A DNA stretch of 64,000 bases from Planctomycetales bacterium (lineage in GTDB: Bacteria; Planctomycetota; Planctomycetia; Pirellulales; Pirellulaceae), in contig JAGQOY010000013.1 of NCBI GenBank assembly GCA_020427005.1, positions 1-64,000 of the forward strand, written 5' to 3'. The translations under genes were made by a program, and so were the position numbers. The notes under the pieces are model-generated. The model saw only the letters and a list, made by a program, of their open reading frames with translations. It was not told the origin of the DNA and made no database searches. Of this stretch, positions 1 to 64,000 are shown piece by piece (positions within the stretch are counted from its first letter, which is position 1; each line of letters opens with the position of its first letter).

Positions 1-107
1 ACCTTGCCTCCATTCAGGCACCGCGTTCGAAGATCTGATATTATGGGATGTGTCAAACACGGGAATAATTGCCAGAATTCTTGTACCTACTCGAAACGGA
101 CAAAACC

Positions 108-1493
108 ATGAACCAGCCCTGTAGCAGTCGTCGTTCATTTTTCAAGAAATCGATGGGAGCCGGTGTTTGCGCCGCCACCGCACCCATGCTGCTACCACGA
201 CTGTCTGCCCAAGACTCTGCCAACGACCGTCTAGGGGTTGCCTGCATCGGCGTTGGCGGGCGCGGAAGCGGAATTGGTGGGCAAGCTGCCGGCCTGGGCC
301 AGTTGATCGCGTGCTGTGATGTAAGTCTCAAGAATGCCACTAATTTCTCCAACTTCCACGGCGAGAAAGGGCGTCAATGCAAGATCTACAACGACTATCG
401 TGAAATGTTGGATAAGGAATCGGGCGTAGATGTAGTTACAATTGGCACCCCAGATCACTGGCACGTGAAAATTGCGATCGAAGCCATGAAGGCCGGTAAG
501 CACGTGTATTGCGAGAAACCCTTGACCTTGACTCTCGCAGAAGGTCGCGAGGTTCAAGAGGCAGTCAAACGATATGGTAAGATTTTTCAAGTTGGCACGC
601 AGCAACGCAGTGAATTTGATCATCGTTTCTTAAAAGCTGTGGCGATTGCTCGCAGCGGTCGATTGGGTGAGAACCTGCGAGCAGTTAGCTCTGTAGGTCA
701 AGCAGCCTCGCGGGCACAGGACAAGGAAAAGCCGTTCGGGCCGTTCAAGACGTCCCAGCCACCTGAGGGTTTTGATTGGGACCTGTGGTTGGGGCCTGCT
801 CCGGCCGTCGATTATTGTGACGAACGCGTCGGCTGGAATTTCCGATGGTGGTTTGAATATTCAGGTGGACAGGTTACCGATTGGGGCGTGCACCATACGG
901 ACATCGCCTTTTGGGCGTTGGGCGGAGACGACGGTGAAGCCATCGAGGCCAGCGGCAAGGGCGAGTTCATGGGCACCACGCGCGAGCAATCGTTGGGTCT
1001 GTTACTTGGAAAGATCCCACCCAAAGAAATGCCGGTGGCCTGGAATGTGGCCTATTCATTTGACGTGAACATCAAACTTTCCACCGGCAATTCCATCCAG
1101 CTAGTGAGTGGTCCCAACGAGTTGTTAATCGAAGGCGATCGAGGAAAAATTCGCGTCAATCGCGGCTCGTTGACAGGTAAGCCGGTAGAAGATGTTGACG
1201 CGGATCCCAAGGCCAAACAAGAAATTGAAGAACTCATGGCTAAGATTTATGGCGGAGACCTACCTAAGGGCCACATGAACAATTTCTTCGAATGTGTGCG
1301 AAATGGCAAAGCTCCGGTGGCCAACGTCCGTGATCACGTACGTGCCGTCAATGCCACACACTTAGCCAACATCGCACTCCTGACCGGTCGCAGAATCCAG
1401 TACAATCCGAGCACAATGAGTTTCACCGGAGATGCAGAGGCCAATCAACTTGTGCGCCGCGTGAAGCGAGCTGGTTACGAAATCAACGGCTAG
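108..1493 (+). CDS. Gfo/Idh/MocA family oxidoreductase, TAT-exported
   Basis: 461-residue NAD(P)-dependent oxidoreductase-like protein. The N-terminus carries a twin-arginine signal (R8-R9 in SRRSFFKK, then an Ala-rich hydrophobic run ending near residue 35), so it is probably exported folded with its cofactor. A Rossmann fold follows, with the glycine loop GVGGRGSG at residues 48-55, then GTPDHWH at about 113-119 and the family's EKP motif at 136-138. Planctomycetes hold many secreted paralogues of this family thought to act on sugars or sugar derivatives; the substrate cannot be read here. A TTG 39 bases upstream is also in frame, but the ATG at 108 places the twin-arginine motif at the expected distance. 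It stands alone, with a convergent helicase gene downstream. Confidence 0.9.
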   Translation: MNQPCSSRRSFFKKSMGAGVCAATAPMLLPRLSAQDSANDRLGVACIGVGGRGSGIGGQAAGLGQLIACCDVSLKNATNFSNFHGEKGRQCKIYNDYREMLDKESGVDVVTIGTPDHWHVKIAIEAMKAGKHVYCEKPLTLTLAEGREVQEAVKRYGKIFQVGTQQRSEFDHRFLKAVAIARSGRLGENLRAVSSVGQAASRAQDKEKPFGPFKTSQPPEGFDWDLWLGPAPAVDYCDERVGWNFRWWFEYSGGQVTDWGVHHTDIAFWALGGDDGEAIEASGKGEFMGTTREQSLGLLLGKIPPKEMPVAWNVAYSFDVNIKLSTGNSIQLVSGPNELLIEGDRGKIRVNRGSLTGKPVEDVDADPKAKQEIEELMAKIYGGDLPKGHMNNFFECVRNGKAPVANVRDHVRAVNATHLANIALLTGRRIQYNPSTMSFTGDAEANQLVRRVKRAGYEING

Positions 1494-1919
1494 CAACGAC
1501 ACAACTTCGGCAATTCGATTGAGTCGATTACTTGGAGTATTCGCCCGATCAGATTTCCGACACGTTGAGCAATCACTATTAACCTGTGTCCGGCCTATTC
1601 AATTCCGCTTCCCCTCCCGATTTGAGGTTGTGCACTTTTTAAGTGCAACAATGGCAAACGGTTATGAGCGCCGGACAACCAGAAAATTGAGATTCTGCGA
1701 GATGGTGAATTGCAAGCAATTTGTATTGTTGCGTCGAATCATATCCATCTTTTACAAGACGTACCAAAACCCCTTTAAATCCAGTGACTCAAAAACTGCA
1801 CGACCTCATTTGGGAGGGTCGGTCGCAGTGCGGTCGGGGATGGGATTTCAAGCCGGGCGCGCGGGAAGTCTACCCATGCGTCCCGCCCTGACATCCCTAC
1901 CACGCATCCCAGACGATTT
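1494..1919. other. Intergenic region between convergent genes
   Basis: About 430 bases between the oxidoreductase and the end of the SNF2 helicase gene. No convincing coding frame is seen. Near 1808-1822 it contains a half-copy of the intergenic repeat (TTTGGGAGGGTCG) that recurs elsewhere in this window. No clear T-tailed terminator was found. Confidence 0.5.
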
Positions 1920-4718
1920 TCAACTCGCCGCACGCTCTGCCAACAAGCTAGCCAAGGTGCTTGCCAATGAACGGAGCGCATTATCGTCAGGAAGTGTGAA
2001 GGTCATTTGAGGCCTTCCCTCTGCATCTCGGTCGACTGCCTTTGCCAATTGTGTGGTCAAATTGCTCACCGCTTGTTCACTTGCTGGAGGTCCAGAAACT
2101 CCGATTAGTAAGCTGTTGGCTAAGGAAAATGCTGCCGAAATGAGATCGCCGGTGGCTCTGGAGATTTGCTGGCGTTGCTCAGCCAGCCGCTTTGTATCCG
2201 ACTCGACCTGCGCCAATTTGCTTCGGTCGACCGGGGATTCCAACTTCGGAAGCTTCATCCTCTCCAACCGTCGACGCAACTCATCCGCTCCACTACCAAC
2301 AGAGACTTCATCAACCTCACTTTCAAGGTTGATAGCAGCATCGGCTAGATTCTGCTTCGACGCCAGAGTATCGATCAATTGTTCCTCGATCGTATCGGTC
2401 GTAACCATATTGTAGATATGTACTGGGTTCTTCTGCCCCATTCGATACGCCCGAGCAATACGCTGCTCTAGCACGGCCGGATTCCAGGGCAGATCGCAAT
2501 TGATCACCACATTGGCAGCTTGCAAATTCAGACCTGTACTACCTGCATTGGTCATCAGGATGACGCGACACTCAGGATCCGTTTGAAATCTCGACACAAT
2601 CTTGGGACGCTGTTTTTGCGGAACACTTCCATCTAGCCTTACAAACTCGCAATCCAACTGATCGAGCCTCGATTCCACACGATCAAGCATTCGCTTCCAT
2701 TCGGAGAAGATGATAATCTTGCGACCATCATCCACCAGAAGATCCCTTAATAACTCATGCAAACGCTCCAGTTTTGTACTGTATTCAGGCTCAGCTTGAT
2801 TGACGAGATAGGTGCTATCACACACCATGCGCGCCATAGCCAAAGCCCTACGCAGACGGAGCATATCCATTTCAGTAAAGAACTTCTTCCCAATAACCTG
2901 CGCCACAACTTGCATTTGACCGTTGTGAATCTCCAATTGTTCGGCTGTCGGCGTTATCCGCACGAATTCATCCCGACGATTGGGCAGTTGCTTGGCCACT
3001 TCCTGTCGCGTTCGGCGTAGCAATATCGGCCTCAGATTCTCACGCAGTTCTTCCAGGTTCTGATACCCTAATGTTCGTCCGCGATCGTCAACAACTCGAT
3101 GGCGATTAAAAAAACGAAACGCCGAACCAAGGCGGTTTTCATCCACAAATCGAGCGACGGTGTATAGCTCGCCTAAATTGTTTTCCAGCGGTGTTCCGGA
3201 TAAAACCAACCGAAAGGGGCTGACAATCGAGCGTATGACATTGCTAGTCTTAGATTCCCAATTCTTGATTCTTTGCCCCTCATCCAGTACAACCAAATCC
3301 CAATTGACCGTCTCAATTGCCTCCAGATCGCGAAGTACCTGTTCGTAGTTGCAGATCGTAAAAAAAGTTTCGCTTTGAAATTGCTCTCGGCGTTCGCGAG
3401 CGTTCCCCATGACCAACTGCGAACTACGTCCGCTGAATCTGCCGATCTCGACGCGCCATTGGCTCTTGAGGGATGCCGGACAAACCACTAAAACGCGACT
3501 TATCCCAGCCCAATGAGAAAGTAGCTCAGCCACACCAATTCCTTGAATGGTCTTTCCCAAGCCCATATCATCGGCCAGAATCGCACGTCCTGCCGACGCA
3601 GCAAAGGCAATCCCGTCGAGCTGAAAAGGTAGTAGTTCAACGGATAACAACTCTTTCCTCAGCGGGTGAGTCGCTGGATTGAGGCGAATCTCGCGACATT
3701 TCTCGGTCAGTTGCTCGCAAATCAGTTGTCGCTGAATATATTCCTCAGCGTCAGGATAGATTTGCAAGTCGATACCTTTCGTTTCCAAGGCCTCCATGCG
3801 GCGCAACACTTCTCGAACATTCGTGCTCGAATTTGTTACCAAGTCGCCAACGATTTCCTCCACAACAACATTCTTGGTTGAGGGCGTATTGAAGCGGAGC
3901 CCAAAATCTTCTCCATAGTGGATACGTAGCGACGTATGCTTGCGTACATACGGTCGATTCACAATCGACTTGCCAAATTTCCTAAAGACCTTTGCACTTA
4001 CGTGCATGATATGCTTGCATGTCCCGAGATTATTGGTTCGAAAGTCTGGACAAGTACAAAACGATTCGTAGGGATCCTTGCCTCGCAAAGAAACTCGATA
4101 CGATTTACCGTTATTGGCACTGATAACTACGTAATCGGACCACGGCGTAGTCGAGTCCAGACACCGCACACGCATGGATTCTTGCTCGGCGCGTTTGTTG
4201 CGTTCGGCCAGGGCGCGGTCCAACAATTCCCGCTCAGTCAAATTCTCTAGTGGTACTGTTTCATCTGGCGGAATGGCCAGTCCAAGCACACTTTTCGTAT
4301 CCAGCAGATACTCGAGTGCAGCCCCTAGGTGGTGACAATGCGCATCGCAACTATCACAAGTAGTCTGCAGCTCTTTCGCGCGAGCTGCATGCGGAGTCAA
4401 TGTTACCGTAACAAACCCTTCAGCTTTTGCTGGTGGATCATCTGGGCCACGATACTTTTCCTCCACATCAGTCAACCTAACCCGCAGCAAATCACGCCCC
4501 AAATAGACGTTATCCGGATCTACCTCAGTGAAACGGCTGCCAAGGCGCATGAGCCGAGGTCCATCCTCACCAAGCAATTTGATTGCCTGATGAAAAGTCA
4601 ACGATCCCAAGCGTTGATGGAAAACATTGATCGTCTGTTTCCGGTTCTTGCCCTTACCTGAACGCGGGCTGCTATGGCCTAGTTTTTGACTGTTCTTTCG
4701 TCGCTTGGTAGTGGCCAA
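1920..4718 (-). CDS. SNF2-family helicase with SWIM zinc finger
   Basis: 932-residue Swi2/Snf2 DNA-dependent ATPase of the bacterial RapA/HepA-like class, probably acting on protein-DNA complexes. A possible Cys/His cluster (CDSCDAHCHH) lies at 121-130 and a SWIM zinc finger at 221-236 (C221, C223, C234, H236). The helicase has Walker A DDMGLGKT at 383-390, a Walker B variant VVLDEGQ, the motif SGTPLENN, and a C-terminal helicase lobe with RAYRMGQ. The start is TTG: GGAGGG lies 7 bases upstream and the next Met is only at residue 57, inside the conserved region. The basic N-terminus (ATTKRRKNS) may add nucleic-acid binding. The C-terminal 130 residues are less conserved and look partly coiled-coil. 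Confidence 0.92.
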   Translation of the reverse strand: MATTKRRKNSQKLGHSSPRSGKGKNRKQTINVFHQRLGSLTFHQAIKLLGEDGPRLMRLGSRFTEVDPDNVYLGRDLLRVRLTDVEEKYRGPDDPPAKAEGFVTVTLTPHAARAKELQTTCDSCDAHCHHLGAALEYLLDTKSVLGLAIPPDETVPLENLTERELLDRALAERNKRAEQESMRVRCLDSTTPWSDYVVISANNGKSYRVSLRGKDPYESFCTCPDFRTNNLGTCKHIMHVSAKVFRKFGKSIVNRPYVRKHTSLRIHYGEDFGLRFNTPSTKNVVVEEIVGDLVTNSSTNVREVLRRMEALETKGIDLQIYPDAEEYIQRQLICEQLTEKCREIRLNPATHPLRKELLSVELLPFQLDGIAFAASAGRAILADDMGLGKTIQGIGVAELLSHWAGISRVLVVCPASLKSQWRVEIGRFSGRSSQLVMGNARERREQFQSETFFTICNYEQVLRDLEAIETVNWDLVVLDEGQRIKNWESKTSNVIRSIVSPFRLVLSGTPLENNLGELYTVARFVDENRLGSAFRFFNRHRVVDDRGRTLGYQNLEELRENLRPILLRRTRQEVAKQLPNRRDEFVRITPTAEQLEIHNGQMQVVAQVIGKKFFTEMDMLRLRRALAMARMVCDSTYLVNQAEPEYSTKLERLHELLRDLLVDDGRKIIIFSEWKRMLDRVESRLDQLDCEFVRLDGSVPQKQRPKIVSRFQTDPECRVILMTNAGSTGLNLQAANVVINCDLPWNPAVLEQRIARAYRMGQKNPVHIYNMVTTDTIEEQLIDTLASKQNLADAAINLESEVDEVSVGSGADELRRRLERMKLPKLESPVDRSKLAQVESDTKRLAEQRQQISRATGDLISAAFSLANSLLIGVSGPPASEQAVSNLTTQLAKAVDRDAEGRPQMTFTLPDDNALRSLASTLASLLAERAAS

Positions 4719-4816
4719 TTGATTTCCCTCCGTGTGTTAGTCGCAAGCACTCTTGAAGCAAGCGATCGAACAGTTGACATACTATTTGCCTCGTGCCATG
4801 GTTTGCTGGCTGGGCA

Positions 4817-5356
4817 TCAGCTGTCCAGTTTGCCACGATTCTGTGTAAACAATACGACCTTGGATTTTGCCAGTCGATCATGCAAGCAGAGCCGATCGGT
4901 ATTAAAGATCATGAGAGCATCTACCAGCCCTGCTAAGCCTACCAACGTTCCGAGCACTGGAACAAACCATGTCAGGACCGACAAAGGCATCATCCAAAAG
5001 TAACGAATAACCAGAACTCGCACGGGTGGTAACAACTTGCCCGATTCCTGATCTACGATCTGAATTCCAAATAGCATCTTGCCAATGGTTTGGCCTCTAG
5101 AAATTAGCAACAACCCATGCACTAACGAAAAGGCAACTATTCCAAAAATCGTAGACACCACATTGGCTAGAAGGCCTTCTCCCAGATCCAACCCAATCAT
5201 TGCCAATAGGATCACCAACGGAACAATGATCAGCATTATGATGACCCCGTCTACGATTGCTGCAACCAATCGCGTTCCTCGAGTTGCCAACTCCTCTCCC
5301 GTCGGAGTCAAATAACCGTCGATCATTGGAGGAGTCTCAAATGGCTGGTTTGACAT
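4817..5356 (-). CDS. RDD family integral membrane protein
   Basis: 179-residue membrane protein. It begins with a short polar N-terminus, then LATRGTRLVAAIVDG, the opening of an RDD domain with the conserved Arg and Asp. At least three hydrophobic segments follow. The GQTIGKMLFGI motif and the closing CLHDRLAKSKVV segment are RDD signatures. Members are generally of unknown function; some have been linked to ion or solute transport. The ATG at 5356 is preferred because the 31 extra residues possible upstream look non-coding. The gene lies about 100 bases downstream of the helicase gene start on the same strand, so it is transcribed separately or upstream of it. Confidence 0.85.
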   Translation of the reverse strand: MSNQPFETPPMIDGYLTPTGEELATRGTRLVAAIVDGVIIMLIIVPLVILLAMIGLDLGEGLLANVVSTIFGIVAFSLVHGLLLISRGQTIGKMLFGIQIVDQESGKLLPPVRVLVIRYFWMMPLSVLTWFVPVLGTLVGLAGLVDALMIFNTDRLCLHDRLAKSKVVLFTQNRGKLDS

Positions 5357-5880
5357 AGTTTTTCTACACTTAATTGGTGGGAAAGAAAGAAAAAAACCGC
5401 ATGGTATCGTAGAAACCGCCAACCATGAGGTTGATATCACATACCTCATTTATACCATTTTCCGAATTCAAATTGCTGGACCAACCGCAAATCGTCCCAA
5501 TCCCAAATAAAGCCCGCTGAGAACTGACCTTGAGGGCCGATACCCGATAGGGTTAGCAGATTTGGAACCGACCGAAAAACACTCAACAATCCGCGACCTT
5601 TTGTCCAAAGAACAACTTGGCTGGATTCCTCAGAATTGGGTAGAATAAAGGGTGAATGATGGACATTCGGTGAACGCCCACATCCAACTTTCCACTTGGC
5701 CGCTTCGACAAGTTTCGAGATCCTTATGCAGCCAGGAATTTATCCCGCATCTACTGCCCTAGACTCTCAAGACCTGATTACCCGCCCAGCCCCCTCCACA
5801 CTTGCCCAAAAACTTAGGAATTCGGTTCCAAGATTCTAGGGTCGGTCAACTTGGTGCTTGCCCGCATTAGGAGATGTGAA
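5357..5880. other. Intergenic region between divergent genes
   Basis: About 520 bases between the divergent RDD gene and the DUF1549/1553 gene, so promoters for both should lie here. I see no coding frame, no RNA gene and no strong hairpin. The only clear signal is AGGAG at 5869-5873, the ribosome-binding site of the downstream gene. Confidence 0.5.
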
Positions 5881-8685
5881 ATGCGACTCTGTTCGTTTGT
5901 AATGGTAGCCTTCTTAGCCTCGGGTCTGTTGCCGTGGTTGGCTGCCCCTGAAGCGCAAGCAACTGATGGTGGAACATTACCACCAATCTTCGAGCGATTC
6001 GCTGCCGGCGACCCAGAACGAGGGCCAACAGTGAATGAAGTGCCAAATTTTCAAAAGCACATTTCGCCATTGATGGGGCGCTTGGGATGTAATGGACGGG
6101 CTTGCCACGGATCTTTCCAAGGCCAAGGCGGATTCACCTTGTCCTTGTTTGGTTACGATTTTGATGCCGACTACAAAGCCCTTATGGAAGAGGATTCAAG
6201 TCGCCTCGACACGCGAGATGTCACAGCTAGCCTGATATTGGCCAAACCCATTGATGCCGACGTGCATGAAGGTGGCCAACGATTTCAGGAAGGGGGTTGG
6301 GAGTACTGGGTAGTGCGCAAGTGGATTGAAGCTGGCGCACCTTACGAGAGTCGGCAAATCGAAAAGCTGAGTCGTCTAGAGGTTCTACCAAACGAGCTTC
6401 AATTCACCGACAGCAAACAAACACAGCAATTGCAAGTTATTGCTCACTGGGAGAACGGCACCAGTGAAGATGTAACGTGCCTGTCACGATACCAAAGCAA
6501 CGATACGTCGATTGCCGAGATTGACGAGGCGGGACTCGTTACCAGTGCTGATCCTGGCGACACACACGTAGTCATTTCGTACGACAATGCCGTCGTTCCG
6601 ATTCAAATTATTCGACCTGCTTCCCTTGAACTGGCCCACAATTATCCACCCCTCGAATTCAACACCGAAGTAGATCGATTGGTTCTCAATAAACTCCGGA
6701 AAGTAGGCGTTTTGCCCTCGGATGTGTGCAGTGACGAGACCTTTTTGAGGCGCGCTTCGCTGGATGTTACCGGTACGCTACCAACTGCCGAGGAAGTTAT
6801 CGCCTTTGAAAATGATTCACGGCCCGACAAACGTCATGCCAAGATCGAGGAACTTCTGAGCCGTCCGGGCTACGCCGCGCAGTGGACTACGTTCCTGTGC
6901 GATATCACCGGCAATAACGATGACCAACTAAATAACTTCATGCCACAAGGCGTGAGCCCAGCTAATCAATGGTATCGTTGGATCTATTCACGGATTCAGG
7001 ACAATGTTCCCTACGATGTCTTGGTTGAAGGTATCGTTACCGCCACGAGTCGCAAACCCGATGAGAGTTATCGCGAGTATTGCGAAGCTATGTCGGAAAT
7101 CTGTCGTGACGCAACTGGCGAAAAGTTTGCCGAGCGCCCGGGCATGGTGCATTATTGGGCTAGAAGAAATTTCCAATCGTCTGAGGATCGGGTAGTTGGG
7201 TTTGCCTATGCCTTTCTGGGCGTACGTATCCAATGTGCCCAGTGCCATAAACACCCCTTTGATCAGTGGGCCAAATCCGATTTCGAGAACTTTGAGCGCC
7301 TGTTTACTGGCGTTCAAGCCAATCAAAACACGCGTGGTTCAGACGCCAAACGTGTCATGGATGAGATGCTAAGCGAATTGGAAATCGACAAGAGTTTGAA
7401 AGGCAATTTGCTCCGACGTGAATTGGCCAAATGCCTCAATGAAGGGGGCACCGTTCCGCTGCCGGAATTGGTACTGCGAAACGAACCAGTTCGAACCAAG
7501 GACAAGAATACCAAGACAGCCAAGGGGGCGGAAACACGCAAAGCCAAATTATTGGGTGGGGAATGGGTGAATCTGGATCAAGATGACGTCCGGAGTAAGC
7601 TGATGCAGTGGTTGCGTGATCCCAACAATCCTTACTTTGCGAAGGCTTTTGTAAATCGTGTCTGGACACAGTATTTTGGTGTTGGAATCGTCAACCCTGC
7701 CGACGACTTGAACCTTGCCAACGCACCCAGCAACGCCCCGCTGCTGGACCATTTAGCCGCTGGATTTATCGCCAGTAACTACGACATGAAGTGGTTGCAT
7801 CGCGAGATCCTCAATAGCGATACATATCAGCGAAGCTGGTTAGCGAACGATACCAACCGACTTGATAAGAAGAATTTCAGCCATGCGTTATTACGACGCC
7901 TGCCTGCCGAATCAACCTACGATGCCGTACGCATGGCACTGGCCAGCGATGAATACGCACTCCGCGCGCAGGAGTTAGACATCGATCGAGCCATCACCCG
8001 ATCTGGAGCCAGCGCGAGGGCTCCGGGCCGAGATGACGAAAGCTATGCACTCAGCGTCTTTGGCCGGAGCGTGCGCGAAACAAATTGCGACTGCGACCGC
8101 TCAAGCGAGCCGAGTTTGCTGCAAACCGTATTCCTCATCAACGATACGGCAGTCCAATCCTGGCTGAGCGACCCACGCAATAGCTGGGTCAGTAGCGTGG
8201 GTCGAAAACTGCAATTAGGCCAAACAGAACCTGCCGTTTCGAAATCAACCTCTGCCGAAACGCCACCTGCTATGCAGGGATTCATCAAACAAATTCAACG
8301 ACTGGATGACCGCCTAGACGAGGCTCAAGCCCAGGGAAATGAAACGCTCGTATCGCAGTTGCAAGAAAAGCGATCCGAACTTCGCAAACGCGCCATGTCG
8401 GTAGCCAGGAAAAATGGACAGCAAGACCAGCTGCGTGCCCTAATGGGCGAAACCTCCAGTCCCGATCCCGAATCTGCCGCAGAGACCACTGCCTCCGCGA
8501 TAGGTTCGCAAGACTTGGAGTGGTTGATTGATCAGGCTTACCTTCGTACGCTTAGTCGCCGACCGGATAACTCCGAGATTTCCTTGGCCAAGAAGTACTT
8601 CGAGGAGGAAGAATCTCCCACTGCTGCCATCGAAGGACTCATGTGGAGCTTAGTGAATACCAAAGAGTTCATCTTGAACCACTAA
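5881..8685 (+). CDS. DUF1549/DUF1553 secreted protein with cytochrome-like motifs
   Basis: 934-residue planctomycete secreted protein of the PSCyt/PSD type. A signal peptide ends near residue 27 (EAQA). Residues 60-110 hold a cytochrome-like segment in which C70-X4-C75-H76 resembles a c-type haem site with wider spacing. A BIG2-like domain follows (about 130-215), then DUF1549 with a true CxxCH (C452, C455, H456; CAQCHKHPFDQW), and DUF1553 to the C-terminus, interrupted by a charged coiled-coil stretch near 810-850. The ATG at 5881 has AGGAG 7 bases upstream; an earlier TTG lacks one. It is paired with the DUF1501 gene 284 bases downstream, the usual arrangement of this two-gene module. The substrate is unknown; roles in polysaccharide breakdown have been proposed for the family. 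Confidence 0.92.
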   Translation: MRLCSFVMVAFLASGLLPWLAAPEAQATDGGTLPPIFERFAAGDPERGPTVNEVPNFQKHISPLMGRLGCNGRACHGSFQGQGGFTLSLFGYDFDADYKALMEEDSSRLDTRDVTASLILAKPIDADVHEGGQRFQEGGWEYWVVRKWIEAGAPYESRQIEKLSRLEVLPNELQFTDSKQTQQLQVIAHWENGTSEDVTCLSRYQSNDTSIAEIDEAGLVTSADPGDTHVVISYDNAVVPIQIIRPASLELAHNYPPLEFNTEVDRLVLNKLRKVGVLPSDVCSDETFLRRASLDVTGTLPTAEEVIAFENDSRPDKRHAKIEELLSRPGYAAQWTTFLCDITGNNDDQLNNFMPQGVSPANQWYRWIYSRIQDNVPYDVLVEGIVTATSRKPDESYREYCEAMSEICRDATGEKFAERPGMVHYWARRNFQSSEDRVVGFAYAFLGVRIQCAQCHKHPFDQWAKSDFENFERLFTGVQANQNTRGSDAKRVMDEMLSELEIDKSLKGNLLRRELAKCLNEGGTVPLPELVLRNEPVRTKDKNTKTAKGAETRKAKLLGGEWVNLDQDDVRSKLMQWLRDPNNPYFAKAFVNRVWTQYFGVGIVNPADDLNLANAPSNAPLLDHLAAGFIASNYDMKWLHREILNSDTYQRSWLANDTNRLDKKNFSHALLRRLPAESTYDAVRMALASDEYALRAQELDIDRAITRSGASARAPGRDDESYALSVFGRSVRETNCDCDRSSEPSLLQTVFLINDTAVQSWLSDPRNSWVSSVGRKLQLGQTEPAVSKSTSAETPPAMQGFIKQIQRLDDRLDEAQAQGNETLVSQLQEKRSELRKRAMSVARKNGQQDQLRALMGETSSPDPESAAETTASAIGSQDLEWLIDQAYLRTLSRRPDNSEISLAKKYFEEEESPTAAIEGLMWSLVNTKEFILNH

Positions 8686-8724
8686 CCATTCTAGTGCTTT
8701 GAAGATTTCAGCAACTACAAACAA

Positions 8725-8839
8725 CCCTCCCAACTTTGGAAAGGGATCAAGAAAGCAAACTAGCCCTTCCAATTCTGGCAGGAATCGAAAATGCAGACTA
8801 ACCTTCCCAACTTTGGGAGGGTCGAAAAAGGAAGCGTCG
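8725..8839. repeat. Three degenerate tandem copies of a ~38-base dyad repeat
   Basis: Three successive units begin at about 8725, 8764 and 8802. Each opens with CCCTCCCAACTTTGG or a close variant and ends in an A-rich GAAAA(G) tail. Unit 3 is the best dyad: CCTTCCCAA, then CTTTGGGAGGG. The array sits between the DUF1549/1553 and DUF1501 genes. Related copies lie at about 1808, 34619 and 44778. Confidence 0.7.
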
Positions 8840-8969
8840 AAAAGACGATTCCTTTTTCGGAGAGGGCAGCTTCCTCATCGGGCCTGGCCATTGCGGAACC
8901 CGACAACGATCGACCGGCCCAAACCTATACAACCGAACACAAAACCCACAGCCCACTGAGGATGGTCCA

Positions 8970-10277
8970 ATGACATTAAAACGAACATGCGACGGTTACG
9001 TACGACGAGATTTTCTGCGTGTGGGTAGCCTTACCGCCACATCGTTCTCTCTCGCAAATTATTTGCAGATGGCCTCGGCCGGCGAAATTCGCCCGGGCGC
9101 CAAAGGCAAAGCGGCAATTTTCATTGACCTCAACGGTGGACCTTCGCACATCGACACCTTCGACCCCAAACCAGAAGCCGGCGATGACGTGCGTGGCAAG
9201 TTTACGACCATCGATACGAATGTCCCCGGCATTCGCATTTCCGAGCATCTTCCCAAATTAGCTCAATGCGCCGACAAGTTTGCCATCCTGCGTGGTGTAA
9301 GCCACACGCTGGCTGCTCACCGCCTAGGAAGCGAATACGTCAATACTGGCAGCCGCCCGCTGGCTTCGCTCGAGTATCCTGGCTTCGGGGCCGTTGTGAC
9401 GCGAGAACTATCCGTTGCACCAGAACTACCACCGTTCGTAGCCATCCCACGCGGAAATCAGCGAGCCGGATTCTTGGGAATACAATATGCGCCCATGAAT
9501 ACGGGAGCTAGCCCTACGGCGGGACAAGCCTTTAGTGTTCGAGGCATTAGCCTTGATAATGGCATGACGGTGGAACAAATCGAGCGTAGGCAAGGCCTGC
9601 TCAAAGATTTGGACCGAGCCTTCGCTGAAGTCGAACAACAAGAACAATTGCTGGTAGGACTAAATCGATTCAACGAAAAAGCCTTCGCGATGATTACTAG
9701 CCCCAAAGCGCGCGAGGCCTTTGATATCTCCCGCGAAGATCCTAGTTTTGCCAAGCAGTTTTCTGAACATGCGTTTTCGCAAAGCTGCCTGTTGGCCATT
9801 CGCCTAGTCGAAGCGGGTGTGCGGTTTGTATCGCTCTCGCTTGGTGGCTGGGATACTCATACCGATAATTTCACCAAACTCAGCACCAAGCTGTTGCCCG
9901 AGCTGGATGCTGGACTTTCTGCGCTGTACGTCGGACTTGCGCAACGTGGCCTACTGGATTCTACGTCTGTGATGTGTACTGGAGAGTTTGGGCGTACTCC
10001 CAAAATCAACACGCGATCTGCAGAAGGAGGACGTGATCATTATCCTCGCTGCATGTTCATGCTAATGGCCGGTGGCGGCATGCGAGGTGGACAAGTGATC
10101 GGAGAGAGCGATGATACAGCCGCCGGCCCACGTCACACAGGTATCAAACCCGATGACGTCGCTGCCAGTTTCTATCACAGCCTAGGTATTGACCATAGCA
10201 AGGAATTCCACACCGAAACTGGTCGCCCGATCATGATCGTGCGCGACGGCAAAGTAATTCCCGAATTGTTCGCTTAA
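8970..10277 (+). CDS. DUF1501 domain-containing secreted protein
   Basis: 435-residue DUF1501 protein, distantly related to the sulfatase/alkaline-phosphatase fold. The N-terminus has a twin-arginine motif (RRDFLRVG at about 12-19) and a hydrophobic region ending at ASAGE, so it is predicted to be TAT-exported. Conserved family segments include FIDLNGGPSHIDTFDPKP near the N-terminus, SLGGWDTHTDN in the middle, and CTGEFGRTPKIN followed by GRDHYP in the C-terminal half. GAGG lies 8 bases before the ATG. It follows the DUF1549/1553 gene in the pairing seen many times over in planctomycete genomes, so the two products probably work together outside the cytoplasm. The reaction is not known. Confidence 0.92.
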   Translation: MTLKRTCDGYVRRDFLRVGSLTATSFSLANYLQMASAGEIRPGAKGKAAIFIDLNGGPSHIDTFDPKPEAGDDVRGKFTTIDTNVPGIRISEHLPKLAQCADKFAILRGVSHTLAAHRLGSEYVNTGSRPLASLEYPGFGAVVTRELSVAPELPPFVAIPRGNQRAGFLGIQYAPMNTGASPTAGQAFSVRGISLDNGMTVEQIERRQGLLKDLDRAFAEVEQQEQLLVGLNRFNEKAFAMITSPKAREAFDISREDPSFAKQFSEHAFSQSCLLAIRLVEAGVRFVSLSLGGWDTHTDNFTKLSTKLLPELDAGLSALYVGLAQRGLLDSTSVMCTGEFGRTPKINTRSAEGGRDHYPRCMFMLMAGGGMRGGQVIGESDDTAAGPRHTGIKPDDVAASFYHSLGIDHSKEFHTETGRPIMIVRDGKVIPELFA

Positions 10278-10856
10278 TGGGAAGCAATTCCCTCTTAATC
10301 AATAGGCGGTGATTAGCGCGGATGACCGTTCACCGCACATCAATTACGATGGTTGTCCAAGGCGTGGAAGATTCCCAAGTACGAACCGCGAGCCGAGCGG
10401 GACGTCGCCAGGAGTAATTCTCTTGCTCAACACAATTGTTGTCCGTCCATACCATCTTCAACCTAGGCTCCGGATCCTAGGCAGGCATGCCACTACAGAC
10501 AATATCTCTTTTTAACCTCAGCCTATATCTCGAAAATAGCTAGGCTCTAACTCCCGCCTCACTATTCAGAGTCACGTTTCTGACTAGACTGCGATGTAAG
10601 CTCCATCAGATTCATGTCGGAGCAGCTAGGAGTTTCGCGTTCGCTTGTGACATCCCTGGCTTTTTCTGAATGTTGCACCGTAAAAAGACAAGAAACACTG
10701 CTTCAAAAGGTGAAAACAAGAGATTAGATCGCTCCTCATTTCGTGGCCAGCGATCAATTCCGCCAAGTGGAACCAGGCTGGCCTTTTTTCGTAGCAAGCG
10801 TTAAACCACTCATTTTCAGGCCAATAGCTGGTCTGTTCCACTACGATTACGATCCA
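10278..10856. other. Intergenic region with a possible dispersed repeat
   Basis: About 580 bases without a supported gene. The segment from about 10309 to 10420 (around CCGCGAGCCGAGCGGGACG at 10386-10404) reads like a dispersed intergenic element seen in related genomes, but this is from memory and no second copy occurs in the window. A small dyad, CCTAGG...CCTAGG, flanks 10463-10482. The last part is the 5' region of the methyltransferase gene. Confidence 0.35.
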
Positions 10857-12053
10857 ATGCCAGACTATCCTCAGATTTTTTTAAACGCCAAACGCTCCCA
10901 TGCCTTAGACGGTTTTCATCCATGGATTTTGGATCGATCCGTAATCGACCCTACTCTTCCCTTGCCACCCGGCACAATTGTCGATTGTTTGCTGCCCAGC
11001 GGGGCTTCCCTGGGACGGGGCATCTACAATCCAAACAGCCGAATTCGCATTCGTCTATACCAGAAAACACTTGCAGAGGATCTCGATGAAGCGTGGTTGT
11101 TGCGTCAGTTAGAGAGGGCTTGCAATCTACGAAACTTTTGGATGTCTCGGAATCACAATTTGGACGCCCTGCGTCTGGTCAACAGTGAAGGAGATGGCCT
11201 CAGTGGAGTCATAATTGATCGCTTTGGCGATTGTGTCGTGATACAGCTTACGGCCTATGCCTTGCTCCCCTGGCTGGATCTCATTGCCGATTGGATTGAA
11301 TCCAAATTTGCCCCACAGGCCATATTCCTTCGAATTGATGCCGCGACTGCCAAGCAAGAGGGATTGGAAAGTAAGGATGAGCTCCTGCGTGGTATTCCAC
11401 CAACTGGTCCTCTGCAGATCGTAGAAAACAGCGTCAAGTTGGCTATTGATTTGTCGGCCAGTCAAAAAACGGGATACTACCTGGACCAGCGAGCCAATCG
11501 CGCTGCGGCAGCACGGTGGATCGAAGCTGGACCGCTGTTAGACGTATGCTGCTACGTCGGAGGTTTTTCGTTGGCTGCACGTCAGTGGACTCCAGCCACT
11601 GAGATTACCGCTGTAGACTCCAGCCTGCGCGCACTTGAAGGGGCCGAGCGAAACTTGCAATTGAACGGCTTTCCGGCCATCGATTTCGTACAGGCTGATT
11701 GTTTTGATTATTTGGAACATCTCGTTTCGGAGAACGCGCAATTCCAAACCGTCATTCTTGATCCACCGCGCATGGCCAGTCATCGAGGCCAAGTTGCTGC
11801 CGCAATCAGAGCCTATCATCGACTAAACCTAAATGCTGTACGCATACTGAGTCCTGGAGGATTGCTCGTCACGTGCAGCTGTTCGGGTCGCGTGAGCCGC
11901 GAAGACTTTGCCGGCCTTTTGGGAGCCGTATCGCGGAAGACCAAGCGTCGCCTTCAGATTTTGGAGTCACGTAGCGCTGATTTCGATCATCCTGTAGACA
12001 CCACCTGTCTTGAAAGCGAGTATCTCAAGTGCCTCATCTGCCGCGTAGAGTAA
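10857..12053 (+). CDS. Class I SAM-dependent rRNA methyltransferase, RlmI-like
   Basis: 398-residue protein with the architecture of 23S rRNA m5C methyltransferases (RlmI/YwbD family). An N-terminal PUA-like domain covers residues 1-80 (LNAKRSHALDGFHPWILD), a linker contains SGVIIDRFGD, and a Rossmann methyltransferase domain starts near 190. DQRANR and LLDVCCYVGGFS form the SAM-binding region, and VILDPPR is motif IV. CSCSG near the C-terminus is the expected position of the catalytic cysteine. The ATG at 10857 is chosen because it begins just before the PUA domain; the 38 codons upstream in frame look non-coding. It is a single gene facing the VOC gene. Confidence 0.9.
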   Translation: MPDYPQIFLNAKRSHALDGFHPWILDRSVIDPTLPLPPGTIVDCLLPSGASLGRGIYNPNSRIRIRLYQKTLAEDLDEAWLLRQLERACNLRNFWMSRNHNLDALRLVNSEGDGLSGVIIDRFGDCVVIQLTAYALLPWLDLIADWIESKFAPQAIFLRIDAATAKQEGLESKDELLRGIPPTGPLQIVENSVKLAIDLSASQKTGYYLDQRANRAAAARWIEAGPLLDVCCYVGGFSLAARQWTPATEITAVDSSLRALEGAERNLQLNGFPAIDFVQADCFDYLEHLVSENAQFQTVILDPPRMASHRGQVAAAIRAYHRLNLNAVRILSPGGLLVTCSCSGRVSREDFAGLLGAVSRKTKRRLQILESRSADFDHPVDTTCLESEYLKCLICRVE

Positions 12054-12180
12054 ATGCGATCGGTTGAATAATTCGGCCCTGAAAGAGATCTTGTGTCAGC
12101 CAACTCCAGTTAAGACAAATGGCCCTAAATCTTGACGATCTGGGATTGATTGAACCCAAACTGATCGTATGCGCAGTTGA

Positions 12181-12645
12181 CTACAGTTTTGGGACGTGCT
12201 GATCGATCAAAATAGGGTTTCCATCCGGGTCAACGAAAGCAACAAAGGCCGGTCCCGTTGAATTGGGATCTGCTTTGGTTGTCAGCTCCAATCCCGATTC
12301 AAGCAGCCTCTTTTGGATTTCGCGTACATCCAAAAAGGAGTCAAGTTGATCTCCATTTGCATCCCATCCTGGATTGAACGTCAGTGTATTTTTATCAAAC
12401 ATTCCTTGGAATAGACCGATTTTGGTGTCTCCATTCTTTAGAACAACCCAGCGCTGGTCCAAGTTTCCGGCAACCTGGGCAAATCCTAGTTTTTCGTAGA
12501 AGTTCTTTGAAGCGACGATATCCTTCACGGTCAAGCTAATTGAGAAATTTCCTAGTTGCAACCTATTTCCTTCACTAATCGGAGACGCTGCAAAGACCAA
12601 TCCAAGGCCCGCAAAAGCTATAACAATAAAAAGGTATTTGTGCAT
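12181..12645 (-). CDS. Secreted VOC (glyoxalase-fold) family protein
   Basis: 154-residue protein in which a signal peptide (KYLFIVIAFAGLGLVFAAS, cleavage near residue 20) precedes one vicinal-oxygen-chelate domain. The domain shows the usual strand-helix layout: FSISLTVKDIVASKNFYEKLGF at about 33-55, GLFQGMF in the middle, and AFVDPDGNPILIDQH at the end. VOC proteins include glyoxalases, dioxygenases and antibiotic-binding proteins. The function here cannot be assigned, and metal ligands were not traced. Export is unusual for this family, most members of which are cytoplasmic. Confidence 0.82.
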   Translation of the reverse strand: MHKYLFIVIAFAGLGLVFAASPISEGNRLQLGNFSISLTVKDIVASKNFYEKLGFAQVAGNLDQRWVVLKNGDTKIGLFQGMFDKNTLTFNPGWDANGDQLDSFLDVREIQKRLLESGLELTTKADPNSTGPAFVAFVDPDGNPILIDQHVPKL

Positions 12646-12884
12646 GGTAACTCCAGTCTATTGAACGCGGTATTGTCGTTAAGCGAAAGAGGCGATCTAG
12701 GGCAGCGTGTTCCATCGTCGCGCATTATCCAGTTGAAAAAACGTCCAGAAACGCATCATAGGTTGCGATCATCCCGCCACATTTTTTCATTGGAAGAAAG
12801 CCAAATGTTTTTTATCAGGCCGGGTCTGGTAGTCGTAATTGCGTTGCCCGGCGTCCTATCCGTTGGCTCGGTGGAGTTTACTTG

Positions 12885-13316
12885 TCATGTATCGACACGT
12901 TGTCGCCATGCGCCTTCGCGGAATTGCATCAAAGTCTTCTTTGCGCGATCTAATTCAGACTCTTCGAAGTTATCTTTCTTTCTAAAAAAGTCGATGAATC
13001 CTGAATCAGCACTGCTTGCAGCTCCCGATGCATCATAGAAGCCCAACTTCCAGTCTCCAAAACTCCGTTCGTCTATTTCCGATTTCAGCAAGACTCTTAT
13101 ATTGTTGTGGCGAATGTCCTTTTTGATCTTGTCGTAAAGAGTGACCACGTCATGTTCCTCGCCCTCCAAGATCTGCAGAAACGAGCCTTCGTGGAATATC
13201 AGCATACCGGTGATGCCTGCCGATTCGTTGAATTCGCGTGCAGTCTTTAGAAGCTGCCGAAGATCAGTGATTGAAAAATCGATAGTTGCTGCACTAGCGT
13301 AAATGAGTTGAATCAT
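12885..13316 (-). CDS. BLUF-domain blue-light sensor protein
   Basis: 143-residue single-domain flavin photoreceptor. The BLUF fold covers residues 2-95. The key residues seen in AppA and relatives are present: Tyr6 (LIYAS), Asn30 (EFN), Gln48 (SFLQILEG) and Trp89 (GDWKLGF), with GITGMLIF at 34-41 and DIRHNNI at 67-73. These should bind FAD and support the light-driven hydrogen-bond switch. No output domain is attached; the last 45 residues are charged and helical, as in short BLUF proteins that signal by contacting a partner. No partner gene is adjacent. ATG start; no strong ribosome-binding site. Confidence 0.9.
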   Translation of the reverse strand: MIQLIYASAATIDFSITDLRQLLKTAREFNESAGITGMLIFHEGSFLQILEGEEHDVVTLYDKIKKDIRHNNIRVLLKSEIDERSFGDWKLGFYDASGAASSADSGFIDFFRKKDNFEESELDRAKKTLMQFREGAWRQRVDT

Positions 13317-14561
13317 TGCTCGATGTCTTTGTCAGTTTATTTATCAAATCTATCCTGGGACAGATTGTATTTTGAAAAATATGGCGTTGGACTTGCTGCT
13401 CGGGGGTATGCGAATCGGGCGACGACAACGAGCTAGTTTATCAGCCGAAGTGAGTACAGTCGAGTTGCCCCGACAACCGGTGTCTGCCCAAATATTCTGG
13501 ACTACTTTAGGCAGCCTTTTCTGCATGATTTTCCCAGTAATAGTCCCATCAAGTGAATCAACAGCAGCATTCAGCGTCGCTTCGAATTCGGCATGCAGCT
13601 TAGCCTTCGCAGCTTCCCGACAACAGGAGAACTTCCCCTAGCACTCACATCTCACTGAATGGGAAAAGAATTCCCTATCTATGGAGCTTCACCTATCCGT
13701 CACGCCCTAGGGATTTGTCAGACACCCCGAAGGGTCGGTCAGATTCCTGGATATTGGCTAGTGCCACTTCAACGTTTACTCTTTGGCGGTCATTGTGTCG
13801 AGGAGACGGCATGATTGTCTCTCACAAAGGCGCGAAGGCACGGAGGGAAGTTGTAATATGAAATGGAAATCGGCATGATCGCCGAAAGGAACTGTCGGAG
13901 GAGGTGTTCTCGATCAATGGCACACTTTGCACACTACCCGAGGCCTTACGTACGGCTCACTATTTTCGCGAGCGGGTGGATAAAGTTAGTTGCGGCGCTA
14001 TCTGAGAGCTTTCGGCGCGCCGAGATGAGGGAATAGGATGCGCGCTTGCCCTAAAGACTATGAGCCCATCATCTCTAATATACTGAGACCCAGCAATAGT
14101 TTGCAGAAACCTCTAGGGAAAAAACAATCCCTAAGAAGTATGCCAATAAAAATGGCTACGGCATGCCGCTCCATCGTCACACCATAGCCATACATGTCGT
14201 TGGAACAAGGTTAAAACCCTGTTCCACCCTCCCAATCCGTGGTTTAAGTTTTATCGGTCCAGTCACTCGGAAGTTATAACTCAAATTCTACAAAAACCGA
14301 TTTTTTCGCACTCGCAAGTTCGCAAGCGATTGCAAGTCGTGCTGCTTTAGTGCGCGTCGCACGGACGTATAGCGCGTGATTTCAAGGAAATCTCTGATCA
14401 AACTGGCAAAAAGACGCTACTCTTATGCCAAGTTTGGCCTGGTCATCGACTCGGGTAATAAGCCAAATGACTTTCAATCCATTTTCAATCGAAATAGTGA
14501 TAGACTCGCTCTCACCGCTCTCAAATACATTGACTACTAACAAAGCATTCTGTTCGTAGCA
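13317..14561. other. Long non-coding stretch rich in hairpins
   Basis: About 1.25 kb without a supported gene. On the minus strand, 13352-13641 reads openly for about 90 codons right after a stop and with no good start, possibly a gene remnant. Around 13818-13850 there is a CACAAAGGCGCGAAGGCAC-type segment of a kind often seen as an intergenic element in environmental bacteria. Between 14114 and 14226 three hairpins follow each other and are listed separately. Confidence 0.5.
14114..14226. repeat. Cluster of three consecutive inverted repeats
   Basis: Seen directly: TAGGGA (14114-14119) pairs with TCCCTA (14128-14133). ATGGCTA (14152-14158) pairs with TAGCCAT (14185-14191) around the palindrome CGGCATGCCG (14159-14168). 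TGGAACA-A-GG (14201-14210) pairs with CC-C-TGTTCCA (14217-14226) around TTAAAA. It may be a structured RNA or the remains of a mobile element. Confidence 0.55.
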
Positions 14562-15470
14562 TTATTGGAATTGCTGATAGGAAGCAACCCGTGCTGGCGT
14601 AGGCACAGCCGGAGGCACCGCGTACCTTGGTGCAGCAGCTGGTGTTTGAGTTGAAGGCAATAATCCAGCCCAAGTCGAATGGAACGTCGGGGGACCTTGA
14701 ACTAATGCTGGGGCACTTAACTGGCAAGTGTTGCCGTTCTGGCAAGTGCTACAGCCATGAGTTGGCTGAGTATAACGATTGATTGGCTGGCAGCTGTTGC
14801 AAGCAATGCCAGGTGCGCAGGTACTGCAGGCAGATTTCTTTGTAAGGTGACCGTGCATATCGGCGCACAATGCTGCGCGCTCGCACGGATAATTGTCCCA
14901 CAAACCGTCCACACACCATTGACGCAGCATATACGTTGCTACTGGGTTGTATCCAGCGGTCGGTTGGCACCACTGGGCTGGTGCAAAACCTGCGTTGGGA
15001 ACCGTGGGAACGAAAGATGTGCCTACGTTGGCGTCTAAAGCATAGGGAGTCGAGACTCCTACTTGCCCTTGATTGACGGCACGCGAATCGATGGGTCGTT
15101 TTTGGAAATCGTCAGCAGAGTCGTTGGTCAATTGTCGGTCGCTAGGAGACTCCGTAACGACGGGAGCGTCAGGAATAAGTGGCTCAAGTGGCCTGATCCT
15201 GGGCTGCACTAACGATGGTTCGGAAAGTCCTGTTCCGCCAAACGTCGAAGATGCGGCGCTATCCGCGGAAGGGGAAAGATAATCAAATGGATTGGCAATG
15301 GCAGACGATTCGGCTGTTGCGGAATCCTCACCCAAGAGATTCTGGTTTGCCACCAACCGAGGAGCCAAGGTGGGTTGACCGTAGGATCCCAAAATTTGAA
15401 CTTGGGCATGCAACGGCGAAACACCGACGCATGCGCATGCGACGGCTAAAATAGTGAGAATCTTCCTCAT
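14562..15470 (-). CDS. Cys-rich secreted protein of unknown function
   Basis: 302-residue protein not matched to a known family. A signal peptide (KILTILAVACACVGVSPLHAQ) ends near residue 23. A Ser/Pro/Ala-rich, probably disordered region follows to about residue 165. Residues 165-260 hold about a dozen cysteines, including CSTC, CNSC and a second CSTC, which suggests disulphides or metal binding. The C-terminus is again Pro/Ala-rich (TQTPAAAPRY). The composition is typical of planctomycete extracytoplasmic proteins, and the Cys-rich part could belong to the outer or wall layer. It has its own transcription unit with no functional neighbour. Confidence 0.7.
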   Translation of the reverse strand: MRKILTILAVACACVGVSPLHAQVQILGSYGQPTLAPRLVANQNLLGEDSATAESSAIANPFDYLSPSADSAASSTFGGTGLSEPSLVQPRIRPLEPLIPDAPVVTESPSDRQLTNDSADDFQKRPIDSRAVNQGQVGVSTPYALDANVGTSFVPTVPNAGFAPAQWCQPTAGYNPVATYMLRQWCVDGLWDNYPCERAALCADMHGHLTKKSACSTCAPGIACNSCQPINRYTQPTHGCSTCQNGNTCQLSAPALVQGPPTFHSTWAGLLPSTQTPAAAPRYAVPPAVPTPARVASYQQFQ

Positions 15471-15762
15471 TTCAGGGTACCCTTAACGCGAGAATTGCAA
15501 ATCGCTCCGGAAATGGGAGCTGTGTGAGAGTCGCAAAAAAGGGCACCACGAACTATCCCTGTTCGATGGTAACATAAACCACATGTGCTACGAGGCCGGT
15601 GTCGTAGTGGGCATCGTGGGTGCTCTATCAATAGCATGCCCGGTAATTCATCTTTAGCAAGCAATACAGCGGGAAAAAAATCTAGAGCGAGCGAACTCGT
15701 GTCGCGATGAACGGATCGGCAAGAGAGTGACGAATAGAGAAAGTCTAACGGTGGGATAGCTA
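15471..15762. other. Intergenic region with a small hairpin
   Basis: About 290 bases between glnD and the Cys-rich gene. CTACGA (15588-15593) and TCGTAG (15602-15607) form a 6-bp stem, with no T-tract on either strand. Otherwise nothing was recognised. Confidence 0.4.
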
Positions 15763-18396
15763 TTAACTAACCTGCTTGGCGGCTTGTAAGAGACGTTGTC
15801 GAATCATGTACAACCGCGTACTTTCCTCGATCTTACGACCTTCGAGGTCAGAAACATAAAATACGTCTACAACTTGGTCTAAGTGTGTGCTTATTTTGGC
15901 AAAATGCAACACGATTTGCATTTCAAAAAGGACCTTGGAAACATCGTGTAGGAGTCCCATTCGGTCGTACGCGAAAAGCGTGATGATCGTATGAGTATCC
16001 GAGGAGCTATTATCAAATCGTACTTGAGTGGGCTGCGTGTGGAGGGTTTCCGAGGACTTGGACAACGTCTTACGCCAAATTCTTGGAAAGCTGGGTCCGG
16101 TCGTGTTTTTGGGATCCAGGGCTTTGATGATCTTCTGGCAGACCTCTTCAATCCTACCAGGGGGAGGCGCTCCATCGAATTCTTTGTCCTCCACCAAAAA
16201 CCTATCCCAGGCGACGTATCCCGGTTGCGTATGAATGTCGGCAGCGATAATCTGCATGCCGCTACTGGAAAGCACGCCGGTTATGCGATGGAAAGTTCCT
16301 ACGAGCTTGCCAGTTTGCTTGAACGCTATCGAATACTCTACCGCCTCCAATGCCTCGCTGTATTTGCCCCACACCATCGCGTTTTCGTTGTTCAGTTGCC
16401 CAAGGCGGGAAATCTCCGAAATCACTTGACTCGCGGGACTACGGGATAGATAACCGACCGGCAAACTACGCACCTGTTCCTCCCACCACACAGGATCCGA
16501 GCCACTGGGAAGCTGGTCAAGAATCGTGCGGCGGCGCGCGTCAATTTCTTCGTTAAATCGATCTCCTGGTTTGTCGTCGCGAAAGTGGGCGTCTGTTTGA
16601 TAGTAAAGCTGTAGCAGCAAATCCACTTTCCACTGGTTAACTACGTCTGGCCCGACACTAGCAAGGTCCGCATAAGTTAGAAGCAGCAGGAGTCGTAAGC
16701 GTTCGCTGGAGCCTACTACAGACGCAAACTTGACGGCCGCCTCATTGTTATTCAAGTCAAAACGAAACGCCGTGTGGGCCAGCAAAAGATGCTGATGCAC
16801 TAAAAACATCAACGTTTCCTTGTCTTGCAAACTTAGACGTAGTCGATCGGCTGTTTCTGCAGCGATTTTGCGTCCAACTTCACTATGATCCTCAGGAAAG
16901 CCTTTGCCAAGGTCATGGATCAACAGCGCCAAATGCAGGATTGCCTTGCTCTTGAGTCCACGATAGATGATTCCCAACAGGGAACTATCGGATTGCAGTT
17001 CGGTCACGCATTCGACAGCACGAATGCAGTGTGCATCTACCGTGTATTTGTGGTATTCGTTGAACTGAAGCAAGCATCGCGCGTGCGTCATGGCTGGTAT
17101 GATCTGTTCCAATACCCGCAATTCGTGCAATCGCTTGAGATTGGAAGCAATTTTTCCAGCCTGGGACAACAGTGCCCAAAAACGTTGAATAGTCAGCTGA
17201 TCAATCTCTGTGATCTCACGAGTAAGCATGGCTGAACGGATTTCGCGCCAAGTCTGATGGTCAATTGGCTTGTTATACGTATTGGAATAGGCCATCAATT
17301 CTAGTACTGCCGCAGGGTCACGCCTGAGCCGTACCAACCCCATTTTCGTGGCCCAAATATGTCGCCAACCAATTCGGTAATCTCGTTGAATGGGCAGCCC
17401 AAAGGAATGTTCCAATGAACGAGCAGCTGGAGACTGCCACTTAGCGGACGCGACAAAGTGAGCACTACTGTAGCGAACGTCACTCGTACGTTCAAAATAC
17501 TCTTTCATGAACTGTTCAACCGGCAGAATTCCCTCGTCACCCATATATCCGCTCCAACTAGCCAAGCGAATTTGCAGGGCGCGATCGAGTTGGTCTTGCG
17601 ACTTGTTCGCATCAAAATGCATTTGATTTCGCAAGCGAAGCAAATAATGAAATCCGGCTCGAATGGCGACATAATCTTCTTGGGCTAAATGGCCGAGCTG
17701 ACACAATCTCTCCAAGTCGGATTCACCATAGCGTGCAAATCCGATCCAACGAACCAGCTGGATGTCGCGCAGCCCACCTCGTGAGCGCTTAATGTTGGGC
17801 TGCAAAAGAAAAACTGTCTCGCCGTACTTGTGACGCTCTTGCCAACGTGCATCCTGAACCGCCGCAATCAACTTTCGACCTCGTCGCTTGGCACCCAAGA
17901 CAAAATCCTGGTGGAACTGAGAAAACAGCTCCGACGAACCTCTCACGAGACGGCTTTCCGCCAAGGACGTGAATACTGTGGCGTCTGTCCAGGCGAGCTT
18001 TAGAGCCTGGGGTATAGTGCGTAGGGAAAACCCCAACAGGCATCCCGCATCCACGACCGCTTGGCTAAAGTTGCGAGCGAGCTGAATTGCTGTTTCTTCA
18101 ACGTCCCTGGTATGCAAGAGCATCAAGTCTACGTCGGAAAAAGGCGCTAGGTCTTTGCGACCATACCCTCCGTGTGCCACCAATGCAAATTGACCCTCGA
18201 GCTCGTCAGCGCCTACCTGTTGCGCCGCGGATTGATAAAGATCAAGAATGATCGAATCTATGAGATCAGTAAAACGAAAACATACTTGCAGACCAGGAGA
18301 CCCGGAGTCATGCTGCGCTCGCAGCTTTTGACGACCCTCCTGGAGCTTTTGCCGTGCTTGGATCACTACCGGTGGTAAGCCGCTGGAGATGGGCAT
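15763..18396 (-). CDS. glnD: PII uridylyltransferase / uridylyl-removing enzyme (GlnD)
   Basis: 877-residue bifunctional nitrogen sensor, close to the 890 residues of E. coli GlnD. It adds UMP to the PII protein when glutamine is low and removes it when glutamine is high. The nucleotidyltransferase motif GGYGR lies at 76-80, with the metal-binding Asp pair in SDVD at 88 and 90. The HD hydrolase domain has HKYTVDAH at 449-456 and HDLGKG at 494-499. Two C-terminal ACT domains, starting at about 705 and 800, would bind glutamine. It lies 16 bases downstream of glnB in the same direction, so sensor and substrate are made together. Confidence 0.95.
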   Translation of the reverse strand: MPISSGLPPVVIQARQKLQEGRQKLRAQHDSGSPGLQVCFRFTDLIDSIILDLYQSAAQQVGADELEGQFALVAHGGYGRKDLAPFSDVDLMLLHTRDVEETAIQLARNFSQAVVDAGCLLGFSLRTIPQALKLAWTDATVFTSLAESRLVRGSSELFSQFHQDFVLGAKRRGRKLIAAVQDARWQERHKYGETVFLLQPNIKRSRGGLRDIQLVRWIGFARYGESDLERLCQLGHLAQEDYVAIRAGFHYLLRLRNQMHFDANKSQDQLDRALQIRLASWSGYMGDEGILPVEQFMKEYFERTSDVRYSSAHFVASAKWQSPAARSLEHSFGLPIQRDYRIGWRHIWATKMGLVRLRRDPAAVLELMAYSNTYNKPIDHQTWREIRSAMLTREITEIDQLTIQRFWALLSQAGKIASNLKRLHELRVLEQIIPAMTHARCLLQFNEYHKYTVDAHCIRAVECVTELQSDSSLLGIIYRGLKSKAILHLALLIHDLGKGFPEDHSEVGRKIAAETADRLRLSLQDKETLMFLVHQHLLLAHTAFRFDLNNNEAAVKFASVVGSSERLRLLLLLTYADLASVGPDVVNQWKVDLLLQLYYQTDAHFRDDKPGDRFNEEIDARRRTILDQLPSGSDPVWWEEQVRSLPVGYLSRSPASQVISEISRLGQLNNENAMVWGKYSEALEAVEYSIAFKQTGKLVGTFHRITGVLSSSGMQIIAADIHTQPGYVAWDRFLVEDKEFDGAPPPGRIEEVCQKIIKALDPKNTTGPSFPRIWRKTLSKSSETLHTQPTQVRFDNSSSDTHTIITLFAYDRMGLLHDVSKVLFEMQIVLHFAKISTHLDQVVDVFYVSDLEGRKIEESTRLYMIRQRLLQAAKQVS

Positions 18397-18412
18397 GAAA
18401 CAACCACCCGAT

Positions 18413-19158
<746 letters not shown>

Positions 19159-19725
19159 CTATGGCTGGGGACGATGCCAAATCACATCCGGCACACCCCG
19201 CAGATGGTTCGCCAACCGTGCTAAGACGAAAAATAGGTCGCTGAGGCGATTCAGATAGACGACCACCTGGGATTGGGTCGTTTCTCCTAATAGACGTACT
19301 GCGCGTCGTTCGGCACGCCGACACACGGTCCTGGCTAAATGGCAGTGAGCCGCTGCTCTGGTACCTCCTGGAAGGATAAAGTTGGTGAGCGCGCTAACGT
19401 GCGTTTCTGCGCAATCTATTCCACTTTCTAGTCGGGAAATCGATGATTCGGAAACTAGTCGCAATCCGTGTTTGTCCGGGTCCGGAGCGGACAACTCCGA
19501 ACCAACGCAGAACAGATCAGCTTGAATGTGCCGCAAGACCTCCACCATCCATTCCTTTTCTGCTCCATCGGGTAATTCCGCTAGTTCACAAATCAAAACA
19601 CCACAAATGGAGTTCAATTCATCGACCGTACCGTAGGCCTCGATACGGTCGTCACATTTCTGCACACGCGGTCCCCCAAAGACTCCTGTCGTGCCGTCAT
19701 CTCCGGTTTTCGTGTAGATTTTCAT
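19159..19725 (-). CDS. pduO: Cob(I)alamin adenosyltransferase, PduO type
   Basis: 188-residue ATP:corrinoid adenosyltransferase, which makes coenzyme B12 (adenosylcobalamin). The N-terminal ATP-binding signature TKTGDDGTTG at about 4-13 is followed by the helical bundle motifs EAYGTVDELNS and FILPGGTRAAAHCHLAR, then RRAERR and YLNRLSDLFFVLAR, all strongly conserved in PduO. Its length is normal. The upstream region contains a hairpin at 19777-19817 but no B12-box, so cobalamin riboswitch control is not indicated. No other B12 genes lie nearby. Confidence 0.93.
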   Translation of the reverse strand: MKIYTKTGDDGTTGVFGGPRVQKCDDRIEAYGTVDELNSICGVLICELAELPDGAEKEWMVEVLRHIQADLFCVGSELSAPDPDKHGLRLVSESSISRLESGIDCAETHVSALTNFILPGGTRAAAHCHLARTVCRRAERRAVRLLGETTQSQVVVYLNRLSDLFFVLARLANHLRGVPDVIWHRPQP

Positions 19726-19776
19726 GTTTAGGCACTCGGGAGGCTGGTCATGCGAGGAACAATCCTAATAGGCGAC

Positions 19777-19817
19777 GATGTTATCCTTACAGGTCGGTTT
19801 TGGCGACCAGCAACATC
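19777..19817. repeat. Inverted repeat upstream of the adenosyltransferase gene
   Basis: GATGTT (19777-19782) pairs with AACATC (19812-19817), enclosing GGTCG (19792-19796) and CGACC (19804-19808) around a GTTTTGG loop. It lies about 50 bases upstream of the minus-strand adenosyltransferase start. The function is unknown; it could be an operator or RNA hairpin. Confidence 0.45.
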
Positions 19818-20017
19818 ATGAAGTTCAACAATTCAATCCACTTGTGCGCAATTCAATTTCAGACGCGTCGCCGGGTTCACGGCGGTGCCGTGGTTGAGCC
19901 AAGGTCCGTAGCCTCGTATCATCACAAGCTATGACAGAAAGTTTCTCGAGTGAATTACAGCCATTGGTAAGTACTTCGCTTTTAATTCTGTAGTCAAGAA
20001 TCCCAAATCGAACTCCA

Positions 20018-20464
20018 ATGTCAAAGTTGTTACTCGCTAGCGGAATTATACTCTTTACTCGCACATCCCCTCCCCAGTTTCTTTTGCTCAAACATGCTGA
20101 CCGCTGGGACTTGCCCAAGGGACATGCCGAGGAGGGAGAATCGTCTCTCGAAACTGCCCTGCGTGAGACGGAAGAAGAAACTGGAGTCTCAGCGTCTCAA
20201 ATCGAAATTGATCCACAATTTCAATTCACGATTGAATACCAAGTCCTAAATGCCAAACGCGGTTATTATGACAAGAGGGTCGTTTATTACTTAGGTTACT
20301 TACCTCACATAGTACCAATTCGTTTGACCGAACACGAGGAAGCTAAATGGTGGACGTGGCCCCCGGCTGATTCTATTCAACGTCAAACCATAGATCCTTT
20401 ACTCGCCTCAGTGGCTGAGCATTTGAAAGCATATCCAAGTACACTTCTAGAGCACGATTCTTAA
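20018..20464 (+). CDS. Nudix hydrolase, Ap4A hydrolase-like
   Basis: 148-residue Nudix enzyme resembling bis(5'-nucleosyl)-tetraphosphatases of the animal/archaeal type. The Nudix box is complete from Gly35 to Val57: G35, E41, R49-E50 and the metal-binding E52-E54 run, then G56. The preceding DRWDLPKGH and the later YYDKRVVYYLGYLP and EHEEAKWW segments fit the asymmetrical Ap4A hydrolase subgroup. The role would be removal of dinucleoside polyphosphates, though substrate range in this family is broad. ATG start with no evident ribosome-binding site. It is followed 32 bases later by the DUF2891 gene, perhaps in one transcript. Confidence 0.88.
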   Translation: MSKLLLASGIILFTRTSPPQFLLLKHADRWDLPKGHAEEGESSLETALRETEEETGVSASQIEIDPQFQFTIEYQVLNAKRGYYDKRVVYYLGYLPHIVPIRLTEHEEAKWWTWPPADSIQRQTIDPLLASVAEHLKAYPSTLLEHDS

Positions 20465-20496
20465 CCCTTCAACTAATTAACAAAACAACTGATCAA

Positions 20497-21669
20497 ATGC
20501 TATTGGGCCAATCTATGAAACGGCAGCTACTTTCTTGGGCAAAGATATGGACCATTATGTGGATAGTGTTGCTGGCCTGCGACATTGATGCGCAGGAGGT
20601 TGAAAGAGTTTACGCGCAGGAGGCTCAAAGTGATGGGCGGCATCTAGCACTAACCAGGGAACAAGTAGCGCAGTTTATGAATTTGGCTCTCGCAGGCATC
20701 GAAAGAGAATATCCAAATAAGCCTTCCAATGTACTGACAAGCGCAGCGGACGTCGTATCTCCTCGTGAACTACATCCTGTATTTTACGGTTGTTTTGATT
20801 GGCATTCGTCTGTTCACGGGCACTGGCTATTAGTGCGACTCCTCAAGCTTTACCCGCAGCATGAAAAGGCTCTGGAAGTTCGGCAGTTGCTTGACCGCCA
20901 GCTTTCTGCAGAGAAGCTATTGCAAGAACTTGCCTATTTCAACGTCAAAGAAAATGAGAGTTTTGAGCGCATGTATGGTTGGGCATGGTTATTGCGTCTA
21001 GTGATTGAATTGCGCACTTGGCAGGACTCCGATGCTCAACGCTGGTCCGCCAACCTTCAACCGCTTGAATTAAGAATAGTGGAATTGGTTAAGGCCTATC
21101 TTCCTCGCTTAACATATCCCATCAGAACAGGTGAGCATCCCGATACCGGCTTTGCACTGGCCCAAATTTATGACTATGCGATAACCATCCACGATCCAGA
21201 TTTGCAAAGCTCAATTCGCGATTTTTGCGTAAACAAGTACTTGAATGACAGCGACTATCCAGCGCGTTATGAGCCATCTGGTCAAGATTTCTTTTCGACA
21301 TGCTTGAACGAAGCCGACTTGATGCGGCGCACGCTCAACGCGACGGACTTTGCGCGATGGTTAGAGACCTTTCTGCCTCAGTTAGGAATTCCCAATGGCA
21401 GTGCCCAGTCTCTGCTCTCACCTGTATCTGTATCGGATGTGACTGACGGAAAGTTGGTCCATCTAGCAGGCTTGAACTTTAATCGTGCCTGGACCCAATA
21501 CGGCGTTGCGTTCGCGCTTCCACAAACAGATCCAAGGCGGGAGGTCCTTTTGGCGAGCGCCCGCGCCCACGAAAAATCAGGTCTGGAATACGTTTTCAGT
21601 GGTCATTATGAAGGCGAACACTGGTTGGCAACCTTTGCAGTGTATGCGATGACTGACGCTGGATATTAA
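20497..21669 (+). CDS. DUF2891 family protein with N-terminal signal
   Basis: 390-residue member of DUF2891. The first 32 residues hold a hydrophobic segment (IWTIMWIVLLACDIDAQ) that looks like a signal peptide or anchor; ATG codons at 20497 and 20515 are both possible starts. The domain begins with LHPVFYGCFDWHSSVHGHWLLVRLL, the most conserved block, and contains GWAWLLRLVIEL, YPIRTGEHPDTGFALAQIYDYA and FFSTCLNEADLMRR. The many helices suggest an alpha/alpha barrel as in glycan-processing enzymes, but no activity is established. The two genes downstream are on the opposite strand or unrelated. Confidence 0.85.
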   Translation: MLLGQSMKRQLLSWAKIWTIMWIVLLACDIDAQEVERVYAQEAQSDGRHLALTREQVAQFMNLALAGIEREYPNKPSNVLTSAADVVSPRELHPVFYGCFDWHSSVHGHWLLVRLLKLYPQHEKALEVRQLLDRQLSAEKLLQELAYFNVKENESFERMYGWAWLLRLVIELRTWQDSDAQRWSANLQPLELRIVELVKAYLPRLTYPIRTGEHPDTGFALAQIYDYAITIHDPDLQSSIRDFCVNKYLNDSDYPARYEPSGQDFFSTCLNEADLMRRTLNATDFARWLETFLPQLGIPNGSAQSLLSPVSVSDVTDGKLVHLAGLNFNRAWTQYGVAFALPQTDPRREVLLASARAHEKSGLEYVFSGHYEGEHWLATFAVYAMTDAGY

Positions 21670-21692
21670 ACACAGCGGAATGTAAAAGCCGC

Positions 21693-23408
<1,716 letters not shown>

Positions 23409-23600
23409 TTACACCATCGGTCTGAACAAGGTCAGATTGTGTGGGTTATTTGGATTGAAGCTGTTACGAATTCCACTGAAACCGTTTTAGCACACGCTGA
23501 CTGTCGTCCCAACGCAAGGAGATAACCTAGCTTTCTTTGTCTACATTCCTGGCTGTAGCCACGAGTGTGTGGAAAACCCCCGTAAGCCGAGAGAATACTC

Positions 23601-24305
23601 ATGGGTTCGCAGCAACGCTCCCAAAATAAGAATTCTAGCCAAACTTCCGCTAGCTCCAACAAACCGGACGCCCTAACCAGCTTCGGCAGTCTGTCCGATG
23701 AGCAGCTTGAAGCCCACTTGGAAGTTTATCGCTACGGCGTATTTGAACTAACTGACGCCATTCGTCCGTCTGTCGACTTAGAGGTAATCCCCCGCCAGGG
23801 ATTCCGACACGATGTTTACGCCGATCCAACCAATGACGTAAAAGTGCCAGCCATCATGGCAGCAGCATCGCGTGAACGGCTGTTCGACTTGTTCATTGAT
23901 ATGATCGATACATTGGGTCCTGTCGTAGATGTGGTTCTCGAAACCAGCCATTACCATACAGGTGGACATGAAGATTACTATCGCGAACATATTGACATGC
24001 CCGTGTTAAAAAGCATTCTCTACGATTTTGAGGAGATGTTGCTCAATGACGGTTGTACTGGCGTTGCCGTTCTCAACCCTAAGCGACAACAAGAAGTTCA
24101 ATTCGACGAACACAAGCTAATCATTGCGTACGGCTCACCACTAGAGTCTTTTGAGCGCGTACTGATCAATCACGATGTATACATCGATAACGATATCCGT
24201 TTCATTACTGAGGCGGAACACGTTCATACCAGCAGCGACCGACTGTACGATGAATTTCAGACGTTGGCCATGCGATTAGGCATGGAAAACTGCGAACGAT
24301 TCTAA
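23601..24305 (+). CDS. Conserved-looking protein of unknown function
   Basis: 234-residue soluble, acidic protein that I do not recognise. After a Ser/Gln/Asn-rich N-terminus (about 30 residues) come LSDEQLEAHLEVYRYGVFELTD, then VVLETSHYHTGGHEDYYRE, with several His and acidic residues that could bind metal, and DEFQTLAMRLGMENCERF at the end. The even mix of helices and strands and the normal codon pattern indicate a real gene. No signal peptide or membrane segment. It ends one base before the end of the opposite-strand glycosyltransferase-like gene. Confidence 0.7.
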   Translation: MGSQQRSQNKNSSQTSASSNKPDALTSFGSLSDEQLEAHLEVYRYGVFELTDAIRPSVDLEVIPRQGFRHDVYADPTNDVKVPAIMAAASRERLFDLFIDMIDTLGPVVDVVLETSHYHTGGHEDYYREHIDMPVLKSILYDFEEMLLNDGCTGVAVLNPKRQQEVQFDEHKLIIAYGSPLESFERVLINHDVYIDNDIRFITEAEHVHTSSDRLYDEFQTLAMRLGMENCERF

Positions 24306-24306
24306 G

Positions 24307-25113
24307 TCAAGCAGCCGTTTTGCGCAATCCGGTTGCTACCAAACGGCTCACTTGATTTCGAAGGTCTCGCAGCCATTGATTGGCAACCAGAGTCGAGCGT
24401 CTTGGAAACTTGGGCTCCGGCAAACTGCGGAATTGGGAGCTACTTAACAACGCCTGACCTGCGGCATGCTGTTCGTCCGTCAGGCAATCTCTGTCTGGTA
24501 GATAGACACAACCAGCAAATTCTCCGCGATCCCGCACGCCGGGAAACGGATGGACTTGCTCACCCGGATACCCATAGAAATCACTGTGCACAAAGCACTG
24601 ATGTCGATATTGGCGGTAGACGTTATCACGCAAGAAATCTTGATCTTGCCCTTTCTTATGCCAGAGCTTCCAACTGGAAACCTGAAGCGGAAGTTGTGAG
24701 AGGAACCCTTTACGACATCCCCATAGACCACCCATCATTGGGACTTGATGCAACGGATGATCGCGCATGATGTGCAGGGGTCGATCACTTTCTAGCCACT
24801 GATCAACCGCCAAACGTTCTCGCAACGTTAGTCGTGAATCAGCATCCCTAATAATAACTGCATCAATCTGTGGATCGGCTGCAGGATAGAATCGCCAAAA
24901 CATTCCATCAATGACCGAAGTCCGTTGTTGCCTTATTATTTCTGCTCCTGCAGATTCCATCTTTGCCAATAGACTACTATCAATCTCCTCAGATACATAA
25001 ATGCGAACCTTCCATTGGGGATAAACACTTGCCGCCAGACGAACGTTTCGCAGGGCTCCCTGAAGGTAAACATCGGAGGTACCGTACAGTGAAAAAGAGA
25101 TCAGCCTAGTCAT
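24307..25113 (-). CDS. Putative GT-A-like glycosyltransferase
   Basis: 268-residue protein resembling nucleotide-diphospho-sugar transferases. The N-terminal strand ISFSLYG and QWKVRIYVSEEID are followed by a DxD-like motif in AVIIRDADSRL at about 84-94, the usual metal/nucleotide-sugar site, then MRDHPLHQVPMMGGLWGCRKG, which resembles an acceptor loop. The start overlaps the stop of the gene upstream in an ATGA arrangement, so the two are translationally coupled. Together with the next two genes it forms a minus-strand surface-glycan cluster opposite a GT4 gene. The sugar and acceptor are unknown. Confidence 0.7.
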   Translation of the reverse strand: MTRLISFSLYGTSDVYLQGALRNVRLAASVYPQWKVRIYVSEEIDSSLLAKMESAGAEIIRQQRTSVIDGMFWRFYPAADPQIDAVIIRDADSRLTLRERLAVDQWLESDRPLHIMRDHPLHQVPMMGGLWGCRKGFLSQLPLQVSSWKLWHKKGQDQDFLRDNVYRQYRHQCFVHSDFYGYPGEQVHPFPGVRDRGEFAGCVYLPDRDCLTDEQHAAGQALLSSSQFRSLPEPKFPRRSTLVANQWLRDLRNQVSRLVATGLRKTAA

Positions 25114-25961
25114 GCGATCATGAGCCCCCGGCCTGAGTCAAATTGCGGGTCTGAATAATCGATAATTTGCCAGTTCAACTGGGTGGCTGTTCCCAAAGCG
25201 CGATTGGGATATCGAAAATTGTGATAGTAGAGACTAACACCTGCCACATCCAATGATTCGAGCATGCACCGAATGGAACTCTCCATGCAATGTATCTCTC
25301 GTGCCCTTTCTAGTAGCAATCCTAGATGAAAGATGCTTTCAGAAATATCGTTGCGCACTACATACCCAGGCTTGTGGAATTCTATTGCGAACCCCCGCGC
25401 CGGATCATCGTGCACAAATACATAGTCGCTACCGGGAGCTAGCTTTCGAAAGACGCGTTCCTCTTCTACAAGATCTCGCTGCCAGAAACAGTGGGAATAG
25501 CGAACCGAATACGGGATCCCTGCTTGCATGTAAAATAGCTCATCGAAAAACAGCTCCGGATGCTGAGTCTCAAGCAGTTTTAGGTGTTTATGCCCGATCG
25601 AAACATACCGTTTTACACCGTTGCAATTCAGCCAAGCATGAACTTGCGGTGTCTCTTTTTGCCTAGGATCGATTCCGATCAACCGAATGCGAGGTTCATC
25701 TCGGTACATCCACCGAGTCATTTCAAGGAGTGTTTGCTTGCAAAAAAGATATACGTGACTAGTCACCTTGATTCGGCTTGCGATCCACCGAACTAGACCA
25801 TTGCAATGAATCATGTCTCCCAATCCGAGGTGGTGATGCACAAAGACATCTTCCCCAGGATCAATCGCATCCAGCGAAATCTTTATTGGTTGACGGATAT
25901 ATTCAAACATGCTTAATTGAAAAAAAACTGTTTGCAGAAACGGCTCGAGTAAACCCGGCAT
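25110..25961 (-). CDS. Putative glycan-related protein, GT-B-like
   Basis: 283-residue protein of uncertain family. Residues 38-55 (VFVHHHLGLGDMIHCNGL) resemble the His/Gly-rich N-terminal loop of glycosyltransferases that recognise heptose or similar sugars, and VFVHDDPARGF followed by IHCMESSIRCMLESL near the C-terminus looks like a nucleotide-sugar-binding half. It lies between a methyltransferase and a GT-A-like gene in a tight operon. The ATG at 25961 is used; an alternative at 25910 would remove 17 residues. AGGAG touches the upstream ATG with no spacer, so the start is uncertain. Confidence 0.6.
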   Translation of the reverse strand: MPGLLEPFLQTVFFQLSMFEYIRQPIKISLDAIDPGEDVFVHHHLGLGDMIHCNGLVRWIASRIKVTSHVYLFCKQTLLEMTRWMYRDEPRIRLIGIDPRQKETPQVHAWLNCNGVKRYVSIGHKHLKLLETQHPELFFDELFYMQAGIPYSVRYSHCFWQRDLVEEERVFRKLAPGSDYVFVHDDPARGFAIEFHKPGYVVRNDISESIFHLGLLLERAREIHCMESSIRCMLESLDVAGVSLYYHNFRYPNRALGTATQLNWQIIDYSDPQFDSGRGLMIA

Positions 25962-25964
25962 CTC

Positions 25965-26615
25965 CTATGCTGCTGCTGTCATAGCCGAAGTTCCACCAGC
26001 GTATCGATACAGACACAAGCCCACCGAATCATATCCACGCTTGGTCCACCAGACATTTTTGGAATGCCCGTGCAATAGGTCGACTAAAGTCCACTTGTCG
26101 GTCTGTTCCATGTAGGGACGTAACTGGCTAGCTTTAATTGAAACGATCCTTGAATTACGTCCGCCAGGCTGTGACCAATCATGCATGGCAAACATGCATC
26201 CCGGTGCCAAAAACGGTTCTAATTTTCTCAGGTCCTGAAGCGCCAATTCGGGGATCTCAGGCCCATCAAAAAAGATCATATCTGGAATCGATTGAGTCCG
26301 GAGCAAGTGGTCAATCAACTGCTCTGACTTCCACGGGTGATATACGAGTGTCCCGGAGAATCGGCGCAGAAATCCAACCGGAGGCTGCCGAACTGGATCA
26401 CAACTGTGCAAAACGCCGTTCCATCTTTGGAGTGCCATGGACAAATAAAAGGTCGAGCCACCGACCCCCGTTCCAACTTCAAGAACAGTTTTGGGTTGAA
26501 ATTGGCATGCCCATTGGAATAACCTGAGCCGCTCTAGTGGCAACATTTCACCGGGGAATGGATTGCGAGGTAGCTGACTGGCTACGATCACGCGAGTAAA
26601 CAATTTTCGAATCAT
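25965..26615 (-). CDS. Class I SAM-dependent methyltransferase
   Basis: 216-residue methyltransferase, first in the minus-strand surface cluster. The SAM-binding motif I is TVLEVGTGVGGSTFYLS at about 39-55, followed by LHSCDPVRQP (acidic end of strand 2) and DMIFFDGPEIPELALQDL, with MHDWSQPGGRNS after it. The layout is like the sugar- or small-molecule methyltransferases found in glycan clusters (compare cephalosporin hydroxylase-like and Methyltransf_24 families). The ATG at 26615 begins the first coherent protein segment. Its stop lies 3 bases from the next gene's start, supporting co-transcription. Confidence 0.78.
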   Translation of the reverse strand: MIRKLFTRVIVASQLPRNPFPGEMLPLERLRLFQWACQFQPKTVLEVGTGVGGSTFYLSMALQRWNGVLHSCDPVRQPPVGFLRRFSGTLVYHPWKSEQLIDHLLRTQSIPDMIFFDGPEIPELALQDLRKLEPFLAPGCMFAMHDWSQPGGRNSRIVSIKASQLRPYMEQTDKWTLVDLLHGHSKNVWWTKRGYDSVGLCLYRYAGGTSAMTAAA

Positions 26616-27022
26616 GATTAGATATTGGTAGTTGGCGGGATAAATAGCTCGCGAAAAAACAATTTGCTAGCACAAGACAATGGTTCAAGCGCCTATTACC
26701 GACCGTCATTATCAAAAATGCGGTAGCGAAACAAGGCAGCTTGATTGCACCCAAGCGCCGGGAAAATTTGATACTGAACAAGAGTGTCCCTCGCCCACAA
26801 TGCTTGTTTGGAATTGCGAAATTCGAACACTCCACAACCCGACACGAAAGTGAGGGAATGATTTGAATCGTTTCCATCGCACCTGGGTCGTCTCTAAATG
26901 ACACCTGAGATTGTGAGATTTCCTAACCTATCTGGCGAACGATTGCACTTGGCTAAAGGAACTGTCATACCGTACAACTGAGAAGTGTTATCCGAGTTCG
27001 AGCCTCAAATTAACTTCTCTGA
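26616..27022. other. Intergenic region between divergent glycan genes
   Basis: About 400 bases separating the divergent methyltransferase and GT4 genes, so it should carry two promoters. No strong hairpin, repeat or extra coding frame is evident. Confidence 0.45.
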
Positions 27023-28360
27023 ATGTTCAATAGCCTTCAGACAGTTGCTGGAAGACATCCATCCATGAGAGTCTTAGTCTTTGAACCCAATTACGTTGGC
27101 CATAATTTGGCCTATGTTCGGCATTTGATGCATGGCTTGGGCAAGCTCAATTGCGACCCCCATTTCGTCACTAGCGTGCAAAGCCGAGAGTCGACCGAGT
27201 ACCAGGCGCAATTGGGTGATCTCACAGATTCCTTTCAGACTCACGCCTTCGAAGGATTCAGTAGCCGGGCAAACCGAAATGGGATTCGTGTGAACGGCTT
27301 TTATGGTGCAAGAGCCATATTGCATGTGCTCAACGAAGCGATAGTGCGAATCAAACCACATCACCTATACATTCCTTTTGGAAACCCCGTTGCAAATCTG
27401 CTCGCCTATACAAATGGTGTGACCAACTTGATCCGACGGAACAACATTGAAACAGAAATCATTCTGCTATTCGGCCGGTACTCGATTCCACAATCAAGTT
27501 TTTTGGGCCGTTGGAAGCGTCATTTTTCGCTCTCACTACTGCATCGAGGCCCCTGGTTCAGAATTCACCATATTCTTCCGTTTGCAGTGTCTACGATTCA
27601 AAGTTTTGATCCTCAGTTGGCGGCTAAAACACGTCTGTTGCCAGATCCAGTTACAGCTCCAGCGCCAATGAGCCATCAAGGGGCCTGCCAAAAACTGGGC
27701 ATTCCCGCCGACGGCAAATACATATCTCTTCTGGGAGTACTCGAAGAACGCAAAGGCATTTATCAGTTACTTACGGCCTTTGAGCGAGCACTGCCAGAAT
27801 TGGCGGCCCGCGACCGACTACTACTTGCTGGCCGGCCCTGCCCACAAGTAGCTCTTCGGCTTGGTACTTCTTGGTCCCATTTATTACAGTCTGGCCGAGT
27901 CGTTTTGATTGATCGCTATCTCGACAATGAAGAAATGGATGCCGCCCTGAGAGCATCGGCGACGATTGCGACACCCTATCCAAGACACCAGTACAGTGCA
28001 AGTATCGTGATTCGGGCAGCCGCCAGCCAAGTCCCGGTGATTGCGAACTCAATTGGTTGGATGCGAGATGTAGTTCAAAGACACCAGCTAGGTAAAAGCT
28101 GCGAAACTAACAATCCTGAAGTTTTCTCTCAGGCTATCATCGAATCATTTCGTCACTCGGGCAAACCAAACCCGTCGGCGCAACGTTTTGCCGAGTTCCA
28201 CTCCGTTCCCAATTTCGTTGCTCACATTACTGATCGCTTGTCGCGCCGGTTGAAAGAGCCAAGCCTACCCTCAATGAGTTGGCAAGCCTTGCTTGAGAGC
28301 ACAGAAATCGTCCCGTCGCCGCAGCACTGCCCTGAAAAAGAAAAGGCCGTCGCAGCTTGA
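27023..28360 (+). CDS. Glycosyltransferase family 4 (GT-B)
   Basis: 445-residue retaining-type glycosyltransferase. The N-terminal lobe has VLVFEPNYVGHNLAYVRHLMHGL (MRVLVFEP at about 15), and the C-terminal lobe has ISLLGVLEERKGIYQLLTAF, DRLLLAGRP, VVLIDRYLDNEEMDAALRAS and the terminal ATPYPRHQYSASIVIRAAASQVPVIAN, where the nucleotide-sugar donor binds. The N-terminal Met at 27023 or an internal ATG at 27065 (MRVLVF) are both possible. It is divergent from the three-gene cluster at 24.3-26.6 kb. The last bases of its coding sequence form the hairpin that appears to terminate the converging PEP-CTERM gene. Confidence 0.85.
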   Translation: MFNSLQTVAGRHPSMRVLVFEPNYVGHNLAYVRHLMHGLGKLNCDPHFVTSVQSRESTEYQAQLGDLTDSFQTHAFEGFSSRANRNGIRVNGFYGARAILHVLNEAIVRIKPHHLYIPFGNPVANLLAYTNGVTNLIRRNNIETEIILLFGRYSIPQSSFLGRWKRHFSLSLLHRGPWFRIHHILPFAVSTIQSFDPQLAAKTRLLPDPVTAPAPMSHQGACQKLGIPADGKYISLLGVLEERKGIYQLLTAFERALPELAARDRLLLAGRPCPQVALRLGTSWSHLLQSGRVVLIDRYLDNEEMDAALRASATIATPYPRHQYSASIVIRAAASQVPVIANSIGWMRDVVQRHQLGKSCETNNPEVFSQAIIESFRHSGKPNPSAQRFAEFHSVPNFVAHITDRLSRRLKEPSLPSMSWQALLESTEIVPSPQHCPEKEKAVAA

Positions 28361-28374
28361 ATACTGCAACGGCC
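28335..28374 (-). terminator. Rho-independent terminator for the PEP-CTERM gene
   Basis: GGCCGT (28345-28350) and GCAG (28352-28355) pair with CTGC (28364-28367) and ACGGCC (28369-28374), with one C-A mismatch and an 8-base loop. On the minus strand the hairpin is followed by a T-rich tract (28335-28344). It overlaps the last codons of the GT4 gene. Confidence 0.75.
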
Positions 28375-28417
28375 ATGGGAATCATTTGGCGATTTCGTAG
28401 CTAAGTAAAAATCTAAC

Positions 28418-30637
28418 TTACTTTGAACGGCGACGACGCACGAAAGCCAACCCTAGCCCTGAAGCTAGTGCCAGCAGCCCGCTTGGTTCTGGTACAGCAG
28501 ATACCAATGCAATGCTATTACCGTTGTAAGCATAATTCACTGTATAGCCCGAGGGTAGGTTGTTAACGGTAGTAAACGTACCGCTCAGCGTTCCATAAGT
28601 AGCAAATACATAGGCAGCATCGTCAGCCGAAGCACCTAACTGAACCAGATTAAGCGTACTGCCCGCAGCAAGAGTCAACGTGCCAGTTGTGTCTAGCAAG
28701 TCGATCGAACCTGCGCCAGCACCATCGAATTCGATCTCGAGTATGCCGCTGATCGAAGTGTTCCCCATAACAGTGAGAGTCCCGATACTAGCACCAGGTG
28801 CAGCTGTCGCTCCGGCGGTAGCAACCGTTAGATTGCCGCCGATTACTCCGTTTCCACCAACCTCTCCATTCAAAGCGGCTACAACATTGGCTGTACCAGT
28901 TCCTGTACCTGCATTGAAGGTCATGTCCCAATTGTTGACTCCATTCACGTTATCGGATGGGATATTACCGCTCAGAAGAACCGAGTTGCCGCTTAGAACC
29001 TCCATCACATACAGGTCGGTAGGTACCGTACCAGCGAATCCATTTCCTGCCGCAGGAGTGAGGGACAGTGTCTGACCAACTCGCAATCCGGCAGTAAAAC
29101 CAGCTGGCAAATTGCCCATGATAGCTGTATTTCCGGTGGCTAACGGATCTCTTGCAGCTGTTCCAGCCGAGCCCGCAAAGGTACCACCGTTGATCATGAT
29201 CTTGCCGTCGGTGGCAATGATGTTACCCGTGCCAAAGCTGGGAGCGTTGAACTGGGTCGTGCCTGTGCCTACATGCTGAACCGTCAGATTTCCACCCATG
29301 GAGGCATCTAGGGCCAAGGAACCATTGTGGTTAATAATAACTGTTCCTGTGCCAGCGTCGCCGCCCTGGATGGAATGATTATTCAAACCTACAGGAGCAC
29401 CGCCGGATCCCAGACGAACTGTACCTGAATTAACGATTGTGGCACCTGCATAGTCCGCGGAGAAACCGTTGTCCAGTAATAACGTCCCCGTTCCGTTGTA
29501 ACGTAGTTGACCGCGGTTCGCGGCAGGGGTCCCATCCTTGTCATCGATCGAACCACTTACAACCGTCGTTCCAGTGCCGCTAAATGTAAGCACGCGGCCA
29601 AGGTCGTTGACGTTGGTTCCGCTGTCCGTAAACACAGGACCTGAAATCGTCAGCGATTTACCAGCCCCAATGTCATTGATAAGGGAACGCGTATTCGATT
29701 GAAAGATTTTCCCTGTCAGCGCAATGTTTTCGCTACCTGCAAATCGCCCATCCCGCGATAACTGGATTTCGTTAGCCAACGTTCTGTCACCAGCCCCGGT
29801 AGCTCCTTGTACCGTTTTGATGGCCGCGCCACCACCGAAAACCACTCGCCCGGTGCTAAAAGCTCCATTGGTGTGGATGATGTGCGTCGCGGCACTATTG
29901 GGGCTATTTTCACCCAACTGAGTTGTACCAGAATAAGTGTTATCAACCATATGCTCGAAGGTACCGCGGGCGTAGCGTACCGCCACTCCTGTACCAGCTT
30001 GTGCACCATCCACAATAGCACTATTGAATACCATCACGTTGGCATCATTATCCTGGCGAAACAACAAGTTACCAGCAGATCCAGCCGTGTCACTTAGTGA
30101 AACCGTGCCATTGATGGTCGTCGTTGCACCACTCAAACTGCTGCGAAAAGTTTTCGAACCACCACCCGCAACAGTAATATTGTTGAATGATATGCTGTTG
30201 CTGCCGCTAATGGTCGTATTGGCAGTTAACAAATCGACCTGAATATTATTGCTGGCACCGGCAGTTCCCTGACTGGTAATAGCCCCAACCGTCAGAGTTC
30301 CATTGCCACCGATCGTAGTCGCCGAGGGCGCTGCATTCGTATCACCCATAATAAGGGTGCCGATTGTAATTGGGGTGCCGATATTCACACCCAATGCATT
30401 ACCCCCCAAATCAATGGATAAATTGGCAGTATCCGTCAAGTCGTCTTGACCAGGAAACTCTCCCAACTCAAGGAACGTGGTATCGTTCCAGTTTGTACCC
30501 AACTCCCATGTCTGACCAGCGCCTATGGCACCTTGATAAGTAAAATTGCCCTGTGCATTTGCTTGGCGCGATAGTGACGCAGACGTTGCGCCGAAGAGTA
30601 CCGCCAACAGTGCCCAGCGAAAAATGTGCTTTCTCAC
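28418..30637 (-). CDS. PEP-CTERM protein with autotransporter-type beta-strand repeats
   Basis: 739-residue secreted protein. A signal peptide (residues 1-28, ending SRQANAQ) precedes a Gly/Thr/Asn-rich repetitive body rich in short strands (NTYSGTTQLGE, GTVRLGSG, DYAGATIVNSG), the pattern of autotransporter-associated beta-strand repeats forming a right-handed helix. The C-terminus has the sorting signal PEPSGLLALASGLGLAFVRRRRSK: PEP, hydrophobic segment and Arg cluster at about 716-739. This predicts processing by an exosortase; none is seen in the window. It is likely displayed on the surface or matrix. It has a terminator downstream inside the neighbouring GT4 gene. Confidence 0.92.
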   Translation of the reverse strand: MRKHIFRWALLAVLFGATSASLSRQANAQGNFTYQGAIGAGQTWELGTNWNDTTFLELGEFPGQDDLTDTANLSIDLGGNALGVNIGTPITIGTLIMGDTNAAPSATTIGGNGTLTVGAITSQGTAGASNNIQVDLLTANTTISGSNSISFNNITVAGGGSKTFRSSLSGATTTINGTVSLSDTAGSAGNLLFRQDNDANVMVFNSAIVDGAQAGTGVAVRYARGTFEHMVDNTYSGTTQLGENSPNSAATHIIHTNGAFSTGRVVFGGGAAIKTVQGATGAGDRTLANEIQLSRDGRFAGSENIALTGKIFQSNTRSLINDIGAGKSLTISGPVFTDSGTNVNDLGRVLTFSGTGTTVVSGSIDDKDGTPAANRGQLRYNGTGTLLLDNGFSADYAGATIVNSGTVRLGSGGAPVGLNNHSIQGGDAGTGTVIINHNGSLALDASMGGNLTVQHVGTGTTQFNAPSFGTGNIIATDGKIMINGGTFAGSAGTAARDPLATGNTAIMGNLPAGFTAGLRVGQTLSLTPAAGNGFAGTVPTDLYVMEVLSGNSVLLSGNIPSDNVNGVNNWDMTFNAGTGTGTANVVAALNGEVGGNGVIGGNLTVATAGATAAPGASIGTLTVMGNTSISGILEIEFDGAGAGSIDLLDTTGTLTLAAGSTLNLVQLGASADDAAYVFATYGTLSGTFTTVNNLPSGYTVNYAYNGNSIALVSAVPEPSGLLALASGLGLAFVRRRRSK

Positions 30638-31020
30638 TGTAAACTCCCGGAATAAGCATCAACGATGACAAGATGGCGCAACCACAACGTAGTAAGTACG
30701 CCGACGTACAGTTCAACAGACTAACTGTTAAAATAGGAAAGGTCAATTCATTTCGCGGTTCTTACATCCTAAAATCCTTTCTATGCCGAAATAATCACCC
30801 TCTCCCCCCTCGCTTGGTGAGGTTCTAGTAGCAGAAAACCGAAGATTCTGCGCAAGGTTAGATTGACTCAGGCTGGCAAGGATCTCATAATCCGCGGTGG
30901 TTGAGCCTGTTGGTCCGATACTTGAATTGCCGCGATGGTCTCCTTCCCCCTTCGAGACAGTGTTGGTTGAAGATCGTAAGACTCGTTGGTTGATGAAACT
31001 GTTTTGTAGAGGGTTTGAAG
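30638..31020. other. Intergenic region and 5' leader of the RRM gene
   Basis: About 380 bases between the divergent PEP-CTERM gene and the RRM gene. GAGGG at 31009-31013 is the ribosome-binding site for the GTG start at 31021. A 265-residue minus-strand frame crosses this area and the RRM gene but is judged spurious. No other structure was recognised. Confidence 0.5.
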
Positions 31021-31365
31021 GTGACGAATATTTACGTCGGAAACTTGTCGTTTCGAGCTACTGAAGATGATGTACGCAGCGCTTTTTCTGAGCATGGTCA
31101 AGTGTCTTCGGTAAACATAATTATGGACCGGGAAACCGGACGATCTCGGGGATTTGCTTTTGTAGAAATGCCCAACGCTGATGAAGCCAACAACGCTATT
31201 GAAGCCATCAATGGAAGAGAAATTGCTGGTCGTGGAGTGACCGTTAACGAAGCTAGACCTCGGACCGAGCGCCCGCGCGGCGGAGGAGGAGGAGGCGGCG
31301 GAGGCGGACGCTACAGCGATGATCGCGGCGGTCGCAACCGCAGTTTTTCTAGAGACGATTACTAG
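31021..31365 (+). CDS. RNA-binding protein with one RRM and Gly-rich tail
   Basis: 114-residue RRM protein of the bacterial/cyanobacterial Rbp type. RNP2 is IYVGNL at residues 4-9 and RNP1 is RGFAFVEM at 43-50, so the aromatic residues that stack on RNA are present. The tail is Gly/Arg/Ser-rich (about ten glycines after PRTERPR, then [13 protein letters not shown]). The GTG at 31021 has GAGGG with a 7-base spacer and yields the usual MTNIYVGNL start; a TTG six bases upstream would leave only one base. A strong terminator lies downstream. Homologues are often cold-induced, but no such control is visible here. Confidence 0.92.
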
Positions 31366-31453
31366 CCAACATCGAGTTTGCTGGCTGGCAATCGCTGGAA
31401 GGACGAACGCACTCCGCAAACAGACATAGCGAAATAAACATTGTGAATTTCGG

Positions 31454-31484
31454 AAGCGTGCTGCCATCGCAGCACGCTTTTTTT
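31454..31484 (+). terminator. Rho-independent terminator after the RRM gene
   Basis: AAGCGTGCTG (31454-31463) and CAGCACGCTT (31470-31479) form a stem of up to 10 bp around CCATCG, with seven T residues at 31478-31484. It lies 89 bases after the RRM stop and just beyond the end of the convergent alaS gene. Confidence 0.9.
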
Positions 31485-31498
31485 GCGCACTTAAGATT

Positions 31499-34309
31499 TC
31501 AGGCCAAGAACCGGTGGATAGTTTCGCGGGCAACTTGCATTGCCTCAGGAATTCTCTGAGGCTGCTTGCCGCCAGCCTGCGCCAAATCTGGCTTACCGCC
31601 ACCACCTCCACCAACGATCGGCGCAACCTGCCCCACCCACTCACCAGCGCTGAGCCCCCGAGCAACCAATTGGCGGCTTAGGCCCGCCACCAACAGCACT
31701 TTGTCATCTCCAAGTTGACTCACCAAGAGAACTGCATTTGGAGCTGAACACTTCTGTCGAATTTGGTCGATCCATTGTCTCATTAGGTTGGGTGTAGCCC
31801 CTGGCGTCTGGGATACAACCACGGTGACATCACCAACCTGATTTGCATCCGACAGCAATGACTCTGCAGAAACCTCACCGCTAGCGCTCAACTGCGACAC
31901 TTGAGATTGTAGTTTAGCTCGTTCATCCAAGGCTGATTGAATTCGAATAATTAAATCAGTGGTAGAAGCACTCAATACACGAGCAACTTCTTTCAGAGCC
32001 GCCCGCTGGCCAACATATTGGCTAACATCCAAACTCTTGACAATTGGAGTTGCCAAGTCACTGGAACTCCCTCCTCCCTGCAGACGCTTTCGCAAAGATC
32101 GCAATTCATTCTGCAATTGCCGCGTACACTCGACAACTTGCCCAAGTTCACAATTCAGGGCTTTGGCAAGCGCCTGGAGTTGTTGGAATGTGTCGGCGCG
32201 GTGCTGGGTGGCACGTTGTCCGGTAAGAGCCACGACTCGGCGGGTCCCGGCGGAAACACTCTCCTCGGCGATTAGCTCAAATTCGCCAACATCTCCTGTG
32301 TTGCTGACGTGTGTTCCACCACACAATTCCTTTGAAAAGTCGCCCATGCTTACCATGCGCACGGGATCGGGATACTTTTCGCCAAATAACATCATCGCGC
32401 CAGCCTGCCGAGCTTCCGCCAAACGTACGTTTTTCCAAGAGACAGGTGCCGCCAACCGTACTTTTTCGCACACGATGGACTCGATAGCCTCGACTTGTTC
32501 GTCACCGAGAGCTTGCTGGTTAGTAAAGTCAAAACGCAACCAATCGGCATCTACCTTACTTCCTTGTTGCTGCGCATGCAGTCCAACTGTTTTTTGTAGA
32601 GCATGATGCAAGATATGAGTTGCCGAGTGTGCGCGGCGAATGGCCGCTCTTCTTCCCTCATCCACTCGTGCCGTTACGGTATCGCCTTCAGCCAACTTCC
32701 CGGATTTCATTCTGCCAAGGTGCACGATTAGTTCGCCAGCTCGTTGCGTATCAATGACTTCAAAAACTCCGCCGTCAGTTTCAATAATTCCCGTATCACC
32801 TACTTGCCCACCACTCTCGCCATAAAACGGCGACTGGTCCAACACGATACGCAATTCCGCTAACTCGGTGTCTGCTGTAGTGCTTTCTACTCGCTCTTGT
32901 TCATCGTCTGCTTGGCGAATTATTCCCTTAACAACCGCCTGGGACTGTGTTGTGTCGTAGCCCAAAAACTCGGTTCTACGCAGCGATTCCTTTAGTGATT
33001 CCAATGGGCCAGTCTGGAACAACTCGACCTTCTCGCCACCACTAATATCCTCATGTTTCTTCATCGCTTCGCGGTAACCATCCCAATCAAACGTAAAATC
33101 CCGTTCGGCCGCCAAGGCCTGAAATAATTCAGGCGGTACTCCATACGTTTGATACAAAGTGGCGGCCTCATGTCCATCGACCATTGCCGCACCTGATGCT
33201 TGTAACGATGAAAACGCTTTTTCAATACGTTCCAAACCCGCTCCGATAGTCGAGAAGAAATCGCTCTCCTCCTTGCGAATCGTTTCTGCCACACGCTCAA
33301 CAGTATCCTTCAATTCCGGATAAGGCCCTTGCATGACGTTGGCTACCACTGGTACCAACTGGTGCAAAAATGGCTCGCGCAATCCCATTTGATGACCATC
33401 GAGCACGGCGCGTCTCAACAATCGCTTGATGACATACCGCGCCTTTTTGGGGCCAGGTATAACATTCTCATGCACCGAAAAAGCGCATGCTCGAACATGG
33501 TCCGCAATGCGTCTTAAGCGACGGCCGTTTTCGCTCTCATAGACATACTTAACACCGCAAACATCTGCTGCCGCGCTTACAATTGGCAACAGAATGTCAA
33601 TATGAAAATTGGTGGGCACGTTTTGCAATACGCTGGCCGTCCTTTCCAGCCCCATTCCCGTGTCAATATTCTTGCTCGGTAGCGGACGCAAATTGTTGGG
33701 AGGCTCGCCTACGCGATTAAACTGCGTAAACACCAGATTCCAAATTTCTACCGATTTGCCATTGTCAAGTTGAAAGTAAATCTCACTGCATGGACCACAC
33801 ACACCATCAGGACCTTGACTCGGGGCACTGGCCGGCCAAAAGTTCTCATCCTCGTCCATGCGGGCAATACGCGAAGTCGGCAATCCTATTTTCTCGTGCC
33901 AAATATTGGCTGCCTCGTCGTCATCCTTGTACACAGTCACACTTAAACGCTGGGGATCGAGGCCCAGCCACTTTTTGCTGGTCAGAAATTCCCAAGCCCA
34001 AGAAATCGCCTCCGACTTGAAGTAATCTCCAAAGCTGAAGTTTCCCAACATTTCAAAAAATGTGTGGTGATAGGCCGTCCGACCAACGTTCTCGATGTCC
34101 CCAGTTCGCAAACATTTCTGACAAGTCGTCGCCCTCGTATATTCCAGCTTGACCTTACCCAGAAAATGGTCTTTGAACTGGTTCATACCAGCCGGCGTGA
34201 ATAATACAGAAGGGTCCCATGTAGGTACTAAAACATCGCTCGGTTGCCGCGAATGCCCTTGAGACTGGTAGTATGCTAAGTACTTTTCTCTTAATTCGTC
34301 TGTTTTCAT
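31499..34309 (-). CDS. alaS: Alanyl-tRNA synthetase
   Basis: 936-residue class II synthetase, charging tRNA-Ala. From the ATG at 34309 (MKTDELREKYLAYYQSQGH) the aminoacylation core includes VPTWDPSVLFTPAGMNQFK, YHHTFFEMLGNFSFGDYFK and the late RRIADHVRACAF. The editing domain has HSATHILHHALQ and CGGTHVSNTGDVG, with the Zn-binding Cys and His positions. The C-Ala domain contains GGGGGGKPDLAQAGG. The length exceeds the usual 870-880 residues by about 60. A start 38 codons upstream is in frame but lies before the conserved beginning. Confidence 0.95.
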   Translation of the reverse strand: MKTDELREKYLAYYQSQGHSRQPSDVLVPTWDPSVLFTPAGMNQFKDHFLGKVKLEYTRATTCQKCLRTGDIENVGRTAYHHTFFEMLGNFSFGDYFKSEAISWAWEFLTSKKWLGLDPQRLSVTVYKDDDEAANIWHEKIGLPTSRIARMDEDENFWPASAPSQGPDGVCGPCSEIYFQLDNGKSVEIWNLVFTQFNRVGEPPNNLRPLPSKNIDTGMGLERTASVLQNVPTNFHIDILLPIVSAAADVCGVKYVYESENGRRLRRIADHVRACAFSVHENVIPGPKKARYVIKRLLRRAVLDGHQMGLREPFLHQLVPVVANVMQGPYPELKDTVERVAETIRKEESDFFSTIGAGLERIEKAFSSLQASGAAMVDGHEAATLYQTYGVPPELFQALAAERDFTFDWDGYREAMKKHEDISGGEKVELFQTGPLESLKESLRRTEFLGYDTTQSQAVVKGIIRQADDEQERVESTTADTELAELRIVLDQSPFYGESGGQVGDTGIIETDGGVFEVIDTQRAGELIVHLGRMKSGKLAEGDTVTARVDEGRRAAIRRAHSATHILHHALQKTVGLHAQQQGSKVDADWLRFDFTNQQALGDEQVEAIESIVCEKVRLAAPVSWKNVRLAEARQAGAMMLFGEKYPDPVRMVSMGDFSKELCGGTHVSNTGDVGEFELIAEESVSAGTRRVVALTGQRATQHRADTFQQLQALAKALNCELGQVVECTRQLQNELRSLRKRLQGGGSSSDLATPIVKSLDVSQYVGQRAALKEVARVLSASTTDLIIRIQSALDERAKLQSQVSQLSASGEVSAESLLSDANQVGDVTVVVSQTPGATPNLMRQWIDQIRQKCSAPNAVLLVSQLGDDKVLLVAGLSRQLVARGLSAGEWVGQVAPIVGGGGGGKPDLAQAGGKQPQRIPEAMQVARETIHRFLA

Positions 34310-34926
34310 AAATGCGTTCCAAGCCAAACATGTGCTCTCGGAGGGGGCTATGGAGTCCCCCAGAACTAGCCGCAACTTTCGATAATTGAAGGTAGGTGGC
34401 AAATCATGTCTGGGTGTCTTCACCGAGAGGTGTAAAAATGTTCTCGTTGCCCTAAGGGTCTAGACTGCTCTTAAGACAAAGCCTGCCAGCTGAGAGTCTA
34501 AAACTCAACAATATATGCCGATCTGCAAAAAGCAGCTATCGGACTGCGGATAACGTTTACGGCCCCGCATTTATACACGGCTGAAAAGCATTGTCTCGTT
34601 CCCTCGCCACCGCTCGAGACCTTCCAAACTTCTCGCAAGGGAAAGCTGAGATTACTGCCGTGATATCGTTTCTCATGACCTGGGGTAGCCAAACTTATGA
34701 GCATTGGGGCCTAGCAAATTGTGCACTCATGAAATCACGAACACTAATCTCACGTCCCTTGGTGAAACGGCTAGCATGATTCCAATTATTAACGGCAACG
34801 GCTTGGGAATACGGCCAAGTTCGGTCCAAGAAGGCGAAGTGAAACACTGCCTTTGCCCTAGAGAACCTAAGAAATAACTCCCAGGAAATCCGGACGTTTG
34901 AGCCAGGTCGGCAACCGAGCGAGTTG
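34310..34926. other. Intergenic region upstream of alaS
   Basis: About 620 bases between the protease gene (ending at 34927 on the minus strand) and alaS. Near 34619-34645 is a degraded copy of the repeat found at 8725-8839 (ACCTTCCAAACTT...AAGGGAAAG). I saw no T-box-like leader and no gene. Confidence 0.45.
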
Positions 34927-36480
34927 CTAACGGGGATCGGACGGCATGGAAAGATCGACCGGTACGCGCACTTCCACAGTTCTTCCATTGGAACGCAGGA
35001 TGGTCAGTCCTACCGCTTGATCTACTACCGCATCAGTGATGGCATAGAATTCCGCTGGAGACTCCACTTTTTTCCCAAGAACTTCGGTAATGCCATCACA
35101 CCTACGGATTCCGGCGCTCCAAGCCACCGAGTCCGGTGACACAGCGGTTACAAGTAGTTTGGGAGTAATATTTCTCCCCCCAAGAAAGACGCCGCGAGTC
35201 AGTTCCGGGGGAACGGCAGTAGCATAATCCACCTCCAACCCCCTCCATCGAGGTGGTGCATCGATAGCGTACGACGGACGACTCGTTGAAACATATTTTT
35301 TGCTTAGGCTGGCCGTTAGCGAAAGCTTATCGGGCAATGGAACTCCTATCCGATTCCTTTTGACAGTTAACTCGACATCTACACCTGCGGGAAGCACGGA
35401 CAGCTCTCGAAATAGGTCACTACGAGTCTCAACGGACTTTCCCGAAACCGCCACAATCAGGTCATTGCTTTTCAGTCCAGCCAAATCGCCTGGCCATCCG
35501 GGTAACACCAAACTCACGCGCGCACCCACCTCACCCTTTCGCCGTTCATCGGGACGCAGATCCTCCGGTTGTATCCCCAGGAATCCGTATTCAGGTAGCT
35601 TACCGCTTCGCAACGCATCAACCACGCGGCGGAAAAGTGCATCCACGGCAATTGCATAGCCCGCAGGCTGCTCTTGACCGCGAGTGGCCACCAAAGAAGT
35701 GGTTAGACCAATCATTTCGCCCCTGAGATTGATGAGGGCCCCACCGCTCATCCCCAAATTCAGCTTGGCGTCGGTTTGTATCAAAGTGCCGAATTCGTGA
35801 AGTGATTCGACGCTACTGGTTGAAGAGTTTGTCGCTTCGTCAGCGGGTGCCATGCGTTGGAGATTTGAGACCATGCCCCATCCCACGCTTGGACTTCCGT
35901 CTCTAGCTATTGCTTCCGGGTTTCCCAAAGCCAGGACAAACTGCCCCTTCTTCAGTTCCTCAGCATTACCCAACGACGCTGCATGCAGTCCAGACTCTTC
36001 AATCTTCAATACCGCCAGATCACTATACGGGTCCGCGGCCATAACTTTAGCGCTGGTCCCCACCGCACGTGCTGGAAAACTACGTTGATTGACCCACACG
36101 TAGTAATTGAAAAGATTGGGATCATCCAGCACGTGGGCACAGGTGACGATAAATCCATCTGCCGAAATAACCACGCCGCTTCCGAAGAACTGAGGAACAT
36201 AATCAAGTTCTTCTGGATCAAGTTGTAGACCGAGCCCCCGTTCAGGCCCCCGTCCATCCGACCTCCCCACTTGGTCCTTTCGCACTCTACTAATGGCAAC
36301 AACTGAGTCCTGAAACCGCTCGACAGCGGCGATCGTTGCTTGCTCAAGCGCCAATGCGACGCTCAGTCCATCCATGGGTTCATCACTGAACTGCGCTCGT
36401 ATGGGTTGCAAATGCAGCCCCAATAACAACCAGCCTGAGATGAACATTCTCGACAGAATCTGTCGCGTCTTTTGAGTCAT
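34927..36480 (-). CDS. HtrA/DegP-like serine protease with PDZ domains
   Basis: 517-residue extracytoplasmic trypsin-like protease. The signal segment is RMFISGWLLLGLHLQPIRAQ (cleavage near residue 30). The triad is His116 (TCAHVL), Asp154 (DPYSDLAVLKI) and Ser245 (GMSGGAL). The usual GNSGGPL is GMSGGAL, so the serine is kept. A PDZ domain follows (GFLGIQPEDLRP... GLKSNDLIVAVSGKSVETRSDLFR), and a second, weaker one ends the protein (VAWSAGIRRCDGITEVLGKKVESP). A long insertion (residues 65-95) precedes the protease core. It could act as an envelope quality-control protease. It lies 54 bases downstream of recA on the same strand but has no obvious shared role. Confidence 0.88.
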   Translation of the reverse strand: MTQKTRQILSRMFISGWLLLGLHLQPIRAQFSDEPMDGLSVALALEQATIAAVERFQDSVVAISRVRKDQVGRSDGRGPERGLGLQLDPEELDYVPQFFGSGVVISADGFIVTCAHVLDDPNLFNYYVWVNQRSFPARAVGTSAKVMAADPYSDLAVLKIEESGLHAASLGNAEELKKGQFVLALGNPEAIARDGSPSVGWGMVSNLQRMAPADEATNSSTSSVESLHEFGTLIQTDAKLNLGMSGGALINLRGEMIGLTTSLVATRGQEQPAGYAIAVDALFRRVVDALRSGKLPEYGFLGIQPEDLRPDERRKGEVGARVSLVLPGWPGDLAGLKSNDLIVAVSGKSVETRSDLFRELSVLPAGVDVELTVKRNRIGVPLPDKLSLTASLSKKYVSTSRPSYAIDAPPRWRGLEVDYATAVPPELTRGVFLGGRNITPKLLVTAVSPDSVAWSAGIRRCDGITEVLGKKVESPAEFYAITDAVVDQAVGLTILRSNGRTVEVRVPVDLSMPSDPR

Positions 36481-36533
36481 GAAAATCGGTGTTAAAATGT
36501 TCGAAATCTTTCACAGACATAAGTGCCATCAGG

Positions 36534-37667
36534 TTAGCTATCTGCTGCTCCAACCTCTTCGACGCCAGCGTCGGCCGCCACACTCTCAGGACCCGCGGAT
36601 CCGCCACTCGACATTACTAAATCACGAATTTCATTGGCCGTATCTTTGTTTTCTGCTAAAAACAACCTCGCCTTTTCTTTGCCTTGGCCCAAATATGTTT
36701 CTTGGTACTTGAACCAGGCTCCACTGCGCGTGATCACTTTTTGAGCCGCACCAAGATCGAGCAAATCTCCCTCGTAACTGATTCCGGTGGTATGCATCAT
36801 GTCAAATTCGGCGATGCGAAATGGAGGCGCTACTTTGTTTTTCACAATTTTGCACCGCACTCGCTGACCGACTACTTCTTCACCATCCTTGAGGCTACCA
36901 ATCCGACGCACGTCGATGCGGCAAGACGCATAAAACTTGAGCGCTCGACCTCCCGGAGTAGTCTCTGGCGAACCAAACATGACGCCAACTTTTTCGCGAA
37001 TCTGGTTAATGAAAATTACGACCGATTTGCTCTTAGCTATGGCTCCTGTCAACTTGCGTAAAGACTGACTCATCAAACGAGCTTGCAGGCCTACATGTGA
37101 TTGTCCGATTTCACCCTCTAGCTCCTGCCTTGGCACAAGTGCGGCCACTGAGTCGATGACTATCACATCCACGGCATTGCTTTTCACTAGGTGCTCAGCA
37201 ATCTGCATTGCCTCTTCACCGGAACTCGGCTGAGAAACAAGTAGCGTATCCAATTCGACGCCGATCTTTTTCGCCCAACTGGGATCAAATGCATGTTCTG
37301 CGTCGATGATGGCTGCTATGCCGCCGGGCTTTTGCGCCTCAGCACAAATGTGCAGTGCCAGTGTCGTTTTTCCACTAGACTCTGGACCAAAAACTTCAAT
37401 GATCCTTCCTCTAGGAACTCCAAAGCCTCCTAACGCGATATCCAACGATAAACTTCCTGTAGCCACTCCGTTGATTTTCAAAGTCCCTTCACCCCCCAAG
37501 GGCATAATGGAACCTTCACCAAACTGTTTTTCTATTTGCTCTAACGTCGTGCGTAGACCTGGCTCTCGCTTCAGAACTGCCTCCAAACCAGCAGATCCCT
37601 CGTCCGATTTTTTGGTTGCCGCAGGCTTCTTCTTCGCCATAGTCGTTTTTCTCGTTGTAGTGACCAT
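36534..37667 (-). CDS. recA: Recombinase RecA
   Basis: 377-residue RecA, the strand-exchange ATPase of homologous recombination. The basic N-terminus ([10 protein letters not shown]) precedes the core, with Walker [10 protein letters not shown] at 94-102, [24 protein letters not shown] (Walker B), [22 protein letters not shown] (loop L2) and KVVKN-like motifs near the end. The C-terminal tail is rich in Ala, Gly and acidic residues. ATG at 37667 has GGAGG 12-13 bases upstream; ATG at 37640 is an alternative that gives a more usual length. No LexA-type operator was recognised upstream. Confidence 0.96.
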
Positions 37668-38040
37668 TACTTAATCAAACTCCTCCCAAAGTAAGGGATG
37701 AAACAGTTTACCAAACAACAGCTTACTTATCTGGCTCGGCTGAGACACGTTTGGTCCGCAATAGGCAAAAATTCGACAGAATTCGCTAGAAATACCGGCT
37801 CAGTCCGTCCTGTGGTCAATACTTTTCTGGCCAAAATTCCCGCGAAATGCGCCAGCAGGTTGATGAAAAAGTAACCCGCAGCGTCAGCGAGGGAATATGC
37901 CGATGGAAGCTGCAGGGTATAGCTCGCTGAACACTTCACACAAACTGATTCTATTGAATTTCAGGCTGCCCCTTATGGTTTACGCCTTCGCCCAGGTGGC
38001 TGGCTGTCGTGTAGAGAATCCGATTCAAAGGTCCATCAAA
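37668..38040. other. Intergenic region upstream of recA
   Basis: About 370 bases between recA and the vWA gene located upstream. It holds the recA ribosome-binding site region (CTCCTCCC at 37680-37687 read on the minus strand as GGGAGGAG). No other structure or coding frame was recognised. Confidence 0.45.
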
Positions 38041-38946
38041 TCAGTTGTCGATGGGTGTAAAACTTCCGCCATTCTCTCGAGCGATCAATTGGAGCGTCTG
38101 CCTGCCAGCCTTACTAAACAAATGGATGGTGTGAATAGGAATTTGCTTCGGTTGAGCCATCATGGGATTCAATTGGCGCAACATCGCGATCGTGTTGTCC
38201 TGCAGTTCACCGTCGGAAAGCATAAACACGGCATCAGGTTGACACAGGAGAGCATATTGCATGGCTTCAGCCGGCTTCGTTTCATGCCCAAGCCTGCGAG
38301 ACCGCAACCACTGCCGAACACGATCTAGATTCTCACTTGTCGGGTTATAGTAATGTGCCGTCTGAGGAGTTGAATTGAACAAGAGGGTGGTTACCTCATC
38401 GAAGCAAACCACAAAAAACTCCTGATCATCCCGCAGCCCCCCTAGGCTGTACAGCAATTGTTGGCAGGCATATCTCCAACGCTCTCCTTCCATACTATGC
38501 GAGCTGTCGAGAACGTAAACAAATCGATCCCCTTCGGCGTAGGCACCAAAGAAAAGTGCACCGCGTCCCTTGGGCTGCGTTTGCGGTCGAGGCTCGACAA
38601 CAGCAGCCGCTGTTGAAGCGAAGGTGGCTAGGTCAACAGTTGGTGGTGCACTCGGTGATTCCGAAATCGGACTTGCAAGTGGCAAGTCAATCCGAAACTC
38701 CACTTCCGGGGTCGACATGACCGTGTCGGTTGTTTCTGGTAATTCTGCCTCTTGATTGGCCGACAATTCCAGTAACTGCGTGGTAGACGGTTGCAAATCA
38801 GCCGTTAGACGTAGCGTCCTAGATTGTGCCCCCTTGGTATATGCCCACAACGCTAACACAAGCAAGAGCACAAGGTGAACAACGAAGCTAACCAGTACAG
38901 CCGTTCCTTCTTCCGCCCAGCGGCGCCGAATTTGTACTTGATGCAT
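38041..38946 (-). CDS. Membrane-anchored vWA domain protein
   Basis: 301-residue protein with a short cytoplasmic N-terminus, one transmembrane helix (about 18-40, VLVSFVVHLVLLLVLALWAY), a linker, and a von Willebrand factor A domain from about residue 130. The MIDAS metal site is complete in its first part (DSSHSM, i.e. DxSxS), followed by VCFDE and MLSDGEL. It closely matches the C-terminal domain of the protein encoded just upstream (39363-40862); shared motifs include the DSS(x)SM start, the IPIHTI strand and AENxGxF. The pair looks like a tandem duplication. The outward vWA domain probably binds another protein in a metal-dependent way. Confidence 0.85.
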   Translation of the reverse strand: MHQVQIRRRWAEEGTAVLVSFVVHLVLLLVLALWAYTKGAQSRTLRLTADLQPSTTQLLELSANQEAELPETTDTVMSTPEVEFRIDLPLASPISESPSAPPTVDLATFASTAAAVVEPRPQTQPKGRGALFFGAYAEGDRFVYVLDSSHSMEGERWRYACQQLLYSLGGLRDDQEFFVVCFDEVTTLLFNSTPQTAHYYNPTSENLDRVRQWLRSRRLGHETKPAEAMQYALLCQPDAVFMLSDGELQDNTIAMLRQLNPMMAQPKQIPIHTIHLFSKAGRQTLQLIARENGGSFTPIDN

Positions 38947-39362
38947 GGCCGCAACTCGGAAAAAAAGGAACTAATACAAACTTATTGGCCACGATGAACA
39001 TTTGCGCCACATCAAATTGTAGCAACTACTTAATTAATCGAGACGTCATGAATAAATGCTACTTGTCCCGGTAGCTTAGCACTAGGCACAGATATATTGT
39101 ACCAATCGCAAGTCGACAGAAACAGTTTTTCGCCATGCAACTTCAGATGGATCCAATATCATTGCACTCGAATTCGGATATCTGAAAAACGGTCCCAAGG
39201 CTTGCGAAGCAGAGGAGATTCACAAGAGGAGAACTTGGTCTTCCCTTTCCCCGCTTTTCAAGGGATGTCTTGCCCCTGATCGCGACAATACTATGGACGT
39301 TCAAAAGACTTTACGTCCTACAATTCTCTTGAAGGTCAACAATCGGCTTCTTCTGCCCTAGT
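38947..39362. other. Intergenic region between the two vWA genes
   Basis: About 415 bases without a supported gene between two paralogous vWA genes in the same orientation. No terminator or repeat recognised. Confidence 0.4.
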
Positions 39363-40862
39363 TCACTTTTGTTTTCGAGGTCGAGGATCTGGAACGTAAA
39401 TAAAATTACCATTGTTTTCCGCAGCAATTCGCTGCAACAACGCTTGCCCTTCTAGGGAGTAAAAGGCAATCGTATGTATGGGCACGTGAACTACCTCGCC
39501 AAGAATCAAGTCCTGCAACCGATTCTCTTTTCTCAGGTGCGCAGCTACATCTACTTTCGTAACCCCGTCAGTCAATAGATAAATCGCGTCCGGCTCTATA
39601 CGAAGTGCCTCACTTAGCGCATCGTTAGGCGGAGCGCCGACATTTAGTCTTACTGTGGCCATCCAACGCCGAGCATGCTCAAGGTTATCAGCTGTTGCAT
39701 ATTGGGCTGAACTGGCCGGCAGTCCACTCTCGGGTGCTGGCAAGATGTCCAATTCACGATTGAAGAAAATGATATGAAACCGCTGATCCGTTCCCAGCGT
39801 GGCCAACGAGCGTAGTAGCTCGCTGGTCGCTGCTTCCCAAGGTCCGTCGCGCATGCTCCCAGATGAATCTATGACGTAACAAAAGCACTTGCCTTGTGCA
39901 GATGATCCGAAAAAACTTGCATTACTGGCCATTTCGGATACTGCTTTAGCGGACACACTGGTTGCAGCAGCCGCCACTGGAAGTGTGGGCGACACTCGCG
40001 CCGCTTCCCAAGTGGGCGATTCAAGGCGAAACGAATCAATGGGGAATCGCTCTTGCTCCGGAACCAGCACATCGCTTTCGCTATCTGGCTGAACTATTTC
40101 GCTCTGAGGGCTCAATTCGAACGAATCTACCGCTGGCGAGACAGGTGACGCTTGCAGCGCCATGCCGGCCGGAGTTGATGGCAATTTCAAACTGCACAGA
40201 GCTAACCCTAATAGGATTAACAGGTGGGCAAATAGACTTGCCAAGGCCCCCCGAAACTTCCTACTTCCCAATTTCGATGTGGCGGCTGACGTAGCTTCAT
40301 TCCCGATGGAAGCCAACTCTGCTAACGTCCGCGCTTGGGCAACGGCTATTTGCGGAGTGCTCACATCATCGTGCTGGGTCTTTCCGTCCAGCTCGTGCAT
40401 TTTTTCCCGTTGCGAGATCCCAGAATTAGGTCGCTCTTCGGCAGGTTGCTTCAAATGGGGATTTGGAACAACGTTATTACCGAGCAAATGCTTTTCAACC
40501 CGCCTAATCGCCGCAGGAAGAATCTCACCCCAACTCGAAATTTCTTTCGTTCGGGCTGCTACACCTACATGTGGCAGATTCAGACTGTCGCCCTGGCCCC
40601 CTGAGTCGTCGGGAGCTCTGTTTTCTCTCGATTCTGAATTGTGAACATGCAACCAGTTTCTTAATGAACTTGAATCTCCATGTTTGGCTCGCTCGATGGC
40701 TAGCAACAGTTCATCGCGTCTCGATTCCAATTGAGCTACTTGGAGTTGGCGATTCAGGACTTCCAACGCTAGCTCCCCTTGGGCCAGAATATCAGTCCCC
40801 CACTGGTATGTAGTTTCCCCCTGAGGTTCGGATTTATTCGTTAGCGTTTTTCGCTTGCCCAT
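39363..40862 (-). CDS. Large membrane-anchored vWA domain protein
   Basis: 499-residue paralogue of the adjacent vWA protein, with a long cytoplasmic N-terminal part. Residues 1-200 are hydrophilic and partly coiled-coil (VLNRQLQVAQLESRRDELLLAIERAK), and a transmembrane helix at about 205-225 (ASLFAHLLILLGLALCSL) precedes the external portion. The C-terminal vWA domain begins with YVIDSSGSM (complete DxSxS), followed by the strand IIFFNREL and LLTDGV. ATG at 40862. It could work as a hetero-oligomer with the shorter paralogue. The 200-residue cytoplasmic region suggests contact with an internal partner. Confidence 0.85.
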   Translation of the reverse strand: MGKRKTLTNKSEPQGETTYQWGTDILAQGELALEVLNRQLQVAQLESRRDELLLAIERAKHGDSSSLRNWLHVHNSESRENRAPDDSGGQGDSLNLPHVGVAARTKEISSWGEILPAAIRRVEKHLLGNNVVPNPHLKQPAEERPNSGISQREKMHELDGKTQHDDVSTPQIAVAQARTLAELASIGNEATSAATSKLGSRKFRGALASLFAHLLILLGLALCSLKLPSTPAGMALQASPVSPAVDSFELSPQSEIVQPDSESDVLVPEQERFPIDSFRLESPTWEAARVSPTLPVAAAATSVSAKAVSEMASNASFFGSSAQGKCFCYVIDSSGSMRDGPWEAATSELLRSLATLGTDQRFHIIFFNRELDILPAPESGLPASSAQYATADNLEHARRWMATVRLNVGAPPNDALSEALRIEPDAIYLLTDGVTKVDVAAHLRKENRLQDLILGEVVHVPIHTIAFYSLEGQALLQRIAAENNGNFIYVPDPRPRKQK

Positions 40863-41158
40863 TCCGACAGATCCCCAAAAGTCGTAATCTCAACTGCAGT
40901 TTGCCCCATTCTGAGTCATTTTTCAAGATGGCCAACCTCCGGGACGCAGACCACCTATTTTGGGGCATAGGGTAATCGTCTGGGGACCAACGGCCCAAGC
41001 CATCTGGATAGCTTGGGCCCCCTGGGCCAGGTACCCCTACCACTTGTTGCCGCTTAGGCCAACGGCCGGTCATTAACGACTCAAACGCGAACCTACTATT
41101 GGCCTTGGCGGGCTGGGGCGAGATTTTCTATAAGCTTCTTAACGAAGGGGGCTGGAAA
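40863..41158. other. Intergenic region between divergent genes
   Basis: About 295 bases between the divergent vWA and secretin-like genes, and so probably holding both promoters. AAGGGGG just before 41159 is a ribosome-binding site candidate. Nothing else was recognised. Confidence 0.4.
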
Positions 41159-42463
41159 ATGAAAAATGTGCCATCAGCACCGCGAAATACAGTTGTTTAT
41201 ATCTCTAGAAACTTTGTTGATAACCGGCTCAAAAGTTCTTGTCCGTCAAAAACTCCCGCGCCGATTTGCTGCCACCGTGTTATCCTATTGATCGTCTGGC
41301 TTGGGATCCAAAACATCGTAATGGCCCAAGATACAGGCCTGCCCGTCAATCCCGGTAGCGTTGAAAGCCCTTCTACGGCCAGCGTTCCAAGTCTCGAATC
41401 AAAAACCAATGGAAATTTGGCACCTGCTTTGCAGCCCCGGAAGCTTGGTGGGGCTCCCGCACTGCCCACGGACGGTGGCCAGTATTGGGAGGAATACGAT
41501 CTCACACCGTATACCAAGGAATTGCAAGTCGACAGGCCCCAACGGGCAATTGTTGATTGGATTCTAAGGGATACAGGAACGGATGTTTGGTTCACTGAAC
41601 CATTCGGCATCCTAAGTGCTGATCGCAGCAAATTGCGAGTTTACCACAATGCTCAGATGCACCAATTAGTGCGCGGCATTTATGAGCAGTTCGTTAATGG
41701 AACGGTAGCGCCCCAATCCTATGGCCTAAGAGTCATGGCCGTCGGCAATCCAAATTGGAGAACGCGTGCACACAGTCTCATGCGTACCGTTCAGGCCCAA
41801 TCACCGGGCGTGCAAGCCTACCTACTTCACAAAGAAAACTCGGCCATATTGTTGGCTATGCTGCGTGGGCGAGCGGACTTCCGGGAACTTGCTGCGACCG
41901 AATTAATCGTCCATAACGGACAATCCCAAGAACTTGAACAAGTCCGTGGACGGAACTACGTCCAAGATCTGCAACCCGCCGAAGGTCAGTGGCCACCCTA
42001 CATGCCGGTTACGGCCGACATCAAGGAAGGTTATCGAATGCAATTGAGCCCATTGCTCAGCGTCGATCGACGAACGGTAGATCTCGTCGTAAAGTGCGAC
42101 ATAGACCAGTTAGAAAAGGTTTCCAATGTTAGCCTCGATTTGCCACTCCCGACTGGCCAGTTCTATACAGGTATGATCAGTGTACCCCAGGTCGCCAGTT
42201 GGCGGCTGCACGAACGGTTTCGCTGGCCAGCCGACCAAGTACTGCTGCTAAGTTGCGGCGTTGTGGCTGCCCCCCAAGGAGGAACTAACAATAGCCTTTT
42301 GGGGCAAGGATCGGGCCTTTTGGGGCTTGATCGAATTCTCTCGCCTGGAGGGGAACGCGCGGACGCACTCCTGATGATCGAACATCGCGGAGACGCTACA
42401 AACCAGACATCTTCCTCCTCGGCTTTGCAGACAACTGGCCTAAATACTCGTGGCCGCTATTAG
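41159..42463 (+). CDS. Secreted protein with possible secretin-like C-terminus
   Basis: 434-residue exported protein. A hydrophobic signal (VILLIVWLGIQNIVMAQ) is preceded by a long basic N-terminus of about 40 residues. The middle contains a Pro-rich stretch and YDLTPYTKELQ. The C-terminal part (SPLLSVDRRTVDLVVKCDIDQL... VPQVASWRLHERFRWPADQVLLLSCGVV) has the strand pattern of the outer part of a secretin: repeated beta strands and a final conserved GGV-like turn. This is a weak resemblance, so I do not claim a secretin. The ATG at 41159 is favoured by AAGGGGG 10 bases upstream. An N-terminal TTG extension is possible. Confidence 0.6.
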   Translation: MKNVPSAPRNTVVYISRNFVDNRLKSSCPSKTPAPICCHRVILLIVWLGIQNIVMAQDTGLPVNPGSVESPSTASVPSLESKTNGNLAPALQPRKLGGAPALPTDGGQYWEEYDLTPYTKELQVDRPQRAIVDWILRDTGTDVWFTEPFGILSADRSKLRVYHNAQMHQLVRGIYEQFVNGTVAPQSYGLRVMAVGNPNWRTRAHSLMRTVQAQSPGVQAYLLHKENSAILLAMLRGRADFRELAATELIVHNGQSQELEQVRGRNYVQDLQPAEGQWPPYMPVTADIKEGYRMQLSPLLSVDRRTVDLVVKCDIDQLEKVSNVSLDLPLPTGQFYTGMISVPQVASWRLHERFRWPADQVLLLSCGVVAAPQGGTNNSLLGQGSGLLGLDRILSPGGERADALLMIEHRGDATNQTSSSSALQTTGLNTRGRY

Positions 42464-42910
42464 GCCCCAAGGGCTTCTCAAGATTTGACAATGTGACGGT
42501 GCTAGTTGAGGGAGGCAACCTGGATACCGGAATTCACCCCTGCAAATTCTCTTTCTGCGCCAATTTTTGCATGGAGTTGACGTACTCTGCGAGACAGTTA
42601 CCTTGGAGCGCCCGGGCGATCTTGCTCGCTTTACTGGGCGTTGGGAAATCGTCAACCAATTTGGACTAGCGATTCATTACATTCAACCTAACTAACTCTC
42701 TCCGCATGTTTTATGTCTGGAACTTCGCGACCAGGCAGAAACCGCCTGGCACCACCCCAGCCACACATGCAGGTAGAGCAGGTTAAGTGGCTGTTAAACT
42801 TGTACTTGAAGGCGCTAGAACTTTCTGTACTTGGGTTGGCGTACAGTTCAAAGTTAGAGCAAACATAAAAACTCGCGAACGATTATCGACTTAACACAAT
42901 TTTTGACATT
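42464..42910. other. Intergenic region with a GC hairpin
   Basis: About 450 bases. CCAGGC (42731-42736) and GCCTGG (42744-42749) form a six-base stem without a T-tract. No gene was recognised. Confidence 0.4.
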
Positions 42911-44221
42911 ATGACCCCAAGTACGAAACGAGTTGTCATTACTGGCATGGGTGTGATAAGCCCACTTGGCCTTACCCCAGAATCTGTTTGGGAAGCCCTC
43001 CGGGATGGTCGGTCCGGCATTTCACCCATTAAGAGTTTGCCGATGGATGACCTTCCGTTTCGCTCAGGAGCCGAAGCAACTGAGTTCACAGGTGCCATAG
43101 AAGACTATGGTGACTTAGACAAGTCATTGCAGCGAGCCATCAAAAAAAATATGAAGGTGATGTGCCGCGAAATTGAAATGGGAGTAGCGGCTGCCCAGCG
43201 CGCACTGCAACACAGCGGTTTAGGAGAGGATCGTGACCCGGAACGGTGCGGTTGCCTTTTCGGCGCAGACTATATCCTCACTCGACCAGAAGAATATGCG
43301 GACGGAATCCGTGCTTGCCGGGCAGCATCCGGCAAGGTAGATATTTTGGACTGGCCGAAACACGGGCTAAGCAAAGTGAACCCGCTTTGGCTGTTGAAGT
43401 ATCTTCCCAATATGCCCAATAGTCACGTTTCAATTTACAACGATTTCCGCGCTACCAATAACTCGCTTACGGTGCGCGAAGCCAGTATGAATTTGGCGGT
43501 AGCTGAGGCAAGCTCGATTATTCGCCGAGGCACGGCCGACGTCATGTTGGTGGGTGCAACCGGCAGCCGAATCCATCCATTGCGTACGACGCATATTTAC
43601 CTTACCGATCAAGTCGCCAGTGAACAGGCTGATCCAACCACCATGAGCCGCCCGTTCGACGTCAGTCGAGATGGCATGGCAGTAGGCGAGGGAGCTGGTG
43701 CCTTGATGCTGGAATCCTGGGAACATGCCGATCGACGTGGCGCAAAAATTTGGGGTGAGGTGATTGGCCAAGGGGCAGCCATGGTCGGACCAAATACAAA
43801 TGAAAACCGTGACTATTTGCGACTCGCGGTCGGCCGAGCACTAAGAGCCGCCGAAACCTCGTCGCTAGGGCGATTACCTTCCGCCTGGCACCTACATGCT
43901 CATGGTCTGAGCAGTACAAAAGCAGATGCCTCCGAAGCTCTAGCAATTTCAGATGTCCTGATGTCGCGGCAAATCCCGGTCACAGCAGCCAAGAGCTACT
44001 TCGGCAACCTTGGGGCCGGCGCATCAGCTGTCGAATTGATCAGCAGCGTTTTGGCGATGCACGCCGGGACTCTATTTCCCATCCGCAACTTAAAGAACCC
44101 ATGCGCGGAGGCTACGTTTCCGGCCCTACAAGATTTTGGCTCGCCGGGAGAGGCCTTTCTTCACTGCAGTTTTACTCCTCAAGGACAAGCCGCAGCATTG
44201 GCCATTGCCAAAGCTGCGTAA
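42911..44221 (+). CDS. Beta-ketoacyl-synthase homologue without catalytic Cys
   Basis: 436-residue thiolase-fold protein closest to FabF/KAS II. The N-terminus is typical (VVITGMGVISPLG), as are ADVMLVGATGS and SRPFDVSRDGMAVGEGAGALML. The active site is altered: the nucleophile Cys position is Glu190 (REAS in place of TACTSG), the first His is kept (His331, HAHG), the second is Asn366 (KSYFGN in place of KSMTGH), and the GFGG loop is FTPQG. Lys361 is kept. This is the condition of the chain-length factor (KS-beta) of type II polyketide synthases, which is non-condensing and pairs with an active KS. No partner is next to it; the role could be decarboxylation, pairing or structure. No ribosome-binding site is obvious. 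Confidence 0.85.
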   Translation: MTPSTKRVVITGMGVISPLGLTPESVWEALRDGRSGISPIKSLPMDDLPFRSGAEATEFTGAIEDYGDLDKSLQRAIKKNMKVMCREIEMGVAAAQRALQHSGLGEDRDPERCGCLFGADYILTRPEEYADGIRACRAASGKVDILDWPKHGLSKVNPLWLLKYLPNMPNSHVSIYNDFRATNNSLTVREASMNLAVAEASSIIRRGTADVMLVGATGSRIHPLRTTHIYLTDQVASEQADPTTMSRPFDVSRDGMAVGEGAGALMLESWEHADRRGAKIWGEVIGQGAAMVGPNTNENRDYLRLAVGRALRAAETSSLGRLPSAWHLHAHGLSSTKADASEALAISDVLMSRQIPVTAAKSYFGNLGAGASAVELISSVLAMHAGTLFPIRNLKNPCAEATFPALQDFGSPGEAFLHCSFTPQGQAAALAIAKAA

Positions 44222-45285
44222 GCTACGCCTCGCCTAGTGCGTGGGTGGCAAGACTCTACGACGGGCCATTCCCTTTGTTTACGTCGCCCTTAGCTGCCGC
44301 TTCATTTTTGCCATTGGGCAGCTCTTCAAGCTCAGACCACAATCCCTTAAGACCTACTGGCGTTACGTACGTTTTGAAGTCAATGAATCCTGTCGGAGTA
44401 AGTTCCTGTTCGGTGCCACCCACAAACTATGAGGAAAAAGCTGTTGATGGCACACCTTTTCAGGGGATTCTTGGGTCACAAATAGAACGGATTTTGTTGG
44501 ACAGATGAAAAAAATGACAGGATTTTTGGGCCTGACACAATTGTTTTTTTGGAACTCGGGTGGAGCAGGAATAGTGCAGCGCGACTTGCGGGGGCCAGGA
44601 AAATGAAGGAATTGTGCAGGAGACAAGAGTCAAAAAAGAAAAAGTTGGTGATGTAGAAGTAGAAGTAAACGGAAAAAAAGGGAGTAGGTCATCAAGGAGT
44701 AGGTATTAAGGAGAAGAAAAGGGAGGTTATTCAGGCATTTCCAGGCGTGGAATTGCGGCCCCGAGCGAGGAATTTCGACCCTTCCAAAACTTCGCGAAGT
44801 TCGGGAGGGTAAGTTGCATCTAGCTACATATTGGACGACCCCAAGTTCATTTGGTTACACTTCGTCTGGTCACTTGCTAGGCAACTCCCAAGTTGTCGCG
44901 ATCTCCGTGGCTTGGTCTCGGAAAGCGGGCTGGCTGCAACATTGCTATCATGAGCGGAAGTGCTATAGCGATTGAAAAGAAAGGGCGAGTTTCTGGCGGA
45001 GGCGGCGGCTTATCTTAAAACTTTGCGCGGCCCTGGGACCTACTTGCGTTGACACCGTTTTCGTAGAAAAGTACCATTGTCGGATTCATGACCGAACGTA
45101 CTCATGCGTGGTCGGTTCTGTAGCTGTGTCCGCCGATTTTGTTATGGCTTGCGTCGCTTTGACTGTGGTCCCAAGATCACAAATAAACTCAAAGGCGCTC
45201 TGATTCCGGAGAGCGCAACGCTCCAGTCGGTCTGGACTCCCAGGCCACGGACCGTCGCGCTGCTGCCAAAATCAAAATCCGACGC
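44222..45285. other. Long intergenic stretch before nusA
   Basis: About 1.06 kb without a supported gene. It contains a purine-rich tract from about 44540 to 44730, a tandem of GGAGTAGGT units (44681-44709), and a strong dyad at 44778-44810. No tRNA and no rimP-like gene, which often precedes nusA, was found. Confidence 0.5.
44778..44810. repeat. Long inverted repeat of the intergenic dyad family
   Basis: ACCCTTCC (44778-44785) pairs with GGGAGGGT (44803-44810), allowing one G-T pair and an offset of one base. Inside, AACTTCG (about 44788-44794) is followed by CGAAGTT (44795-44801), a perfect 14-base palindrome. It resembles the array at 8725-8839. Confidence 0.6.
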
Positions 45286-46710
45286 ATGAATCCATCCGAA
45301 CTACTAAGACTTGTTGATTCGCTGCACCGCGAAAAAAATATCGACAGCGAGGTCGTGTTTACGGCTATCGAATCTGCTTTGCAGACTGCTGTCAAGAAGT
45401 TTCGCGGAGAAGAGAGTGAAATCACAGTAGCCATTGATCGTCACAATGGTCACATCGTCGCAACTTGCGATGGTCAGGAACTGGATCAGGCCGAAATTGG
45501 ACGGATTGGGGCCCAAACTGCCAAACAGGTCATCATTCAAAAAATTAAAGAAGCAGAGCGAGATTCTCTGCTTGACGAATTTCACGACCAAGTTGGTCAG
45601 CTCGTAACCGGTACGGTTCAGCGCAGCGAACGGGGCGTCACTACCGTTCAGCTTGGCAATATGGAAGCAATTTTGCCTCGCGGCGAGCAAATCAGCGGTG
45701 AATCCTACCACAATGGCGACCGCATTCGGGCAGTGGTCTATGAGGTAAAGGCGGCTGGCAATCGAGTCAAGGTAATCCTGAGTCGCACCAAACCGCAGCT
45801 GGTGCAGCGGCTATTTGAACAAGAGATCCCGGAAATTTCTGAAGGTGTGATAGAGATCAAAGCTATCAGCCGCGAGCCTGGACATCGCAGCAAAGTGGCG
45901 GTGAGCAGTTCCGATCAACGCGTTGACTGCGTCGGTGCCTGCGTGGGCGTCCGTGGTAATCGGATCAAGAACATTACCAGCGAACTGGCCGGCGAGCGGA
46001 TTGACATCGTTCGCTGGAGTGACGATCCACAGGTTCTCATACCAAGTGCGCTACAACCAGCGGAAGTCGAGCAGGTTCTACTGTGCGATATGATAGGGCG
46101 AGCTATCGTGCTGGTTCGAGACGATCAGCTCTCCCAGGCCATTGGAAAATATGGACAGAATGTTCGCCTGGCCAGCAAGCTTGTGGGCTGGGATATTGAG
46201 ATTATGACAGCCGGCGAGCTCGAAAAGCTGATTGATCAGGCCGTGACAGCTTTCATGGAACTGGAGGGAATGAACGAAGATCTTGCTCAGCGGCTGGTAG
46301 AACAAGGGTATTTGTCGTACGATGACTTATCCTTCATCGAGCCAGATGCCCTGATGGAGATGGGTGGACTGACGCAAGACCAGGTCGACGCTATCGTCGA
46401 GCAAGCAGATGAGCGAGTCGAGGAAGCCGAACGCGTTGCCGAGGAACAAAAAAGACTCAAGAAGGAACAAGAGGCTGCTGGATTAGCTCAAGCTTCTGAC
46501 GGAGGCACCTCCGAGCTGAATTCGGATTCTGCTTCCGTCGCGGTAATTGACATGGAAGTAAGCGATTCGGAAGTAAACGAATCAATGGAAGACGAACAAC
46601 CAACAGCTGAATATTTAGCAGATGAACAAAACCCGGCGGTAGATCCCGCTGGTTCCCATAATACTCCAGAGGAAGATATGGATCAGACCAATGCCACCGA
46701 TCAGATTTAA
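45286..46710 (+). CDS. nusA: Transcription termination/antitermination factor NusA
   Basis: 474-residue NusA, which binds RNA polymerase and nascent RNA and modulates pausing, termination and antitermination. The N-terminal domain begins [20 protein letters not shown], the S1 domain has [17 protein letters not shown], and two KH domains contain [14 protein letters not shown] and [15 protein letters not shown] helix-hairpin-helix region follows (about 340-370) and the tail is long and acidic (from about 390). The usual operon with infB and rbfA is intact, but rimP is missing immediately upstream. ATG start, no strong ribosome-binding site. Confidence 0.95.
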
Positions 46711-46906
46711 CCTTCTGGTCGGCAGCGAAGTCGCTCGCGATTTCACCATGTTTCCCTGTGGCATACGCACCTGCTTTGGGAGGGCGTGGCTATGTAGATG
46801 ACACTCCACGTGCGCAAGGTGGTCGTGTCAGCGCACCACGCCAGCCAAAGAGGGCGTTGGTCTAGTCCGAACACCTTTTTAGTTTTGTCCTTAGGAAAAT
46901 TAGCAC

Positions 46907-49744
46907 GTGCCGAAACGCATCTACGCGCTAGCAAAAGAGCTAGCGATTGACAGTAAAGAATTGGTTGATATCTGTACCAAAATTGGCATTCAGAACAAAG
47001 GTTCTGCGCTTGCTAGCCTTGAGGATGATGAAGTAGAACGCATTGAGCGTTACTTCAAGAGCAGCGAGCCTCCTGCGGCACCTCCACCTCCCCAACAATC
47101 GCACACCCCAATAAGAGAACCCATCCAGGAGCATCGGGCTTCGGTTATTCTCAAGTCGCCGCCCGCAACAGGGCCGGTTGCTAAGACGCCAGAATTCGAA
47201 ACTGTTTCACCTGCTGCCCCTGTTCCCGAAGTCCCAGCGTCCGAATTGCCTCCGGCCAGCCCGTTGTCTGCAACCAATCGTGCGGTCACGGCCGAACCTC
47301 CGAGCCCCGAACCTCCTGCGGCACCAGCGAATACCCCTACGCGCCGGTTGACTCGGGACGATTACATTGCTCCCCCCTCGGCCACAGCAGGACGAGTCCG
47401 CGTACTCGATGCTCGCCGCGGCGATGGGAAAAAGAGTGACGAAAAGAGGGTAGATGACCGCAAGCGGCCACCTCAAAAACGCGAACCAGTTATCAATTTG
47501 GCAAAGATTCCCAAGGGTGCCCCCCAAGCCCCACCTCCGCAGTCCAACGAGCCGGCTCCACAGCGACCTGAAATTAGGCTCACGCGAAGTGCGATTACGG
47601 GTCATAAACAGGGCATGAAGGCTCCGCTCGAGGAACTTGAGCAGCAGCAGGCGGCCGAGAGTGCAGCTGCTAAGGCTGGTCGTGGCGGAAAAACTGCGGT
47701 TCCTAGCCAAGGTGGCTTGAGCAAGTTCAAGGCTGCCGCCGATAAGGCCAAAGGACGCCGTGAGGACGAGGAGGAAGATGACGGCTCAGGACGTGGCAAG
47801 CGAAGTACGTCCGGCATTGTCGCTGCTCGTGCTGAACGACGCCGCAAGACTCGTGTGGCAGATGAAGGAGGCGAAGAAGATCGGCGTTCACGCGATCGTT
47901 CCTCCAGCAAACGCCTCACACGTCGCGGTACGAACACCGCTGCCCCCAGAAAGGAAAAAGCCGTTTTGGAATTACCATGTACAATCCGTAGCTTCTCGGA
48001 AGCCGCCGGAGTCCCCGCCGGACGCGTTTTAGGGACGTTGATGCAAATGGGCAAGGGTGTGACCATCAACGCGAATTTGGATCCAGAGTTAGCCGAAATG
48101 CTAGCTGTCGAGCTGGGAGTGGATCTAGAATTCCGTCAACCGCAGTCGCTCGAAGAAGGTCTAATCGACTCCATTGAGAATTCAGTTGACCCTGAAGAAT
48201 CGTTAGTTTCTCGGCCGCCGATCGTGACGTTTCTTGGCCACGTCGATCACGGCAAGACTTCGCTGCTTGATTACCTGATCGGCACTCGCATTGTAACCGG
48301 CGAAGCTGGTGGGATTACTCAACATATTCGCGCTTATAAAGTCGAAAAAGGTGGCCGAACCGTGGCCTTTGTTGATACTCCCGGTCACGAAGCATTTACC
48401 GAAATGCGAGCTCGAGGTGCTAATGTCACAGATATTGCGGTCTTGGTAGTGGCTGCCGACGACGGCATCATGCCACAGACCGAAGAGGCCATTAGCCACG
48501 CCAAAGCGGCGGACGTACCCATTGTTGTTGCTTTGAACAAGATCGATCTAGCGGGCGTCGACCCCAATCGAATCCTAACTCAAATGACGGAACATGGTCT
48601 GACACCAAGCCAGTGGGGTGGTGACGTAGAAGTGGTTCACACAAGTGCAATCACGGGTCAGGGCATGGATGAACTTCTGGAGACCTTGCTGACCGTCGCC
48701 GAACTGAATGACTACAAGGCTAATCCAGATCGCCCTGCATTGGGCGTTTGCTTGGAAGCCGAACAGGCGGCCGACAAAGGCGTGATCGCCAAAGTCGTCG
48801 TGCAAAACGGCACCTTGAAAGTCGGAGACATTGTGGTCTGCGGTAGCAGCCATGGTCGAGTCAAGGCTTTGTACGATACGTTAAATCCAAATATTCAATT
48901 GACATCTGCCGGTCCGTCAACGCCAGTAAACATTACCGGTTTGGACAGCCCTCCCGGAGCCGGTGATCGATTCCATGTGCTAAGTGATATTGCTCAAGCT
49001 CGGGAACTGGCGGAGAGTCGATCTGCGCAATCACGCAGTCAATCACTTTCCGGCACTTCGCCGAAAGTTTCGTTTGAGACATTCCAGGAATTGCTACAGA
49101 GTGGCCGCCTAGGCAAAGTCGAAGAACGAGTCGAGTTGAATTTAATTATTCGTGCAGATGCCCGGGGTAGTTTGGAAGCTATCGAAAAAGAATTATCGAA
49201 ACTTGAACATCCTGAAGTTGAATTGCGAGTTTTGCAAAAGAGCGTAGGAGGTATCAGCGTCGCCGATGTAACGCTAGCAAGCGCCTCTCAAGCGGTGATT
49301 GTCGGCTTCAACGTAATCCCCGATGAAGCAGCTCGTTCACTCGCCGACGAACGCAACGTTGAAATTCGGCGTTACGATATTATCTACAAGTTGGCGGAGG
49401 ATATTCGCGCCATCGTCGAAGGCCGCCTGCGTCCAGAAGAGCGCATTGTGGAACTAGGACGGGCACTTGTTAAGACAACGTTTACCATTACACGTGTCGG
49501 TACGGTGGCAGGTTGCTACGTCATGCAAGGTAGTATCGAACGCGGTTGTCGGATCCGTGTGAGTCGCGATAGCCGAATCATTGGTGACTATGCTTTGGAT
49601 TCTCTGAAACGACATAAAGACGATGTCAAGGAAGTTCCTCGCGGTATGGAGTGTGGTATCAAACTCGCTGGATTTAATGACCTTAAGCAAGATGATGTTC
49701 TTGAAGCCTATCGTATTGAAGAGGTCGCTCGCAAGCTCGAATAA
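46907..49744 (+). CDS. infB: Translation initiation factor IF-2
   Basis: 945-residue IF-2, the GTPase that delivers initiator tRNA to the small ribosomal subunit. The GTG start has AGGA 10 bases upstream. The N-terminal domain ([19 protein letters not shown]) is followed by a long disordered Pro/Glu/Arg-rich region, about residues 60-350, then an IF2_N domain and the G domain with G1 GHVDHGKTS at 444-452, DTPGHEA and NKIDLAG. Domains II-IV follow, the last ending in [13 protein letters not shown]. About 200 bases separate it from nusA, so a separate promoter or leader is possible. Confidence 0.96.
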
Positions 49745-49796
49745 CTCAAGCATAAGCAAGTCGGCAAACTCCAATGACTATGGGAAGCAACGTTAA

Positions 49797-50231
49797 ATGG
49801 CCAGTCGTAGACTACTGAAGGCCGCTGAGGCAATTCGCGAAGTTGTCAGCATGGCCATCCTAACCGAGATTCGCGACCCCCGTGTACAAAACGTTACGGT
49901 AACTGGCGTCGAAGTGGCTCCCGACATGCGAACCGCTAAGGTCCTCGTGAGCATCATGGGGGACGAGGGACGTCAGGCCTTGTGCTTGCGTGGACTCGCC
50001 AACGCAGCCGGTTTCTTACAGTCCAAGGTCGCAAAGCGGATCGATACACGTTACACTCCCCGCCTCAGTTTTGAAATTGACGAAGGTGTTAAGAAGAGCC
50101 TGGAAGTGGGACGCATTTTGACCGAGCTAGCGCGCGAGCGGGAAGAGCTGGCTGCAGCAAGGGACCAAAATCATCCCGACGAGGCCCCGGATACGGAAGG
50201 TCAAACTGACGGCCAACAAGCCCCAGATTGA
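49797..50231 (+). CDS. rbfA: Ribosome-binding factor A
   Basis: 144-residue RbfA, a late-acting 30S subunit maturation factor. Its KH-type fold is recognisable in [47 protein letters not shown] and [23 protein letters not shown]. The C-terminal extension is short and polar ([16 protein letters not shown]). It lies 52 bases after infB in the standard nusA-infB-rbfA order. Confidence 0.93.
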
Positions 50232-50296
50232 ATTTGACAATCCATACGCGTTTGGAACTCAACCCTACCTTTTTTGATCTGTGAATTGACCCGAAC

Positions 50297-51169
50297 ATGA
50301 GCAAGAATCGCGGCGACCGAATTCTGTTGTTGCAGAAAGTTGTTTCCAAACATTTCACACCTATCCCTGCTCCCGATGACCGAACCTTGTTGGAGCATTT
50401 GATCTACGCATGTTGCCTGGAAGACGCTCGTTATGACGCGGCGGATGAGGCCTTTCACCGATTACACGGATCATTCTTCGATTGGAATGAAGTTCGCGTT
50501 ACCACCGTTACCGAATTGTGTGAAACACTACACAACCTCCCCAATCCATCGGCGGCCGCCATACGGGTGAAAAAAAACCTGCAGTCCATTTTCGAAACGC
50601 GTTACAGCTACGACTTGGACGATCTAATCAAGATGAACCAAGGTAAGGCCATCCAGGAACTTGAGAAACTGTCCGGAATAACCCGATTTGTATTGAATTA
50701 CACGATTCAAAATGCTTTGGGCGGGCACGCCATTCCAATCAGCAATTCCATCATGAATATTTTTTTGGCAACTGAAATCGTTAGTGAGAACGAAGCCAAA
50801 AGTGGTCAGGTTCCCGGTTTGGAACGTACGATTTCAAAATCCAAGGGACAACAATTCACGTCTTGCCTTCATCAATTGGCTGTAGAAGCCCATCTCAAAC
50901 CTTCCAACAAGGCAGTAAGATCTATCCTCAAGGACGCTGGCGCACCCGAACCCAAAAAGCCTACTGCCAAACCGACACCGACGCCTAAGGCCGCAGAGAA
51001 GACCGGTGCAAGGGCCAAGACTACAAAGAAAGCTGCCAAGACCAAGTCGGCGACTGCCAGCAAGTCGATTCCGGTGAAGAAGTCGAGCAAGAAGAAAACT
51101 TCACCGCCTAAGTCCAAACCTGCAAAAAAAGCTCCCGTCAAGAAAACTACCAAACGCAAACCGCGCTAA
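50297..51169 (+). CDS. Degenerate HhH-GPD protein with histone H1-like tail
   Basis: 290-residue protein. Residues 1-205 have the endonuclease III fold, including a helix-hairpin-helix at about 121-149 that aligns without gaps to E. coli Nth over 28 positions. The catalytic Lys of Nth is Phe131 and the catalytic Asp is Ser149, and the iron-sulphur cluster cysteines at the C-end of the family are absent. It should therefore bind DNA but not cut or deglycosylate it. From about residue 213 the tail is nearly all Lys, Ala, Pro, Thr and Ser (KKAAKTKSATASKS, KKSSKKKTSPPKSK), as in histone H1-like proteins. It follows rbfA by 65 bases and is followed by yebC. Its role may be nucleoid compaction. Confidence 0.85.
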   Translation: MSKNRGDRILLLQKVVSKHFTPIPAPDDRTLLEHLIYACCLEDARYDAADEAFHRLHGSFFDWNEVRVTTVTELCETLHNLPNPSAAAIRVKKNLQSIFETRYSYDLDDLIKMNQGKAIQELEKLSGITRFVLNYTIQNALGGHAIPISNSIMNIFLATEIVSENEAKSGQVPGLERTISKSKGQQFTSCLHQLAVEAHLKPSNKAVRSILKDAGAPEPKKPTAKPTPTPKAAEKTGARAKTTKKAAKTKSATASKSIPVKKSSKKKTSPPKSKPAKKAPVKKTTKRKPR

Positions 51170-51224
51170 GTTGCAAAATTATTTTCTTAACAATTGAGCA
51201 TTCAAGCATTTCACAGGCTACGTC

Positions 51225-51974
51225 ATGGCAGGACATTCGCATTGGGCTGGAATAAAACACAAGAAAGCTGCCGTCGATAGCAAACGGAGCAAGTTGTGGT
51301 CTAAGCTGTCCAAAGCCATTATCGTGGCTGCAAAATTGGGCGGCGGCGACCCTGCGGCCAATGCAAGGCTCAGAAATGCGATTCTAGATGCAAAAGCGGT
51401 CAGCCTACCGAAAGACAATATCGAACGGGCCATCAAGAAAGGCACTGGCGAGTTGGATGGAGGAAATGTTGAAGAGATCCTCTACGAGGGTTATGGTCCA
51501 GGGGGAGTCGCTGTGATGTGCGAAATCATGACAGATAATCGCAATCGGACCGCTCCCGAAATTCGTAAGATCTTCGATGTTCATGGGGGTAATTTGGGTG
51601 GCACCAACTGTGTAGCCTATTTATTTGAACGCAAAGGGCTCATTGCGTTCGATGCCACTGCCGAGCAAGAAGAACGCGCCATGGAAATTGCTATGGAGCA
51701 CGGCGCAGACGATGTTCAGATAGAGTCGGGGCGCATTGAAATCTTCACCGCACCGGAACACCTTACGGAAATAGCAGATGCCTTTGAGCAGGCTAAAATT
51801 CCACTCGACATTAAGGAAATTTCTCGCATTCCTCAAACCACCGTTGATGTGGATACCGAGACAGCCCAGCGCGTTTTAAAATTGTTAGAGACACTCGAAG
51901 ACCATGATGATGTGCAAAGCGTCGCCACCAACTTGAACTTCAGCCATCCAGCAGTTCATGAATTACTGCAGTAA
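51225..51974 (+). CDS. yebC: YebC/PmpR family protein
   Basis: 249-residue protein of the YebC/TACO1 family, earlier described as a transcription regulator and in recent work also linked to translation through difficult sequences. The start MAGHSHWAGIKHKKAAVDSKR is diagnostic, and GGDPAANARLRNAI, LPKDNIERAIKKGTG, YEGYGPGGVA and the late acidic domain are all present. It ends 8 bases before the end of the convergent leuA gene. ATG start. Confidence 0.95.
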   Translation: MAGHSHWAGIKHKKAAVDSKRSKLWSKLSKAIIVAAKLGGGDPAANARLRNAILDAKAVSLPKDNIERAIKKGTGELDGGNVEEILYEGYGPGGVAVMCEIMTDNRNRTAPEIRKIFDVHGGNLGGTNCVAYLFERKGLIAFDATAEQEERAMEIAMEHGADDVQIESGRIEIFTAPEHLTEIADAFEQAKIPLDIKEISRIPQTTVDVDTETAQRVLKLLETLEDHDDVQSVATNLNFSHPAVHELLQ

Positions 51975-51982
51975 AATGTCTA

Positions 51983-53653
51983 CTACTCTTTTGGCATTGC
52001 ATGGTGTAAACCACGATTCATGGCGGCGACAAGGGCTCGCAAGGACGCCTTGATGATCGACTTGTGCTGACCAACACCAAACAATTCATTGCCATCGGGT
52101 GTTTTTACCAAGACATATGCGACGGCTGAACTATCACTACCAGCTTCCAATGCGTGCTCTTGATAATCCAAGATATCGTACGCCAAGCCATACTGTAGAG
52201 TCAGCGCATGTACAAATGCATCTAGTGGACCATTGCCCTGCCCTTCTATGACGCATGGCTGATTTTTATAAGTGACAGAAAACTCAAATCTTTCCTGATC
52301 ATCATCCGGGCAATCGATCGGCTTGTGAGACTTGTACGCCAATGTACACGGTGGGTCTACGTAAGTCGCGACGAATTTATCGCTAATTTCTTGTGGCGCG
52401 ATTTCTCGCCCAGTATTGTCCGTTATCTGCTGGATAATTTTGCTGAATGCAACCTGCAGGCGACGTGGCAGTCGGAACCCCAATTCCTCTTCAATAAGAA
52501 ACGCTACTCCCCCCTTGCCTGATTGAGAGTTGACGCGAATGACGGGGTCATATTGGCGACCAATATCGGCCGGATCAATTGTCAAGTACGGCACTTCGAA
52601 TCGCTCTTGGCCGCTAGCGCGCATGGCTTCAAAGCCCTTCTTAATTGCATCCTGATGTGAGCCTGAAAATGCAGTAAACACCAAATCGCCTGCATACGGC
52701 ATGCGTTCAGGTACCTTCAACTCGGTACAGAATTCCGCGATCCGGCGAATTTCTTTTAGATTAGAGAAGTCGAGTCCTGGGTCTATGCCCTGAGTCAGAT
52801 AGTTCAGAGCCATGGTAACGATATCGAGGTTCCCTGTCCGTTCTCCGTTACCGAATAACGTACCTTCGACTCGATCTGCCCCCGCCAGCATTCCTAGTTC
52901 CGACGAGGCTATACCCGTCCCACGATCATTATGAGTATGCAAGGAGATAATGGTTCGGTCGCGGTATCGAAAACGCCTACAAAATAATTCAATCTGATCC
53001 GCATACACATTGGGAGTCGCCAATTCGACCGTCGAAGGCAGATTGATGATTGCCCTATTGTCGCGCGTCGGTTGCCACTGTTCGCAAACTGCTTCACATA
53101 TTTCGACTGCATAGTCAATCTCAGTCCCTGTAAAGCTCTCAGGCGAGTATTGATATCGAACACTGCCAGCAGGAAAACTTCTCGCCAATCCGTGAATCAA
53201 CTGCGCTCCCTCGACTGCAATCTTAGTTATTTCGGCTTTATCAGCTCGGAATACTACGCGACGCTGCAATTCAGACGTCGAGTTATAAAGATGAACAATG
53301 CAACATTTGGCACCTCGAATCGCTTCAAACGTTCGTTCGATCAAATGCTCGCGAGCCTGAGTTAGAACCTGGATCGTCACGCCATCCGGTATATGTCCTC
53401 CCTCTATTAGCTCCCGGAGAAAGCTGTAATCTGTTTCAGATGCTGCTGGAAAACCGACCTCAATCTCTTTAAATCCAATCCGCAGCAACGTGCGAAACAT
53501 CTCCATTTTCTTGGCACCGCCCATTGGATTGATCAACGCTTGATTGCCATCGCGCAAATCAACCGAACACCATATCGGTGATCTATTCAGCCGAGCGTTT
53601 GGCCACTGTCGATCCGGCAGCTCGATGGGTGTGAAGGAGACGTATTTTGCCAC
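51983..53653 (-). CDS. leuA: 2-isopropylmalate synthase
   Basis: 556-residue alpha-isopropylmalate synthase of the longer (type 2) class: it condenses acetyl-CoA with 2-oxoisovalerate, the committed step of leucine synthesis. The TIM-barrel begins at IWCSVDLRDGNQAL, contains IEVGFPAASETDY and the metal site SLHTHNDRGTG, and the C-terminal regulatory domain carries the leucine feedback site. The GTG at 53653 (MAKYVSF) has AAGGA 8-9 bases upstream; the TTG 21 bases earlier lies inside the T-tract of the preceding hairpin. The upstream leader peptide and terminator suggest attenuation. It is convergent with yebC. Confidence 0.93.
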   Translation of the reverse strand: MAKYVSFTPIELPDRQWPNARLNRSPIWCSVDLRDGNQALINPMGGAKKMEMFRTLLRIGFKEIEVGFPAASETDYSFLRELIEGGHIPDGVTIQVLTQAREHLIERTFEAIRGAKCCIVHLYNSTSELQRRVVFRADKAEITKIAVEGAQLIHGLARSFPAGSVRYQYSPESFTGTEIDYAVEICEAVCEQWQPTRDNRAIINLPSTVELATPNVYADQIELFCRRFRYRDRTIISLHTHNDRGTGIASSELGMLAGADRVEGTLFGNGERTGNLDIVTMALNYLTQGIDPGLDFSNLKEIRRIAEFCTELKVPERMPYAGDLVFTAFSGSHQDAIKKGFEAMRASGQERFEVPYLTIDPADIGRQYDPVIRVNSQSGKGGVAFLIEEELGFRLPRRLQVAFSKIIQQITDNTGREIAPQEISDKFVATYVDPPCTLAYKSHKPIDCPDDDQERFEFSVTYKNQPCVIEGQGNGPLDAFVHALTLQYGLAYDILDYQEHALEAGSDSSAVAYVLVKTPDGNELFGVGQHKSIIKASLRALVAAMNRGLHHAMPKE

Positions 53654-53672
53654 TGAGTAGTTCCTTACGCAC

Positions 53673-53713
53673 AAAAAATAAAAAAACCCCGAAGCACTCT
53701 CGAGCCTCGGGGT
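53673..53713 (-). terminator. Leader terminator (attenuator) before leuA
   Basis: On the minus strand ACCCCGA (53713-53707) pairs with TCGGGGT (53692-53686), with three further pairs inside (GGC with GCT, one wobble) around an 8-base loop. A T-tract with a single A follows (53686-53673). It ends 20 bases before the leuA GTG, and the leader reading frame at 53745-53810 lies upstream. A G-run at 53741-53745 could pair with its CCCC arm as an antiterminator. It could alternatively be the end of transcription for the gene at 54047-54697. Confidence 0.75.
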
Positions 53714-53744
53714 CTATTTCATTTAAAACTATGGAATGTGCCCC

Positions 53745-53810
53745 CTAATGCTCGCACCTGGCGAGAGCAAGTCGAAGTAGGTTGAAATTGCTAAGGAGGT
53801 TTGTTCGCAT
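53745..53810 (-). CDS. leuL: Leucine-rich leader peptide of leuA
   Basis: A 21-codon frame with an ATG (53810) and TAG stop (53747-53745), too short for ordinary gene calling. Six codons encode leucine, at positions 5, 6, 11, 12, 14 and 16 (CTC, CTT, CTA, CTT, CTT, CTC). It is followed by GGGG next to the stop and then by the terminator hairpin, and the next gene is leuA. TATACT at 53836-53831 could be a -10 element, but no good -35 is seen. The ATG has no ribosome-binding site; an in-frame GTG three codons earlier is an alternative. The symbol leuL is by analogy only. Confidence 0.65.
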   Translation of the reverse strand: MRTNLLSNFNLLRLALARCEH

Positions 53811-54046
53811 GTCAATCACGAAAAATAGTTAGTATAAGAACTAGCAGATTACCCCGCCGCGGTGTCACCGTCAATAGTTACTGTCTCTGGGATACTCGAA
53901 TTCCAAAATGACCAAATGCCTGACTTCTCTACAAAGATCCGCTTGATTTATCGGCGCCGCGAGCAGTTTCCCTTACTTGTTTGAGGCGAGGTATACTACT
54001 TCACACTGATTGACACCTATCCCTGGCTACTCAAGGCAAATGTTGG
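53811..54046. other. Upstream region of the leuA leader
   Basis: About 240 bases between the leader peptide and the end of the FixJ-type gene. It carries the possible -10 element at 53831-53836 (minus strand TATACT). No further gene. Confidence 0.4.
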
Positions 54047-54697
54047 CTAAACTTGGACATCTCCCGATGACGATTGGTTCGCCTCGTTGGATTCAAAAAC
54101 TCGTTTCAGCAATGCTAAGCGGTCAAATTTCCTCACCAGCTCCGCTACACACTTGGCCTGTAACTTGCGATACACTTTGGCTCGACGTGACTCAACCGTA
54201 CGAATGCTGACGTTTAGGCGAGCGGCCGTCTCCTTATTAGGAATACCCTCCAGCACACAATCCAGCACATCGCATTCGCGGGAACTCAGGTCGTCAAATA
54301 GAGCTTTGAGCCCCTTATATTCGTTTACATTGGTCGCTGCGGCCTGCGAAGCTTGAAGAATTCCTGGTAGACTGCGAACGATTTTTGTTACGCTTAGCGG
54401 CTTTTCAAATACCCAAGTGACACCACACCGCATCAATTCAACTGCGTCAACAACGCCAAATTGAGCCCCCGTAACCACTACAGCCTGATGTGGGCGTTCG
54501 GCACACAGTCTATGAACTTTATCTCGATAACCATCCCCAAGGGGGGATCTATCCACGATCACAACACTTGGCGAATCCTGGGTATGAACAGTATTATCAA
54601 GGGTCTGGGATTCCACGATAACAATAGGCTCATCGGCGGCAGCTGTTCGCCAAGCGACCAGGGAGGTAGCGTCGTAATCAACAATATAGAACTTCAC
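54047..54697 (-). CDS. FixJ/LuxR-family response regulator-like protein
   Basis: 216-residue protein with a receiver-like N-terminal domain (KFYIVDYDATS, then VVIVDRSPLGD with a possible phosphate-accepting Asp, VVVTG and FEKPLS with the conserved Lys-Pro) and a C-terminal LuxR-type HTH (LSSRECDVLDCVLEGIPNKETAARLNVSIRTVESRRAKVYRKL). This is the FixJ/NarL layout. The GTG at 54697 gives a natural start; a TTG 57 bases upstream is in frame. It is divergent from the ECF sigma and kinase genes, and may control that promoter. No sensor kinase is next to it. Confidence 0.82.
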   Translation of the reverse strand: MKFYIVDYDATSLVAWRTAAADEPIVIVESQTLDNTVHTQDSPSVVIVDRSPLGDGYRDKVHRLCAERPHQAVVVTGAQFGVVDAVELMRCGVTWVFEKPLSVTKIVRSLPGILQASQAAATNVNEYKGLKALFDDLSSRECDVLDCVLEGIPNKETAARLNVSIRTVESRRAKVYRKLQAKCVAELVRKFDRLALLKRVFESNEANQSSSGDVQV

Positions 54698-54846
54698 GTT
54701 GCACTCGATAATTGAATAATCCAGGTGAGGCTTGTACAAATCTCGCCTCCACAACCAATCGCGTCAGCGGCGAGCCATGTCCGCAGATTTTTTCAAAAGT
54801 TGTGGTGGATCGAATTTTCACGCTGCGTTTCACTGTCATTAGGCCC

Positions 54847-55404
54847 ATGGAAATGCCCGATTCAACTGAATTGAACAATTTGCAAAACCACGCCTCCAAG
54901 GAGTGGATGCAACGTCTCTATGATGACCTTCATCGACTGGCAGCCTCCTACCTCAGAAATGAAAGCAATACCGTTTCGTTGTCCCCAACTGTTCTCATAC
55001 ACGAAGCCTACTTGCGACTGCCATCGGCCGATAGCAAGGAATTTTCTCGCACTCACTTTTTTGCCATGGCTGCGACAAATATGCGCAGAGCTCTTGTGGA
55101 CCAGGCAAGGTATCGAAAGCGAAAAAAGCGCGGAGGCTCTTTGGGACGACAAGCCCTGGCAGACTGGGATGCCATTTCCCCCGCTTCCTGCGAACATGTT
55201 CTGGCTGTCGATGAGGCACTTACCGAACTTGGCAAGCTGGACAATCGGCAAGCACAAATAGTAGAAATGCGGTTTTTCGGTGGTATGACCGTGGCTGAAA
55301 TTGCGGAACACTTCTCGCTAAGCAAACGCACCATAGAAGCCGATTGGACGATGGCCAAAGCCTGGCTGCGCCGATGGTTCGATTCACAGGATGAACTTAG
55401 TTGA
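54847..55404 (+). CDS. ECF-type RNA polymerase sigma factor
   Basis: 185-residue sigma factor of the Sigma70_ECF group found in planctomycetes. Region 2 holds LYDDLHRLAASYLR, LIHEAYLRL and HFFAMAATNMRRALVDQARYRKRKKRGG. Region 4 has DNRQAQIVEMRFFGGMTVAEIAEHFSLSKRTIEADW, with the HTH at about 150-170. The ATG at 54847 is preferred, as the 45 upstream codons carry no domain. The stop overlaps the TTG start of the kinase gene by two bases, so they are translated together; a phosphorylated sigma or kinase-controlled partner is plausible. The gene is divergent from the FixJ-type regulator. Confidence 0.88.
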   Translation: MEMPDSTELNNLQNHASKEWMQRLYDDLHRLAASYLRNESNTVSLSPTVLIHEAYLRLPSADSKEFSRTHFFAMAATNMRRALVDQARYRKRKKRGGSLGRQALADWDAISPASCEHVLAVDEALTELGKLDNRQAQIVEMRFFGGMTVAEIAEHFSLSKRTIEADWTMAKAWLRRWFDSQDELS

Positions 55405-57698
55405 CGGAAGATTTGTATCAACTTGCCAAGTCCGAGTTCGTTCGGCTTGTCGACGCACCAGAAGCTCAGCGGGAAGTGCGACTGTCTGAGCTTAGCGCGC
55501 TCTCTCCCGAATTGGCAAATGAAGTCCGGTCGCTCTTAGAATATCACACTGCTAAGTCCCTGATTGTACCTTCGCACGAGCGCAAGATCCGCACACGCTC
55601 CACTTTGAGTACGACATTCCAGTCTCGCTCGTCCAGCTGGTTGCGAGAACCTCTAAAAGCCATACTTATCTCTGTGCCGTTCGTGCTGTTAGCGACTATT
55701 ATTATCGTGTGGGCCTTACAAGCAGTACATGGAGAGCTGGAACTTCGAATTGCCCAGCGTTTGTCGTCCGTAGTAAATCATCACCTTACCGAGTTCCGGC
55801 AGTGGGAAAAGATACAAATCGATCGTGCTCTGGCATGGAGCCAACATCCGAGCGTCCTGGAACCCATCCGAGAATTAGTAAAATCAATTCAAGATGCTCC
55901 GCACGACGAAACGGAATTGCGATATCAATTAATTGCCTCCAACCATAGTGAAAAAATTGCAGACGCCCTAAAGGACTTGGCCGGTAGCGACGTCTGCTTT
56001 CGGATCTGGGACCGCCGCTTGATGACCGTGGCGCACTCTGGAGCCTTGTCGCAAGCCATTGAGTTGGCGAATTTCGTTGCTCCTGAAGATGCTGCCTTAA
56101 TTGCACCTGTCATGAAGGGGACTCCTCGGCTTTTTACTCAGTTCAACGCACAACAGTTAGTCAAACTTTGTCGAAGCGGCGGTTTCACTTTCGCGATTGT
56201 TCCCATTCAGGATTCACGAGGCTCAATCGTAGCCGCTTTAATGCTATCAGACTCGGAAATGGACGATCAGTTTATTTCCTTGTTGTCCAACTGGGAAATG
56301 AACACCACCTGTGAAGTATATTTTCTCAGCTCACACGCCGAATTACTGACTGCCAGCCGCTATGAAGAACAGTTCGACAGTCTTGGAATCACTGAACCCA
56401 ACGTAGACGACTTCCACATAATGGTGCGTGACCCGGGTATCAATTTACTTACTGGGAAAGAGTCGGTTACCTCTCCCGACTCTTGGCCGCCCACTCTCCT
56501 GGCCCGTCAAGCGACCTCCGGAAGCGATGGAATCGATGTCGCTGGGTATCGAAATTACGTTGGACAACAAGTTGTTGGTGCTTGGCGCTGGCTTCCCGAC
56601 CACGAAGTTGCCCTCGCCTTTGAGGAGGATTATTCTAGTAGCTATGCGCTTGATACGGTTTTACGTAACGCTTTCGGTACCGTGGCCGTACTGTTTTCAG
56701 TCGGCTTGATAGGGCTTACCATTGCCACATCGGCCTCGAATTTCTCTGGTCGCAAATCCCTAGACGTTAATGAAGCCGGACCTTACAGAATTCAAGAACT
56801 GCTCGGCGAAGGAGGGATGGGACGCGTCTACCTAGCCGAACATGCTCTCTTATGCCGACAATCTGCCGTCAAAGTACTTACTCGCGATGGCCAGGATCTT
56901 AGCGTCATTACTCGATTTGAACGTGAAGTCCAATTGGCAAGCCAACTGACTCACCCTAATACGATCTCTATTTATGACTTCGGTCGAAATAAAGATGGGT
57001 TGTTCTATTACGCCATGGAATACATTCAAGGCGCCCACTTAGGCCAGTTAGTAGAATACGCCGGACCCGTTGTACCCGGACGTTGTATTTTCATATTGAA
57101 ACAGCTTTGCAGGGCGCTAAATGAAGCCCATCAAGCCGGCGTGGTGCACCGCGATATCAAGCCACAGAACGTCATGGTTTGCAATCGCGGAGGAGAGCCC
57201 GATTTTGTCAAACTGTTCGACTACGGTTTGGTAAAAGCATTTGCGCCCGGCGTTTCTCACACGGCCGCTCAAACTCGAGTGGTAGTTGGTACGCCGCGGT
57301 TTCTAGCACCTGAACGATTGAATTCCCCCTGGCTGGCAGATCCCCGAGTTGATGTATACTCCATTGGAGCATTAGCCTACTTCCTCCTTACCGCACAGTT
57401 GCCTCCTCTGGTTACTTTAGGTGAAAGCTTGCATGAACAGCCTGGTATCGAGACCCTTGACCTGCCACCATCCGTCATTGAATTTGGCGGCTTATTGAGC
57501 GTATGCCTAGCTGTGGAACCAGCCGCCAGGCCGTCAGGCATGCATTCACTTTTGCGGGAGCTTGAAAAACTCAGCTTGAAATTTAAGTGGACACGTGAAG
57601 ACTCAGTTGCATGGTGGACTCAACATGAGTCAAAACTTCTTCAGCTAGTAAAAAACAAGCAAGCCCAGTTGAGAGACTCCAGTCGTCCACATTTTTAG
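55401..57698 (+). CDS. Membrane Ser/Thr protein kinase with extracytoplasmic sensor
   Basis: 765-residue Hanks-type kinase with the catalytic domain C-terminal. Residues 1-80 are a cytoplasmic segment like those seen in sigma-linked kinases; a transmembrane helix lies at about 87-107 and a second at about 425-443, with an extracytoplasmic sensor of about 310 residues between, possibly cache-like. The kinase has LGEGGMGRV at 468-476, Lys491 (AVKVL), HRDIKPQN with His583 and Asp585, DYG at 607-609 in place of DFG, and GTPRFLAPE. TTG start overlapping the sigma stop. It probably relays an external signal to the sigma factor or another cytoplasmic target. Confidence 0.9.
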   Translation: MTEDLYQLAKSEFVRLVDAPEAQREVRLSELSALSPELANEVRSLLEYHTAKSLIVPSHERKIRTRSTLSTTFQSRSSSWLREPLKAILISVPFVLLATIIIVWALQAVHGELELRIAQRLSSVVNHHLTEFRQWEKIQIDRALAWSQHPSVLEPIRELVKSIQDAPHDETELRYQLIASNHSEKIADALKDLAGSDVCFRIWDRRLMTVAHSGALSQAIELANFVAPEDAALIAPVMKGTPRLFTQFNAQQLVKLCRSGGFTFAIVPIQDSRGSIVAALMLSDSEMDDQFISLLSNWEMNTTCEVYFLSSHAELLTASRYEEQFDSLGITEPNVDDFHIMVRDPGINLLTGKESVTSPDSWPPTLLARQATSGSDGIDVAGYRNYVGQQVVGAWRWLPDHEVALAFEEDYSSSYALDTVLRNAFGTVAVLFSVGLIGLTIATSASNFSGRKSLDVNEAGPYRIQELLGEGGMGRVYLAEHALLCRQSAVKVLTRDGQDLSVITRFEREVQLASQLTHPNTISIYDFGRNKDGLFYYAMEYIQGAHLGQLVEYAGPVVPGRCIFILKQLCRALNEAHQAGVVHRDIKPQNVMVCNRGGEPDFVKLFDYGLVKAFAPGVSHTAAQTRVVVGTPRFLAPERLNSPWLADPRVDVYSIGALAYFLLTAQLPPLVTLGESLHEQPGIETLDLPPSVIEFGGLLSVCLAVEPAARPSGMHSLLRELEKLSLKFKWTREDSVAWWTQHESKLLQLVKNKQAQLRDSSRPHF

Positions 57699-57732
57699 TC
57701 TGTTCTATATCACAACCATGCAAGTGACATTA

Positions 57733-59178
57733 TTACGCGGGTACTTCGAACGCCACCAGCGTATTGTGGGCATTTTCCAGTACTCCAGTACCCGTCACAA
57801 AGACCACACGATCTCCCGGAAGCAACATTTTATTATTCCGCCCCCATGCGGTGACTACATCCATTAGCTGCTGGGGCCCTTCAATGGCATCCACTTTGAG
57901 CGGCATGATCCCCCAAAACAAACTCATCCGCCTGAGGGCCACTGGATTATCTGAGATCCCAAGCGTAGGTATGACGCTACGTTGCTTACTCTTGACCCAA
58001 GCCGTGCCCCCGGATCGGCTGGCTACCACAACCAACTTGGCCCCTATGGATTCAGCAATGCTGGAGGCATTGTATGTCACTGCTGCCGTAATGGGATGTA
58101 CTTGCTCCAAATGAGCAACACGCAATCGCGAAGGCTCTGCGGGAATAAGTTGCTCAGCGTATAACATGATGCGATTCATCGTGCTTACAGCGTCGACCGG
58201 AAATTGCCCAATCGCAGTTTCCCCGCTAAGCATACATGCATCGGCACCGTCCAAAACTGCGTTGGCCACATCCGACGCCTCTGCTCGGGTCGGCCTTCGA
58301 TTGGCATGCATGCTCTCCAACATCTGCGTGGCCACAATCACCGGTTTCAACTGTTCACGACAAACTTGAATGATCCGTTTTTGAGCCACTGGAGTTTGAG
58401 CAACATCAATCTCTACCCCCAAATCACCTCGGGCAACCATAACTCCATCTGCAGCCCGTACGATGTCCTCCAATTGATCCAGGGCTTCACGTTTTTCGAT
58501 CTTAGCTATCACGAGCGCCGCCGACTCCAAGGATGTCAACAAATTCTTTAGCGAAGCCACATCTTGAGCGGTACGTACAAAACTCAAACTGATGAAATCG
58601 ATGTCATTTTTGGCAGCCCATATGGCATTGTCGACATCCTCTTTACGCATGGCAGTGACACTGAGTTTCACCCCTGGTAAGTTGATCCCTTGGCGGGATC
58701 GAATGATACCACTCGTCAGCACCTTACAACGAACTGAGTCGGTATTTTTGGAGATAGCTTGCAAGCTGATCGTACCATCTGCCAACATAATTTGATCATC
58801 AACCGATACTTCATCCACCAACCTTGGATAAGTACTACAAAGTTCCTGCGGCTGCTGACATTCATCGCCGCGGATGAATACCAATTCATCACCAATTTCA
58901 ACTTGCAGGGCCTCATCTTTGAGTTGCCCTAGGCGAATTTTCGGACCGGCAAGGTCCAGCAACACGGCCACAGCATAACCTGTAATTTCGCGAACCTTGC
59001 GTATGCGACTTAGGAGTTCATCGAAATCCGCCTGACAACCATGAGCGGCATTGATACGGAAAACGTCCACACCGGCCTCAACCAGTTCCACCAATGTTTC
59101 CATTTCGCGGCTTGCCGGTCCAATGGTGGCCACAATTTTCGAACGCGCTTCGGTTGTGTATGGTCGTGGCGGTTTCAT
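57733..59178 (-). CDS. pyk: Pyruvate kinase
   Basis: 481-residue pyruvate kinase, the last step of glycolysis, transferring phosphate from phosphoenolpyruvate to ADP. The N-terminus has KIVATIGPASRE and FRINAAHG, the active-site region is VMVARGDLGVEI and ATQMLESM, and DVANAVLDGADACMLSGETAIG is intact. The C-terminal domain (allosteric site region) ends FVTGTGVLENAHNT. The ATG has AGAGGG 8 bases upstream. It is a single gene, convergent with the kinase gene. Confidence 0.95.
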   Translation of the reverse strand: MKPPRPYTTEARSKIVATIGPASREMETLVELVEAGVDVFRINAAHGCQADFDELLSRIRKVREITGYAVAVLLDLAGPKIRLGQLKDEALQVEIGDELVFIRGDECQQPQELCSTYPRLVDEVSVDDQIMLADGTISLQAISKNTDSVRCKVLTSGIIRSRQGINLPGVKLSVTAMRKEDVDNAIWAAKNDIDFISLSFVRTAQDVASLKNLLTSLESAALVIAKIEKREALDQLEDIVRAADGVMVARGDLGVEIDVAQTPVAQKRIIQVCREQLKPVIVATQMLESMHANRRPTRAEASDVANAVLDGADACMLSGETAIGQFPVDAVSTMNRIMLYAEQLIPAEPSRLRVAHLEQVHPITAAVTYNASSIAESIGAKLVVVASRSGGTAWVKSKQRSVIPTLGISDNPVALRRMSLFWGIMPLKVDAIEGPQQLMDVVTAWGRNNKMLLPGDRVVFVTGTGVLENAHNTLVAFEVPA

Positions 59179-59518
59179 TTGCTCTTCCCTCTGAGATTTG
59201 ACTTCCTAAACACTCTCTGATATCAACGACCATATGCTGTTAATGAAAACATATTCTGCCATCTGTTTGTAACTAATGAGGTACCATACTAGAAGTACAC
59301 CAATGGATAGAATTCCGTGAATTCCCCTCGCGGTGCGACTAAAACAGATACCTAATCCTGAGTTTTGGTTCTGCCTAGCAACGTTAGCTGTCAACGTGGC
59401 TTACTCTACTTTCATCTCAGTTTCCGTTCTTTGTCAGAATCCAGTGCTTGATGGTGAAAAATGCAGTGGTTAGGAATTACAATCTCCTGATCGCTACAAT
59501 TTTCTGTGAGATGCTACT
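59179..59518. other. Intergenic region between pyk and the DUF4159 gene
   Basis: About 340 bases between divergent genes, so both promoters should lie here. No gene, repeat or hairpin recognised. Confidence 0.4.
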
Positions 59519-60382
59519 ATGCCACTTAGGGACAAATCACGAGGCCTTCAATGGATATGCCCTATTATTCTTTCTGTGGCATTGCTCCAGAACGCTGCGT
59601 TGGCACAACCGCGTGGCAGGCAATTTGGAGGGCGCCGCGCGGACTTTTCTCAAATTGATCGAAGCCAGTTTCCGATGTGGTCGACGGATGAAGGATTCGC
59701 CGACGATGTATTTACGTTCGTGCGTATCAAAACGGCGCCACGTTGGAATCAGTCCTCCAATCGTGACTGGACTGCGGACTACCCGGATGCAGATTTTTAC
59801 TTTTCGTGGCGTCTACATCAACTCACATCTATCCAAGTAAATCCTAATCCAATTACCCTGGAGCTAACCGACCCAAAACTAGTGGATTACCCTTTTGTGT
59901 TTCTAGCAGCTCCTCAGTCTGTTGACTGGACGCCTGAGGAAGTCGTTGCACTAAGGCGGTATCTGTTGAACGGCGGCTTCATGATGTGTGACGAATTCTT
60001 CGGCTCGATACAATGGAACCTCTTTCACGAACAACTGAAACGGCTCTTTCCAGAATTTGAACCCGTCGAACTAAGTTTGTCGCATGAAATCTTTCACACG
60101 GTCTATGACTTCGACTTTGTACCACAGGTTACCGCCATCCACTTTTGGCAACGGTATGGCGTCACTTACCATCCCGTTGCAGGTACCGAGTACGACCATG
60201 CCCCTCATTTTTTTGGACTTCACGATGCTCACGGTCGCATGATGATGCTCATCTGTCATAACAACGATTTACAAGATGGCTGGGAGCGTGAGGGAGAAGA
60301 CAAAGAGTTTTTTGAACGCTTTAGCGTTAAACAATCCTATCCCATGGGCATCAACATCGTTACCTATGCACTGTCACACTAA
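59519..60382 (+). CDS. DUF4159 domain-containing secreted protein
   Basis: 287-residue exported protein of DUF4159, found in planctomycetes and verrucomicrobia. The signal peptide (CPIILSVALLQNAALAQ) ends near residue 30. The domain contains DFYFSWRLHQLTSIQVNPNP, VFLAAPQSVDWTPEEVVALRRYLLNGGFMMCDEFFG and HEIFHTVYDF, matching the ThuA/GATase-like fold in which a Rossmann strand is followed by GG. The catalytic role is unknown. It is followed by the sulfatase gene after only 12 bases, so the two form an operon and could act on the same polysaccharide. Confidence 0.88.
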   Translation: MPLRDKSRGLQWICPIILSVALLQNAALAQPRGRQFGGRRADFSQIDRSQFPMWSTDEGFADDVFTFVRIKTAPRWNQSSNRDWTADYPDADFYFSWRLHQLTSIQVNPNPITLELTDPKLVDYPFVFLAAPQSVDWTPEEVVALRRYLLNGGFMMCDEFFGSIQWNLFHEQLKRLFPEFEPVELSLSHEIFHTVYDFDFVPQVTAIHFWQRYGVTYHPVAGTEYDHAPHFFGLHDAHGRMMMLICHNNDLQDGWEREGEDKEFFERFSVKQSYPMGINIVTYALSH

Positions 60383-60394
60383 GGCAACCCTCCC

Positions 60395-61807
60395 ATGCAC
60401 ATCCTCCACCTAACGAAACGACGTAAGAATGCTGGACTCTGGATACTGATTCTGGCCATGGTCATCGGATCAAGTTCCTGGCTGAAGGCTGCACAGCCAC
60501 CCAACTTCATCGTTGTCTTTTGTGATGACTTAGGATACGGAGATTTGGGATGCTTTGGTCACCCTACAATCAAGACACCCAACCTGGATCAAATGGCACG
60601 CGAAGGAATGCGTTGGCTACAGTTCTATGCGGCCGCAGAAGTTTGCACCCCCAGTCGCGCAGCCTTGATGACTGGACGATTGCCACCTCGAACCGGCATG
60701 TGCAGTAACAATCGACGCGTCCTATTTCAGGACTCCCAAGGTGGCTTGCAAGGCTCCGAAATTACGTTGGCTGAAATGCTCAGAGATGCAGGTTACCGAA
60801 CGGCCTGTGTTGGCAAATGGCATCTAGGGCATCATCCTCAATTCCTCCCAACTTCCCATGGCTTTGACAGCTACTTTGGCATCCCATATTCCAATGACAT
60901 GGATCGTGTAGCCGAAGCGCCCAAAGGTGCCACCGCGATTTTTGAGCCTCGAAGTTCTTACTTCAACGTGCCGCTCATGCGTGATACGGCGGTTGTTGAG
61001 CGGCCCGCGGATCAAACAACATTGACTCGACGCTATACCGAGGCCGCGTTGGAGTTCATTCAACGACCAAGCAACAAGCCGTTTTTTCTGTACCTCGCAC
61101 AGACCATGCCTCATGTACCGCTATTTCGCAGTCCAGAGTTTGAAGGCCACAGTTTGCGTGGCTTGTATGGCGACGTAGTCGAAGAAGTTGACTGGAGCGT
61201 TGGCCAGATTTTGTCTGTCCTTAGGGAAACTGGCCAAGCCGAAAATACTTGCGTCGTTTTTACTAGCGATAACGGTCCCTGGTTGAGCCAAAAATCACAC
61301 GGTGGCTCGGCAGGACTGTTGCGCGAAGGCAAAGGCACCACGTGGGAGGGTGGCATGAGAGAACCAACCATCATGTGGTGGCCGGAACACATTCCTGCCA
61401 ACACCTCCACCGCAGCTTTGGGCTGTACTACAGATCTCATGGCCACGTTTGCTGCGCTGACTGGCGCAAAACTCCCCACAGATCGCACGCTGGATAGCTT
61501 CGACCTCAGTCCAGTTATGTTAGGCCAGCCGGCAACCCCGCGGCAAGAAATGTACTATTATCGAGGCTTTGAATTGATGGCGGTCCGCAATGGACCTTGG
61601 AAGGTGCATTATCAAATCCAGGGCTCCTATGGCACAGAACCTAGACAGCTTACGAAGTGTGAGCCGCCTGAACTTTATCACTTGGAAAACGATCCATCCG
61701 AAAGATACAACCTATCTGCTGAACACCCGGAAATTCTTACACAAATCTCTCAGCTTGTTGCCACCCACCAGGCTCACATGCAGCCTGCACCCAGCCAGCT
61801 CGAATGA
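60395..61807 (+). CDS. Secreted Cys-type sulfatase
   Basis: 470-residue sulfatase. The signal peptide (WILILAMVIGSSSWLKAAQ) ends near residue 33. The fold begins with FIVVFCDDLGYGDLGCFG, where Asp44-Asp45 bind calcium. The active-site formylglycine precursor is Cys84 in CTPSRAALMTGR, so a formylglycine-generating enzyme is needed; none is in this window. GKWHLGHH and SDNGPWLS provide further metal and substrate residues. Planctomycetes encode many such enzymes to desulfate marine polysaccharides. It is coupled to DUF4159 12 bases upstream. Confidence 0.95.
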   Translation: MHILHLTKRRKNAGLWILILAMVIGSSSWLKAAQPPNFIVVFCDDLGYGDLGCFGHPTIKTPNLDQMAREGMRWLQFYAAAEVCTPSRAALMTGRLPPRTGMCSNNRRVLFQDSQGGLQGSEITLAEMLRDAGYRTACVGKWHLGHHPQFLPTSHGFDSYFGIPYSNDMDRVAEAPKGATAIFEPRSSYFNVPLMRDTAVVERPADQTTLTRRYTEAALEFIQRPSNKPFFLYLAQTMPHVPLFRSPEFEGHSLRGLYGDVVEEVDWSVGQILSVLRETGQAENTCVVFTSDNGPWLSQKSHGGSAGLLREGKGTTWEGGMREPTIMWWPEHIPANTSTAALGCTTDLMATFAALTGAKLPTDRTLDSFDLSPVMLGQPATPRQEMYYYRGFELMAVRNGPWKVHYQIQGSYGTEPRQLTKCEPPELYHLENDPSERYNLSAEHPEILTQISQLVATHQAHMQPAPSQLE

Positions 61808-61940
61808 GGTTTTGCTGTGTTTCACAATTTGCCGCTAACTCAATTGCACTTCCTTGCCAGTGACACTGGTTAATAAGCAGTAATTGTGACCATTGTTGAT
61901 TTTCAAGTAAGTGAAACGGTCGAGAAACGCTAAGGTATCG

Positions 61941-63254
61941 TCACTGCCTAGAATTTGGCGCAATCCGACGCATGAAGTATGCTACCGCTAGAAAGAGTGC
62001 TATCACTGAAAGGGTTGAACCACATATCAGGGTCCCTAGGTACTGTGGCAGTATGACGTTGGGATTGGGAAATGTGTTTCGGAAAATCAAGACGGTGGAA
62101 TAACCCAAGTAGCCGATCGCGTCTGCCAAGTACATTAGAAATCCCAAGTTACTTGGACGATCAGAAATGGCAACCAAACGTTCAAAGATTGTCGTATGGA
62201 AAGCAACATAGGGTACATATAGACCGATTCCGCACAAAACCATGAATGTCATGGCAGAGACCCAGCCAGCAGATTGACCAATCGAAGCTATTATTACCAA
62301 GGCAAATGCCAAGCACATGGCAGTTATTGTCAAGCGTAGGGCAGATATATTGTTGGGAATCCAAATCATGAAAGCATGGAAGCCCGTAACCAGAATGGCT
62401 ACCCAAAACTCAGAAATTGCGAACACAGAAGGCATCTCAGCCATTCCCATGTCACGCCAAATTTCTACCGCAAAATCATCGCGGGCCGTTCGCATAATGG
62501 TGACAGCAGAGTAAACAATGATTAACAAGGTCAGCCCGGGCCAAAACGCAACCAGAAAATTGCGTCTCTCGGCTGAAGTCATCTCCCGTCGGGCAGCCCG
62601 CATGGCAATATCCTGTCTTGTGGGTGGAGGTGTCTTACTTAACAGCCAAGTCGATGCAAAAAGAGGTGCGAAAAACAAACATCCCACGATGGCAGGCATC
62701 CAGTATTCGCTAATCCCTCCTGAAACAATTAACCACTGGCCAATAGATTTGACGACACCGGATGCCATGATGAAACTGGCGCACAAGGCTGCCGAAAGCG
62801 CTTCGGTTTGACGTCGGCCTTCCAAATATGCGAGCACCAACCCAAAGACCATTCCCAGTGGTAAGCCATTGAGTACCATGGCTATGATTTTCAATGGTAT
62901 TGGCAGGATGGCAAACCCGAGAAGCGCTAGCTCGGCCATCACAATCAGGCCGATGATCGCTCTACCACGGTTTCTGGCCGGCATTTCGGAGATAACTTTG
63001 ATGCCAATAAACTTAGCTGCCATGTAGCCTAAAAGCTGAGCGACTACCAAAGTTGACTTAAGCCCCAGGTGCAACCATTGTTCATTTGCGAATGTCCCAG
63101 CCGTAAAGGGCTTGCGAAACCCATGCATGCAAAAATAAGTTGCGAAGGCCGCTATTGCCGCAACAAACAAAGGTCCCAGTTCTCCCTTCGGAGGCACACT
63201 GTGAGCAGCATCGGTGCTGGTAGAGTGGTAAGGGAGTTCAATGCGATCAGACAT
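61941..63254 (-). CDS. MFS-type transporter, DUF5690-like
   Basis: 437-residue integral membrane protein with about 12 hydrophobic segments. The first follows a short soluble N-terminus (GPLFVAAIAAFATYFCMHGFRKPF), and the middle cytoplasmic loop (residues 220-245: RQDIAMRAARREMTSAERR) separates two halves as in the major facilitator superfamily. LYVPYVAFHTTIFERLVA and SNLGFLMYLADAIGYLGYS near the C-terminus resemble DUF5690. The substrate is unknown. ATG with AAGGA 5 bases upstream. It is convergent with the sulfatase gene. Confidence 0.8.
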   Translation of the reverse strand: MSDRIELPYHSTSTDAAHSVPPKGELGPLFVAAIAAFATYFCMHGFRKPFTAGTFANEQWLHLGLKSTLVVAQLLGYMAAKFIGIKVISEMPARNRGRAIIGLIVMAELALLGFAILPIPLKIIAMVLNGLPLGMVFGLVLAYLEGRRQTEALSAALCASFIMASGVVKSIGQWLIVSGGISEYWMPAIVGCLFFAPLFASTWLLSKTPPPTRQDIAMRAARREMTSAERRNFLVAFWPGLTLLIIVYSAVTIMRTARDDFAVEIWRDMGMAEMPSVFAISEFWVAILVTGFHAFMIWIPNNISALRLTITAMCLAFALVIIASIGQSAGWVSAMTFMVLCGIGLYVPYVAFHTTIFERLVAISDRPSNLGFLMYLADAIGYLGYSTVLIFRNTFPNPNVILPQYLGTLICGSTLSVIALFLAVAYFMRRIAPNSRQ

Positions 63255-63400
63255 ACCATTCCTTCTTGGTCACAAGCCCCTCCTCCCTTGATTAATACAC
63301 ATTAGGAAGCCAGAATCGCCAACAAACCAATGGAGACTCTAGAATGTTCAATTCTGAGATGAGTCCTTCAACATGCCGCTATTGCGGGATCCGCATTGCG

Positions 63401-64000
63401 TTAACGATCACCGTAGATTGGTGGCGTCCAATCCGCCGGTAGCCTTCCCTGCGGCTTGACACCATACGCTGTCGCAGGAATGGGATGACGCGCTGGATCT
63501 AGTAGGGGCTGTGCATCAGGCAGATGTCGGATGCGCATGTTTTTGTACTGAACTTTCATGGCTGGTCCCACGTGTACTTGAACTGCCAACACACCTTCCA
63601 ATGCTCTTCCCGCTTGATCAAAATCCACAAGATCGGCTGTCAATTGCCCATCAATCCAATGCTGATGATGGTTTCCGTCGACTAGTACCCGATAATCGTG
63701 CCATTGATCGGGTTCAAACTCGTGCACCGGAAAAGTACCTACAACCCAAGGTTGGCCACTCTCATCCACGATGACTTGTTCACCCGTGTGAGACAGAATT
63801 CGCCTACCACGCTCCTCATACAGCATTCCGTTGTAATCTGGCCTATCGGCGACGACATCGCATTGATAACCACTCACAATATCCAACCCCAACTCGGGAC
63901 GTGACTGACCCCGATATTGAATGCCACTGTTGCCTCCCGCACTGATTTTTACTTGTACGCGAAGTTCAAAATTTCGAATGGTGGAATCCTTCCAAGTAAT
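63401..64000 (-). CDS. DUF1080 (3-keto-disaccharide hydrolase) domain protein, partial
   Basis: The 3' part of a gene that continues past the right edge of the window; 199 codons are visible. The reading frame is open to base 64000, and the first visible residues ITWKDSTIRNFELRVQVKIS, then SGGNSGIQYR, are the start of a DUF1080 domain. Later segments are GQPWVVGTFPVHEFEPDQWHDY, NHHQHWIDGQLTADLVD and QVQYKNMRIRHL, the jelly-roll strands typical of the family, which is related to glucanases. The start, signal peptide and first half of the protein are not in the window. Confidence 0.85.
   Translation of the reverse strand: MTWKDSTIRNFELRVQVKISAGGNSGIQYRGQSRPELGLDIVSGYQCDVVADRPDYNGMLYEERGRRILSHTGEQVIVDESGQPWVVGTFPVHEFEPDQWHDYRVLVDGNHHQHWIDGQLTADLVDFDQAGRALEGVLAVQVHVGPAMKVQYKNMRIRHLPDAQPLLDPARHPIPATAYGVKPQGRLPADWTPPIYGDR

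What the first reader, a model, noticed from the sequence alone, without database searches (positions are those of the whole stretch)
53654..53836. Leucine-rich leader peptide and terminator ahead of leuA: candidate attenuator
Read on the minus strand, a 21-codon frame with six leucine codons (53810-53745) is followed by GGGGG at the stop codon (53745-53741), then a hairpin with a T-tract (53713-53673), then the leuA GTG (53653). The G-run can pair with the CCCC arm of the terminator, an antiterminator that a ribosome reaching the stop would cover. These are the parts of a classical leucine attenuator. The leader also contains CTCCTTA, complementary to the leuA TAAGGA ribosome-binding site, so a second, translational layer is possible. 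Described leu attenuators are mostly from proteobacteria and actinobacteria; I do not know of a planctomycete one.
Basis: partly seen in the sequence, partly recalled or inferred. Interest (0 to 1): 0.8.

Follow-up and report, generated by a model that had tools for sequence, protein, structure and literature searches.

The report
Leucine-sensing attenuator of planctomycete leuA
The DNA just before a leucine-synthesis gene of this planctomycete encodes a tiny leucine-rich peptide and an RNA stop-switch, a probable leucine-starvation sensor that is shared by most of its bacterial class, was kept when the enzyme behind it was swapped for a distant version, and has an isoleucine edition upstream of a sister gene.

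Summary
Confirmed and extended. Window 53874-53653 (- strand) holds a promoter-like site, a 21-codon leader with six Leu codons, TAG fused to GGGGG, a Rho-independent terminator, then leuA. All 12 same-type leuA genes with enough upstream DNA (this one included) have the same parts; so do 69 of 82 ordinary (LeuA1, ~30% identical) leuA genes across class Planctomycetia, against 8 of 597 control stretches. The antiterminator covaries (z -8.7; thinned z -5.4; negative control p 0.52). In folding models a ribosome stalled at a Leu codon lets the terminator arm be captured (mean P 0.90); one at the stop codon does not (0.11). The citramalate synthase paralogue (isoleucine pathway) has an Ile-rich leader plus terminator in 15 of 21 loci, including this genome; ilvB and trpE do not. 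In this genus LeuA2 sits in the locus of LeuA1: the enzyme was displaced, the attenuator kept. Best reading: a classical ribosome-mediated leucine attenuator, class-wide, absent from Rfam and not found in the literature searched. It implies coupled transcription and translation in planctomycetes, a disputed point. No expression data were available.

The parts
53846..53874 (-). promoter-like site TTGACG (53874-53869), 17-nt spacer, TAATCT (53851-53846)
   Evidence: 8 of 12 consensus matches; equivalent site in 11 of 11 loci with upstream DNA; start site inferred near 53839
53745..53810 (-). leader peptide ORF MRTNLLSNFNLLRLALARCEH*, Leu codons at 53798-53793, 53780-53775, 53771-53769, 53765-53763
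   Evidence: Leu-rich leaders in 12/12 LeuA2 and 69/82 LeuA1 loci
53750..53768 (-). possible 1:2 (pause/protector) hairpin GCTCTCGC..GTGCGAGC over the last Leu/Ala codons
   Evidence: MFE fold; modest support only across relatives (42 of 58 above their shuffles)
53741..53754 (-). antiterminator 5' arm (arm 2): CGAGC-ATTA-GGGGG, spanning the stop codon
   Evidence: pairs with arm 3; covariation in 58 loci
53701..53712 (-). arm 3: CCCCGAGGCTCG, shared by antiterminator and terminator
53684..53715 (-). Rho-independent terminator hairpin
   Evidence: equivalent in all LeuA2 relatives
53673..53689 (-). T-tract of the terminator
51983..53653 (-). leuA, 2-isopropylmalate synthase of the long (leuA_yeast) type, GTG start
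   Evidence: NCBIfam TIGR00970 733 bits, cut-off 697

Best explanation
It is a classical ribosome-mediated transcription attenuator that senses leucine. RNA polymerase starts about 30 nt before the leader ORF and a ribosome follows it. With enough charged tRNA-Leu the ribosome reaches the TAG, where its footprint covers arm 2 (CGAGC..GGGGG); arm 3 then pairs with arm 4, the terminator forms and transcription stops before leuA. With too little charged tRNA-Leu the ribosome stalls in the Leu codons, arm 2 is free, captures arm 3 first, and polymerase reads through into leuA. Shown here: the parts, their conservation, the covariation, the codon specificity (Leu at leuA, Ile at the citramalate synthase gene). 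Inferred: transcription start, translation of the leader, stalling, termination and the leucine response.
For: 12/12 same-type loci with enough upstream DNA and 69/82 LeuA1 genes of the class have leader plus terminator, against 8/597 control stretches of planctomycete DNA. Leu is 37% of leader residues. Own-arm pairing of the outer antiterminator helix -9.74 against -7.05 kcal/mol for swapped arms, z -8.7; LeuA2-only p 0.006; thinned set z -5.4; negative control p 0.52. Ribosome-position folding: arm 3 captured 0.90 at the best Leu stall, 0.11 at the stop (window leader 1.00 and 0.02). Conserved promoter-like site upstream of the leader. Codon specificity: the citramalate synthase paralogue has Ile-rich leaders in 15/21 loci, Leu-rich in 1/21; leuA set Ile-rich in 3/81; controls 1/597. 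ilvB and trpE of the same lineages have no leader of their own amino acid with a terminator.
Against: No RNA-seq, no reporter, no leucine response. At equilibrium the terminator usually wins once arm 4 exists, so read-through must be kinetic. A strong 1:2 protector hairpin is not general (mean P of arm-3 capture without any ribosome 0.59). A pair count in a rigid frame showed only about 2.5 sd excess because linker lengths vary. The leader ORF lacks a clear Shine-Dalgarno. 13 of 82 LeuA1 loci gave no candidate.
Confidence: 0.9

Rival explanations
1. The hairpin is only the terminator of the upstream response-regulator-like gene (54754-54047, same strand) and the Leu-rich ORF is chance.
For: A same-strand ORF ends about 240 nt before the leader; T-tract hairpins are common (27 found on both window strands).
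Against: Leader and terminator go with leuA, not with the upstream gene, in dozens of genera; Leu-rich leader with terminator in 8 of 597 control stretches only; covariation of arm 2 with arm 3.
Confidence: 0.02
2. Leucine control is translational: the leader sequesters the leuA ribosome-binding site, as proposed for the actinobacterial LEU element.
For: CTCCTTA and TAAGGA are complementary here and pair in the MFE fold; the closest enzymes outside planctomycetes are mostly actinobacterial and have short Leu-run ORFs.
Against: TAAGGA is absent from the 11 other LeuA2 loci; the distance to leuA varies from 91 to 363 nt; a terminator is always present, whereas 75 of 78 non-planctomycete LeuA2 genes lack one.
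Confidence: 0.03
3. Nascent-peptide arrest: the leader peptide itself, not charged-tRNA supply, stalls the ribosome in response to a ligand.
For: Several leaders share NLL and LAL..E motifs within the genus.
Against: Apart from Leu no residue is conserved across the set; the Ile version at the citramalate synthase gene follows the pathway's amino acid.
Confidence: 0.04

Closest known systems
Enterobacterial leu operon attenuator (leuL; Rfam RF00512 Leu_leader)
   Same: Leu-codon-rich leader peptide, alternative antiterminator and terminator, stop codon over arm 2, upstream of leuA
   Different: No Rfam match even at E 5; different sequence; leuA alone rather than leuABCD; no strong general 1:2 hairpin. 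Details of leuL are from my own knowledge.
Actinobacterial LEU element (PMC1262725)
   Same: Leu-run ORF upstream of leuA; nearest non-planctomycete relatives of this enzyme are mostly from these bacteria
   Different: LEU element pairs Leu codons with the Shine-Dalgarno, has a proposed pseudoknot and no terminator; here a terminator and an antiterminator
Staphylococcus aureus ilv-leu attenuator (PMC5794164)
   Same: Ile/Leu codon leader, terminator about 50 nt downstream, proposed ribosome stalling
   Different: Other phylum; operon starts with ilvD; its proposed antiterminator pairs with the poly-U, here with the terminator 5' arm
Streptomyces leuS and trp attenuators (PMC1262725)
   Same: Classical leader-antiterminator-terminator plan
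   Different: Other genes and other phylum

Membership tests
Ribosome-mediated transcription attenuator (filed as) | Short leader ORF rich in codons of the pathway's amino acid | tested here: met
   Ile at the citramalate synthase gene
Ribosome-mediated transcription attenuator (filed as) | Rho-independent terminator between leader and gene | tested here: met
Ribosome-mediated transcription attenuator (filed as) | Antiterminator mutually exclusive with the terminator, conserved by covariation | tested here: met
   (z -8.7, control p 0.52)
Ribosome-mediated transcription attenuator (filed as) | Ribosome at stop masks arm 2, ribosome at a regulatory codon frees it | tested here: met
   geometry and partition functions, (model only)
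Ribosome-mediated transcription attenuator (filed as) | 1:2 protector/pause hairpin | tested here: inconclusive
   present in the window fold, weak across relatives
Ribosome-mediated transcription attenuator (filed as) | Transcription starts upstream of the leader | tested here: inconclusive
   conserved promoter-like site only, no 5'-end data
Ribosome-mediated transcription attenuator (filed as) | Read-through rises when tRNA-Leu charging falls | not testable with these tools
   needs experiment
Rfam RF00512 Leu_leader | Match to the covariance model | tested here: not met
Actinobacterial LEU element | Leu codons pair with leuA Shine-Dalgarno, no terminator | tested here: not met
T-box | Match to the T-box model | tested here: not met
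   no Rfam match in the window or in 13 LeuA1 loci

The most novel reading that the evidence does not exclude
Class Planctomycetia has its own ancestral branched-chain attenuator family at two homologous first-step enzymes, Leu-coded at leuA and Ile-coded at the citramalate synthase gene. At leuA it outlived the replacement of the enzyme in the same locus by a ~30% identical one. Because it works only if ribosomes follow RNA polymerase, it implies coupled transcription and translation in planctomycetes, against the spatial separation claimed for Gemmata.
Probability: 0.7. Interest if true: 0.75.

Novelty: new member of a known kind. Interest (0 to 1): 0.63.

Why it matters
Leader-peptide attenuators were long documented mainly in Proteobacteria and Actinobacteria (PMC2965389 says so in 2010), then in Firmicutes. 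A class-wide one in planctomycetes widens the range. It is also a genetic readout for a disputed question: Gemmata obscuriglobus has been reported to separate transcription from translation (discussed in PMC6212462 and PMC5394234), yet this switch cannot work unless a ribosome translates the leader while polymerase is still near the terminator. Finally, it is a clear case in which a regulatory RNA stayed at its locus while the enzyme under it was exchanged.

Tried and rejected
Translational second layer (CTCCTTA x TAAGGA): not conserved. Arrival of the attenuator together with LeuA2 from actinobacteria: their upstream regions lack terminators in 75 of 78 loci, and LeuA2 homologues at 51-53% in other planctomycetes (L033, L034; L008 holds only 236 nt) show no obvious leader with terminator. 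Rigid-frame pair counting: too crude, linkers vary in length, replaced by the arm-swap test. Arm 1:arm 2 covariation: not significant in the LeuA2 set (p 0.33). General attenuation in planctomycete amino-acid genes: no fitting leader with terminator before ilvB (0 of 13) or trpE (0 of 13). Spread beyond the class: only 3 of 20 loci, in two family-level groups of the same phylum.

Full report
What is there. On the minus strand the order is TTGACG-N17-TAATCT (53874-53846), a 21-codon ORF MRTNLLSNFNLLRLALARCEH* (53810-53745) with six Leu codons, TAG running into GGGGG (53745-53741), a terminator hairpin 53715-53684 with a T-tract, and leuA from GTG 53653. The same composite turns up nowhere else in the window, and the string TAGGG..ACCC..GGGTTTTT occurs once in the 7.87-Mb genome. 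Rfam has no match at gathering scores in the window, and only sub-threshold matches in the leader at E up to 5; RF00512 Leu_leader is not among them.

Same gene in relatives. The leuA of the window is the long type (TIGR00970 leuA_yeast, 733 bits; called LeuA2 below). Thirteen genomes of the family, this one included, carry it at 72% identity or more. In 12 the upstream DNA is long enough to look, and all 12 have a Leu-rich leader, a G-run at or just after the stop, and a terminator; the thirteenth, whose contig starts 106 nt before the gene, shows the terminator. The leaders differ almost everywhere except in Leu, use three different stop codons, and end 91 to 363 nt before leuA. In the one with 363 nt (L005) an extra stretch of about 300 nt lies between terminator and gene. 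A promoter-like TTGAC site with a TAnnnT box at 17-18 nt precedes the leader in 11 of 11 with that DNA; in two (L032, L036) the box lies 6-7 nt before the leader ATG, so that leader is probably read from a leaderless transcript.

Other leuA genes. Most planctomycetes have instead the usual bacterial LeuA (LeuA1, TIGR00973, about 30% identical to LeuA2; 233 of 249 class genomes). I took the DNA upstream of 82 of these genes. A script asking for a Leu-rich ORF ending 10-95 nt before a terminator finds one in 69 of 82, against 8 of 597 stretches of planctomycete DNA of the same size away from leuA. Leu makes up 37% of the leader residues, the next amino acid 8.5%; 56 of 81 stops are TAG and 38 of 81 read TAGGG. 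A further 20 loci of family-level group f21 gave 9 by script and 6 more visible by eye as Leu-rich frames ending TTAGGGTTCG with a terminator-like hairpin (my count). Outside the class only 3 of 20 loci have it. So it is an attenuator of class Planctomycetia and close kin, not a private feature of this genome.

Antiterminator. Arm 2 lies around the stop codon (here CGAGC-ATTA-GGGGG) and pairs with the 5' arm of the terminator (CCCC-GAG-GCTCG). To test it without using the invariant G and C runs, I paired the 13 nt before the G-run with the 13 nt after the C-run, own against swapped partners, in 58 loci: -9.74 against -7.05 kcal/mol, z -8.7, none of 20,000 permutations as good; LeuA1 alone z -6.9, LeuA2 alone p 0.006; after thinning to arms under 55% identical, z -5.4 with 33 loci; a control stretch further up the leader gave p 0.52. 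Part of this may reflect relatedness, but the thinned set and the control argue against that being all. A rigid ungapped count gave only a small excess, because the linker between the two helix halves varies.

Ribosome positions. I let the ribosome hide everything up to 12 nt past the first base of the A-site codon and computed the chance that arm 3 is already captured by upstream RNA before arm 4 exists. Averaged over 81 leaders: 0.90 at the best Leu codon, 0.11 with the stop codon in the A site, 0.59 with no ribosome; for the window leader 1.00, 0.02 and 0.99. This is the logic of a classical attenuator. The no-ribosome value says that many of these RNAs lack a strong protector hairpin, so an untranslated leader should tend to read through. 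These are equilibrium folds of partial transcripts, a model, not a measurement.

Codon specificity. In one genome a second TAGGG-terminator unit lies upstream of the citramalate synthase paralogue (best NCBIfam match TIGR00977 on its first 200 residues; isoleucine pathway), and its leader is Ile-rich: MTQVRQITDRPTAIRGRIIIGNPRRS*. Of 21 such loci 15 have an Ile-rich leader plus terminator and one a Leu-rich one; the reverse holds at leuA (3 of 81 Ile-rich); controls 1 of 597. The window's own genome has MRPITTCIAIIPIFEIAIIGHLYGGATLG* there (L228). ilvB and trpE in the same lineages have no leader of their own amino acid with a terminator (one Trp-containing frame near a terminator-like stem appeared before an ilvB). 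That the codons follow the pathway is the strongest argument that translation of the leader, and not only the RNA, matters.

Enzyme displacement. In the window and in G009 LeuA2 lies between the yebC-side block (clusters c0-c4) and cluster c9; in G007, of the same genus, LeuA1 lies at exactly that place in the mirror-image contig. None of the 13 genomes with this LeuA2 has a LeuA1 (best match 28-32% identity). Since LeuA1 is near universal in the class, LeuA2 most likely replaced it in situ in this genus while attenuator and neighbours stayed. The leaders agree: LeuA1 in G007 ends LALGER*, GGCGAGCGTTAGGGGTTCG; LeuA2 in G009 ends LALADCER*, TGCGAGCGGTAGGGGTTCG. In other genera the LeuA2 gene sits elsewhere, still with an attenuator; whether it moved there with its attenuator is not settled. 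Non-planctomycete relatives of LeuA2, mostly actinobacterial, have short Leu-run ORFs but terminators in 3 of 78, matching the LEU element of PMC1262725.

What it is and is not. It meets the testable parts of the definition of a ribosome-mediated transcription attenuator. It is not a member of Rfam Leu_leader, not a LEU element and not a T-box.

Novelty and limits. I found no paper on a planctomycete leu attenuator in the library searched; PMC2965389 stated in 2010 that leader-peptide systems were known only from Proteobacteria and Actinobacteria before its own Firmicutes case. A 2010 comparative survey cited in PMC4833913 was not read, so priority is open. The bearing on transcription-translation coupling is an inference from the mechanism, set against the reports discussed in PMC6212462 and PMC5394234.

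Noticed in passing
L010 (about -147 from the LeuA1 match), L012, L017, L025, L028, L139, L141 and others, between attenuator and LeuA1 start: A second conserved element, AGGGCRYGRTTGGYRTTGC followed by a GGCCGACC-loop-GGTCGGCC hairpin, upstream of leuA in Pirellulales outside this family. Exact copies occur once per genome and at leuA in 6 of 12 genomes; no Rfam match; the hairpin has two pairs with changes on both sides. Function unknown.
   Followed up: partly
L228 (G000:C506:28619-29279, - strand), L225, L232-L247: Ile-rich leader plus terminator upstream of the citramalate synthase paralogue, in this genome and 14 other loci.
   Followed up: yes
L024 3911-3996, L025 3245-3329, L026 3767-3853: A tRNA gene, by its anticodon loop probably tRNA-Leu(UAA), lies downstream of LeuA1 in three genomes of different families.
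   Followed up: no
L005 (G011), about -290 to -20 relative to leuA: About 300 nt with inverted-repeat character between terminator and leuA; looks like an inserted dispersed repeat. Antiterminator pairing is also weak in this locus.
   Followed up: no
L085, L094, L107 (Acidimicrobiia): Three actinobacterial-side leuA genes have a leader ending HTHLLLL plus a terminator about 80 nt before the gene, unlike the other LEU-element loci.
   Followed up: no
window 54712-57698: An ORF that reads like an ECF-type sigma factor overlaps the start of an ORF that reads like a Ser/Thr kinase, opposite to a response-regulator-like ORF (54754-54047); this block lies between leuA and the conserved neighbour c9 in the window and G001 but not in G009 or G007. 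Functions read by eye only.
   Followed up: no
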